Source of the DNA: a virus
Strand: one strand, 5' to 3'
Length of the DNA: 35,672 bases
IMG/VR virus record: IMGVR_UViG_3300038701_000232
Coordinates: 1 to 35,672 of that record
The translations under genes were made by a program, and so were the position numbers. This document shows positions 1 through 35,672 of this stretch, piece by piece (within the stretch, counting starts at the first letter, position 1; every line of letters begins with the position of its first letter). The notes beneath the pieces are model-generated. The model searched no databases and had not been told where the DNA came from. It saw only the letters and a list, made by a program, of their open reading frames with translations.

Positions 1-128
1 GGACAAGCACAAGGATATGTTTGACGAGGAGGCTTCTGAGGAGGTATTTATGTTATATATGTGCTTAGGCAAGGAAAAGTTTCTCAAGAAACATTGCAGG
101 TTCCCCACAGAAGAGGAACTGGTCAGAA
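1..128. repeat. Terminal direct repeat, left copy
   Basis: Bases 3-128 are identical to 35547-35672 (126 bp). Bases 1-2 are GG, where the right-hand copy has TT. Joining the two copies restores one continuous lysozyme-like gene, so the repeat most likely reflects a circular assembly or a circularly permuted genome rather than a true terminal repeat. The two mismatched leading bases may be assembly noise. Confidence 0.9.
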
Positions 129-226
129 TGTGGAATGGAGGTATATATAAGGGATACACTTATAAGCAGACTAAGAAATATTATAAAAAGTACTTAAGTG
201 TCAAAGATAGAAGATTTAATCTATAG
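2..226 (+). CDS. Lysozyme-like transglycosylase, C-terminal part (continues from right end)
   Basis: This is the downstream part of the gene that begins at 35375. When the terminal repeat is merged the protein is 131 residues. The part seen here carries the helix with the MWNGG motif (about residues 100-104), typical of goose-type/SLT lysozyme-like folds, and a very basic C-terminus. The catalytic Glu lies in the other part. The ATG at 17 is internal and is not the real start. Confidence 0.75.
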   Translation, partial: DKHKDMFDEEASEEVFMLYMCLGKEKFLKKHCRFPTEEELVRMWNGGIYKGYTYKQTKKYYKKYLSVKDRRFNL

Positions 227-449
227 CTACTATAGAGCAGCTATGACTGATTTACGTATAAACGATGATGTCAAGATTATGCAAGAGACTATTAAGTCTT
301 ATGAAGAGGCTGAGATATATGAAGCTTGCGAAGGCATAAGCCGAGCGATAGCTGACTATGTGTTTATACATAACTATTACAAGACAAAAAATAGTACAGA
401 TAAATCAAATTTAATACAGATAAGTTTCGAGAAAGATGATGATAACTAA
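198..449 (+). CDS. Small hypothetical phage protein
   Basis: An 83-residue acidic, mostly helical protein of no recognised family. The longest frame uses a GTG at 198, overlapping the lysozyme gene by 29 bases; an in-frame ATG at 243 is an alternative start giving 68 residues. It overlaps the next gene (start 436) by 14 bases, as expected for tightly packed, translationally coupled phage genes. The C-terminus is lysine- and aspartate-rich. I see no membrane segment, zinc ligands or HTH. Confidence 0.6.
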   Translation: MSKIEDLIYSYYRAAMTDLRINDDVKIMQETIKSYEEAEIYEACEGISRAIADYVFIHNYYKTKNSTDKSNLIQISFEKDDDN

Positions 450-975
450 AGAATTTATAAAAGAAACATTGGAAAGAAAGACTGGGTTAGACCTAAAAAG
501 GAGAACCAGGAAAAGAGAATACGTAAATGTAAGAGCTGTTTGCTTTGAGTTATGCAGAGAATATACAATGGAGTCTCTAGCTAGTATAGGAAAGCTTTTA
601 GATAAGGATCACGCCACAGTAATACACGGCAGAAAAGTGTTTAGTAATTTACACATATATGAACCAAGCGTTTATCAGTTGTATGTGCAGTTTAAGGATA
701 AATACCCAGTAGATTTATATAAAGGATATAAGAGAGAGGTTGTTGTTGAGAAGGCTGACGAAGAGTTGACTCGCAAGTGCATAGAGCTTTACGATAAGTT
801 GCAAGAAACACATAGGCAGCTTGAGATTGCAAATGTAAAGTATGAGAATTTATGCAAGCAAAAGCTAAGCAGGTTTGATTTGGCTGTAGAAGAACTTACT
901 GAGCAGCAGAAAGATATGGCCTATGAAAGATTTATAGCTATGGTGTCTATGGTTAAATCAGCTAGAGTGTATTGA
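436..975 (+). CDS. DnaA domain IV-like DNA-binding protein with coiled coil
   Basis: 179 residues. Residues about 28-68 resemble the C-terminal DNA-binding domain of DnaA: a basic stretch, then a helix with SLASIGKLLDKDHATVIHG, matching the family signature in which the DH(T/A)TVxH segment contacts the DnaA box. No AAA+ domain is present. The second half (about 105-170) is charged helix that probably forms a coiled coil. It sits just before the terminase genes, with 4-base overlap to the next ORF. In DnaA this domain binds origin boxes; here it could bind phage origin or packaging-region DNA, which is inference. Confidence 0.65.
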   Translation: MMITKEFIKETLERKTGLDLKRRTRKREYVNVRAVCFELCREYTMESLASIGKLLDKDHATVIHGRKVFSNLHIYEPSVYQLYVQFKDKYPVDLYKGYKREVVVEKADEELTRKCIELYDKLQETHRQLEIANVKYENLCKQKLSRFDLAVEELTEQQKDMAYERFIAMVSMVKSARVY

Positions 976-1208
976 GAAAACAAAAGAAAAAAATCAAGTT
1001 AACTAAGTGTAACTATGATGCTCAGATATATTGTTTTAGAAATAACTACAGAATATATCCAGTACCAGTTAAGGATGGCTTCAATATACACATAGACCAA
1101 GCACATAAACATTACGAGATAACACAGCTGCATAAGGCTGAAGACATTGACCAGGCAATCTGGGACACATACGAACTAATTTACAATAAGAAAAATGCCA
1201 AAACCTAA
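972..1208 (+). CDS. Small hypothetical protein, TTG start
   Basis: 78 residues starting with TTG at 972 in a TTGA overlap with the stop of the preceding gene. There is no in-frame ATG near this position, and the same TTGA coupling occurs at 23978 and 31697. The N-terminus is very basic (RKQKKKIK), followed by a tyrosine-rich mixed alpha/beta sequence. It overlaps the terminase small subunit start by 14 bases. No family recognised. Confidence 0.55.
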   Translation: MRKQKKKIKLTKCNYDAQIYCFRNNYRIYPVPVKDGFNIHIDQAHKHYEITQLHKAEDIDQAIWDTYELIYNKKNAKT

Positions 1209-1623
1209 GAAACATTCACCTCATATAAAACCTACAGATGGTAGAAAGACCAATGGCAAGAACAAAGAGGGCATAAGAACTGTGCAAGCAAAGAAAGCTA
1301 GTATGACTCCTGCAAGGCTCAACCAAGCTAAAAAAGACCAGATAGGTACTTATGCATTAAAAGCTATGAAGAAGGTGTTTGGTAGTGAGGCTGAGGCCTG
1401 GGAGGCCCTAGCCGAGAAGGCCCAAGACTCTTTTGCTCATATGAACTTATTGTTTCAGTATAGATATGGCAAGCCAATGGACAAGAAGGATGATGATGGT
1501 GCAGCTAAGATACAAGCACCAGTAATAAACTTCTACGCTGCTCCAGAGCAGCTAAGTCAAATGGAAGAGACCATAGACATAGAAGCAGAAGATATAGACG
1601 TAGACGAACTAAATAAAGACTAA
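1195..1623 (+). CDS. terS: Terminase small subunit
   Basis: 142 residues. A basic, Lys/Pro-rich N-terminus (1-45) is followed by a helical segment containing YALKAMKKVFGSEAEAWEAL and FAHMNLLFQYRYGKPMD, a pattern I associate with small terminase or packaging proteins of Bacteroidetes phages, then a highly acidic tail (EAEDIDVDELNKD). Position directly before the large subunit supports the assignment. TerS recognises the packaging site and hands DNA to TerL. ATG at 1195 overlaps the upstream gene by 14 bases. Confidence 0.6.
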   Translation: MPKPKKHSPHIKPTDGRKTNGKNKEGIRTVQAKKASMTPARLNQAKKDQIGTYALKAMKKVFGSEAEAWEALAEKAQDSFAHMNLLFQYRYGKPMDKKDDDGAAKIQAPVINFYAAPEQLSQMEETIDIEAEDIDVDELNKD

Positions 1624-1653
1624 AAACAATTTAACTAGGTTTCAGTTATCATA
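1623..1653 (+). promoter_or_regulatory. Candidate late promoter 1
   Basis: AAAACAA at 1623-1629 and GTTATCATA at 1645-1653, separated by 15 bases. The second block nearly abuts the ATG at 1657. Four more copies precede other structural operons (7143, 15859, 17100, 19227). Spacing between AAAACAA and TATCAT is 17 bases, like a -35/-10 pair. It would transcribe the HNH gene and terL. Confidence 0.6.
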
Positions 1654-1656
1654 TAT

Positions 1657-2241
1657 ATGAAGAATGACATCAGAGTTCTTGTATGGTATTCTAATTTATG
1701 CAGAATCAAGCAAAAGCTTGGAAGAGAGAAAGGTGATGGACATTATTACGAGAGACATCACATAAAACCAAAGTGGATGGGTGGTTCTGATGATAATTCA
1801 AACTTAGTCCTCCTCACTGCAAAAGAACATTATTACGCTCATTATTTTTTGTATTTGTATTATAAGGATAAACCATCTTCTGCTGCGTTTCATAAGATGA
1901 ATAACACGATAAACAATAAATACAGAGATCACAATAAGTATGCAGAATTAAGAGAATTCCAATCAAAGCTTCTATCTGGAAAAAACAATCCATCAAAAAG
2001 AAAAGAAGTTAGAAGAAAAATATCTAAATCTGTCTCTGGAGATAAGAATGGTATGTATGGAAGAACTGGAAGTTTAAATCCTTTTTATGGAAAAACACAC
2101 ACAAAGGAATTTCTCGAAAGAAAGAAAAGACTGCACGGAAACCCAGTAACTTATAATGGTGTTACATATCCATCACTTAGAGATGCTGAAAGGCAAACTG
2201 GAGTGAGTAGATTTTTAATTAAAAAAGCAGTTAATGACTGA
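1657..2241 (+). CDS. HNH homing endonuclease with NUMOD DNA-binding motifs
   Basis: 194 residues. An HNH nuclease core is visible at about residues 28-67 (HHIKPKWMGGSDDNSNLV, then an AKEHYYAH helix). It is followed by NUMOD3-like graspers (about 106-150, with repeated GKNNPSKR / GRTGSLNPFYGKT patterns) and a NUMOD1/IENR1-like C-terminal HTH (VTYNGVTYPSLRDAERQTGV). This is the architecture of free-standing or intron-associated homing endonucleases. The gene separates terS from terL, and its last 8 bases overlap the terL start (ATGACTGA), so it appears neatly inserted with terL translation kept coupled. Confidence 0.85.
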   Translation: MKNDIRVLVWYSNLCRIKQKLGREKGDGHYYERHHIKPKWMGGSDDNSNLVLLTAKEHYYAHYFLYLYYKDKPSSAAFHKMNNTINNKYRDHNKYAELREFQSKLLSGKNNPSKRKEVRRKISKSVSGDKNGMYGRTGSLNPFYGKTHTKEFLERKKRLHGNPVTYNGVTYPSLRDAERQTGVSRFLIKKAVND

Positions 2242-3461
2242 TCAAAACGAAGTAAAAATTCATAAAAAATATGTCCCCCTGTTTTCAAGCGATAGTAGAT
2301 ACTTCGTGATTACAGGGGGACGCTGACCGAGGCTCTGGAAAGTCTTTTGGAGTAGCTGTATTCTTACTTAACCTAACATATGAGAGAGGACACAAAGTCC
2401 TCTTCTCTCGTTATACAATGATGTCAGCACAGACTTCTATTATCCCAGAGTTTATAGAAAAGATAGAACTAATGGGTGTCTCTGACCAGTTCAGAATAAC
2501 TAAGGATGAGATTATAAATCTTACCACAGGAAGCTCTATAATGTTTAAGGGTATTAGAACATCATCTGGAAACCAAACGGCAGCTCTAAAGTCCTTAAAT
2601 GGCGTTACAACCTTTGTATTGGATGAGGCAGAAGAGCTTGTGGATGAAGATGTGTTTGACAAGATAGACTTTTCTGTTAGGTCGCAAGAGAAACAAAACA
2701 GATGTGTACTTATATTAAACCCTACTACAAAGGAGCATTGGATATACCAAAGGTTCTTTCAGACAAATGGCATACCAGATGGCTTTAACGGAGTTGAAAG
2801 AGATATAACTTACATACATACTGACTACAGAGACAACAAAGATAATCTGTCCAAGTCCTTCTTGGATCAGATTATGGAGATGAAGCAGAAACGACCAGAT
2901 AAGTATGTACACCAGATACTAGGAGGATGGTTAGCTAAAGCAGAAGGAACAATCATTAAGAATTGGAGAGTAGGAGACTACATACAGACAGAGCATAGCT
3001 GCTATGGGCAAGATTTTGGTTTCTCAACAGATTTAACAACCCTGGTAAAGCTATCAGTAGATAAGGATTTAAGAAAGGTTTATGTTAGAGAAGCCTATGG
3101 TAAAGCAGGTCTGTCAACCTCAGAGATAGGCAGACTAAATAAGCAAGAGTGTGGACTAGATTTAATTATTTGTGATAGCAGCGAGCCGAGGCTCATCCAA
3201 GAGCTGAAGGCTATGGACATAAACATAAAGCCAACTATAAAGAGGCAAGGAAGCATACTAAGTGGTATAGCACTAATGCAAGACTACGAGATTATAGTAG
3301 ACAGAAAGAGCCACGGAATAATGAGGGAGCTAAACAACTATGTATGGCAAGATAGAAATGAAAAGCCTATAGATAAATTCAATCACTATTTGGATGCCAT
3401 TAGATATGGATTACAATATTTAGTTCAAGGACAAAATTCTGGTAAATATGTTGTAAGATAA
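2234..3461 (+). CDS. terL: Terminase large subunit, reading frame broken in Walker A
   Basis: ATPase-nuclease that pumps DNA into the prohead (Terminase_3/PBSX-like). From ATG 2234 the frame reads 30 residues ending VITGGR and meets TGA at 2324. The rest continues in the +1 frame from GGC at 2331: GSGKSFG completes the Walker A motif, followed by Walker B VLDEAEEL, coupling motif ILNPTT, and the RNase-H-like nuclease (QDFGFSTD, ICDSSEP, LDAIRYG). The seven bases TGACCGA at 2324-2330 lie exactly between the two parts. Skipping them gives canonical GGRGSGKS and a 406-residue protein, the usual length. A +1 frameshift would instead add Asp-Arg and spoil the P-loop spacing. Options: programmed hop, inactivating insertion, or assembly error. 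An internal ATG at 2418 would give a product without Walker A. Confidence 0.85.
2273..2321 (+). repeat. Perfect 10-bp inverted repeat ending at the terL frame break
   Basis: GTCCCCCTGT at 2273-2282 is the exact reverse complement of ACAGGGGGAC at 2312-2321, with a 29-base loop. In RNA this is a GC-rich stem whose 3' arm ends inside the CGC codon immediately before the TGA at 2324. The 3' arm also contains AGGGGG, a Shine-Dalgarno-like run 4 bases before the stop. Confidence 0.75.
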
Positions 3462-3485
3462 AAATATTTATATTATATTTATTCT

Positions 3486-3983
3486 ATGAAGAAATGCACT
3501 TCTTGTAAAAATATTAAATTAACAACTGAATTTCACAAAAATAAATCCAAGAAAGATGGACTTGCTGAGGAGTGTAAGATTTGTAAAAGGATTAGTGCTT
3601 CTGAATATAGATTAAGAAACAAAGACAAAGTAAACAAATATCAAAGAGAATATTCTAAGGCAAGAAAAAAGACCGATCCATTATACAAAATGAAAAGAGC
3701 TATAAGGGTAAGAACTTCCTTAGCTTTTAGAAAAAGTTATTGGACTAAAACTTCTGGCAATTTAAAGATGCTTGGAGCTGAATACGACATAGTCTTTAAT
3801 CATATTCAATCTCAATTTAGCGATGGAATGAATTGGTCTAATCACGGCAAATGGCATATAGACCATATAGTTCCAATATCATCTGCTAATACAAAAGAAG
3901 AATTAGAATTACTATGTCATTATAAAAATCTACAGCCCCTATGGGCTGAAGATAATTTATCTAAGGGAGATAAAATTTTATAA
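3486..3983 (+). CDS. HNH endonuclease with N-terminal zinc ribbon
   Basis: 165 residues. Four cysteines in two CxxC pairs (C4/C7 and C30/C33) form a probable zinc ribbon. A basic central helix follows, then an HNH core at about 120-160: WHIDHIVPIS supplies the first catalytic His pair, NLQPLWAEDN the Asn, and NLSKGDK the closing segment. This is a common phage homing-type HNH. It lies 24 bases after terL and is preceded by an AT-rich segment with ATATTTATATTATATTT, so it may have its own weak promoter. Together with the HNH gene at 1657 it brackets terL. Confidence 0.85.
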   Translation: MKKCTSCKNIKLTTEFHKNKSKKDGLAEECKICKRISASEYRLRNKDKVNKYQREYSKARKKTDPLYKMKRAIRVRTSLAFRKSYWTKTSGNLKMLGAEYDIVFNHIQSQFSDGMNWSNHGKWHIDHIVPISSANTKEELELLCHYKNLQPLWAEDNLSKGDKIL

Positions 3984-3985
3984 TT

Positions 3986-4093
3986 CTTAAACACAGTACC
4001 CATCCTCTTAAACACAGTACCCTCTTAAACGCAGTAGCCTTCAGATCTTTTTCTGGCACTCTTAAACACAGTACCCCCTTAAACACAGTACCC
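3986..4093. repeat. Array of five 16-bp repeats (CTTAAACACAGTACCC)
   Basis: Copies start at 3986, 4007, 4024 (two mismatches), 4061 and 4078, with spacings 21, 17, 37 and 17. A 21-base unique segment interrupts copies 3 and 4. Related single or degenerate copies occur at 19167 (13 bases exact) and as a tandem pair at 25005 and 25020 inside the spanin gene. Read in one frame the unit gives LLNTVP. Irregular spacing and unit length exclude a CRISPR; iterons, a recombination scar or a dispersed phage repeat are possible. Confidence 0.9.
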
Positions 4094-4271
4094 ATATTTT
4101 TGTGCTTTTTCCTTATTTAGACTCATTCCAAATAGCTTATTTAGAATGGATATAAATTAGGGCTTAGGCTTGCATATCTAAAATATTATGCTTATTTGCG
4201 TGCGTGCGTTCCTATTATTACAAAGGTGCGATCAAAAAAAAGCCTATTAAAACAAAAAAAGTCAGTTTTTT
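4094..4271. other. Non-coding AT-rich spacer with hairpin
   Basis: Between the repeat array and the island promoter I see no convincing gene. There is a hairpin at 4124-4148 (CATTC / GAATG outer stem, one C-A mismatch, AAATA / TATTT inner stem, GCT loop) without a clean U-tract, and a short CGTG tandem near 4198-4209. Confidence 0.6.
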
Positions 4272-4302
4272 GCTTGTTTATTAAAAAAGTTTGCTATATT
4301 TG
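4272..4302 (+). promoter_or_regulatory. Host-type (Bacteroidetes) promoter for accessory island
   Basis: TATATTTG at 4295-4302 matches the Bacteroidetes -7 element TAnnTTTG. A TTG at 4274-4276 lies 18 bases upstream as a -33 element. The A-rich leader AAACAAAAAACAAA precedes the ATG at 4333. Confidence 0.7.
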
Positions 4303-4332
4303 TAGGGTATTAATCTTTAAACAAAAAACAAA

Positions 4333-4503
4333 ATGAAAAATCTTTTAACTGCCTTACTACTTCCTTTAGCCTTATTGCTTAATTTATACTTAAATAAATT
4401 AGCGTTTGGGGCAAATGAATTAAATATCATTTTAACGCTTGTAATTTGTATTTTTACTTTTAGCTACATTTATACAGAGTTAACAACTATTAAAAAACAA
4501 TAA
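4333..4503 (+). CDS. Small two-helix membrane protein
   Basis: 56 residues: MKNLLTALLLPLALLLNLYL, then a short polar loop (NKLAFGANELN) and a second hydrophobic segment (IILTLVICIFTFSYIY), ending in a basic tail. Two predicted membrane helices fill almost the whole protein. It is first in the island, behind a host-type promoter, and its stop is one base from the next ATG. A holin-like or inner-membrane role is possible, but nothing specific is shown. Confidence 0.6.
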   Translation: MKNLLTALLLPLALLLNLYLNKLAFGANELNIILTLVICIFTFSYIYTELTTIKKQ

Positions 4504-4504
4504 A

Positions 4505-5221
4505 ATGAAAGCATTAAATTTATTAAGCCCTGGAGCCACAAATGCAAAAACGTCTAAAAATAGCATTAAAACTTTTATCTTATATTTAAGCCCTTACAAC
4601 TTAAACAGCAAAGGTATAAACCTTTGCCCCAAAGCTTCCAAGGGCTGTGCAGCTGCTTGCTTGTATACTGCTGGCCGTGGGGCTTTCTCAAACGTACAAA
4701 AAGCCAGACAAAACAAAACAGAGCTTTATCTAAATGATAAAAAAGGCTTTGTGGTCTCTTTAGCTTTGCAAATTATGAAAGAATATACCAAAGCTAAAAA
4801 AGGCAATTATAAAATTGCCTTTAGATTAAATGGGACTACTGATATTGATTTTGTATACTTATTAAATAAATATGCAAATTTAGATATTAGCACCTTAAAA
4901 GATTTTGCGGTCTTTTATGATTACACCAAAATATTAGGCAAAGCAAAAAAATACCTTAATCATCCAAATTACTTTTTAACCTTTAGTAGATCCGAAACAA
5001 ACGACCAGGACACAAATGAGGCCATTAAATTAGGTATTAATGTGGCCGCAGTTTTTAGTAGTGACCTACCAAAAACCTACAAAGGTGCAAAAGTTATCGA
5101 CGGTGACAAAAGTGACTTATTAATGATATATAATAAAGGTGTTATATTAGGCCTTAAGGCAAAAGGCAAAGCCAAAAAAGATAAAAGCGGCTTTGTAATA
5201 AATACAGATCTACCTTTTTAA
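4505..5221 (+). CDS. GP88-like protein
   Basis: 238 residues resembling the phage GP88 family. It begins with LSPGATNAKTSKN, then YLSPYNLNSKGINLCPKASK with a cysteine cluster C-x6-C-x3-C (LCPKASKGCAAACLYTAGRG) and KARQNKTELYL, patterns I associate with this family. The cluster suggests metal or Fe-S binding, and a distant radical-SAM-like fold has to be considered, but I cannot show it. The biochemical role of GP88 proteins is not known to me. Base composition (TTA leucine, many AAA codons) differs from the flanking phage genes, which suggests recent acquisition. Confidence 0.65.
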   Translation: MKALNLLSPGATNAKTSKNSIKTFILYLSPYNLNSKGINLCPKASKGCAAACLYTAGRGAFSNVQKARQNKTELYLNDKKGFVVSLALQIMKEYTKAKKGNYKIAFRLNGTTDIDFVYLLNKYANLDISTLKDFAVFYDYTKILGKAKKYLNHPNYFLTFSRSETNDQDTNEAIKLGINVAAVFSSDLPKTYKGAKVIDGDKSDLLMIYNKGVILGLKAKGKAKKDKSGFVINTDLPF

Positions 5222-5242
5222 TTAACTTAATTTTTTTATACT

Positions 5243-5401
5243 ATGTTTTTATACAAATTTACTTTAACTTATTTTGACGGCAAAAAAGAAAATTATTACA
5301 AATTTTGTACTCATCCAAAAAAAACTAAAATATACAAACAAGCTTTTAAACTATTAAATGACAATAAAATAAGGCGCTATAGCTACGGCCCAGCAAAATA
5401 A
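5243..5401 (+). CDS. Small basic hypothetical protein
   Basis: 52 residues, rich in Lys, Tyr and Phe (MFLYKFTLTYFDGKKENYYK and onward). It has the look of a small beta-hairpin protein followed by a helix (KIYKQAFKLLNDNK). It sits in the island, 21 bases after the GP88-like gene and in the same orientation. No family recognised; it shares the island's AT-rich codon use. Confidence 0.5.
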   Translation: MFLYKFTLTYFDGKKENYYKFCTHPKKTKIYKQAFKLLNDNKIRRYSYGPAK

Positions 5402-5424
5402 TAATATTAATATATATATATAAA

Positions 5425-5532
5425 ATGATCAAAGAAATAAACAATTGGCACGAAAATTATTTTCAATGCAATTGCGGCTATTTAGTTTCAACTGCTGTAA
5501 ATTATTGCCCCAACTGCGATACAAAAGTTTAA
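5425..5532 (+). CDS. Tiny zinc-ribbon protein
   Basis: 35 residues with CNCG near residues 15-18 and CPNC near 28-31, the four-cysteine pattern of a minimal zinc ribbon. Too small to be an enzyme, so likely a protein- or nucleic-acid-binding adaptor. The ATG at 5425 follows an alternating AT run (TATATATATATAAA), which leaves no clear Shine-Dalgarno, normal for Bacteroidetes. Confidence 0.5.
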   Translation: MIKEINNWHENYFQCNCGYLVSTAVNYCPNCDTKV

Positions 5533-5550
5533 CCTATTAAATTACATAAA

Positions 5551-5745
5551 ATGAAAATAATATCTAAAATAAAAAGCCTATCTATTAAAGATAGATATCG
5601 TATAAGTAAAAGTAAAAAAGCTTTTATAATAATAGATAAAGAAAATAACTACATTTTAACAGATGATCTAAACAGATACAAAAGTATATATATAAAAGAG
5701 GGCGGCTGCTTTGGCTGCTTAGAAACTATTAAAAACGAATTATAA
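5551..5745 (+). CDS. Small basic hypothetical protein of the island
   Basis: 64 residues, strongly basic N-terminal half (MKIISKIKSLSIKDRYRISK), then a beta-like segment (AFIIIDKENNYILTDDLN) and a GGCFGC motif near residue 52-57. The two close cysteines may bind metal or form a disulfide. No family recognised. It lies between two other small genes of the same AT-rich style. Confidence 0.5.
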   Translation: MKIISKIKSLSIKDRYRISKSKKAFIIIDKENNYILTDDLNRYKSIYIKEGGCFGCLETIKNEL

Positions 5746-5764
5746 ACTACTAAAAGAAATAATT

Positions 5765-5986
5765 ATGACAACCGAAAAACACCAAAGAGTACTTAATTTT
5801 TTAAACACTACAACCAATGAAGAGCTTGTTTATTTATTGCAGTGCATAGGATATAAGATAAATATAAACATTGAAACAGATGAAGAAAGCAAGCCCCTGG
5901 ATCAAATGAATACATTTGAGATATGTGAACCACACACAGATATATATTTAAACGGATTAAATATAGATTTTTATATTAAGTATTAA
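5765..5986 (+). CDS. Small acidic hypothetical protein, last gene of island
   Basis: 73 residues. A helical N-terminus (RVLNFLNTTTNEELVYLLQC) is followed by an acidic segment and a beta-rich C-terminus (DIYLNGLNIDFYIKY). No family recognised. It is the last gene before a strong terminator at 6009, so it closes the island transcript. Confidence 0.5.
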   Translation: MTTEKHQRVLNFLNTTTNEELVYLLQCIGYKININIETDEESKPLDQMNTFEICEPHTDIYLNGLNIDFYIKY

Positions 5987-6008
5987 ATAGCTCTTAAAAC
6001 ACTTAATT

Positions 6009-6033
6009 AAGCCCCTTTTTGGGGCTTTTTTAT
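6009..6033 (+). terminator. Intrinsic terminator closing the accessory island
   Basis: AAGCCCC-TTTTT-GGGGCTT stem followed by a T-run. It is a strong rho-independent terminator immediately downstream of the island's last gene. Confidence 0.9.
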
Positions 6034-6321
6034 TACCCTAATTTTATTTATCTTTTTCTGTAAGCTATTGATAAAGAAAGGTGGTGAAAAATGTAGGTAT
6101 AAGTAACCCTCTTAAACCCCTATAAACCCTATTTAAACTCCTTCTAAGCCTCAAACTCTTTTAAGATATATCAAACATCCATATTCAGATAAAGTGTGAG
6201 AAATCGGTTTATTAACGTAAAATGGGATGTTGCCTCTTGTATTACCCCATTTCTATGAATTCAAACTCTTTTGGTTTTAAATCGATTAACCAGGTTAGAA
6301 AAATATATGAGAAACGAGTTT
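6034..6321. other. Non-coding spacer between island and GIY-YIG gene
   Basis: No supported gene. It holds a degenerate CTCTTAAAC / TATTTAAAC cluster (6109-6140) resembling the 16-bp repeat family, two copies of TCAAACTCTTTT (about 6152 and 6260), and a 7-bp hairpin AAATGGG / CCCATTT at 6220-6252. The minus-strand GIY-YIG gene ends just to its right, so part of it may be that gene's 3' end and terminator. Confidence 0.5.
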
Positions 6322-6771
6322 CTACTTACTATGTTGCTTATTGTATTTAGGATTAGCAGACTCTATTAGTCTACGTTCAACATTTAGTCTTACCGCTTCA
6401 TTTTCTATGTGTGAGTATACGTCAAATGAGTCGAAGTCTTTGTCTTCTATGTGTTGACCTATTCTAGAGGCCAGGCACCTAGTCTGGCCGACATAAACTA
6501 GTGTGTTTTCTTTGTATAGCCTATATACGCAAGGAGAATTAAAGTACTTCATCGAGAACCTATTGGATGACATCTTATCGTTTATAGTTCTCTTAGCGGA
6601 CTTCATATTAAGCAAGTCTGATATTTCGTTCTCAAGCTCGGAGTCTTGCTGTATAATTCTGCCATTTCGTTTTACTTTAGGCTTTCGTTGTGACTCAAGC
6701 CTAGATACCTCGATGTCTACAGACTTGTTGAATGATTTTCTACCTACTTTGTTTCTTTTTTTATAATACAT
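6322..6771 (-). CDS. GIY-YIG family endonuclease
   Basis: 149 residues on the minus strand, the only convincing gene in that direction. The basic N-terminal 75 residues are probably DNA-binding. The GIY-YIG domain follows: VYRLY (82-86), VYVGQT (92-97), a conserved Arg near 98-103, then a His-rich helix and a Glu in the ENEAVRLNVERRLIE helix, ending ANPKYN as in UvrC/homing GIY-YIG domains. Being alone and opposite to all its neighbours suggests a mobile endonuclease. It could promote homing or attack competitor phage DNA. Confidence 0.85.
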   Translation of the reverse strand: MYYKKRNKVGRKSFNKSVDIEVSRLESQRKPKVKRNGRIIQQDSELENEISDLLNMKSAKRTINDKMSSNRFSMKYFNSPCVYRLYKENTLVYVGQTRCLASRIGQHIEDKDFDSFDVYSHIENEAVRLNVERRLIESANPKYNKQHSK

Positions 6772-7142
6772 AATAATAAATATTTGTTAACTAAACCCAC
6801 TCCATCTATCAAAGGAAACTATATTTAAAAAAAATATAATCTCCGATGTAGAGAAGCTCTCCCATCATTAGACTGTAGCCAAATCCATTGTTGGCAAAAT
6901 CTACACGCTTACCCACTCACGTCTCTCTAACGAGTTTTGACAGCTATCCTTATTGGGAAACTAAAGGAACCAATAACAACTAAAAGAGGGTTGTTATACT
7001 ATCTTTGTATTTGAGCTATGTGCCTCTTACTACTCAAGTACTAAGATAACTAAAAACTAGCAAATCTGTTTTATGATTTAGGGGTTATTTACTATATTAT
7101 TTTCTTATGGTTTAGGTATTTACTATAAGTATTATTTATGAT
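6772..7142. other. Long non-coding region, possibly RNA-encoding
   Basis: No supported protein gene. A structured-looking stretch at about 6840-6960 contains TGTAG-CCAA...TTGG...CTACA (6874-6905) and two short blocks that also occur near the tRNA at 28583: GTAGCCAAAT (6875-6884) and TACCCACTCACGTC (6910-6923). The rest includes an operator-like repeat and host-type promoter (6973-7007), then AT-rich sequence before the tail operon. Confidence 0.45.
6973..7007 (+). promoter_or_regulatory. Inverted repeat overlapping a host-type promoter
   Basis: ATAACAAC (6973-6980) and GTTGTTAT (6990-6997) form a perfect 8-bp inverted repeat with a 9-base loop. TATCTTTG at 7000-7007 fits the TAnnTTTG element. 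A repressor binding the repeat would block the -33 region. It points toward the tail module but lies 180 bases from its start. Confidence 0.45.
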
Positions 7143-7173
7143 AAAACAAAAAGCATATAAATCAGTTATCATA
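7143..7173 (+). promoter_or_regulatory. Candidate late promoter 2 (tail module)
   Basis: AAAACAA at 7143-7149 and GTTATCATA at 7165-7173, exactly the same spacing (22 bases start to start) as at 1623 and 19227. The tail-chaperone ATG lies 16 bases further on at 7189. Confidence 0.6.
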
Positions 7174-7188
7174 CTATATAAGTTTAAT

Positions 7189-7905
7189 ATGGCTAAAGTA
7201 CAGTTAGAAGTTAGTATACCACAATCGCTAAGTGCAATTAAACTGCACCAGTATCAGAAGTATTTAAGTGTTGCTAAGAATGTAGAAGATAGTGACAAGA
7301 ACAATGAGTTCTTAAATCTTAAAGCACTAGAGATATTTTGTGGACTAACACTAAAAGAAAGCTATGGATTGCCAGTATCTATGTTTGAGTCAGTTCTTAA
7401 ACAGCTTAGTGATTGCTTTGATGAGAGTACTGGATTAGTAAACAGATTTAAGATGACTGGCTCTGATGGAGTAACGGCAGAGTTCGGTTTTATTCCGAAC
7501 TTAGATAAAATGTCTTTTGGTGAGTACATTGACTTAGAGTCTTATATTACTGACTGGGATAATATGCATAAGGCTATGGCTGTTATGTATAGACCGATAG
7601 TTGCTGGTAAGAAGCATCTATATGAGATAGAGCCCTATGAGGGCTCAGAGAAATGGGCAGATGTGATGAAGGATGCTCCAGTTAGCGTAGCTTTAGGAGC
7701 TGTGGTTTTTTTTTATCGTTTAGGGAACAAATTGTCAAGATATACGATGAGCTCTTTACTAGCACAAGAGAAGGAGACGGAGAGTACAGTATTGAAGCAA
7801 GCTTTGGAAGAAAGTGGGGTTGGTATCAATCAATATATGGACTTGCTGGAGGAGATGTCCAAAAACTTGACTCAGTTACCAAAGTTCCATTACACACCTG
7901 CTTAA
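7189..7905 (+). CDS. Tail assembly chaperone, short form
   Basis: 238 residues from ATG 7189 (MAKVQLEVSIPQ). An upstream in-frame ATG at 7138 would place the start before the promoter motif, so I prefer 7189. The N-terminal part (1-170) is acidic/mixed; the C-terminus after FFYRLGN is helical (SLLAQEKETESTVLKQALEE). In siphoviruses the gene pair ahead of the tail genes makes two chaperone forms through a -1 frameshift, as in lambda G/GT. Here a run of nine T at 7706-7714 provides the slip site, and the -1 frame stays open for 88 codons beyond it. Both frames look protein-like over about 190 bases. Confidence 0.65.
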   Translation: MAKVQLEVSIPQSLSAIKLHQYQKYLSVAKNVEDSDKNNEFLNLKALEIFCGLTLKESYGLPVSMFESVLKQLSDCFDESTGLVNRFKMTGSDGVTAEFGFIPNLDKMSFGEYIDLESYITDWDNMHKAMAVMYRPIVAGKKHLYEIEPYEGSEKWADVMKDAPVSVALGAVVFFYRLGNKLSRYTMSSLLAQEKETESTVLKQALEESGVGINQYMDLLEEMSKNLTQLPKFHYTPA

Positions 7906-7979
7906 TGTGGTTAAGCTTTGAGAAAGAAAAAAACGAAGTAGAAGCGAAAATGATAAAACAATCTTACAATAAGAATTAA
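7189..7979 (+). CDS. Tail assembly chaperone, frameshifted long form
   Basis: Slippage by -1 on TTT TTT at 7708-7713 moves translation to TTA at 7713. The new frame runs FREQIVKIYDELF..., then KWGWYQSIYGLAGGDVQKL, VTKVPLHTCLMWLSFEKEKN and EVEAKMIKQ to TAA at 7977-7979. That sequence has clear protein character and looks like the conserved C-terminal domain of Bacteroidetes phage tail chaperones. The -1 frame has a stop at 7683-7685, so the slip must lie between there and the short-form stop, and the T-run is the only plausible site. Fusion length is about 263 residues. A homopolymer miscount is the alternative, but the 0 frame is also open and protein-like. Confidence 0.65.
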
Positions 7980-7981
7980 GG

Positions 7982-8440
7982 ATGACACAAGTATACGACA
8001 TAGTAGACAAATTGAAGGATCGTCTTAGGACGAATCCTAATGTGTTTACGGTAACATATGGAGACTTATCAGAAGTAGACCTCAACAAGACTACTATATT
8101 TCCTTTAAGCCACTTAAATATCACTAATGTAATATTTGATGGGCCAACAATGAATTTTACTATCCAGTTACTTGCTTTAGATGTAGTGGACTATAACAAG
8201 GATGCTCCGAGCAAGGATGTAATTAATGGCAATGATAACTTACAGGACGTATACAATAGTCAGCTACAAGTTATAAATGATGTGGTTCAGCAGCTCAGAA
8301 GAGGTGATTTGTTCTCCGATAGGCTTCAGTTGCTGGAAGCACCTTCAGCCCAGCCATTTAAAGACAGATTTGAGAATGAGTTAGCTGGGTGGGGTATAAA
8401 TATTAATGTTGCATTGCCTAACGATATAAGTATCTGCTAA
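7982..8440 (+). CDS. Probable tail completion / neck protein
   Basis: 152 residues, alpha/beta with the stretch PLSHLNITNVIFDGPTMNFT followed by LLALDVVDYN. An N-terminal helix (DIVDKLKDRLRTNP) and its position between the chaperone and the gp10-like protein fit a tail terminator or head-tail joining role. The ATG overlaps nothing, but the downstream gene starts in the last base of its stop (TAATG). Assignment rests on context and general shape rather than a named motif. Confidence 0.5.
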   Translation: MTQVYDIVDKLKDRLRTNPNVFTVTYGDLSEVDLNKTTIFPLSHLNITNVIFDGPTMNFTIQLLALDVVDYNKDAPSKDVINGNDNLQDVYNSQLQVINDVVQQLRRGDLFSDRLQLLEAPSAQPFKDRFENELAGWGININVALPNDISIC

Positions 8441-8940
8441 TGGCTTCTATGAGCTTTGACAATCTCCAAGCGGAGTTGAATAAATACGGTAAGCTGCTTG
8501 TCGAGAGATATAAGGCTCAGATGAAGATTGATGGCACAGATGCTACTGGAGATACTGCTAACAGCATAAAGTACATAGCTACTCAAAGCGAGCTAGACAT
8601 TATTGCTGACAAGGCATTGGAGTATGTAGATAAAGGTAGAAAGGCTGGAGAGGCACCTCCATTGTCTGCCATAGCACAATGGGCTAGAGCAAAGGGAATA
8701 AGACCAAGAGGAGGCGGTGGTTCGTTTATAAAGTCTAATGCTATAACAGAGTATTGGATGATTAAAAACATAGCCAAGTCTATTGCTGAGAATGGAACAA
8801 TAAAAAGGTTTGGATACAAGGGTTCTGGAATTATAGACTTTGTATACCAAAGCAATAAAGACGAAGTGTTAAACGGTATATTTGCTGCATATGGCAGAGA
8901 TATACAAGAAATGATTGACGAAATAGTAAAACAAAAATAA
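8440..8940 (+). CDS. HK97 gp10-like tail/head-tail protein
   Basis: 166 residues. Features typical of the HK97-gp10 family: a long N-terminal amphipathic helix, TGDTANSIKY, the GRKAGEAPPLSAIAQWARAK segment and a C-terminal helix after GYKGSGIIDFVYQ. The family sits at the head-tail interface or completes the tail. It is coupled at both ends by TAATG overlaps (8440 and 8940), placing it in the tail operon. Confidence 0.65.
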   Translation: MASMSFDNLQAELNKYGKLLVERYKAQMKIDGTDATGDTANSIKYIATQSELDIIADKALEYVDKGRKAGEAPPLSAIAQWARAKGIRPRGGGGSFIKSNAITEYWMIKNIAKSIAENGTIKRFGYKGSGIIDFVYQSNKDEVLNGIFAAYGRDIQEMIDEIVKQK

Positions 8941-9854
8941 TGGCGAATATATTACTCAGAAGCCCTTACTATGTGACAGACACTGAAAGCGGTGCTGCAT
9001 ATGCCAACTTAGGACTTACTGTTAATGGTGTTTTAAGGTATGTAATAACAAATGACACAAACTCAGCTGGTACTGCTGTGTTTGAGATAAGTAGGCTGGC
9101 TAAAGACTTCTTAACTATATTGTTCAATGGCTCTTATATATCTTACACCAATAGTATACAAATTGTATTGAGTTTTTACAACTCTAATGGAGTTCAAGTT
9201 GGTCAAACCAGAAATATGAGTCACAAAGGGTTTGGAGGGTATGGAGATTACGAGGACGGCCCAAATAGCGTAGTAGACCCCTCTGTTATTATGCAGAGTA
9301 ATACTACTGCCTATGTACCGCAAAACACCCCTGGCTTTATTCCTTATGAAGACAATGGGTCTATAGGTTATGAGGCTTTTGGGCCTACGAGCCCAAGCCT
9401 CAATGTGCAAGGTACCATAGTAACGATAAGAAGAATATGCGACCCCAAATATACTCCAGTTAAGATAACTTTTGTAAACAAGTTTGGTGCATTGCAGGAC
9501 ATATACTTTGATAAGAAGTCAACTAATGAAATGTCTGTGCAAAGAGACACTTACAAATCAAACATAAGAGACTTCAATGGAACATATCAGACAGACAGAC
9601 ACGTTTACAAAAACTTCTTAGTTAACGGAAGGGAGAGGGTTACAGCTAATACTGGCTTTGTATGTGAATCTATGAACCAGCCATTTAAGCAGCTTATGCT
9701 AACCGAACAAGCTTGGGCTACTGTTAACGGAACTATTATACCTATAAACATATTAGACTCTAACTTTACGTTTAAAAAGTCTGTAAACGAGAAATTAATA
9801 AACTATACTATTCAGTTTGAGTATTCTTTTGACTCAATAAACAACATATACTAA
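8940..9854 (+). CDS. Tail protein, beta-rich
   Basis: 304 residues, almost entirely beta-strand-like with many Asn, Thr, Gly and Tyr, as in virion surface or distal tail proteins (PYYVTDTESGAAYANLGLTV near the start). The second half contains DPKYTPVKITFVNKFGALQ and a segment typical of receptor- or carbohydrate-facing beta domains. It lies directly before the 1388-residue tail-tip protein. A distal tail or baseplate-like role is likely; I cannot name a family. Confidence 0.5.
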   Translation: MANILLRSPYYVTDTESGAAYANLGLTVNGVLRYVITNDTNSAGTAVFEISRLAKDFLTILFNGSYISYTNSIQIVLSFYNSNGVQVGQTRNMSHKGFGGYGDYEDGPNSVVDPSVIMQSNTTAYVPQNTPGFIPYEDNGSIGYEAFGPTSPSLNVQGTIVTIRRICDPKYTPVKITFVNKFGALQDIYFDKKSTNEMSVQRDTYKSNIRDFNGTYQTDRHVYKNFLVNGRERVTANTGFVCESMNQPFKQLMLTEQAWATVNGTIIPINILDSNFTFKKSVNEKLINYTIQFEYSFDSINNIY

Positions 9855-12800
9855 ATGCAAATAGTACAACTATACGTCCAGGGTCAAAGGCTAGATATGT
9901 TTAACGATGAATCCATAAATATAACGGATTCTATAAAAAACGTAAAAGACATATCTAAGGTTTTTACTAAGTTCTCTCAAAGCTTTACAGTTCCTGCTTC
10001 AGACACTAACAACAAAATATTTAAGCATTACTACAACAACAACATAGATAATGGTTTTGATGCCAGGAAGAAAGTAAATGCAAAGATATTCATTAGCGAC
10101 ATAGAGTTTAGTAATGGAAAAGTTAAGCTGGAAGGTGTTGATCTAAAAAACAATAGACCACATTCATACAGACTAACCTTCTTTGGTGGTGTGGTAGATT
10201 TAAAGGACTTATTGGCTGAGGATAAAATTGGAGAGCTTTCGTGGCTTTCTAATTTTAATATGACATATAACAAAACCGAAGTTATAGATGGTCTTAGAGA
10301 GGGTAAGAGCTACACAGTAGATTCTGTTTCTTACCCAAAATCTTTAGTTATACCGATTATGACGCCTCAACAGAGGCTTTATTACGACTCTTCTGACAGC
10401 ACAGTAGGCACTGGTAATTTATATGCTGGAGATTCTATTTCACACGGAGTAGAGTGGACTCAGTTAAAACCTGCGTTAAGAATATACAATATAATAAAAG
10501 CAATTGAAAAGAAGTATAACACAGACAATGGATATGCTTCTAGTATTGTCTTTTCTGAAGACTTCTTTAACACAACCAATGAAAACTTCTACGAGCTATA
10601 TATGTGGCTTCATAGAAAGGAAGGGACTGTTTTTGATAACTTACAAGGATTATTTGCTAAAAACATAAACACATTACCGACAACAAGCCAAGATGGAATA
10701 TTCTTTAATGGCAGCAGCTTCTCTATATATGATGTATTTTCATTTGGGGCTAGATACTATACCACCACTATAAACTTAGACCTACCTAGCGACAAGGTGT
10801 TTAACGTAGTTCTACTTAAAAGCGGAACTGAAATATATAGGTCTGACGATAATACTGGAAGCACTAGCTATGCGTTTGACGTTGGTGATTTAGTGAATGG
10901 TTTCTACGAGATAAGAATAGAATCAGAGGCTGCACTTACTCTTACTGGCGATGTTACTACCGTTAGATTTGATTACAACGGGAACCAATCTCTTGGGGAG
11001 TTTAACATATCTAGTTTCGATTTGTTAGCTGACTATGAGTTTGAAATAACACAGCAAATACCAGATATGAAAGTTATAGACTTTCTATCTGGACTGTTTA
11101 AGATGTTTAACCTTACCGCATACGAAGAAGATGGTATCATTAAGGTTCAGCATTTAGACGCATACTATGACTCTGGTACAGAGTATGACATAACAAAGTA
11201 TGTTGACATTTCTAACATTTCTGTAGACAGCTCTTTATTGTACAAAGAAATAGAGTTTAAATACAATGGACTAGGAAGCTTACAGGCTAAAAAGCACAAA
11301 GAGATATTTAACGAGGAATGGGCTACTGAAAAATACAGAGGTGGAAGCGATTATGATGGTCAAAAGTACACAGTTGGACTGCCTTTTGAACATATGAAGT
11401 ATGAGCGTTTAATTGACTTAAACAATGACACAAATACAACCGTTCAATGGGGATGGATGGTTTCAGACCTAAACGATAGTGATGCGTATGCTAATGGATC
11501 AACATATTTAGGTCAGCCATTATTGTTTTACCCTAACTTAATTGTGGTAGGTACCAGCATAAGAATAACTGACGCTGGAACTTATAGTGACACTCAAAGA
11601 TACCACCTGCCAAGTAACGCTCTTGAAACTGTAGAGTCTGCCAACATAAACTTTAAAGCAGAGCTTAACGAGTACACTAATGAAATATTTAGGGATACAC
11701 TATTCCTTAAATACTACTCTAAGTATATACAGTCTGTTTTTGAGTTCAAGAACAGAATAACAAAAGTTAAGTGCTACTTACCTCTTAGAATTGTATCTAA
11801 GTATAAATTGTCAGATATATTTAGAATAAAAAACAACAAGTACAGAATAAACAGCATAAGCACAGATTTGCTGTCTGGAGAGAGTGAAATTGAGCTTTTA
11901 AGCTTTATATCAGAATACCAATCAGAGGTCAATCCTCCACTACCAACCCCAGACTGTTTTACTTCAGACTCTTTGTTGGTTTCTGTAGATTCTGAAACAC
12001 CAACAGTTGATTGTGATACTCAAACAGAGGTTTCATTGCCAACTGTTACTACTCAATCAGCAAGCTCAGTAGGAACTGCATCTTCTGTACTTAACGGAAC
12101 TGTTACAGAAGTTGGAAATCCACCTTATACACAAAGAGGGTTTTACTGGAAGCTTGGAACTGGAGACCCAACATCTTCTGATAATACAATATCAGTTGCA
12201 GGAACTGGAGCAAACTCATTTGATGCGTTGTTAAACTCTCTAGATGACAATACTCAATACTCGTATAGAGCGTTTGCTATAAACACTCAAGGAACTGCCT
12301 ATGGTGCTACAATTTCTTTCACTACTCAAGAAGCCTCTAGCCCTATAGCACCAACAGTGCAAACTACTGGCAGTTCAAATATAAATGAGACTACCGCTAC
12401 GATTATAGGTAATGTCACGGAGGTTGGAAATCCAGCATACACTCAGAAAGGATTCTACTGGAAATTAGGAACTGGAACTCCTACCGCATCCGATAACATA
12501 GCTTATGGCTCTGGATTCAATGCTGGCTCTTATAGTGTAAATTTATCTGGCTTATCAAACAACAACACATACTCATTTAGAGCCTTTGTATCTAATGGTG
12601 TTGATGCTATAGGATTAGGAAATGTACTTACGTTTGAAACGTCTACTCCAGTAGTTGAATACGCTCCAAGCGTTTCAACGCTTTACGCTTCTCCTGGAAG
12701 TGATTTCGCTTACTTATATGGAAACATCTCAGACGTTGGTAATCCTAATTACACAGAGAAAGGTTTCTATTGGAAACAAGGTACTGGAGACCCAACTCCT

Positions 12801-14021
12801 TCAGATAATGTAGTATATGTTAGTGGAACTTCTGCTGGAGACTTTTCTTCTGGAATCATAGGAGGTCTGACCACAGATACTACTTATAGCTTTAGGGCGT
12901 TTGCTACCAATACCGTGTTAACATCCCTTGGTTCTACTTTAAGTTTTGTTACAGAGGAACCTGTAACTTGCGATGGAGGTACTCTGTTCTTCCAAGGCGG
13001 TACTGTTACTGGCGTTAACGCAACAGTATCCTCTGGAAATGTAATTTATAGTACTGGGCAATGTGGAAGCCCAATGCCCACAACTAACTTTAATTTATTT
13101 AACAATCAGACTGGAGAATGGAATTCTACATCTCAAGTTACAAGTATACAATTATTTGAGGGGTCTAACGGAGGCCCTTACGGTACAAATGTTACTAATG
13201 ACTACAATATAAACAAATCCTTAAGTGGTGGTGTTATAACTATATCTGTTAGCGGTGTATTTCCAACCGCAGATGATGATGGAGATAAGTACCTACATTT
13301 TCAAATAACCGCTGTAGCTGTAGACACATATCAAACAACAATAAACTTACCCCCTACAAATGCAGTAAATCACGCTAGCGTTAACGTGACTGCAAATACT
13401 AGTGTGGGCTACCCAGCTAGTAGGGATGGTTCAACTGGGAACACTCAATGTGTTCCAGTAGGAGAGGATGGAGATGCATTTGAGTATACGGTTACTTACA
13501 CGGCTGATAGTGGTTATGAGTTTACTGGGATAGGCAACATTCAGCCAGCTCCAACTACAGATAATCCAACTGTATCTGTTTCTGTAGACTCATATACTTC
13601 AAGTACGATAACTATAACAATATCTGGTACAATACAAGCTTCTAATGAAATAGCTAACCTAAACTGGGGAGGTACCGCAATAGCAGACCCAGCTACATCT
13701 TTTACCGCTTTGTATAGATTTGGTTCTTCTGGTTCTTGGCAGTCAATACCAGCTGGAGGGATTGATGTTGGTTCTGGTGGAGTTATAATACAAGTTCAGA
13801 TAACTCCAAACGGAGGTTACTACGTTCAATTAGGAAATAATATTGTTACAGCATCTGTATCTCCTACAACTGCATATGGAGGCGATGTTACTGTTCACGA
13901 TGTTGTTATAAATACATTTAGTGGAGGAGAAGGTAATCAATCATCTCTTATGAGAGTTTACCCTAGAGCAAGCTCGTCTTCTATAGGAAACATAAGGTTT
14001 AATTATTTTGATTCAATATAA
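9855..14021 (+). CDS. Tail-tip / host-attachment protein with three FN3-like repeats
   Basis: 1388 residues, the largest gene. Residues 1-690 form a tail-tip hub-like region starting VQLYVQGQRLDMFNDESI, with FTKFSQSFTVPASDTNNKIF near 38-57, a pattern I associate with Bacteroidetes phage tail proteins. About residues 725-1035 contain three tandem ~100-residue fibronectin-like repeats, each with EVGNPxYTxxGFYWKxGTG, SDN and (Y/F)SFRAFxxN motifs. The last 350 residues are a Gly/Thr-rich beta region likely to contact the host. It ends two bases before a small gene and 147 bases before the tape measure. Confidence 0.7.
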   Translation: MQIVQLYVQGQRLDMFNDESINITDSIKNVKDISKVFTKFSQSFTVPASDTNNKIFKHYYNNNIDNGFDARKKVNAKIFISDIEFSNGKVKLEGVDLKNNRPHSYRLTFFGGVVDLKDLLAEDKIGELSWLSNFNMTYNKTEVIDGLREGKSYTVDSVSYPKSLVIPIMTPQQRLYYDSSDSTVGTGNLYAGDSISHGVEWTQLKPALRIYNIIKAIEKKYNTDNGYASSIVFSEDFFNTTNENFYELYMWLHRKEGTVFDNLQGLFAKNINTLPTTSQDGIFFNGSSFSIYDVFSFGARYYTTTINLDLPSDKVFNVVLLKSGTEIYRSDDNTGSTSYAFDVGDLVNGFYEIRIESEAALTLTGDVTTVRFDYNGNQSLGEFNISSFDLLADYEFEITQQIPDMKVIDFLSGLFKMFNLTAYEEDGIIKVQHLDAYYDSGTEYDITKYVDISNISVDSSLLYKEIEFKYNGLGSLQAKKHKEIFNEEWATEKYRGGSDYDGQKYTVGLPFEHMKYERLIDLNNDTNTTVQWGWMVSDLNDSDAYANGSTYLGQPLLFYPNLIVVGTSIRITDAGTYSDTQRYHLPSNALETVESANINFKAELNEYTNEIFRDTLFLKYYSKYIQSVFEFKNRITKVKCYLPLRIVSKYKLSDIFRIKNNKYRINSISTDLLSGESEIELLSFISEYQSEVNPPLPTPDCFTSDSLLVSVDSETPTVDCDTQTEVSLPTVTTQSASSVGTASSVLNGTVTEVGNPPYTQRGFYWKLGTGDPTSSDNTISVAGTGANSFDALLNSLDDNTQYSYRAFAINTQGTAYGATISFTTQEASSPIAPTVQTTGSSNINETTATIIGNVTEVGNPAYTQKGFYWKLGTGTPTASDNIAYGSGFNAGSYSVNLSGLSNNNTYSFRAFVSNGVDAIGLGNVLTFETSTPVVEYAPSVSTLYASPGSDFAYLYGNISDVGNPNYTEKGFYWKQGTGDPTPSDNVVYVSGTSAGDFSSGIIGGLTTDTTYSFRAFATNTVLTSLGSTLSFVTEEPVTCDGGTLFFQGGTVTGVNATVSSGNVIYSTGQCGSPMPTTNFNLFNNQTGEWNSTSQVTSIQLFEGSNGGPYGTNVTNDYNINKSLSGGVITISVSGVFPTADDDGDKYLHFQITAVAVDTYQTTINLPPTNAVNHASVNVTANTSVGYPASRDGSTGNTQCVPVGEDGDAFEYTVTYTADSGYEFTGIGNIQPAPTTDNPTVSVSVDSYTSSTITITISGTIQASNEIANLNWGGTAIADPATSFTALYRFGSSGSWQSIPAGGIDVGSGGVIIQVQITPNGGYYVQLGNNIVTASVSPTTAYGGDVTVHDVVINTFSGGEGNQSSLMRVYPRASSSSIGNIRFNYFDSI

Positions 14022-14022
14022 T

Positions 14023-14181
14023 ATGATTAAGAACATAATAGACTTACTTAATTCTGATGATTGGTATGTCGGAGACGAAGATATAGACATCGCAAAGGGG
14101 AAGTATCAAGCTCCTAAGAGCTTCAAGGAACTAAGAACAAGTATAAAACGAAACACATACAAAGGAAATGGCAGAGACTAA
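14023..14181 (+). CDS. Small protein between tail tip and tape measure
   Basis: 52 residues (MIKNIIDLLNSDDWYVGDED onward), acidic then basic (SFKELRTSIKRNTYKGNGRD). The ATG lies one base after the tail-tip stop, and the last 14 bases overlap the tape-measure start, so translational coupling is likely. No family recognised. Confidence 0.6.
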   Translation: MIKNIIDLLNSDDWYVGDEDIDIAKGKYQAPKSFKELRTSIKRNTYKGNGRD

Positions 14182-15856
14182 TATAAAGATACTAAAATTA
14201 GAGGTAGACACGGGTACTGGAGCATTAAAAGTAAACGAAGTTACTCAAAGTGTAGACAAAGCTACTTCTTCTGTAAAAGAATTCAATCGAGAAGCAAAGA
14301 AGACTACTAAGGATGGTTTAAATCCTATGATAGATAAGACTGGTCTTGCTGGAGCTACAGTAGTCGAACTTGGTAGAACCATATCTGACTCTAACTACGG
14401 AATTAGAGGTATGGCAAACAACTTATCTCAATTGTCTACCTTGTTTATTACTTTAGTTACAACTACTGGCGGTCTTACCAATGGTATAACCGCATTGTTT
14501 CAGGCTTTGGCTGGGCCATTAGGAATAATAATAGCGTTTCAAACGGTAATAACTCTTTTAGAGAGATTCAGTATAGAAGAGGAAAAGGCTAAAAAATCAG
14601 TTGATGATTTAACTAAAAGCCTTGAGTTCCAGTCTTCAAAATTAGACTTCCTAGGTAGATTCGCTATAGGTTCAGCAGATGCGTTGGCGGCTTTAAGAAG
14701 GGAATACAAAGAACTAGATGAATTTTTAAGCTCATTACCAGAGGGGGCTGATCAATTAGCTGAAAACATAAACTTTGCAATAGAACAGCAGCAGAGACTG
14801 TTAGATGTTAGAGCATCTATATCTAATATAACAAAGCAATTAACTGATGATGAAAAAGAGCTGACAGAGAATCAAAGAAGTGAACTTATCTATGATTTGG
14901 TTGACGCTTACGAGCTAGAGAGTGAAATACTAAAGTTACTAAAACCACAGCAAGAAATAGGCATAGAGCTTACGGCAGATGCTATAGACAAAGACAAGGA
15001 AAGAAAAGCTGCTATAGAAGAATTAATAAAGAAATTTAAAGAGTTAGCTATTCAAACCGCAAAAGATGATGAGGCAAGAAAGAAGTGGGCAGAAAAAAGG
15101 CTAAAGGAGGATGTAAATGCATTTGCAGTATTTGCTGAAAACTACACTAAAGATGCAGAGGCAAGAAAAAGAAATGAAGAAAGAGTAGAGAGATTTAGGC
15201 AAGAAAGATTAGCAAAAGAAGCTGAGTACGCAATGGCTCTTGGTGCCATTGTTTCTGGTATAGCAGATAATGTTGATGCTTCTTATCAAAAGGAAATAGA
15301 CATTGAGCGAAACAAGACTACAGCTATAAATAATGAACTTAGAAAACGCCTTTCTAATGAACAGCTTTCTGCCAATGAAAGAAAAAACATACAAAATCAA
15401 ATAGCTAAAAACGATGAGGCTCTAAGGCTTAAGCAAGAAGAAATAGAGAAGAAACAGTTTAAGGCAAATAAAGTTGCTGCTATTGCCGAAGCAACCATAA
15501 GTACATTTTTAGCGGCCAACAATGTTCTTGCTCAAACAAAGGGAGGTTCGATTGCAAGAATAGCTGGTATGATTGCTGTTATAGGTGCTGGATTGGCCAA
15601 TGTTGCTATGATTTCTAAACAACAGTTTGTTTCTAGTCAGTCTTCATTAGGAGCAGGTGCTACGACAACTGGATCTACTGGTGCAAATGTACAAGCCCCA
15701 GACTTTAATATAGTGGGTCAATCTAATGTAAATCAACTTGCAGAGGTTGTAAGCTCTCAATTAGATAAACCAATAAAAACTTATGTGGTTACTAAGGATG
15801 TTAGCACAGCACAAAGTATGGAAAGAAACATTGTGAATGGAGCTTCTATAGGTTAA
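14168..15856 (+). CDS. Tail tape measure protein
   Basis: 562 residues. Early coiled-coil (VDKATSSVKEFNREAKK), then a long hydrophobic, Gly-rich stretch at about 85-130 (LFITLVTTTGGLTNGITALF, then PLGIIIAFQTVITLL), then extended Glu/Lys/Arg-rich helices (about 150-430), a second hydrophobic segment (AGMIAVIGAGLANVAMI) and a glycine-rich C-terminus. This is the standard tape-measure layout: it sets tail length and is ejected into the host. At 562 residues, about 1.5 Angstrom per residue predicts a short siphovirus tail of roughly 80 nm. Confidence 0.8.
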   Translation: MAETNIKILKLEVDTGTGALKVNEVTQSVDKATSSVKEFNREAKKTTKDGLNPMIDKTGLAGATVVELGRTISDSNYGIRGMANNLSQLSTLFITLVTTTGGLTNGITALFQALAGPLGIIIAFQTVITLLERFSIEEEKAKKSVDDLTKSLEFQSSKLDFLGRFAIGSADALAALRREYKELDEFLSSLPEGADQLAENINFAIEQQQRLLDVRASISNITKQLTDDEKELTENQRSELIYDLVDAYELESEILKLLKPQQEIGIELTADAIDKDKERKAAIEELIKKFKELAIQTAKDDEARKKWAEKRLKEDVNAFAVFAENYTKDAEARKRNEERVERFRQERLAKEAEYAMALGAIVSGIADNVDASYQKEIDIERNKTTAINNELRKRLSNEQLSANERKNIQNQIAKNDEALRLKQEEIEKKQFKANKVAAIAEATISTFLAANNVLAQTKGGSIARIAGMIAVIGAGLANVAMISKQQFVSSQSSLGAGATTTGSTGANVQAPDFNIVGQSNVNQLAEVVSSQLDKPIKTYVVTKDVSTAQSMERNIVNGASIG

Positions 15857-15858
15857 AT

Positions 15859-15888
15859 AAAACAAATAAAAATTAATCGGTTATCATA
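15859..15888 (+). promoter_or_regulatory. Candidate late promoter 3 (protease operon)
   Basis: AAAACAA at 15859-15865 and GTTATCATA-type block at 15880-15888 (GGTTATCATATT), spacing 21. The next ATG is at 15891, so a transcript starting a few bases after TATCAT would be leaderless or nearly so. Confidence 0.6.
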
Positions 15889-15890
15889 TT

Positions 15891-16814
15891 ATGAAAACTA
15901 TTGAACTTTATATAGACGAAGAAAACGAGTTTAGTGGAATAGAAGCTATCTCAGTTGTAGAGAACCCAGCTATAGAAGAGGACTTTATTGCTTTAAAAAA
16001 GCACAAAGTTCAATTAGCAGAGGTTGACACGGAAAAGAGAATACTTATGGGCCCAGCACTTGTACCTAATAAGGAAATTTACAGAACCAACGGAGAAGAG
16101 GAATACAACATATTCTTTAGTGAAGATACGGTAAGAAAAGCTTCAGAGCTTTTCCTATCTAGAGGTAAGCAAAACAACTCAACGCTAGAACACGAAGTTG
16201 AGCTAAATGGAATGTCTGTAGTTGAGTCTTGGATTATAGAAGACACAGATATGGACAAGTCCAAAAAGTATGGTCTTAGCTTACCTAAAGGAACCTGGAT
16301 GGTTTCAGTAAAGGTAAACAATGATGATATTTGGAACAACTACGTTAAAGAAGGCAAAGTAAAAGGATTCAGTATAGAAGGATTCTTTGCCGATAAGCTA
16401 GACGGCCCTAATGAGTCTGTAGAAGAAGATTTGCTAGACGAAGAAGAACTAGAAGCTTTAGCTAAGATTTTAGATATGGAGGACGCATTTTTAGCCTCTT
16501 ATGGAGCAGAATTAAAAAGCTATAGCGATTATCCAGAGTCTGCATCAAACAACGCTAAAAGAGCTTTAAAATGGAAGGAGGAGAATGGGAGTTCTTGCGG
16601 GACGTCAAAAGGCTGGAAACGTGCAAGCCAATTAGCAAACAGACAGCCTTTAAGCAGGTCAACAATAGCAAGAATGGCATCATTCAAGAGGCATCAGCAA
16701 CACAAAGACGTTCCTTACTCGGAAGGATGTGGAGGACTTATGTGGGACGCTTGGGGAGGAGCTTCTGGAGTTAACTGGGCAATATCTAAACTTAAAAGCA
16801 TAGACAATGATTAG
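15891..16814 (+). CDS. Prohead maturation protease (XkdF-like) with C-terminal extra domain
   Basis: 307 residues. Residues 1-175 resemble XkdF-type phage proteases: MGPALVPNKEIYR, YNIFFSEDTVRKASELFL, LEHEVELNGMSVVESWIIED, GTWMVSVKV and VKGFSIEGFF. The conserved His in LEH and the Ser in KGFSIEG fit a prohead protease active site. An acidic linker (EEDLLDEEELEALAK) leads to a second module (about 215-305) with YPESASNNAKRALKWKEENG, GWKRASQLANRQ and GGLMWDAWGGASGVNWA, a domain seen in other phage head proteins. Processing of scaffold and capsid is the inferred role. Confidence 0.7.
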   Translation: MKTIELYIDEENEFSGIEAISVVENPAIEEDFIALKKHKVQLAEVDTEKRILMGPALVPNKEIYRTNGEEEYNIFFSEDTVRKASELFLSRGKQNNSTLEHEVELNGMSVVESWIIEDTDMDKSKKYGLSLPKGTWMVSVKVNNDDIWNNYVKEGKVKGFSIEGFFADKLDGPNESVEEDLLDEEELEALAKILDMEDAFLASYGAELKSYSDYPESASNNAKRALKWKEENGSSCGTSKGWKRASQLANRQPLSRSTIARMASFKRHQQHKDVPYSEGCGGLMWDAWGGASGVNWAISKLKSIDND

Positions 16815-16953
16815 TGGCTGGGAATTAAGCATTGGATTGTATCCAGGCATTTTATTTGGCGTAAGAAGCTATCAAAACGAAGAAGTAACAGACCACGTTT
16901 TATATGTACCATTTTTAGAACTAGTATTAACTGTATATAGAGGAAATGAATAA
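16807..16953 (+). CDS. Small hypothetical protein of head operon
   Basis: 48 residues with a hydrophobic face (SIGLYPGILFGV, VLYVPFLELVLTVY), possibly a peripheral membrane or capsid-associated peptide. It overlaps both neighbours by 8 bases, so it belongs to the protease operon. Similar tiny proteins commonly occur in Bacteroidetes phage head modules; function unknown. Confidence 0.6.
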   Translation: MISGWELSIGLYPGILFGVRSYQNEEVTDHVLYVPFLELVLTVYRGNE

Positions 16954-17095
16954 GAAAATGACAGCAACTCCAAGCAGAACAAGCCCAAAATCCTCCAAGA
17001 GAGGATGTTTGTGCAAGAATGGAACTTACTCAAAGAAGTGCTGCAAAGGCAATATAATCAACCAGGGAATAGGCAACATAACCAAGATTAGTTGA
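16946..17095 (+). CDS. Small cysteine-rich protein
   Basis: 49 residues. The core RGCLCKNGTYSKKCCKG contains four cysteines in a C-x-C...C-C pattern that probably binds zinc. I recognise this as a widespread small protein in Bacteroidetes phage head modules; its job is unknown. It overlaps the previous gene by 8 bases and ends just before the next late-promoter motif. Confidence 0.65.
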   Translation: MNKKMTATPSRTSPKSSKRGCLCKNGTYSKKCCKGNIINQGIGNITKIS

Positions 17096-17099
17096 AAAT

Positions 17100-17129
17100 A
17101 CAACAATCAGTTAGTTTTTAGTTATCATA
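17100..17129 (+). promoter_or_regulatory. Candidate late promoter 4 (scaffold/capsid)
   Basis: ACAACAA (one mismatch to AAAACAA) at 17100-17106 and GTTATCATA at 17121-17129, spacing 21. It lies 32 bases before the scaffold ATG; this is the only member with a leader of that length. Confidence 0.55.
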
Positions 17130-17160
17130 ACATATTTAGTAAATAAATAAATCAATCAAT

Positions 17161-17625
17161 ATGAACGCAAAAGAAATCGTTGACAAATTCAAGTCTATTT
17201 TGCTTTCTGATGTTTCTGAGGAGGTTAAAGAAACTCCTGTATTTGAGGCAGAAGAAGTAAAACTTGAAGAGCAAGAAAACTTAGGCGAAAACTACGTTGA
17301 AAAAGAAACAGAAGAAGAAGCTGTTGAAGACGTTGTTGAAGTCGAAGAAAAGTATGCTACAAAAGAAGAGCTGGCAAAGGCTCTTGCAGAAATGAAAGCT
17401 ATGTACGATCAGATTATGGAATCTATGAGTACTGAAGAGGCTGTTGATGCTCCAGAAGAGTTATCAGAAGAGCCTAAAAAAGAAGAGCTATCTTCTCAAG
17501 AAGAAGTAGCTCCTTTAATACATTCCCCAGAAGAGGCTGTATCTTCTAAACCTTTAAACTTGTATGCTCAAAAAAGAGCTGCAACAACATTTGACTTAGT
17601 ATTATCTAAAATCTCTAAACAATAA
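17161..17625 (+). CDS. Scaffolding-like protein
   Basis: 154 residues, extremely acidic (long Glu/Val stretches at 20-65) with a helical coiled-coil segment (EEKYATKEELAKALAEMKAM) and a basic C-terminal end (NLYAQKRAATTFDLVLSKI). This charge layout, and the position immediately before the major capsid gene, fits a head scaffold. The C-terminus may bind the capsid protein and would be trimmed by the upstream protease. Confidence 0.6.
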   Translation: MNAKEIVDKFKSILLSDVSEEVKETPVFEAEEVKLEEQENLGENYVEKETEEEAVEDVVEVEEKYATKEELAKALAEMKAMYDQIMESMSTEEAVDAPEELSEEPKKEELSSQEEVAPLIHSPEEAVSSKPLNLYAQKRAATTFDLVLSKISKQ

Positions 17626-17628
17626 AAA

Positions 17629-18561
17629 ATGGCAACTACTACATCAATCACTACTACTTACGCAGGTGAATTTGCTGGAAAATATATTTCTGCTGCTTTA
17701 TTATCTGCTTCTACCATTGAGAATGGTGGAATCGAAGTAAAACCAAACGTAAAATTCAAAGAAGTAATCAAAAAGATTGCTACTGATGATTTATTAAAAG
17801 ACGCTACTTGCGACTTTGACCCTACTTCTACTCTTACTTTAACTGAAAGAATCATTCAGCCAGAGGAGTTTCAAGTAAACTTGCAATTATGTAAGAAAGA
17901 CTTCCGTTCTGACTGGGAGGCTATTCAAATGGGAGCTTCTGCATTCGACAGCTTACCTGCTTCTTTTTCTGATTTCTTAATCGCTCACGTTGCTGCTAAA
18001 GTAGCACAAAAGAACGAAAGAAACATCTGGCAAGGAACTAACGCTACTGCTGGAGAGTTTGACGGATTAACTACTTTAATGACTGCTGATTCTGATGTAG
18101 TTGACGTAGTTGGTACTTCTGTAACTGCTGCTAACGTAATCGCTGAAATGGGTAAAGTAGTTGACGCTATCCCTTCTACTCTTTACGGAAAAGAAGATCT
18201 TTACTTATATGTGTCTCAAAACGTAGCTAGAGCTTATGTAAGAGCTTTAGGTGGATTTGGAGCTAACGGCTTAGGTGCTGCTGGTACAAATGCACAAGGT
18301 ACTCAATGGTGGAACAACGGAGGATTGTCTTTCGATGGTGTAAAAATCTTTGTTGCTAACGGATTAGCTGACAACTATATGGTTGCTGCTGAAAAGTCTA
18401 ACTTATACTTTGGTACTGGATTATTATCTGACCACAACGAGGTTAAAGTTATCGATATGGCTGACATCGATGGTTCTCAAAACGTAAGAATCGTTATGAG
18501 ATTAACAGCTGGAGTACAGTACGGAATCGGTTCTGACATCGTTCTTTACACTCCTGCCTAA
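17629..18561 (+). CDS. Major capsid protein
   Basis: 310 residues, HK97-fold capsid by size, position (after protease and scaffold, before tail tube) and composition. Codon use is the most host-optimised in the window (GCT, AAC, GAC, TCT), as expected for the most abundant virion protein. Motifs such as DLYLYVSQNVARAYVRALGG and FDGVKIFVANGL resemble the A-domain strands of Bacteroidetes phage capsids. It is followed by a strong terminator. Confidence 0.8.
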   Translation: MATTTSITTTYAGEFAGKYISAALLSASTIENGGIEVKPNVKFKEVIKKIATDDLLKDATCDFDPTSTLTLTERIIQPEEFQVNLQLCKKDFRSDWEAIQMGASAFDSLPASFSDFLIAHVAAKVAQKNERNIWQGTNATAGEFDGLTTLMTADSDVVDVVGTSVTAANVIAEMGKVVDAIPSTLYGKEDLYLYVSQNVARAYVRALGGFGANGLGAAGTNAQGTQWWNNGGLSFDGVKIFVANGLADNYMVAAEKSNLYFGTGLLSDHNEVKVIDMADIDGSQNVRIVMRLTAGVQYGIGSDIVLYTPA

Positions 18562-18581
18562 TTAATAAATAAAAACAATAT

Positions 18582-18619
18582 AAGAGGGGAGATGGGATTT
18601 TTCCCATCTCCTCTTTTTT
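18582..18619 (+). terminator. Terminator after major capsid gene
   Basis: A stem of about 15 bp (AAGAGGGGAGATGGGA against its complement at 18602-18617, with two G-T pairs) with a TTTT loop and T-run. It would end or attenuate the scaffold/capsid transcript. Confidence 0.9.
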
Positions 18620-18643
18620 AATTAATCTAATAACAATAAAAAT

Positions 18644-19171
18644 ATGGCTTGCGATATATCATTAGGAAGAACAGAGCCTTGTAAGGACTCAGTAGGTGGT
18701 TTAAACGCTATCTACTTTGTGAACTTCGGAGACCTAGGTGCTATTACATATGACACAACAAACACAGATGTAATTGACGCTGTAGCTGACTCTCCAAGTG
18801 CTTACAAGTACGATTTAAAAGGAACATCAACATTTACACAAAACATTCAATCAGACAGAGCTACTGGTACTACTGCTTTTGAGCAAGTATTAGAAGTTAC
18901 TTTAAAGAAATTAAGTGTTGCTGATCACAAAGAAATCAAATTGCTTTCTTACGGAAGACCTCACGTTATTGTTGAGGACTACAACGGAAACTATTTTATA
19001 GCTGGTTTAGAACACGGATGTGATGTAACTGGAGGAACTATTGTAACTGGAGGAGCAATGAATGAGCTTTCTGGATACACTTTAACCTTAACTGGAATGG
19101 AAAGAGTTCCAGCAAACTTCTTAGGAGATACTCCTACAGCAGTTGGGTTTACTGTAGTATCTGGTTCTTAA
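18644..19171 (+). CDS. Probable major tail (tube) protein
   Basis: 175 residues, beta-rich. Contains FTQNIQSDRATGTTAFEQVL and LEHGCDVTGGTIVTGGAMNE followed by LSGYTLTLTGMERVPANFL, a pattern I associate with major tail or virion tube proteins of Bacteroidetes phages. It stands as a single gene between two terminators right after the capsid gene, consistent with an abundant structural protein. Head decoration is the main alternative. Confidence 0.5.
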   Translation: MACDISLGRTEPCKDSVGGLNAIYFVNFGDLGAITYDTTNTDVIDAVADSPSAYKYDLKGTSTFTQNIQSDRATGTTAFEQVLEVTLKKLSVADHKEIKLLSYGRPHVIVEDYNGNYFIAGLEHGCDVTGGTIVTGGAMNELSGYTLTLTGMERVPANFLGDTPTAVGFTVVSGS

Positions 19172-19194
19172 ACACAGTACTATTAAACATAGAA

Positions 19195-19226
19195 AGGGGG
19201 AGGGCTTATGCCCTCCTTCTCTATTT
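19195..19226 (+). terminator. Terminator after tail-tube candidate
   Basis: AGGGC-TTAT-GCCCT core stem extended by G-C and G-T pairs (19195-19220), followed by CTATTT. It separates this gene from the portal operon, which starts behind its own late-promoter motif. Confidence 0.8.
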
Positions 19227-19257
19227 AAAACAGTTTATGCACTTTTCAGTTATCATA
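19227..19257 (+). promoter_or_regulatory. Candidate late promoter 5 (portal operon)
   Basis: AAAACAG at 19227-19233 and GTTATCATA at 19249-19257, spacing 22, abutting the ATG at 19260. It lies immediately after the terminator at 19195, as a true promoter would. Confidence 0.6.
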
Positions 19258-19259
19258 AT

Positions 19260-19634
19260 ATGATAAGATTATTGCCTACAACAGATTCTCAGACTATTGC
19301 AGTTATCCCAAGGGATTTTCCAACTGCCATTAGTTCTTTTGATGAAATTAGCCTTGTAATTACAGAGGATGGCACTAACATTACAGAAACCATACTAGAC
19401 ATAGAGGCTTACGTTCCAGACGACTTTAGCAACTTTGTTTATATGGATATAGAGTTTTCAATATTAAAAGAAGAAAGCTCTTATTATTTAGAATTTAAGA
19501 ATTCTGGTAACTTGTGGTACAGAGATAAAGCTTATGTAACAAGTCAAACAGATGATGAGGTTGTTCACACCATAAACAAAGACAAGTACGAGACTTTTGT
19601 AGGTAGTGGAGAAAGCCAATACATAGTATTATAA
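19260..19634 (+). CDS. Hypothetical structural protein before portal
   Basis: 124 residues, beta-rich and acidic, with alternating strands (LLPTTDSQTIAVIP, ISLVITEDGTNITETIL, YYLEFKNSGNLWYRDKAYV). It looks like a small virion accessory or Ig-like fold. The stop is one base from the portal ATG, so the two are co-translated. No family recognised. Confidence 0.55.
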   Translation: MIRLLPTTDSQTIAVIPRDFPTAISSFDEISLVITEDGTNITETILDIEAYVPDDFSNFVYMDIEFSILKEESSYYLEFKNSGNLWYRDKAYVTSQTDDEVVHTINKDKYETFVGSGESQYIVL

Positions 19635-19635
19635 T

Positions 19636-21405
19636 ATGAAGCAGCAAAAAAGAACAGTATTACAGCCAAGAAAGCCAGTCCAAGGTTCTACCAGGGTGAT
19701 AAACCTATCTGGATACCAAACACCAGAGGTTAAAGAGGTATATGGCAAGGATTGGGTTGAGTACGGAGAAAATAATGATTACTTTGATAATCTTGTTGAC
19801 AACTATTTAGGCAGCCCTACAAACGCTAGATGTATCAATGGTATTGTAGATATGATATATGGCCGTGGACTTGAGGCCACGGACTCAGACATTAAGCCAG
19901 AGATGTATGCTAAGATGAATATGCTTCTCAAGGGCAGAGAAATAAAGAGAGTAGCAAACGACTACAAGATGCTAGGTCAAGCTGCTGTTCAAGTTGTATA
20001 CAACAAGGAAAAGACAAGTATAGTAAAAGTACTACACTATCCAATGGAGACGCTTAGAGCTGAGAAGGCTAAGTATGGTAAGATATGTGCTTATTACTAT
20101 CACCCTAAGTGGTCTGAGCTTAAGCCATCCGACAATCCAAAAAGAATACCTACTTTTGGTCACGGAGAAAAGTCAGATTTAATAGAGCTTTACATATTCA
20201 AGCCATATAGAAGTGGCTTCTACTATTATGCACCAGTTGACTATAATGGTTGTTTACAATACTGCTCACTAGAAGAAGAGGTTTCCAACTATCACATAAA
20301 CAACATAAAGAATGGCTTGCAGCCATCTTTATTGATTAACTTCAATAACGGAGTGCCTAACGAGGAAACTCAAGAGCTTATCGAGAGAAAGATTATGGAG
20401 AAGTTCAGTGGATCTTCTAATGCTGGTAAGTTTATTCTTACATTCAATGAGAGTGCTGAGACTAAGGCTGATTTAGAGCCAATACATCTTCCAGATGCAC
20501 ACGCTCAATATCAATTCTTATCTGATGAGTCTAGAGAAAAGATAATGCTAGGACACGGAATTGTTTCTCCCATATTGTTAGGTATAAAAGACAATACTGG
20601 TTTTGGTAACAATGCGGAGGAGCTTAGAACAGCGTCTATACTTATGGATAACGTAGTTATAAGACCTCTACAGCAAGGAATACTAGATGGACTAGAAGAA
20701 ATACTAGAGTTTAACAATATATTCTTAAATCTATACTTTGTAACTCTACAACCAATAGAATTCACAGAATTAGAGAACATATCTACTAAAGTTAAGAGAG
20801 AAGAAGAGACTGGTGAGAAATTATCTTCCCAAGAGCAGCTAGACTTCTCTGATGAAGAGGGAGATGACTTGTACGCTCAGTTAGAAGAGATGGGAGAGGT
20901 AATTAGCTCTGATTGGGAACTAGTTCACACGGAAATCGTTACTGATGAGAACCAGGAGTTTGATTTGACTGCTTTAGCTGTAAATAAAGACGATTCTAAG
21001 CCAAATGCAGAGTCTTCTCAAGACAATGCAGGGTACAAGGTCAGATATTCATACGGGCCTGTTAGGAACTCTGATAAGAGCAGAAGATTTTGCAAGCAAT
21101 TAGAGTCTTTGACTAAGTCTGGTGTTGTGTTTAGAAAAGAAGACATCAATATGATGTCTTTTAGAGGGATCAACAAAGAATTAGGACACAATAAACAAAA
21201 TTATAGCTTATTTAAGTTTAAAGGAGGAAAAAATTGCCACCATTATTGGGAAAGAAAGGTTTATAAGAGAAGAGTGTCTGCAAATACTGAGGTAGAGGCT
21301 TCAGACGCAGTTCAAGATGGTTTTAAAGAGCCTAACAACCCAAAAGAGGTAGCAACAAGACCGGTAGATATGCCGAATAGAGGTGCATATCCTAAAAGCA
21401 AGTAA
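19636..21405 (+). CDS. Portal protein with C-terminal extension
   Basis: 589 residues. The portal core (about 1-430) has WVEYGENNDYFDNLVDNY, SPTNARCINGIVDMIYGRG, YKMLGQAAVQVVYN, a YHINNIKNGLQPSLLINF segment and GHGIVSPILLGIKDNTGFG with NAEELRTA, all typical of Bacteroidetes phage portals. It forms the dodecameric DNA channel. Residues about 470-545 add a second module (SRRFCKQLE, VFRKEDINMMSFRGINKELG, KGGKNCHHYWERKVY) that elsewhere occurs as part of phage head proteins, perhaps a protease- or metal-related domain (Cys, two adjacent His). A Pro-rich tail follows. Confidence 0.75.
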   Translation: MKQQKRTVLQPRKPVQGSTRVINLSGYQTPEVKEVYGKDWVEYGENNDYFDNLVDNYLGSPTNARCINGIVDMIYGRGLEATDSDIKPEMYAKMNMLLKGREIKRVANDYKMLGQAAVQVVYNKEKTSIVKVLHYPMETLRAEKAKYGKICAYYYHPKWSELKPSDNPKRIPTFGHGEKSDLIELYIFKPYRSGFYYYAPVDYNGCLQYCSLEEEVSNYHINNIKNGLQPSLLINFNNGVPNEETQELIERKIMEKFSGSSNAGKFILTFNESAETKADLEPIHLPDAHAQYQFLSDESREKIMLGHGIVSPILLGIKDNTGFGNNAEELRTASILMDNVVIRPLQQGILDGLEEILEFNNIFLNLYFVTLQPIEFTELENISTKVKREEETGEKLSSQEQLDFSDEEGDDLYAQLEEMGEVISSDWELVHTEIVTDENQEFDLTALAVNKDDSKPNAESSQDNAGYKVRYSYGPVRNSDKSRRFCKQLESLTKSGVVFRKEDINMMSFRGINKELGHNKQNYSLFKFKGGKNCHHYWERKVYKRRVSANTEVEASDAVQDGFKEPNNPKEVATRPVDMPNRGAYPKSK

Positions 21406-21407
21406 TT

Positions 21408-21923
21408 ATGGCACAGAAGGCACTATTTATAACATTAAACGACCTAAAAAGAAAGTCAATCATTGACGGAAATGTTGATGGTGATAAGCTAATACAATTT
21501 ATTGAGGTTGCTCAAGATACGCATATACAAAACTACATAGGTGGAAAGCTTTATAATAAGCTTCAAGAGCTTATTGTTGATGACGAGATAAATCTACCTG
21601 CAAATGCTAACTATAAGAACCTAATAGAGGTTTACATCAAGCCTATGCTTGTTTGGTACACACAAAGTGCTTACTTGCCATTTGCTATGTATCAGATTAG
21701 CAATGGAGGAGTGTTTAAGCATAGAAGTGAGAACTCTGAGACAATATCTTTAGAGGAAATGAACGCTATGCTCAACAGGGTTAATGAAACTGCTGAATTC
21801 TACACCAGAAGGTTTGTTGACTATATGGGATTCTATAGTTCGTTGTACCCAGAGTACAACGAATCTACTAATGGTGAGATGTATCCAGATAAGGATGTTA
21901 ACTTTCATTCCTGGGTTTTATAA
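21408..21923 (+). CDS. Head-tail connector protein
   Basis: 171 residues, helical. TLNDLKRKSIIDGNVDGDKL, then IEVAQDTHIQNYIGGKLYNK, resemble the head-completion adaptor (gp6-like/DUF6712) that binds under the portal. It follows the portal by two bases, the usual place. The following gene starts in its stop codon (TAATG). Confidence 0.65.
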   Translation: MAQKALFITLNDLKRKSIIDGNVDGDKLIQFIEVAQDTHIQNYIGGKLYNKLQELIVDDEINLPANANYKNLIEVYIKPMLVWYTQSAYLPFAMYQISNGGVFKHRSENSETISLEEMNAMLNRVNETAEFYTRRFVDYMGFYSSLYPEYNESTNGEMYPDKDVNFHSWVL

Positions 21924-22045
21924 TGGAGAAACAAAGAACAACATATAAACCAAAGGCTAAAAACGTATTAAAGTTAGAGGCATTTTTAAAGAAAATACAA
22001 AAACAAGATGAACGATATAGATTGGGGAATAGTTTACGAAAGTAG
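21923..22045 (+). CDS. Tiny basic protein
   Basis: 40 residues, very basic helix (TYKPKAKNVLKLEAFLKKIQ), TAATG-coupled to the connector gene. Its last 38 bases overlap the next ORF in another frame. Function unknown; small basic peptides at this place are common in phage head modules. Confidence 0.5.
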   Translation: MEKQRTTYKPKAKNVLKLEAFLKKIQKQDERYRLGNSLRK

Positions 22046-22163
22046 TTGGTTTGGATCTGTTAATGAAGCTAACGGCTGGGGTATTGTTTACCCTTTTGAT
22101 GCGGATGGAAGTCTGCTCACGTCTGACACAACCCTAATCAAAGCAGATTCAACTCAATATAAA
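22008..22163 (+). CDS. Small Trp/Gly-rich protein
   Basis: 51 residues with a repeated WGIVY element (DWGIVYESSWFG and NGWGIVYPFD), suggestive of a small beta structural protein. It overlaps the preceding small gene by 38 bases. It precedes the fibre-like genes and may be a virion accessory. No family recognised. Confidence 0.5.
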
Positions 22164-22196
22164 GCAAGTCAAACACAATATTAAATATAAAAAATA

Positions 22197-22583
22197 ATGG
22201 CAAAACAAACAATAGGAGTCGGATCCGTAGCTAACGACGGAACCGGGGACGCTTTAAGAAATGCGTTCATTAAAACAAATGACAATTTTACAGAACTTTA
22301 CCAAGGTGGTGGCGGAACTAGAGTTGCAATTGCAGCTTCAGACGTTGACTTTTCAGCTGGACAAGTTTTTACTAAAACTCTAACAGCAAACGACACGCTA
22401 ACTTTCTCAAATGTAGCTATCGGAATGGTTAAGGATTTAATTATTACCGGAAACTTCACTTTAACGCTTCCAGCTGGAAACTTAGTTGCCGGAGAATATG
22501 ACGGTACTGTTTTAAATTTAATTCAAGTCGTAGTTACTGACACCGCAGAATTTTGGTATTCAATCTCACAACCCGTAGTATAA
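22197..22583 (+). CDS. Tail fibre-like protein, short
   Basis: 128 residues. It begins IGVGSVANDGTGDALRNAFI then KTNDNFTELY, a motif common at the N-terminus of phage tail fibre and collar proteins. The remainder is repetitive beta sequence (LTANDTLTFSNV, DLIITGNFTLTLPAGNLV). It is TAATG-coupled to the next gene. Codon style (GGA, ACC, ATT) differs from the tail genes at 8-14 kb, suggesting a module exchanged separately, as is usual for host-range genes. Confidence 0.6.
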   Translation: MAKQTIGVGSVANDGTGDALRNAFIKTNDNFTELYQGGGGTRVAIAASDVDFSAGQVFTKTLTANDTLTFSNVAIGMVKDLIITGNFTLTLPAGNLVAGEYDGTVLNLIQVVVTDTAEFWYSISQPVV

Positions 22584-23035
22584 TGAAGGCAATAAAAATA
22601 AATAACAAAATCGAAAAATTTAGCAGACTTCCAAAAACTTGGGAAGACGCTAACGGATTACACTTAAATATTGGAGACGGAAGCGCTCTTGGATTTAAAG
22701 ATTTAATTACTCCAGAATTCGATTCAAGAATTGAAGAGTTAGGAGCGATAATTGAATCCGGAGACGCTTACACTTTTGAAGTAGTTTCCAGAAAATTTGA
22801 AGAAACAATCGCTGAATTAAAGGCCAAAAGAATTTCTGAATTAAAGCAAATGGTTAATAGTTTACTTTCTCAAACTGACTGGTATATAACAAGAGAGTCA
22901 GAAACCGGTGAATCTATTCCACAAGAAATAAGAGACGAAAGAGCGCAGTTTAGGTCTTTATGCAACGCTATAGAAAGCGACATTAATTCTTTGACAACTA
23001 AAAAATCAATTGCTTCTTTTGACATTAATATTTAA
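22583..23035 (+). CDS. Tail fibre-associated / assembly-like protein
   Basis: 150 residues from ATG 22583. An earlier ATG (22553) lies inside the upstream gene and I reject it. The C-terminal half has KRISELKQMVNSLLSQTDWY then ITRESETGESIP and RAQFRSLCNAIE, the LxxTDWYxxRxxExGxxIP pattern of phage tail fibre assembly or tail-associated proteins. TAATG coupling to the fibre gene supports a pair. Confidence 0.6.
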   Translation: MKAIKINNKIEKFSRLPKTWEDANGLHLNIGDGSALGFKDLITPEFDSRIEELGAIIESGDAYTFEVVSRKFEETIAELKAKRISELKQMVNSLLSQTDWYITRESETGESIPQEIRDERAQFRSLCNAIESDINSLTTKKSIASFDINI

Positions 23036-23046
23036 AACTTAAAGTT

Positions 23047-23466
23047 ATGTCTTTAAATAAAAGATTAATAAACACTGGAGGCGCTGGGGGAGGCGTTGGG
23101 TCGATGCAACTTATTACTTTTAGAGATTACGACTCTGCATATGCTGTTCCTTTTAGATTAAGAATTCAGCAAAATATTGGGGGTGTTTGGACTACAATAT
23201 ACGACTTAAACCCAGCACTTGGAATTAATTATTATTATGTTTATGACGTACCAAAAGGAGAGCCTTTAAGAGCTTGGATGCAAGTAGATGGATTCGCATA
23301 TTGTACCGATGTACAATCTAGAATAATGAAGTCGTTTGACGGAACAGACATTGTGCTTTCAAATATAGCTAATTGGCAAAACGCTTCTACATATTACTAT
23401 AAATATGAATACGCTTGTAATTGCTGCTCTTTAAGGAATTATTATATGTATTTCTCACTTGGTTAA
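23047..23466 (+). CDS. Hypothetical virion-associated protein
   Basis: 139 residues, Tyr-rich beta sequence with a Gly-rich start (TGGAGGGVG), RLRIQQNIGGVWTTIYDL, and a CNCC cluster near residue 127-130. It could be a fibre tip or receptor-contact protein given its place after the fibre genes, but no family is recognised. It ends just before the holin candidates. Confidence 0.5.
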   Translation: MSLNKRLINTGGAGGGVGSMQLITFRDYDSAYAVPFRLRIQQNIGGVWTTIYDLNPALGINYYYVYDVPKGEPLRAWMQVDGFAYCTDVQSRIMKSFDGTDIVLSNIANWQNASTYYYKYEYACNCCSLRNYYMYFSLG

Positions 23467-23469
23467 ATT

Positions 23470-23628
23470 ATGACGAATACAGATTTAAAAATCGGAATTA
23501 TTAACGCTATGACACTGGCGTTTAATTTTACTCAAATAGATATTCTTTTGAAAATAGTTTTGACGGGTGTAGCCATTGGTTACACCTTGTCAAAGTGGTT
23601 TATAATGATTAAAGATAGAAAAAAATGA
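23470..23628 (+). CDS. Small membrane protein, holin-like
   Basis: 52 residues with one to two hydrophobic segments (IGIINAMTLAFNF and ILLKIVLTGVAIGYTL) and a basic C-terminal tail (IKDRKK). It overlaps the next gene by an ATGA. Its position just before the lysis genes suggests a holin or holin partner; this is not proven. Confidence 0.55.
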   Translation: MTNTDLKIGIINAMTLAFNFTQIDILLKIVLTGVAIGYTLSKWFIMIKDRKK

Positions 23629-23774
23629 ATAAGTTAAAATTAAATTACTTAATTGCTAGAGAATGGGCAATTAAAAAATGGAATGGCGGACCGAAAGACA
23701 AATTTGTTTTAGGTTTAATCTTAATGGCTGTTTTAATTGTTACGGCAAAAATAATCGGCTTTATTATTAACTAA
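23625..23774 (+). CDS. Small membrane protein, one helix
   Basis: 49 residues: basic amphipathic N-terminus (LNYLIAREWAIKKWNGG), then one membrane helix (FVLGLILMAVLIVTAKIIGFII). Coupled to both neighbours (ATGA before, adjacent ATG after). It may be an antiholin or accessory lysis peptide. Confidence 0.5.
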   Translation: MNKLKLNYLIAREWAIKKWNGGPKDKFVLGLILMAVLIVTAKIIGFIIN

Positions 23775-23981
23775 ATGGGCAACATTGTAAAGGGCTGGAA
23801 AACTACCCTTTTGGGGTTGGTTATTTTAGGAGTTAATTTCTACTATTTACTAGAGAAAGACGCTGAGGTTTTTAAATTCTCAATTCTGCTCATTGTAGCA
23901 ATTGGTTTTTTATTTGCACCGGATACAATTATCGACGGGCTTAGGTCTATTATTAAAAACAATAAAGATAAAAAGTTTTGA
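23775..23981 (+). CDS. Holin-like protein
   Basis: 68 residues with two membrane helices (TTLLGLVILGVNFYYLL and SILLIVAIGFLFAPDTI) and a basic C-terminal tail (IIKNNKDKKF). The NIVKGWKTTLLGL start and APDTI after helix two are typical of Bacteroidetes phage class II holins. It would form the membrane lesion that releases the endolysin. Its stop overlaps the M15 gene start by TTGA. Confidence 0.65.
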   Translation: MGNIVKGWKTTLLGLVILGVNFYYLLEKDAEVFKFSILLIVAIGFLFAPDTIIDGLRSIIKNNKDKKF

Positions 23982-24361
23982 TTCTAACACCACATTTCAA
24001 TAAAAAAGAGTTTGCTTCTAAAGACGGAGCTGGAATGCCAGAAGAAGTTTGGGCTAACGTTCAGATTCTAGCTAGGCAATTAGAGGTTCTTAGAGCGCAT
24101 TTAAACGCACCTATACACATTAATAGTGGTTATCGTTCTAAGCAGCACAATAAGTCTATTAAAGGCTCTTCTAAAAATAGCCAACACTTGTATGGTAAAG
24201 CAGCTGATATAGTTGTTAAAGGATATACTACAGAGCAGGTATACGAAGCTATAGAACACCTAATAGAAATAGGAGAAATGAAAGAGGGTGGTTTAGGATT
24301 GTATGAAACATTTGTGCATTATGATATACGGAATTCTGGAAAAGCACGCTGGAATGGGTAA
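23978..24361 (+). CDS. M15 family peptidoglycan peptidase (endolysin)
   Basis: 127 residues. The conserved HFNKKEF start, SGYRSKQHN, the zinc-binding SQHLYGKAADI (H70, D77) and VHYDIR (H114) identify an M15_3 D-Ala-D-Ala-type peptidase that cleaves cell-wall cross-links. The start is TTG 23978, overlapping the holin stop; the next ATG (24035) would remove the conserved HFNKKEF, so TTG is favoured. The gene ends at GGGTAA, part of a 14-bp sequence duplicated after the following HNH gene. Confidence 0.8.
   Translation: MILTPHFNKKEFASKDGAGMPEEVWANVQILARQLEVLRAHLNAPIHINSGYRSKQHNKSIKGSSKNSQHLYGKAADIVVKGYTTEQVYEAIEHLIEIGEMKEGGLGLYETFVHYDIRNSGKARWNG
24348..24361. repeat. 14-bp direct repeat, left copy, flanking HNH insertion
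   Basis: GCTGGAATGGGTAA here and at 24841-24854. The repeat contains the last codons and stop of the upstream ORF together with an ATG for the downstream ORF, so both junctions keep working gene ends and starts. Imperfect similarity extends further left (18 of 21 bases). Confidence 0.9.
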
Positions 24362-24854
24362 GGAAGAATTTATAAAATTATACTATGATGATTTAGAGTC
24401 ATTGTCTACTATATCTAAGTTGTGGAAACAAAACAAAACAACAATAACATATAGAGCTAAAACTATTTGGGGATTAGAGTTAAGAGATAAGTCAGAGGCA
24501 GCTATAATTGCATATAAGAAAAATCGTAAAGATAACTCTGGTATTAGAAATGGTAGATTTATAGATGATGGTTTAGAAAGTGTAGAAAGATATAAAGTAA
24601 AATCTTATGGATTGACTGCAAAAGAATATTTGTCTATGAAAAAAGAGCAAGGTTCTAGGTGCAAAATATGTGGAAAATCAGAATACGAGAATGGTAAAAA
24701 ACTTGCTATTGACCATTGCCATAAAACAAAAACAGTAAGAGGTCTTTTATGTGATAAATGTAATAGGGGTATTGGATTTTTAGAAGATAATACAGAAATA
24801 ATGCAAAACGCAATTAATTACTTAAATGAATTTAAGGCTAGCTGGAATGGGTAA
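24354..24854 (+). CDS. HNH homing endonuclease (endonuclease VII type)
   Basis: 166 residues from ATG 24354, inside the left repeat; the longer frame starting at 24303 lies within the M15 gene. An N-terminal HTH-like part (SLSTISKLWKQNKTTITYRA) is followed by an endonuclease VII core: CKICG, LAIDHCHKTKTVRGLLCDKC and NRGIGFLED. Two CxxC pairs bind zinc and DHCH supplies the catalytic His. It is inserted between the M15 and spanin genes, and its own C-terminus ends ASWNG, like the M15 C-terminus RWNG, because of the duplicated 14 bases. Confidence 0.85.
   Translation: MGKEEFIKLYYDDLESLSTISKLWKQNKTTITYRAKTIWGLELRDKSEAAIIAYKKNRKDNSGIRNGRFIDDGLESVERYKVKSYGLTAKEYLSMKKEQGSRCKICGKSEYENGKKLAIDHCHKTKTVRGLLCDKCNRGIGFLEDNTEIMQNAINYLNEFKASWNG
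24841..24854. repeat. 14-bp direct repeat, right copy
   Basis: Identical to 24348-24361. It provides the HNH stop codon and the ATG (24847) of the spanin gene. Confidence 0.9.
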
Positions 24855-25326
24855 ACACATTTGTTTACTTTTTATGTTTTTGCTGGCTTCCTGTGGAGCC
24901 AAGCAAAAAACAACTAAGACTACCAATAAAGTAGAAACTATACAAAAAACTGTACAACAAAGCATACAAAAAAATGTAATTACTACAGACTCTACGCTTA
25001 CCCTCTTAAACATAATATCCTTAAATATAGTAGCCCTAGATTCAACTAAGCCTATAGAAATTGTAGATCACAAAGGAAACAAAACAAGATTCTACAATGT
25101 AGCTAAACTTACCTCAACTACAGATAATAGCATAGTAAAGTCTAGAGTAAACAAAGTAGATAGTGTTGTTGCGACAGCCACAGCTGGAGTAACAACTAAC
25201 ATAGAAGAAACCAAGGTAGAGAAAAGTAAAACCAAAATAGATACTACTATTATATATATAGGCATTGGTTTACTGGTGCTATATTCTCTTAGAAGACATA
25301 TAAGGAAATTGTTTATTCCCTTTTAA
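24847..25326 (+). CDS. Unimolecular spanin (lipoprotein plus C-terminal membrane helix)
   Basis: 159 residues from ATG 24847. A lipoprotein signal (LLFMFLLASC, lipobox LASC, Cys16) would anchor the N-terminus in the outer membrane. A long polar periplasmic part rich in Lys/Thr/Val follows, then a C-terminal inner-membrane helix (IIYIGIGLLVLYSL) and basic tail. This is the layout of u-spanins such as T1 gp11, which fuse the two membranes at the last step of lysis. Two degenerate copies of the CTTAAACACAGTACCC repeat lie in its coding sequence at 25005 and 25020. Confidence 0.75.
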   Translation: MGKHICLLFMFLLASCGAKQKTTKTTNKVETIQKTVQQSIQKNVITTDSTLTLLNIISLNIVALDSTKPIEIVDHKGNKTRFYNVAKLTSTTDNSIVKSRVNKVDSVVATATAGVTTNIEETKVEKSKTKIDTTIIYIGIGLLVLYSLRRHIRKLFIPF

Positions 25327-25351
25327 ATATAGCTATCCTTAATACAGAATG

Positions 25352-25400
25352 TTGCTGATTTGTTTAAGGCTGCCTCGCTATATGCTCGGTCAGCCAGCAA
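25352..25400 (+). ncRNA. Candidate structured RNA element
   Basis: TTGCT (25352-25356) pairs with AGCAA (25396-25400) and GGCTG(CC) (25368-25374) with (GG)T-CAGCC (25388-25395), giving two stacked helices with an 11-base internal bulge. It lies in the 228-base spacer after the spanin. No family assigned; it could be a terminator without a U-tract or a small RNA. Confidence 0.35.
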
Positions 25401-25488
25401 GTTGGTTTATATTATCTTGTCAACTAACAAAGCAAAGTTACAGATTATTTTTGACATAATCAATAGTTTTAGTAACTAATTTATCAAC

Positions 25489-25506
25489 AAACTTGTAAAT
25501 AAGTTT
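25489..25506. promoter_or_regulatory. Operator-like palindrome
   Basis: AAACTT-GTAAAT-AAGTTT: 6-bp arms with a 6-base centre, 49 bases before the next gene. It is preceded by TTATCAACA, one base from a DnaA-box consensus. It could bind a dimeric repressor such as the HTH protein at 27615, which is inference. Confidence 0.35.
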
Positions 25507-25554
25507 ACGCCTCATATGTGGTGCGTTTTATGTATAATACCTTAACTTTACAAT

Positions 25555-25740
25555 ATGAAAGAAAAAGTATCAAGGATTGCAGAAGACTTTAACAAGTCCA
25601 TCAAAGAAAGGATTGATGAGCTGCTTAGAATGGATGCAGATATGTATAATAATCTAGGTAGCGATTCTACTAAAGAAGACAAGGAAAAATTAAAAAAAAA
25701 CAGTAGATTTATCTACAGAGCTATTAAGGATTTTAGATAA
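25555..25740 (+). CDS. Small helical hypothetical protein
   Basis: 61 residues, highly charged amphipathic helix (EDFNKSIKERIDELLRMDAD) followed by KEDKEKLKKNSRFIYRAIKD. Probably a small coiled-coil protein. It begins the accessory block after the lysis cassette. No family recognised. Confidence 0.55.
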   Translation: MKEKVSRIAEDFNKSIKERIDELLRMDADMYNNLGSDSTKEDKEKLKKNSRFIYRAIKDFR

Positions 25741-25772
25741 TACTACTGGTAAGTTATTACTACAGCATCAAG

Positions 25773-26174
25773 ATGGATACTAATGATTTAACATTAGAAG
25801 AAAGACAAAACCGAGAAGGTTTGATGTATCTTACTTGGGATATGTTTGATAGTCCTGGTGATCCTGGAAGTGGTTACAGATTTATGGAAAGAGAACCAGT
25901 ACTTATATTAGACCAGATAGTAGGTAAGACTACAAGATTTATGAATGTAGAACTTGGATATGTATCTAAGGCGTATGCAGACAAAAACAACTTTCCGACT
26001 AAAGACTCTCATAGAGTGGGAAAGGCAATAAGATTAAGGATATTAAATCCTAAGAAAAGATTTGAAATAGTAAAGCATTTAATTATGCTAGATGTAAAAA
26101 GAATAGCGGTAAACTTACAGACAGTTTATTTTGACACAGACGAACTAAAGCCTAACAGCTTTATGATTTGGTAA
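25773..26174 (+). CDS. Degenerate M15-like protein (probable pseudoenzyme)
   Basis: 133 residues. LTWDMFDSPGDPGSG is the N-terminal signature of M15A-type peptidases. The rest aligns by eye to the fold, but zinc ligands are missing: the SxHxxGxAxDI motif reads DSHRVGKAIRLRI, with Arg87 in place of Asp, and the second His motif (HVDTD in active relatives) reads YFDTDEL. One His (H80) remains. A structural or decoy role is therefore more likely than catalysis. A true M15 enzyme is present at 23978. Confidence 0.55.
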   Translation: MDTNDLTLEERQNREGLMYLTWDMFDSPGDPGSGYRFMEREPVLILDQIVGKTTRFMNVELGYVSKAYADKNNFPTKDSHRVGKAIRLRILNPKKRFEIVKHLIMLDVKRIAVNLQTVYFDTDELKPNSFMIW

Positions 26175-26211
26175 TAACATTCCCTTTTCCTTTTTGTTTT
26201 TTGTTCAGATG

Positions 26212-26236
26212 GCCCCTCTTAGTGAGGGGCTTTCTA
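26212..26236 (+). terminator. Intrinsic terminator
   Basis: GCCCCTC / GAGGGGC 7-bp perfect stem with TTAGT loop and T-rich tail. It ends transcription before the tRNA promoter. Confidence 0.85.
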
Positions 26237-26265
26237 TTTTAAAATGTTAAAGTTTTGTTAAAGTC

Positions 26266-26296
26266 TTGACTTGTATTTATTTATTGCATATGTTTG
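26266..26296 (+). promoter_or_regulatory. Host-type promoter for tRNA gene
   Basis: TTG at 26266-26268 and TATGTTTG at 26289-26296 (TAnnTTTG), 20 bases apart. The tRNA acceptor begins 19 bases downstream. Confidence 0.65.
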
Positions 26297-26314
26297 TATG
26301 GTAAATAAATGAAT

Positions 26315-26457
26315 AGTCAGGTGGCGGAAGGGATTGGGGTTCCCCGGTCGTGGTAGACGCAGAGAGTTTAATAACGCTGAGACGAAACACTCTTTAAAGC
26401 TAGCTAGCAGCGACAGTTTTGTAAACTGGATTGCAGGTTCGAGTCCTGCCCTGACTA
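26315..26457 (+). tRNA. tRNA-Leu(UAA)-like gene with oversized loops
   Basis: A perfect 7-bp acceptor stem (AGTCAGG 26315-26321 with CCTGACT 26450-26456), discriminator A, and a canonical T arm (GCAGG-TTCGAGT-CCTGC, 26433-26449). The 5' part reads TGGCGGAA...TGGTAGACGC as in tRNA-Leu, but the D loop carries about 20 extra bases (with GGGGTTCCCC). The anticodon stem GAGAG/CTCTT (26362-26366, 26390-26394) encloses 23 bases beginning TTTAA, giving anticodon UAA. The variable region is 38 bases with a CAGTTT/AAACTG hairpin. Total 143 bases against the usual 85. No CCA is encoded. An alternative reading of the last hairpin as an anticodon arm would give UGU (Thr), but then no D arm or acceptor fits. 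Confidence 0.5.
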
Positions 26458-26480
26458 CTAAATTAAAACAAATAATTATT

Positions 26481-26876
26481 ATGAAAGAACAATTATCGGA
26501 ATTAGTAAAAAAGGCTTTAGAGATAGCCGAAAAGACAGGAGAGTTTGTTATAGAACAAGCACCACCAGTATTACAAGAGTTTTATATGTGGGAGATAAGT
26601 AAGAGTATATTCTTTATACTTCTTTCTGTATTGATATTTTTATTTGGAAGATATACTCCTCACATATATTTAGAAAAATACGATATTGAAAAGAAAAGAT
26701 ATTTTTATAGTAAATTTTTTGGCAGAGGTGGTGAAGACACTGAAGTTGGATTTGCCAGTGCTTTTTTAATTTTATGCATCGTTTTTTCAATCGCCTTATT
26801 TATTTACTACTCTTACAACTTAATCTTTATAAGTGTTGCACCTAAATTATATTTAATCAAATACTTTTTAAAATGA
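26481..26876 (+). CDS. Small membrane protein with two helices
   Basis: 131 residues from ATG 26481. A longer in-frame ATG at 26334 lies within the tRNA and is rejected. N-terminal amphipathic helix (ELVKKALEIAEKTGEFVIEQ), then two membrane helices (SIFFILLSVLIFLFGRY and AFLILCIVFSIALFIYYSY), with a charged loop containing FFGRGGEDTEVG. It overlaps the next gene by ATGA. Function unknown; superinfection exclusion is one possibility for such proteins. Confidence 0.6.
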   Translation: MKEQLSELVKKALEIAEKTGEFVIEQAPPVLQEFYMWEISKSIFFILLSVLIFLFGRYTPHIYLEKYDIEKKRYFYSKFFGRGGEDTEVGFASAFLILCIVFSIALFIYYSYNLIFISVAPKLYLIKYFLK

Positions 26877-27319
26877 AAAACTTAAAGGAATTAGAAAAGA
26901 AATACGCTGAACTTGGGAGAGAGATAGAGGCGTTAAAGAGTGAGCAACCTATTTATTGTTTAGGTAAAAATAGTGGAATAGTGGTTAAATTTACTTCTTT
27001 AAAAGAGGGAATTGTAGTTAAACAAGGTAAATACCACAATGTTGGAAAGAAATTGGATATTCTTATTGAGCACACAAGTAAAACCATATGGCAACAATTA
27101 GACGTATGCCCCGAAACTGGGTTCTACGATGGTCAGTTAGTTTGGGCTTGGGATGAAGAAGATACACACAGAAGGAGTCTAAAGTTTTACGACGCTAAAA
27201 ATACATATACTTATTTTTATAATGGAGAAAGAGATGGTGGTGCGTATGACAACTACGAACCATACGAGGGTAACTGGCCGTCTTGGGCTTTAGAAGCATT
27301 TAAAACATTAGAGAGATGA
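26873..27319 (+). CDS. Hypothetical phage protein with YDNYEPYEG motif
   Basis: 148 residues. An N-terminal coiled coil (LKELEKKYAELGREIEALKS) is followed by a beta domain with GFYDGQLVWAWDEEDTHRR then LKFYDAKN and DNYEPYEGNWPSWALEA. I recognise this as a recurrent protein in bacteriophages, including those of Bacteroidetes, but know no function. ATGA-coupled at both ends. Confidence 0.55.
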   Translation: MKNLKELEKKYAELGREIEALKSEQPIYCLGKNSGIVVKFTSLKEGIVVKQGKYHNVGKKLDILIEHTSKTIWQQLDVCPETGFYDGQLVWAWDEEDTHRRSLKFYDAKNTYTYFYNGERDGGAYDNYEPYEGNWPSWALEAFKTLER

Positions 27320-27585
27320 AAATAACAAAATACTACCACAAAAACTCAGAAGTAGTTGCATTTAGTAGATTTGAAAACGAAAATGGTTTTGTGGAAGAAG
27401 AAACCTATGACGAAAGAGGCAATATCTTAACCCACAAAGAATCAAGTGGGGATTGGTGGTATGAATCAACTTATGATGAACAAGGTAATGAACTAACATA
27501 TAAAAGTTCAAATGGTTACTTTGAAATAAAAGGAAAAGAAGTAACCGAAGAAGAGTTTAATAATTTCCTAAAATATAAACAATAA
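27316..27585 (+). CDS. Small YD/RHS-repeat-like protein
   Basis: 89 residues with two YD-type repeats (EETYDERGNILTHKESSGDW and STYDEQGNELTYKSSNGYF), as in short RHS-like phage proteins, then KGKEVTEEEFNNF. Its last coding bases (27527-27567) are nearly identical to a segment of the next gene (27850-27890). ATGA-coupled to the preceding gene. Confidence 0.6.
   Translation: MKITKYYHKNSEVVAFSRFENENGFVEEETYDERGNILTHKESSGDWWYESTYDEQGNELTYKSSNGYFEIKGKEVTEEEFNNFLKYKQ
27527..27567. repeat. 41-bp repeat shared with the HTH gene, first copy
   Basis: Two mismatches in 41 bases relative to 27850-27890; the last 32 bases are identical. Both copies encode KG-x-EVTEEEFNNF in the same frame, so the repeat is a shared protein module. 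Confidence 0.9.
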
Positions 27586-27614
27586 GTATACTTATTTGTA
27601 AAATTTTAAACATT

Positions 27615-27947
27615 ATGGCAAATATTAAATTAGATAATTTTAAAAAATTAGTTTCTAAAAAAAAGTCTGGATGGTTAGAAAAAGCCAAATGGCGCAAAGA
27701 AAATGAAGAATGGCTTGATATTTCTTTCAAGATTGCAGTTAAAGTGTTATCCGCCTTAAAAGCAAATAAGGCTACAGATACATATCCTAAAAACCAAAAG
27801 GAATTGGCAGAGGCTTTAGACTGCTCGCCACAATATATAAGTAAACTATTAAAAGGTCAAGAAGTAACCGAAGAAGAGTTTAATAATTTCACGAGGGTCG
27901 TGCAGGTGCTTAAATTAAAACAAGAAGAATTAAACACTAAAAATTAA
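27615..27947 (+). CDS. HTH (Xre-like) DNA-binding protein
   Basis: 110 residues. A basic helical N-terminus precedes a helix-turn-helix at about 59-81 (KNQKELAEALDCSPQYISKL), typical of Xre/Cro-like regulators. The following KGQEVTEEEFNNF is shared with the upstream YD-like gene at DNA level. C-terminal coiled-coil helix (VVQVLKLKQEELN). It may regulate accessory or early genes, perhaps through the palindromes at 6973 or 25489; this is inference. It is not accompanied by an integrase. Confidence 0.7.
   Translation: MANIKLDNFKKLVSKKKSGWLEKAKWRKENEEWLDISFKIAVKVLSALKANKATDTYPKNQKELAEALDCSPQYISKLLKGQEVTEEEFNNFTRVVQVLKLKQEELNTKN
27850..27890. repeat. 41-bp repeat shared with the YD-like gene, second copy
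   Basis: See 27527-27567; offset 323 bases. Here it lies just after the HTH recognition helix. Confidence 0.9.
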
Positions 27948-28000
27948 TATTCCACATTGGAACATCAAGTTTAGATAAATATTAACGACAAAAGAAAACT

Positions 28001-28477
28001 ATGCATTGGTTTAAAAGAAAGTACAGACAAATAAAAAGAGCAATAGACTTTTTTCGACTAATCTGGAATGGATTTGATTTTGATTATATCTACGCATTAC
28101 AACTTTTTAAAAAACAATTAGAAAGATTAGCTAATGAATTAGAGTCCGAAAGAGCTAGCACCGCATCTGCAGCAATAAACGCTCAGAAAATAAGAACGGC
28201 AATCCGATTTATGGAAAAAGTATACGATGACGAGTATAGCTTTGAGTACCAAAATAAAATCAAAGAATTGTACGGGGAAGACGCATTAGATTGGGAGTTT
28301 GAAGATACTGATATGGGCTCTACGTATTTAAAATATAAGTATGAAAATTGGGATAACGCTGATGAGATTAGAAAAATGGAGCGTAAACTTTTTGAGGAGT
28401 CCCTTGAAAAACAAAAAAGAGCCCACAAACTCCTTTGGGATTTTATAGAGCACAACATCCAAGGTTGGTGGGATTGA
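28001..28477 (+). CDS. Hypothetical helical phage protein
   Basis: 158 residues, basic N-terminus (HWFKRKYRQIKRAIDFF), then FDFDYIYALQLFKKQLERLA, and long charged helices ending in IEHNIQGWWD. Proteins with this F/YDxxYxLxLxxxxLxRL and C-terminal GWWD pattern recur in phages, often near tRNA genes; function unknown to me. It lies upstream of the second tRNA. Confidence 0.5.
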   Translation: MHWFKRKYRQIKRAIDFFRLIWNGFDFDYIYALQLFKKQLERLANELESERASTASAAINAQKIRTAIRFMEKVYDDEYSFEYQNKIKELYGEDALDWEFEDTDMGSTYLKYKYENWDNADEIRKMERKLFEESLEKQKRAHKLLWDFIEHNIQGWWD

Positions 28478-28550
28478 ATATTTTATAACTCATCACCTAT
28501 TTATAGTAAAAGTGTTTGGTTACGCTCTGAGAAATCAACGACCAAGTCTC

Positions 28551-28577
28551 GGTAGACAGAAGGCCTCTGATTCTACC
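28551..28577 (+). ncRNA. Hairpin upstream of tRNA-Leu(CAA)
   Basis: GGTAGA-CAGA-AGGCC-TCTG-AT-TCTACC: ten base pairs interrupted by a two-base bulge, ending five bases before the tRNA acceptor stem. It may be a leader structure, processing signal or remnant of a neighbouring RNA gene. Confidence 0.45.
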
Positions 28578-28582
28578 CACTT

Positions 28583-28651
28583 ACGTCACGGGCTAAGGTA
28601 GCCAAATGGATTCAAAATCCATAGGACAGAGTTCGATTCTTTGGTGACGCA
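28583..28651 (+). tRNA. tRNA-Leu(CAA)-like gene, compact
   Basis: Acceptor ACGTCAC (28583-28589) pairs with GTGACGC (28644-28650) except for the first A-C mismatch. D arm GGCT-AAGGT-AGCC has a five-base loop. Anticodon arm ATGGA-TTCAAAA-TCCAT gives anticodon CAA (reads TTG, Leu). Variable region is only AGGA, whereas tRNA-Leu normally has a long variable arm. T arm CAGAG-TTCGATT-CTTTG. Total 69 bases, no encoded CCA. With the UAA tRNA it would cover both TTR leucine codons. Confidence 0.55.
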
Positions 28652-28675
28652 CTAAAAATATTAACAGAATAGAAA

Positions 28676-28828
28676 ATGAAAAAAAAATTAGCAGAACCTT
28701 GGTGGGATCAATACAGAAACCCAATTACTGGATTCAAGATTAGACACGAAGACCAGAAAATTAAACAAAGCAAACAAGATAGCACTAGCTATGAAATTAT
28801 TAACTACTTAAACAGCAAAAATGTCTAA
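28676..28828 (+). CDS. Small basic hypothetical protein
   Basis: 50 residues: MKKKLAEPWWDQYRNPITGF then a charged helix. It starts 24 bases after the tRNA and overlaps the next gene by 8 bases. No family recognised. Confidence 0.5.
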   Translation: MKKKLAEPWWDQYRNPITGFKIRHEDQKIKQSKQDSTSYEIINYLNSKNV

Positions 28829-29084
28829 TAACTTACTTACATACAAAGAAGCACGCATAGAAGCGTTGCTTCAAAAGATAAAAGATGCAGTTTACGACAC
28901 TATGTCGCAAATAGGAAGGAAGCCTACAGTTATTGTAGTTCACCCAACAATTTTTAATAAACTTAATGAAGAAGTATTTGGTAAAGACAATATTTATACA
29001 AGTCCCTTAGATTTTAAATACATAGGCATTAAAATTATTGAAAGTTTAGATTTGCCTGAAGATGATTTTGTAATGTATTATTAG
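28821..29084 (+). CDS. Hypothetical protein with N-terminal KEARIEALLQ leader
   Basis: 87 residues. The N-terminus MSNNLLTYKEARIEALLQKI is closely similar to that of the protein encoded at 29144 (LLSYKEARIEALLQEI), but the rest differs (TVIVVHPTIFNKLNEEVFGK, a small alpha/beta fold resembling capsid-like or NTPase-like phage fragments). A partial gene duplication or domain shuffling is likely. Confidence 0.55.
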   Translation: MSNNLLTYKEARIEALLQKIKDAVYDTMSQIGRKPTVIVVHPTIFNKLNEEVFGKDNIYTSPLDFKYIGIKIIESLDLPEDDFVMYY

Positions 29085-29143
29085 TTGCAACGTAACCTTT
29101 AAAACAAAAGAGAAATGAAAAAAGAACCTTACAGAATAACATT

Positions 29144-29320
29144 ATGAGCCACGATTTATTAAGTTACAAAGAAGCAAGAATTGAAGCATTGTTACAAGAG
29201 ATTAACAGGCTTGAATTAGAAAACGAAAAATTAACCACATATATTTTTGAATTAAGTGACGAAGCGTGTCCAGAAGATTACAAAAGAGTTGTTAGGTCGG
29301 ATGTGTTTTCAAGAGATTAG
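29144..29320 (+). CDS. Small coiled-coil paralogue of the 28821 gene
   Basis: 58 residues. The shared N-terminal leader (DLLSYKEARIEALLQEI) runs into a coiled coil (NRLELENEKLTTYIFELSDE). Its end overlaps the next gene in another frame (29301-29320). A ten-residue ORF at 29115 ends with TTATGA overlapping its start and may act as a translational leader. Confidence 0.5.
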   Translation: MSHDLLSYKEARIEALLQEINRLELENEKLTTYIFELSDEACPEDYKRVVRSDVFSRD

Positions 29321-29576
29321 ATACATAGACAATTGGATGCATTTAGCAGAAGCTATTGACTTATTATATATGGTGACTAATAATGACCAGGATACTAAGC
29401 AGTACTATAAAAGTCTAAATGAAATACAATTCTTTGTTAACTCTATGAGCATAGAACTTGAAGAAACAAAGCTGCAACTACAGAAATATCAGATGGCATT
29501 TAACAAATGCCTAGCTGATAAGCAAGATGCAACACAGCATCAGAATATTACTCAACCAACAATCAAGGTTAAATAA
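29301..29576 (+). CDS. Hypothetical helical protein
   Basis: 91 residues from ATG 29301. A GTG at 29256 would extend it by 15 residues but would lie deeper in the preceding ORF, so I prefer the ATG. Helical throughout (HLAEAIDLLYMVTNN, SMSIELEETKLQLQKYQMAF) with a coiled coil in the second half. It precedes the host-type promoter of the recombination operon. No family recognised. Confidence 0.5.
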   Translation: MCFQEIRYIDNWMHLAEAIDLLYMVTNNDQDTKQYYKSLNEIQFFVNSMSIELEETKLQLQKYQMAFNKCLADKQDATQHQNITQPTIKVK

Positions 29577-29577
29577 T

Positions 29578-29608
29578 TTTTTTTATTAATAATAATTAAC
29601 TATATTTG
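29578..29608 (+). promoter_or_regulatory. Host-type promoter of recombination operon
   Basis: TATATTTG at 29601-29608 (TAnnTTTG) with TTTT at the -33 position, 19 bases upstream. A-rich leader AAAACTAAAACAA to the ATG at 29630. Confidence 0.7.
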
Positions 29609-29629
29609 TAAAAACTAAAACAATTTATT

Positions 29630-30079
29630 ATGTCAGAACAACAATCATTTGAGAAAAGGGTGATCGAACTTCAGTCAGAGCTGAAGGCACCAAAGAACCA
29701 GTACAATTCCTTTGGAAAGTACAAGTACAGAAACCAGGAAGACATCCTGGAAGCACTAAAGCCATTACTTAAAAAGTATGATTTAGGATTAACAATTACC
29801 GATGAGGTAAAAGAAGTAGGTGGTCTTGTCTTTATAGAAGCAAGAGCTATCTTACACGCAGAAGGAAACTCTGTAGAGGCTAAGGCTCAAGCAGGTATAG
29901 ACCCTAACAGAAAAGGTATGGATATTTCACAGACCTTTGGCTCTTCTTCTTCTTACGCTAGAAAGTACGCATTGAATGGTCTTCTACTTATAGACGATAC
30001 TAAAGACGCAGATAGTAAAGACAACTCAACAAATAATGCAGCTCCAAGAGCTGATAAATCAACAAGTAATCCATTTTAA
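29630..30079 (+). CDS. ERF-family single-strand annealing protein
   Basis: 149 residues. ERF signature: KAPKNQYNSFGKYKYRNQED, ILEALKPLLKKYDL, then QTFGSSSSYARKYALNGLLL followed by DDTKDAD. ERF proteins anneal complementary single strands in phage recombination, working with a 5'-3' exonuclease (candidate at 34587) and an SSB (candidate next door). The C-terminus is a polar linker ending NPF, possibly a partner-docking tail. Confidence 0.85.
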   Translation: MSEQQSFEKRVIELQSELKAPKNQYNSFGKYKYRNQEDILEALKPLLKKYDLGLTITDEVKEVGGLVFIEARAILHAEGNSVEAKAQAGIDPNRKGMDISQTFGSSSSYARKYALNGLLLIDDTKDADSKDNSTNNAAPRADKSTSNPF

Positions 30080-30090
30080 TTTTATATATT

Positions 30091-30378
30091 ATGAGCAATC
30101 AATCAGAAACAATTTATGCAGAAGGTCTTAGGTATTTCCCTCCTAGAGAAGGAGCACCAGACTTTGTCAAGGGAAGTGTTATCGTAAATCTAAAAGACTT
30201 CTTTGACTTTGTGTCATCACAAACAGAACACTACTCAGAGTACAAGGGAAACAAGCAGTTAAAGCTTAACTTCCTAAATGGTAAAAATGGTATGTACTTT
30301 ACTGTAGATACGTTTAAACCAACTGCAAAGAAAGAAGAGCCTGTAGTAGCACAATCTGCTTCAGACTTACCATTCTAA
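30091..30378 (+). CDS. Single-strand DNA-binding-like protein
   Basis: 95 residues. A compact beta-rich domain (SVIVNLKDFFDFVSSQTEHY, LKLNFLNGKNGMYFTVDTF) followed by a disordered linker and an acidic-aromatic tail, SASDLPF. That last tail is the partner-binding motif of bacterial SSB proteins. It lies between the ERF gene and a terminator, so function in recombination or replication is likely, though it is not a classical OB-fold SSB by eye. Confidence 0.65.
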   Translation: MSNQSETIYAEGLRYFPPREGAPDFVKGSVIVNLKDFFDFVSSQTEHYSEYKGNKQLKLNFLNGKNGMYFTVDTFKPTAKKEEPVVAQSASDLPF

Positions 30379-30392
30379 CCTTAAGGGAATCA

Positions 30393-30425
30393 AGGGAGAG
30401 GCACTAGCCTCTCCTTCCCTTTTTT
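30393..30425 (+). terminator. Terminator after ERF/SSB operon
   Basis: AGGGAGAGGC-ACTA-GCCTCTCCTT: ten pairs including one G-T, then CCC and a T-run. Genes downstream continue in the same direction, so it may be partial. Confidence 0.85.
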
Positions 30426-30442
30426 AAACCTAATTTTAATTA

Positions 30443-31294
30443 ATGACTATAGAAGAACAAAAGGCATCAGACGAAAGGGAAATTAAGATGATGCATATGG
30501 CTCAAATTGAAGAGAAACTCTTCATTGATCCAAACGAGGAAATAGAACATCCTCCTGTGTGTTTAAGTATAGGAGAGCATAAGATGGGAAATGATGTATA
30601 TCCAACGCCAATAGCTACTTATGGCAACATAGCGTTTATACAAGCCCCACCTAAGAGTACAAAGACGTTCTTTGTTAGTTTATTGTCAGCAGCTTATCTA
30701 GGAGGTAATTCTACTGGGTACACTAAAAGAATTAAAGGTCACAGAAATGACAAGTGTCTTATTCACTTTGACACAGAGCAAGGAAGGTTTCACGCACAGA
30801 GAGTGTTTAAGAGAGTTTTACGTATGACTGGTCTTACTAATGAGTGCTATCACACTTATGGGCTTAGAGGTCTTGATTACAATGAAAGATTAGACTTTAT
30901 AGAGTACTGCTTAGAGAGAAAAGGAATAGAGCCAGGTTTAGTTGTCATAGATGGTGTGGCAGATTTGCTTAGTGATGTAAATAACATTGATGAATCTAAT
31001 AAATTAATACAAAAGCTAATGGCTTGGAGTTCTAAATACAAATGTACTATTCTGACTGTGATACATTCTAATCACGGCACAGATAAAGCTACTGGTCATT
31101 TAGGTTCTGCCTTATACAAAAAGTGTGAGACAGCCATACAGCTTAAGCCAAACTTTGATGAAGGTTATATAGAGGTTATATGCAAGGAAAGCAGAAACTT
31201 TCCGTTTGAGACCTTCTCGTATAAAATTGATAATTATGGACTCCCAAGTGTCATAGACACTATGGAGCCATTTGATACTAAAAAATTTGAATAG
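30443..31294 (+). CDS. RecA-fold ATPase with atypical Walker A
   Basis: 283 residues, AAA_25/RepA-like. The P-loop position reads QAPPKSTKTFF (68-75): both glycines of GxxxxGK[ST] are replaced (Ala68, Thr73) while Lys74-Thr75 remain. Motifs further on are LIHFDTEQG, Walker B GLVVIDG (Asp170) and TVIHSNHGTDKATGHLGS. Related phage ATPases act as replicative helicases or helicase-loader-type motors. It leads the second recombination operon, after a terminator. Confidence 0.7.
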   Translation: MTIEEQKASDEREIKMMHMAQIEEKLFIDPNEEIEHPPVCLSIGEHKMGNDVYPTPIATYGNIAFIQAPPKSTKTFFVSLLSAAYLGGNSTGYTKRIKGHRNDKCLIHFDTEQGRFHAQRVFKRVLRMTGLTNECYHTYGLRGLDYNERLDFIEYCLERKGIEPGLVVIDGVADLLSDVNNIDESNKLIQKLMAWSSKYKCTILTVIHSNHGTDKATGHLGSALYKKCETAIQLKPNFDEGYIEVICKESRNFPFETFSYKIDNYGLPSVIDTMEPFDTKKFE

Positions 31295-31700
31295 ACTAAA
31301 GTTAGAATTTAATGTGAGGCCTATGGCTCACCAATCGGTAAGATTTACCAGGAGCGGAAGATCTTACAAACCTAAAAAGATTATGGACTATCAGAGCCAC
31401 ATAATAAAACTAGCAAAGCATCAGATTAAAGATGACTTTGAAGTTATACCTGCTGGTACAGAGATAGTAATAGAGCAACTAACTTATCAGTACGCATACC
31501 TAAAGAGTGAGCCTAAGAAAAACAGAAACAAAAAGATATATAAGGTTACTAAACCAGACTTGCAAGATAACTTAAACAAGGCATTCTTAGATGCCTTGGA
31601 GGGCGTAATATATGAGCAGGATCAAAACATAGTAGCGATAAACAAATTGGAAAAGTATTACGGAGATAAAGATTTAATAACTCTAATACTAAAGTATTGA
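31287..31700 (+). CDS. rusA: RusA-family Holliday junction resolvase
   Basis: About 137 residues. The start is probably TTG at 31287 (or 31272), overlapping the end of the ATPase gene; no ATG fits before the conserved NVRPMAHQSVRF. The RusA motif KPDLQDNLNKAFLDALEG and YEQDQNIVAI give the catalytic Asp residues. It cleaves branched DNA so that concatemers can be packaged. Basic segment KNRNKKIYK before the motif. Confidence 0.8.
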   Translation: MNRLKLEFNVRPMAHQSVRFTRSGRSYKPKKIMDYQSHIIKLAKHQIKDDFEVIPAGTEIVIEQLTYQYAYLKSEPKKNRNKKIYKVTKPDLQDNLNKAFLDALEGVIYEQDQNIVAINKLEKYYGDKDLITLILKY

Positions 31701-32257
31701 TACTAGAGAAGCTTGCAGAGAACCACACACTATGGTTAAAAATGGTTGTTAATATGGGATGTCAGAAGCACATAGCTGAAGACATCGTTCAGTCAATGTA
31801 CTTAAGAATTGATAGGCTTGTTAAAGACCAAAAGAAAATAATGTACAATGATGATGAGGTCAACAGATTCTTTATATATGTCACCTTAAAGAATATGTAT
31901 ATTGATTACTGCAAGGCTAAGAACAAGTATGAGTTTTATGAATACATTGAAACGGATGACGCCAAGGAAGGGGGACTTGATGAGTATGAGTTTGAGCAGC
32001 AAGAGGCGTTTCACAATCTTATAGACTCTATATCTGGAGAGATAATGAATTGGGAAAGATATGATATTATTCTGTCTAGTTTATACTTTAAAACAAATAT
32101 GTCTCTAAGAGATATAGCAAAAGGGTCTGGAATAAGTTTAACTAGCATATACAACTCTATAAAGAACTACAAGCATATTTTAAATATGAAGTTTATAGAG
32201 GACTATGAAGACTATAAAAACGGAGATTACAACTTAATTAAACCCAATAACAAATGA
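31697..32257 (+). CDS. Sigma-70-like factor (ECF-size)
   Basis: 186 residues, TTG start in a TTGA overlap. Region-2-like helices near 23-45 (CQKHIAEDIVQSMYLRIDRL) and FFIYVTLKNMYIDYCKAK resemble sigma region 2.1-2.4. Region 4 HTH near 134-161 (MSLRDIAKGSGISLTSIYNS) would contact a -35-type element. The linker is acidic. Size and layout match small ECF-like sigma proteins of Bacteroidetes phages. It is a candidate reader of the five AAAACAA / GTTATCATA motifs in front of the late operons; that link is inference. Confidence 0.6.
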   Translation: MILEKLAENHTLWLKMVVNMGCQKHIAEDIVQSMYLRIDRLVKDQKKIMYNDDEVNRFFIYVTLKNMYIDYCKAKNKYEFYEYIETDDAKEGGLDEYEFEQQEAFHNLIDSISGEIMNWERYDIILSSLYFKTNMSLRDIAKGSGISLTSIYNSIKNYKHILNMKFIEDYEDYKNGDYNLIKPNNK

Positions 32258-32688
32258 AAGAAGAATCCTACTACGAATCCCTTGACAAGAGAACCAAGGA
32301 ATACAAAGATTGGTTAAAGTCTAAGCAAGAGGCTGAGGTCGACAAGTCTGAAGGGCTTGGAGATACTATTGAAAAGATCACAACTGCAACTGGCATAAAG
32401 GACATAGTTAAGTTTATTGCTGGAGAAGACTGCGGATGTGATGAGAGAAAAGAAAAACTAAATAAGGTGTTTAGATATAAAAAGGTAGAGTGCTTAACTG
32501 AAGAAGAGTATGACTACCTTGTGAAGCAAATGTCTAGGCAAACAAATGTTGTTAGTCAGACAGTACAGCTAAAGATGCTTAAAATATACAATAGGGTGTT
32601 TAATGAGAGAAAGCAGCTAACTTCTTGTGGCTCTTGTTTTAGGTTTACCTACAATCAACTTAAACAACTTATTGATGAGTATAACTAA
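32254..32688 (+). CDS. Conserved Bacteroidetes phage protein with CGC motif
   Basis: 144 residues. LGDTIEKITTATGIKDIVKF then AGEDCGCDERKEKLNKVF is a recurrent signature in these phages. Further cysteines at CGSC near the C-terminus suggest a zinc site. Biological role unknown to me. ATGA-coupled to the sigma-like gene, so it may act with it. Confidence 0.6.
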   Translation: MKEESYYESLDKRTKEYKDWLKSKQEAEVDKSEGLGDTIEKITTATGIKDIVKFIAGEDCGCDERKEKLNKVFRYKKVECLTEEEYDYLVKQMSRQTNVVSQTVQLKMLKIYNRVFNERKQLTSCGSCFRFTYNQLKQLIDEYN

Positions 32689-33079
32689 AGACTGGAAAGA
32701 AGCAGATTTATTTGATTGGTTAAAGGGTAATGTTTACCCAGACCTAGTAAAGAGCAGGAACCAGATGTCTAGGTGGGATTGTTACTCACCTTCAAAAGGC
32801 CATAGAATAGAGCTCAAGTGTAGAAAAAAGCACTACGATACCTTGCTTCTGGAGAAGAAAAAGTTTGATGCTATGCTGGACGAATGCTCTAAACATTTTG
32901 ACGTTCCTACATATATTAACTCAACTCCTAATGGAGTTTGGAAATTTAATCTTATATTTATAAGAAAAACTTGGGAGGTTAATTATAAGAACCCAGCAAC
33001 AACACAATTTTCTAATACAAACAAAGTAGCTAAAGAGGTTACATATTTAAACATTAACGAAGGGATAAGACTATTATGA
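32675..33079 (+). CDS. PD-(D/E)XK nuclease-like protein
   Basis: 134 residues from ATG 32675. The longer in-frame start at 32627 lies inside the preceding gene and is rejected. The core WDCYSP...GHRIELKCR supplies Asp35, Glu46 and Lys48 as in PD-(D/E)XK folds. Then the helix YDTLLLEKKKFDAMLDE and strand KFNLIFI follow. A small restriction-like or Holliday-junction nuclease is likely. It overlaps the next gene by ATGA. Confidence 0.55.
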   Translation: MSITKDWKEADLFDWLKGNVYPDLVKSRNQMSRWDCYSPSKGHRIELKCRKKHYDTLLLEKKKFDAMLDECSKHFDVPTYINSTPNGVWKFNLIFIRKTWEVNYKNPATTQFSNTNKVAKEVTYLNINEGIRLL

Positions 33080-33426
33080 GTGAAATGCAATTAAATTATT
33101 TAAAGTCTGTGTTGATTAGTCAGTTGCTATTGGAGGCCAATGAGGGCCTCCGATTGACTAAGCAGTATAAGCAGAATATAAAACAGCAAGTTAACAAGCT
33201 AAATCAGATGCTGGAGGAGGTTGTCAGAGAAGAGTTTAATACAATTTATGATACTGATCCAGAGATGGTGACTAACATCTTAAATAAGATAGAAGAACTT
33301 GTAGACAAGATTAAAGGCTCATCCATAGATGAGCTTGTAATGATTAACGCTGTAGTAGACAAATACCAAGAGAACAAAGATTGGTTTACAGAACACGCAT
33401 CAGCAGAATTTTTAAAAATAGATTAG
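33076..33426 (+). CDS. Hypothetical helical protein
   Basis: 116 residues, mostly charged helix (LRLTKQYKQNIKQQVNKLNQ, EEVVREEFN, NILNKIEELVDKIKG). Likely coiled-coil, with no enzymatic motif. Last gene of the ATPase-RusA-sigma operon, ending before a host-type promoter. Confidence 0.55.
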   Translation: MSEMQLNYLKSVLISQLLLEANEGLRLTKQYKQNIKQQVNKLNQMLEEVVREEFNTIYDTDPEMVTNILNKIEELVDKIKGSSIDELVMINAVVDKYQENKDWFTEHASAEFLKID

Positions 33427-33445
33427 TAAGTTATTAAAAATTTAT

Positions 33446-33453
33446 TATATTTG
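33446..33453 (+). promoter_or_regulatory. Host-type promoter element
   Basis: TATATTTG (TAnnTTTG) with AAACTAAAACAAAGAACAA leader before the ATG at 33475. The -33 position is weak (TTAG). Confidence 0.6.
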
Positions 33454-33474
33454 ATAAACTAAAACAAAGAACAA

Positions 33475-33669
33475 ATGAAAACACTAATAGGAATTTTTTT
33501 AATATTAAAAGCAATTAGCAACGTAATAAAAATTTTTGATTCAAAAAAATGCAAATTAGAGCCAGATTTTTTATCTGTTTTAATTGTGGAGTTAGCTTTA
33601 TTTTTATTGCATTTATGGTTTGGAATATGGTTATTGACGGACGTGTATATGTTTAGGCACGAATTATAA
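33475..33669 (+). CDS. Small membrane protein
   Basis: 64 residues. N-terminal hydrophobic helix (LIGIFLILKAISNVI), a short charged segment with one Cys, and a second helix (LSVLIVELALFLLHLWFGIW). Possible inner-membrane accessory or exclusion protein. It is directly behind a host-type promoter and precedes a broken ORF. Confidence 0.55.
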   Translation: MKTLIGIFLILKAISNVIKIFDSKKCKLEPDFLSVLIVELALFLLHLWFGIWLLTDVYMFRHEL

Positions 33670-33839
33670 ATACTTTTAATAAAAGATTAAGGTTAGGATG
33701 GTCTGTCGAGAAAATAATAGAAACACCTATTTTAGACCCAAGAGAAAGAATGTTAGGTAAAAAACTTAGTGCTAAAACTAAAGCTAAAATAGCAGAAAAA
33801 TTAAAAGGAAATAATAACCGAGTAAAAAATATGATATGA
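33627..33839 (+). pseudogene. Broken NUMOD-like DNA-binding ORF with in-frame TAG
   Basis: From ATG 33627 the frame reads MVIDGRVYV, then TAG at 33654, then ARIINTFNKRLRLGWSVEKI and, later, LGKKLSAKTKAKIAEKLKGN. The first resembles the RIxxGWSxEKA motif and the second the NUMOD3 motif of homing-type endonucleases. The frame ends in ATGA coupling with the next gene, so it was or is part of the operon. Reading around the TAG would give a 70-residue protein. TAG is a normal stop elsewhere in this genome, so this is more likely a nonsense-mutated remnant than recoding. An internal ATG at 33750 leaves only 29 residues. Confidence 0.4.
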
Positions 33840-34108
33840 GAGGCAGTAAAATTTATTATGAATCAAGTAAAGACTATGATGTTATAGACATAGCAACACA
33901 CTTTAATTTAAACTTTTTTAGATTTAACGTTTTTAAATACATAGTTAGAGCTGGCAAGAAAGATGATGAACTACAAGACCTTTTAAAAGCTAAGGATTAC
34001 ATAGAAAGAGAGATAGCTTATGTAAGAGAGCTTAGGAATCAAGAAACTAATGACTTCAAGGAAGGACACATTAGTCCTTACAACTATAATTACAAGGAGA
34101 GGCCATAG
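33836..34108 (+). CDS. DUF3310 family protein
   Basis: 90 residues. Signature: KDYDVIDIATHFNLNFFRFN then VFKYIVRAGKKDDELQDLLK and AKDYIEREIAY. DUF3310 is found in many phages, often fused or next to nucleotide kinases, and its role is unknown. Its start overlaps the upstream frame by ATGA, and a terminator covers its 3' end. Confidence 0.75.
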   Translation: MRGSKIYYESSKDYDVIDIATHFNLNFFRFNVFKYIVRAGKKDDELQDLLKAKDYIEREIAYVRELRNQETNDFKEGHISPYNYNYKERP

Positions 34109-34122
34109 CCTCTCTTTTTTTT
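34097..34122 (+). terminator. Terminator overlapping the DUF3310 3' end
   Basis: GAGAGGC-CATA-GCCTCTC stem followed by T8. Part of the stem codes for the last residues of the DUF3310 protein. Confidence 0.85.
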
Positions 34123-34130
34123 ATTTACAT

Positions 34131-34161
34131 TTTGTTTATTAACAATTAATCATTATATTTG
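34131..34161 (+). promoter_or_regulatory. Near-perfect Bacteroidetes promoter
   Basis: TTTG (34131-34134), 19 bases, TATATTTG (34154-34161). Best match to the TTTG-N19-TAnnTTTG consensus in the window. It drives the exonuclease/lysozyme operon and, through the circle, the early genes at the left end. Confidence 0.85.
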
Positions 34162-34190
34162 TTTATTATTAATCCATAAAACAAAAACAA

Positions 34191-34391
34191 ATGGGAAATT
34201 TATTTAATGAAATGGACAAACAAGTAGATGATATTATGTCCTTAAGTATTAGGCAATCATCACTTGAAACGACAATCAAGGAGCTAGAAACTATAGCTTA
34301 CCACTTGAGAGACACAGAGCAGATCCTTATGGCTAACTGGATGGACAGATGTATTAAAGACCTAAAGAAAGAAAGCAATGATGGAGTTTGA
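34191..34391 (+). CDS. Small helical protein
   Basis: 66 residues, charged helices (NEMDKQVDDIMSLSIRQ, TTIKELETIAYHLRDTEQ). First gene of the operon behind the strong host-type promoter. It overlaps the next gene by 14 bases. No family recognised. Confidence 0.6.
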   Translation: MGNLFNEMDKQVDDIMSLSIRQSSLETTIKELETIAYHLRDTEQILMANWMDRCIKDLKKESNDGV

Positions 34392-34590
34392 TATTACTTG
34401 GGAAGGTATTGTCTTTACTATAGTTGGACAATACGAAGAAGGAGAGCCAGCAACATACGACTATCCTGGTTCTAGTGAGGTATTTGATATATACTCTATA
34501 CACATAGGAGATGCTTGTGTAGATTTTATGTTAAACCAAAAAACAATAGACACATTAGTTAACGAAATTATAGAAACATATTACAGATGA
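34378..34590 (+). CDS. Small acidic protein
   Basis: 70 residues, compact beta-rich (FDITWEGIVFTIVGQYEEGE, then PGSSEVFDIYSIHIGDACV) followed by a C-terminal helix (TIDTLVNEIIETYY). No family recognised. ATGA overlap with the exonuclease gene suggests a partner or regulator of it. Confidence 0.6.
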   Translation: MMEFDITWEGIVFTIVGQYEEGEPATYDYPGSSEVFDIYSIHIGDACVDFMLNQKTIDTLVNEIIETYYR

Positions 34591-35378
34591 TAAAGTTATT
34601 AAACGGAGAGCTTTACGAAGATGAAGCTCTAATTAAAAAAATGTACGATGATAGTTTTTACTATGGTCACTTAGGTAAGTATGCGTTAAGCTCATCAGCC
34701 TTAAAGGACTTACTAAAGAGTCCCAAGATGTATCAGAAGTCTTTACATACATCAAAGAAAAGCCAGGCTTTAAGAGATGGCTCTTTAATCCACTTACATA
34801 TGTTAGAGAAGGACAAGTTAAATGACCTTACTATTGTAGACGGCAGTAAGGCTACTAAGGCATTTAAGGAAGCTGTGTCAGAAAGAGGTGAGCATATGGT
34901 ATATACTAAATCAGAAGTAGACAATGCTTACTGGATAGCCAAAGCTGCCCTTGAGTGTAATGATGTATATAACTTGCTGGATGGATGTGAGTTTGAGAAG
35001 CCAGGAGCTAAGATGATTTCTGACTTGCCCTTTAGGGCAAAGGCAGATGCTATAAAGGGCAAAACAATTATAGACCTTAAGACAACTTCTGCTCAAGGAG
35101 GTTCTGGAGATGCAGTAGGAAAGTTTCATTGGACTGCTAAGAACTTTAGTTATGATTTGCAAGCTGCGTTATATATGCATATATTTAATGCAGATAAGTT
35201 TATATTTCTAGTAGTAGACAAGGATTCTAGAGACATAGGAATCTTTGAGTGCAGCGAAGGATTTATAGAGAATGGCAAACAAAAGGTTAGAGATGCTATA
35301 GACAACTATAAACACTTCTTTGTAGACACAGACCCACTAGAAAGTGTAAGGAACCACGTTACATACGGAGAGCTATGA
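34587..35378 (+). CDS. PD-(D/E)XK exonuclease (RecE/Cas4-like)
   Basis: 263 residues. An N-terminal SSSALKDLLKSPKMY with LRDGSLIHLHMLE, then the nuclease core: FRAKADAIKGKTIIDLKTT (Asp154, Asp163, Lys165) and SYDLQAALYMH (Gln191/Tyr195), the pattern of phage 5'-3' exonucleases in the RecE/lambda-exo-like PD-(D/E)XK group. It would generate the single strands annealed by the ERF protein. It overlaps the lysozyme start by ATGA. Confidence 0.75.
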   Translation: MIKLLNGELYEDEALIKKMYDDSFYYGHLGKYALSSSALKDLLKSPKMYQKSLHTSKKSQALRDGSLIHLHMLEKDKLNDLTIVDGSKATKAFKEAVSERGEHMVYTKSEVDNAYWIAKAALECNDVYNLLDGCEFEKPGAKMISDLPFRAKADAIKGKTIIDLKTTSAQGGSGDAVGKFHWTAKNFSYDLQAALYMHIFNADKFIFLVVDKDSRDIGIFECSEGFIENGKQKVRDAIDNYKHFFVDTDPLESVRNHVTYGEL

Positions 35379-35672
35379 AAACAATAATAGTATTGCTAAG
35401 TGGATTGACATCTATTATGTCAATCCTAAAGCAAGTAGAAACCAATGGAGATGTAAATGCTATAGGAGATAATGGAAGGTCATATGGCATCCTACAGATA
35501 CAGAGAAGCGTTCTAAGCGATGTTAATAGGGTTTATGGCACAAATTACAAGCACAAGGATATGTTTGACGAGGAGGCTTCTGAGGAGGTATTTATGTTAT
35601 ATATGTGCTTAGGCAAGGAAAAGTTTCTCAAGAAACATTGCAGGTTCCCCACAGAAGAGGAACTGGTCAGAA
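35375..35672 (+). CDS. Lysozyme-like transglycosylase, N-terminal part
   Basis: Start ATG 35375, continues at base 129 after the terminal repeat for a total of 131 residues. Catalytic-type Glu22 (LKQVETNGD), then GDNGRSYGILQIQ (31-43), the conserved G..GSxGxxQI segment of SLT/goose-type lysozymes, and MWNGG (100-104). It probably cleaves glycan strands at entry or exit, as the second muralytic enzyme beside the M15 peptidase. There is almost no extension before the catalytic helix and no clear signal peptide. Located in the exonuclease operon, far from the holins. Confidence 0.75.
   Translation, partial: MKTIIVLLSGLTSIMSILKQVETNGDVNAIGDNGRSYGILQIQRSVLSDVNRVYGTNYKHKDMFDEEASEEVFMLYMCLGKEKFLKKHCRFPTEEELVR
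35547..35672. repeat. Terminal direct repeat, right copy
   Basis: Identical to 3-128. See the left copy. Confidence 0.9.

What the first reader, a model, noticed from the sequence alone, without database searches (positions are those of the whole stretch)
2234..2420. terL frame broken inside Walker A; skipping 7 bases restores it exactly
The N-terminal frame ends ...VITGGR at CGC followed by TGA (2324). The downstream frame begins GSGKSFG at 2331. The skipped bases are TGACCGA. A tRNA-Arg hopping from CGC (2321-2323) to CGA (2328-2330), codons often read by the same ICG anticodon, would give canonical GGRGSGKS. A stop next to the take-off codon, a G-rich Shine-Dalgarno-like run and a stem just upstream recall programmed bypassing in T4 gene 60. 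The rest of terL is intact with all motifs, so the downstream frame is under selection. The alternatives are a lethal microinsertion, perhaps a repair scar from the neighbouring HNH nuclease, or an assembly error.
Basis: partly seen in the sequence, partly recalled or inferred. Interest (0 to 1): 0.75.

Follow-up and report, generated by a model that had tools for sequence, protein, structure and literature searches.

The report
Phage cassette makes ribosomes skip stop
In a family of flavobacterial phages, a selfish homing-nuclease gene sits beside the DNA-packaging motor gene together with a tiny insertion that breaks that gene at its ATP-binding site, and a conserved RNA hairpin plus paired arginine codons indicate that ribosomes hop over the break, which would be a second natural example of the trick known from phage T4 gene 60 and the first natural 'stop hop'.

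Summary
The terL frame breaks at CGC-TGA (2321-2326) and resumes at GGC 2331; dropping TGACCGA restores GGRGSGKS. Five further distinct phage lineages, seven contigs, carry the same kind of lesion at the same codon: CGC UGA N CGW (7 nt, out of frame) in three of the six, CGA UAA CGW (6 nt, an in-frame stop) in three. All six have a related HNH homing endonuclease immediately upstream, and all six have a hairpin ending at the take-off codon that cassette-free relatives lack. A phage whose terL is 99.7% identical lacks the cassette, and nuclease and terL similarities disagree, so the cassette is mobile. No single frameshift or readthrough event explains both gap lengths; one peptidyl-tRNA-Arg(ICG) hop from CGH over the stop to CGH does, giving the exact wild-type P-loop each time. 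I conclude that this is a mobile homing-endonuclease cassette carrying a stop-hop bypass signal, functionally parallel to T4 mobA/gene 60 but with a 6-7 nt gap. No protein evidence exists. A 2016 review knew of no natural in-frame stop hop.

The parts
1657..2241 (+). HNH/NUMOD3 homing endonuclease gene of the cassette; its stop overlaps the terL start (ATGACTGA)
   Evidence: Pfam NUMOD3 E=1.9e-7; PHROG homing endonuclease E=4.8e-32; homologues at 52-65% identity directly upstream of terL in all other cassettes
2234..2323 (+). terL 5' open frame, MTDQNEVKIHKKYVPLFSSDSRYFVITGGR, ending at the take-off codon CGC
   Evidence: aligns to residues 1-30 of uninterrupted TerL
2273..2321 (+). RNA hairpin; basal stem 2273-2282 with 2312-2321, ending on the first base of the take-off codon
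   Evidence: MFE -27.4, z -6.05; comparable hairpin in all six cassettes, weaker and different in cassette-free relatives
2321..2323 (+). take-off codon CGC (Arg)
   Evidence: rare codon: 2 of 197 Arg codons counted in window ORFs
2324..2326 (+). UGA stop next to the take-off codon
2328..2330 (+). landing codon CGA (readable by the same tRNA-Arg ICG)
   Evidence: tRNA-Arg(ACG) present in both Bacteroidota genomes checked
2331..3461 (+). terL 3' open frame from GSGKSFG (no ATG/GTG/TTG start before 2418)
   Evidence: 376 aa, 90-91% identical to uninterrupted TerLs

Best explanation
This is a mobile homing-endonuclease cassette inserted at the 5' end of terL. It carries an HNH endonuclease gene, a replacement terL N-terminal segment recoded into an RNA hairpin, and a 6-7 nt insertion (stop, 0 or 1 nt, CGH) between the GGR and GSGKS halves of the Walker A motif. 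The insertion probably protects the allele from its own nuclease, as proposed for T4 gene 60 (inferred). TerL would be made by programmed stop-hop bypassing: the ribosome reaches CGC/CGA with a stop in the A site, peptidyl-tRNA-Arg(ICG) detaches, the upstream hairpin refolding behind the ribosome helps pull the mRNA forward, and the tRNA re-pairs at CGA/CGU 6 or 7 nt downstream and resumes at GGN, giving wild-type GGRGSxKS. Shown: anatomy, recurrence, hairpin, presence/absence of the cassette in near-identical genes, selection on both frames. Inferred: the hop itself, the hairpin's role, the nuclease target.
For: Six distinct cassettes: window CGC UGA C CGA; L020/L021 CGC UGA A CGA; L294 CGC UGA C CGU; L295 CGA UAA CGA; L314 CGA UAA CGU; L315/L316 CGA UAA CGA. 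Both flanking codons are CGH in 6/6, although AGR dominates in these phages (window AGA 144, AGG 39, CGN 14; aligned Arg in 37 distinct free relatives AGR 28, CGN 9). Hairpin MFE -16.8 to -27.4 against -8.1 to -17.6 in free relatives (p=6e-5); synonymous recodings fold as well 0 or 1 time in 2000. Related HNH directly upstream in all six. L024, the cassette-free allele of L021, is 99.7% identical in TerL and matches at 93.6% nt up to the insertion point. HNH and TerL similarity disagree: L315 HNH is closest to L294/L314 (68/66%) but its TerL to L295 (62%); cassettes are not one TerL clade (at least 3 changes on starred branches). Purifying selection: window/L021 dN 0.13, dS 2.1 downstream. The window ends overlap by 126 nt, so the genome looks complete, and it has one terL.
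Against: No protein, reads or ribosome profiling. Only six independent lineages, all metagenomic. Synonymous-control z values of free relatives are also negative on average (-2.1, from a different hairpin), so part of the per-sequence significance is not specific. Stem register drifts between members and position-by-position covariation is modest. L314 has the weakest basal stem and its terL is cut by the contig end. Efficient bypassing in T4 also needs a nascent peptide and an A-site stem-loop, which I cannot show here. The protective role of the insertion is untested.
Confidence: 0.8

Rival explanations
1. Two ordinary recoding events: RF2-like +1 frameshift (CGC U|GAM CGA) in the 7-nt alleles and UAA readthrough in the 6-nt alleles, both giving a P-loop with two extra residues (GGR-D/E-R-GSGKS or GGR-X-R-GSxKS).
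For: Products would keep an Arg three residues before GKS; the variable base changes Asp to Glu; a G-rich run precedes CGC as in prfB.
Against: Needs two unrelated mechanisms for one cassette family. The +1 re-pairing CGC to GCU leaves two mismatches with anticodon ICG. SD-like run to P-site codon spacing is 1 nt, not 3 (PMC5009743), and Bacteroidia occlude the anti-SD. No cassette-free relative inspected has a two-residue insertion there. It does not explain why both Arg codons are CGH in 6/6.
Confidence: 0.12
2. terL is inactivated in these alleles (a lesion or scar of nuclease activity), with packaging supplied by another copy or by co-infection.
For: Stop codon in an essential motif; nuclease next door.
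Against: Six lineages with the same design, hairpin and codon choice; low dN/dS downstream; apparently complete genome with one terL.
Confidence: 0.05
3. Split TerL: the two parts are translated separately and assemble, as in other endonuclease-split phage genes such as Aeh1 nrdA.
For: Endonuclease insertions are known to split phage genes into functional parts (PMC2988022).
Against: No ATG/GTG/TTG start for the 3' part before 2418 in the window, beyond the P-loop; the break lies inside a continuous ATP-binding loop; the hairpin and CGH pairing would have no purpose.
Confidence: 0.02
4. Assembly or sequencing artefact.
For: All sequences come from metagenomes.
Against: Same junctions in separate assemblies (L020/L021; L315/L316) and homologous ones in four other lineages.
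Confidence: 0.01

Closest known systems
Phage T4 gene 60 bypass with the neighbouring mobA homing endonuclease
   Same: Insert in an essential phage gene, HNH homing endonuclease next to it, stop directly after the take-off codon, take-off and landing readable by one tRNA, 5' stem-loop upstream of take-off; insert proposed to protect against the nuclease (PMC5009743, PMC11194080, PMC2988022)
   Different: Gap 6-7 nt instead of 50; Arg CGH instead of Gly GGA; no room for a take-off stem-loop in the gap; target is terminase, not topoisomerase; half of the alleles keep the frame
Synthetic stop hops in E. coli (Weiss et al. 1987, as described in PMC5009743)
   Same: Stop flanked by matched codons; nine nucleotides give one amino acid (exactly CGA UAA CGA in L295/L315)
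   Different: Here natural, conserved and with a hairpin; the 2016 review states that no natural in-frame stop hop was known
Mitochondrial bypassing elements of Magnusiomyces capitatus
   Same: Insertions removed at translation
   Different: Those are eukaryotic organellar, 81 copies, apparently context-independent (PMC5009743); here one site, one gene, with a nuclease
Candidate bypass in terminase of Streptomyces phage Hau3
   Same: Terminase gene, short gap, SD-like run upstream (PMC5009743)
   Different: Centred on a UUA codon and thought to be regulatory; no homing endonuclease cassette described in that review
RF2 (prfB) +1 frameshift
   Same: G-rich run, then sense codon, UGA C
   Different: Spacing, re-pairing ability and three in-frame members do not fit

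Membership tests
[quoted passage not shown]
   UGA or UAA in 6/6
T4 gene 60-type programmed bypassing | Take-off and landing codons read by the same tRNA | tested here: met
   CGC/CGA to CGA/CGU in 6/6; tRNA-Arg(ACG) found in two Bacteroidota genomes. The codons are identical in 2 of 6
T4 gene 60-type programmed bypassing | 5' stem-loop upstream of take-off | tested here: met
T4 gene 60-type programmed bypassing | About 50-nt coding gap with a take-off stem-loop in the A site | tested here: not met
   Gap is 6-7 nt counting the landing codon; hence not filed as a gene 60 bypass homologue
T4 gene 60-type programmed bypassing | Nascent-peptide stimulator and observed fusion protein | not testable with these tools
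   Needs protein experiments
Natural stop-hop (short bypass over a stop) | Same protein conserved on both sides, with in-frame and out-of-frame gaps both giving one continuous protein | tested here: met
   6-nt and 7-nt alleles; dN/dS. The hop itself was not observed
Homing-endonuclease cassette | HNH nuclease of a homing family next to the insert | tested here: met
   all six cassettes
Homing-endonuclease cassette | Cassette-free allele in an otherwise near-identical gene | tested here: met
   L021 against L024
Homing-endonuclease cassette | Horizontal movement between host-gene lineages | tested here: met
   HNH and TerL identity matrices disagree; tree
Homing-endonuclease cassette | Nuclease cuts the cassette-free allele and not its own | not testable with these tools
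   Needs purified enzyme
RF2-type +1 frameshift | SD-like sequence 3 nt before the shift codon, +1 re-pairing, and a +1 change of frame in all members | tested here: not met
   Spacing 1 nt and two mismatches at GCU in the window; three alleles are in frame

The most novel reading that the evidence does not exclude
A family of mobile homing-endonuclease cassettes in Bacteroidota phages that insert at the Walker A motif of the terminase and neutralise their own damage with a natural stop-hop signal (hairpin + CGH-stop-CGH): the first natural stop hop and the second homing-endonuclease-linked ribosomal bypass.
Probability: 0.75. Interest if true: 0.9.

Novelty: new variant of a known kind. Interest (0 to 1): 0.87.

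Why it matters
T4 gene 60 has been almost the only well-studied programmed bypass since 1988. This gives a minimal version with six natural variants, two gap lengths, and a near-identical cassette-free gene, so it becomes possible to ask what the least signal for a ribosomal hop is. It also suggests that pairing a homing endonuclease with a translational bypass is a repeated way for selfish DNA to live inside essential genes, and that such genes are probably annotated as broken in metagenomes.

Tried and rejected
A pattern scan of cellular genomes for GGGGGACGCTGANCGAGG gave 111 stretches and none that I translated looked like a terminase: chance. A scan for the stem arm with variable gap gave only unrelated sites besides L084/L092, which are L020/L021 again. 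A scan for any 7-nt insert after GGR (with SFG required) gave the same two contigs among chance hits. An HNH profile found nothing at E<=1e-15 in 395 genomes of the Dyadobacter phylum, and the L314 HNH found nothing in plasmids. HNH homologues L296-L312 and L319-L331 lie in other gene contexts without such a terL (L320-L322 and L327-L330 are the contigs of L306-L312 again). Rfam: no match. No tRNA genes in the window or in the cassette loci, so no phage tRNA or suppressor was found. A downstream hairpin near 2380 also exists in cassette-free relatives, so it is not part of the signal. Reading TGA as sense does not help the 7-nt alleles, because the frame changes. Position-wise covariation is only moderate because the stem register slides; I therefore rely on the synonymous-recoding and relative controls.

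Full report
The break is real. In the window, terL starts at ATG 2234 and reads to ...YFVITGGR (CGC 2321-2323), then TGA; the 376-aa remainder starts at GGC 2331. The remainder matches Terminase_3 and Terminase_3C. A 407-aa uninterrupted TerL aligns to 2234-2323 and 2328-3461 and to nothing else credible in the window. The downstream frame has no ATG, GTG or TTG before 2418, so it cannot start by itself before the P-loop.

Close relatives split into two kinds. Of the best 80 viral loci encoding a relative of TerL (76-91% identity), nearly all are uninterrupted GGRGSGKS, but two contigs from different data sets (L020, L021; 82% TerL identity) carry the same lesion, with TGAACGA in place of TGACCGA. 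The one difference is the base between the stop and CGA. In these contigs an HNH gene lies just upstream, and in L021 it is fused in frame to a leftover native terL start (MTEALTVNIHPKYQVLWHNKSRYY), followed by a second terL start that reads into the break.

Searching with the HNH family, not with terL, uncovered the rest. An alignment of two, then four HNH proteins retrieved L294, L295, L314 and L315/L316; L294 was also met independently as L292 in a DNA pattern scan. In each, terL follows directly and is broken at the same codon: L294 CGC UGA C CGU, L295 CGA UAA CGA, L314 CGA UAA CGU, L315/L316 CGA UAA CGA. This was not built into the HNH search, which used only the nuclease. So six distinct cassettes exist, three with a 7-nt out-of-frame insert and three with a 6-nt insert that leaves the frame intact but adds a stop.

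This mixture is what discriminates mechanisms. A +1 shift explains only the first three; readthrough explains only the last three; both would leave two extra residues in a P-loop whose length is the same in every cassette-free relative inspected, including Nonlabens, Riemerella and Bacteroides phages. A hop from the CGH before the stop to the CGH after it gives the wild-type P-loop in all six. One tRNA, tRNA-Arg(ICG), is expected to read CGU, CGC and CGA (established decoding knowledge); tRNA-Arg(ACG) is present in both Bacteroidota genomes in which I looked. CGH codons are rare here: in window ORFs counted, AGA 144, AGG 39, CGT 9, CGA 3, CGC 2; at the aligned Arg of 37 distinct uninterrupted relatives, AGR 28 and CGN 9. 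All twelve flanking codons of the six cassettes are CGH.

[quoted passage not shown] The 60 nt before the gap fold at -27.4 (window), -26.8, -22.9, -25.8, -16.8 and -22.3 kcal/mol, against -8.1 to -17.6 in 37 distinct cassette-free relatives (Mann-Whitney p=6e-5, relatives not independent). Among 2000 synonymous recodings of each, none or one folds as well. Dinucleotide-shuffle z is -4.4 to -6.1 for the five tested cassettes and about -0.5 for the cassette-free L024 and L003. Caveat: the synonymous z of relatives is -2.1 on average because some of them form another, more 5' hairpin that does not pair with the Gly-Gly-Arg codons in the same way. The stem sequence and register differ between members (GUCCCC/GGGGAC, GACCCC/GGGGUC, CCUCCC/GGGAGG), so the shape rather than the sequence is kept; column-wise covariation exceeds shuffles (score 0.280 against 0.177, 0 of 500) but is based on six rows.

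The cassette is mobile. L024 is a cassette-free phage whose TerL is 99.7% identical to that of L021; their DNA matches at 93.6% up to ...AGATACTAC, where the cassette begins, and matches again from the replaced N-terminal codons onwards. L294 also keeps a short native terL start (MSKEVQLNEK*) in front of its HNH gene. HNH similarity does not follow TerL similarity: L315 HNH is 68% and 66% identical to those of L294 and L314 but 53% to that of L295, whereas its TerL is closest to L295 (62% against 47-54%). On the TerL tree the cassettes need four changes, of which well-supported branches force three.

The genes are under selection. Window against L021 downstream frame: dN 0.13, dS 2.1; the short upstream frame is also conserved (dN 0.31, dS 0.75), although it is only 23 codons. 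The two ends of the window overlap by 126 nt, as expected of a complete circular assembly of about 35.5 kb, and it holds one terL.

Mechanism. The most likely reading is a stop hop: peptidyl-tRNA-Arg leaves CGC/CGA while a stop sits in the A site, and re-pairs 6-7 nt downstream. In T4 gene 60 a 5' stem-loop refolding behind the ribosome is thought to pull the mRNA (PMC5009743; PMC11194080); the present hairpin could act in that way once the ribosome has released the codon, but this is inference, and because its 3' arm lies within the ribosome at take-off it could only complete after forward movement begins. The G-rich run is a weaker candidate, because uninterrupted relatives have a similar run and Bacteroidia ribosomes sequester the anti-SD (PMC9976891). 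That the insertion and recoding shield the site from the nuclease is inferred by analogy with gene 60.

Comparison. The nearest known system in function is T4 mobA/gene 60, where an insert next to an HNH endonuclease gene is bypassed (PMC2988022, PMC5009743). The present elements share its logic but not its 50-nt gap or take-off stem-loop, so I call them functionally alike and not members. The 6-nt alleles match the artificial stop hops of Weiss et al., for which the 2016 review says no natural in-frame occurrence was known. My literature searches (open-licence full text only) found none since.

Limits. Everything rests on metagenomic DNA; there are six independent lineages; no peptide, reporter or nuclease assay exists; L314 ends 74 residues after the junction; the metagenome collection could not be scanned.

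Noticed in passing
window 3486-3983: A second endonuclease gene (endonuclease VII-like, PHROG E=6e-29) directly downstream of terL, so terL is flanked by nuclease genes on both sides.
   Followed up: partly
window 1-128 and 35545-35672: The ends overlap over 126 nt (two mismatches at the outermost bases), suggesting a complete circular assembly.
   Followed up: yes
window 3985-4095: Repeated CTTAAACACAGTACCC units after the second endonuclease gene; a similar piece occurs at 25003-25045 and in L021 near 6139-6183.
   Followed up: no
L021 4275-4913: HNH endonuclease fused in frame to the leftover N-terminus of the native TerL, so the nuclease uses the terL start site.
   Followed up: yes
L296-L303: Related HNH genes follow a conserved INGGT(N/I)GL-containing coding sequence, apparently another recurrent insertion site of this nuclease family.
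   Followed up: no
window 18559-18640: Another very stable local RNA fold (-26.6 kcal/mol per 60 nt) just after the gene ending at 18561, possibly a terminator.
   Followed up: no
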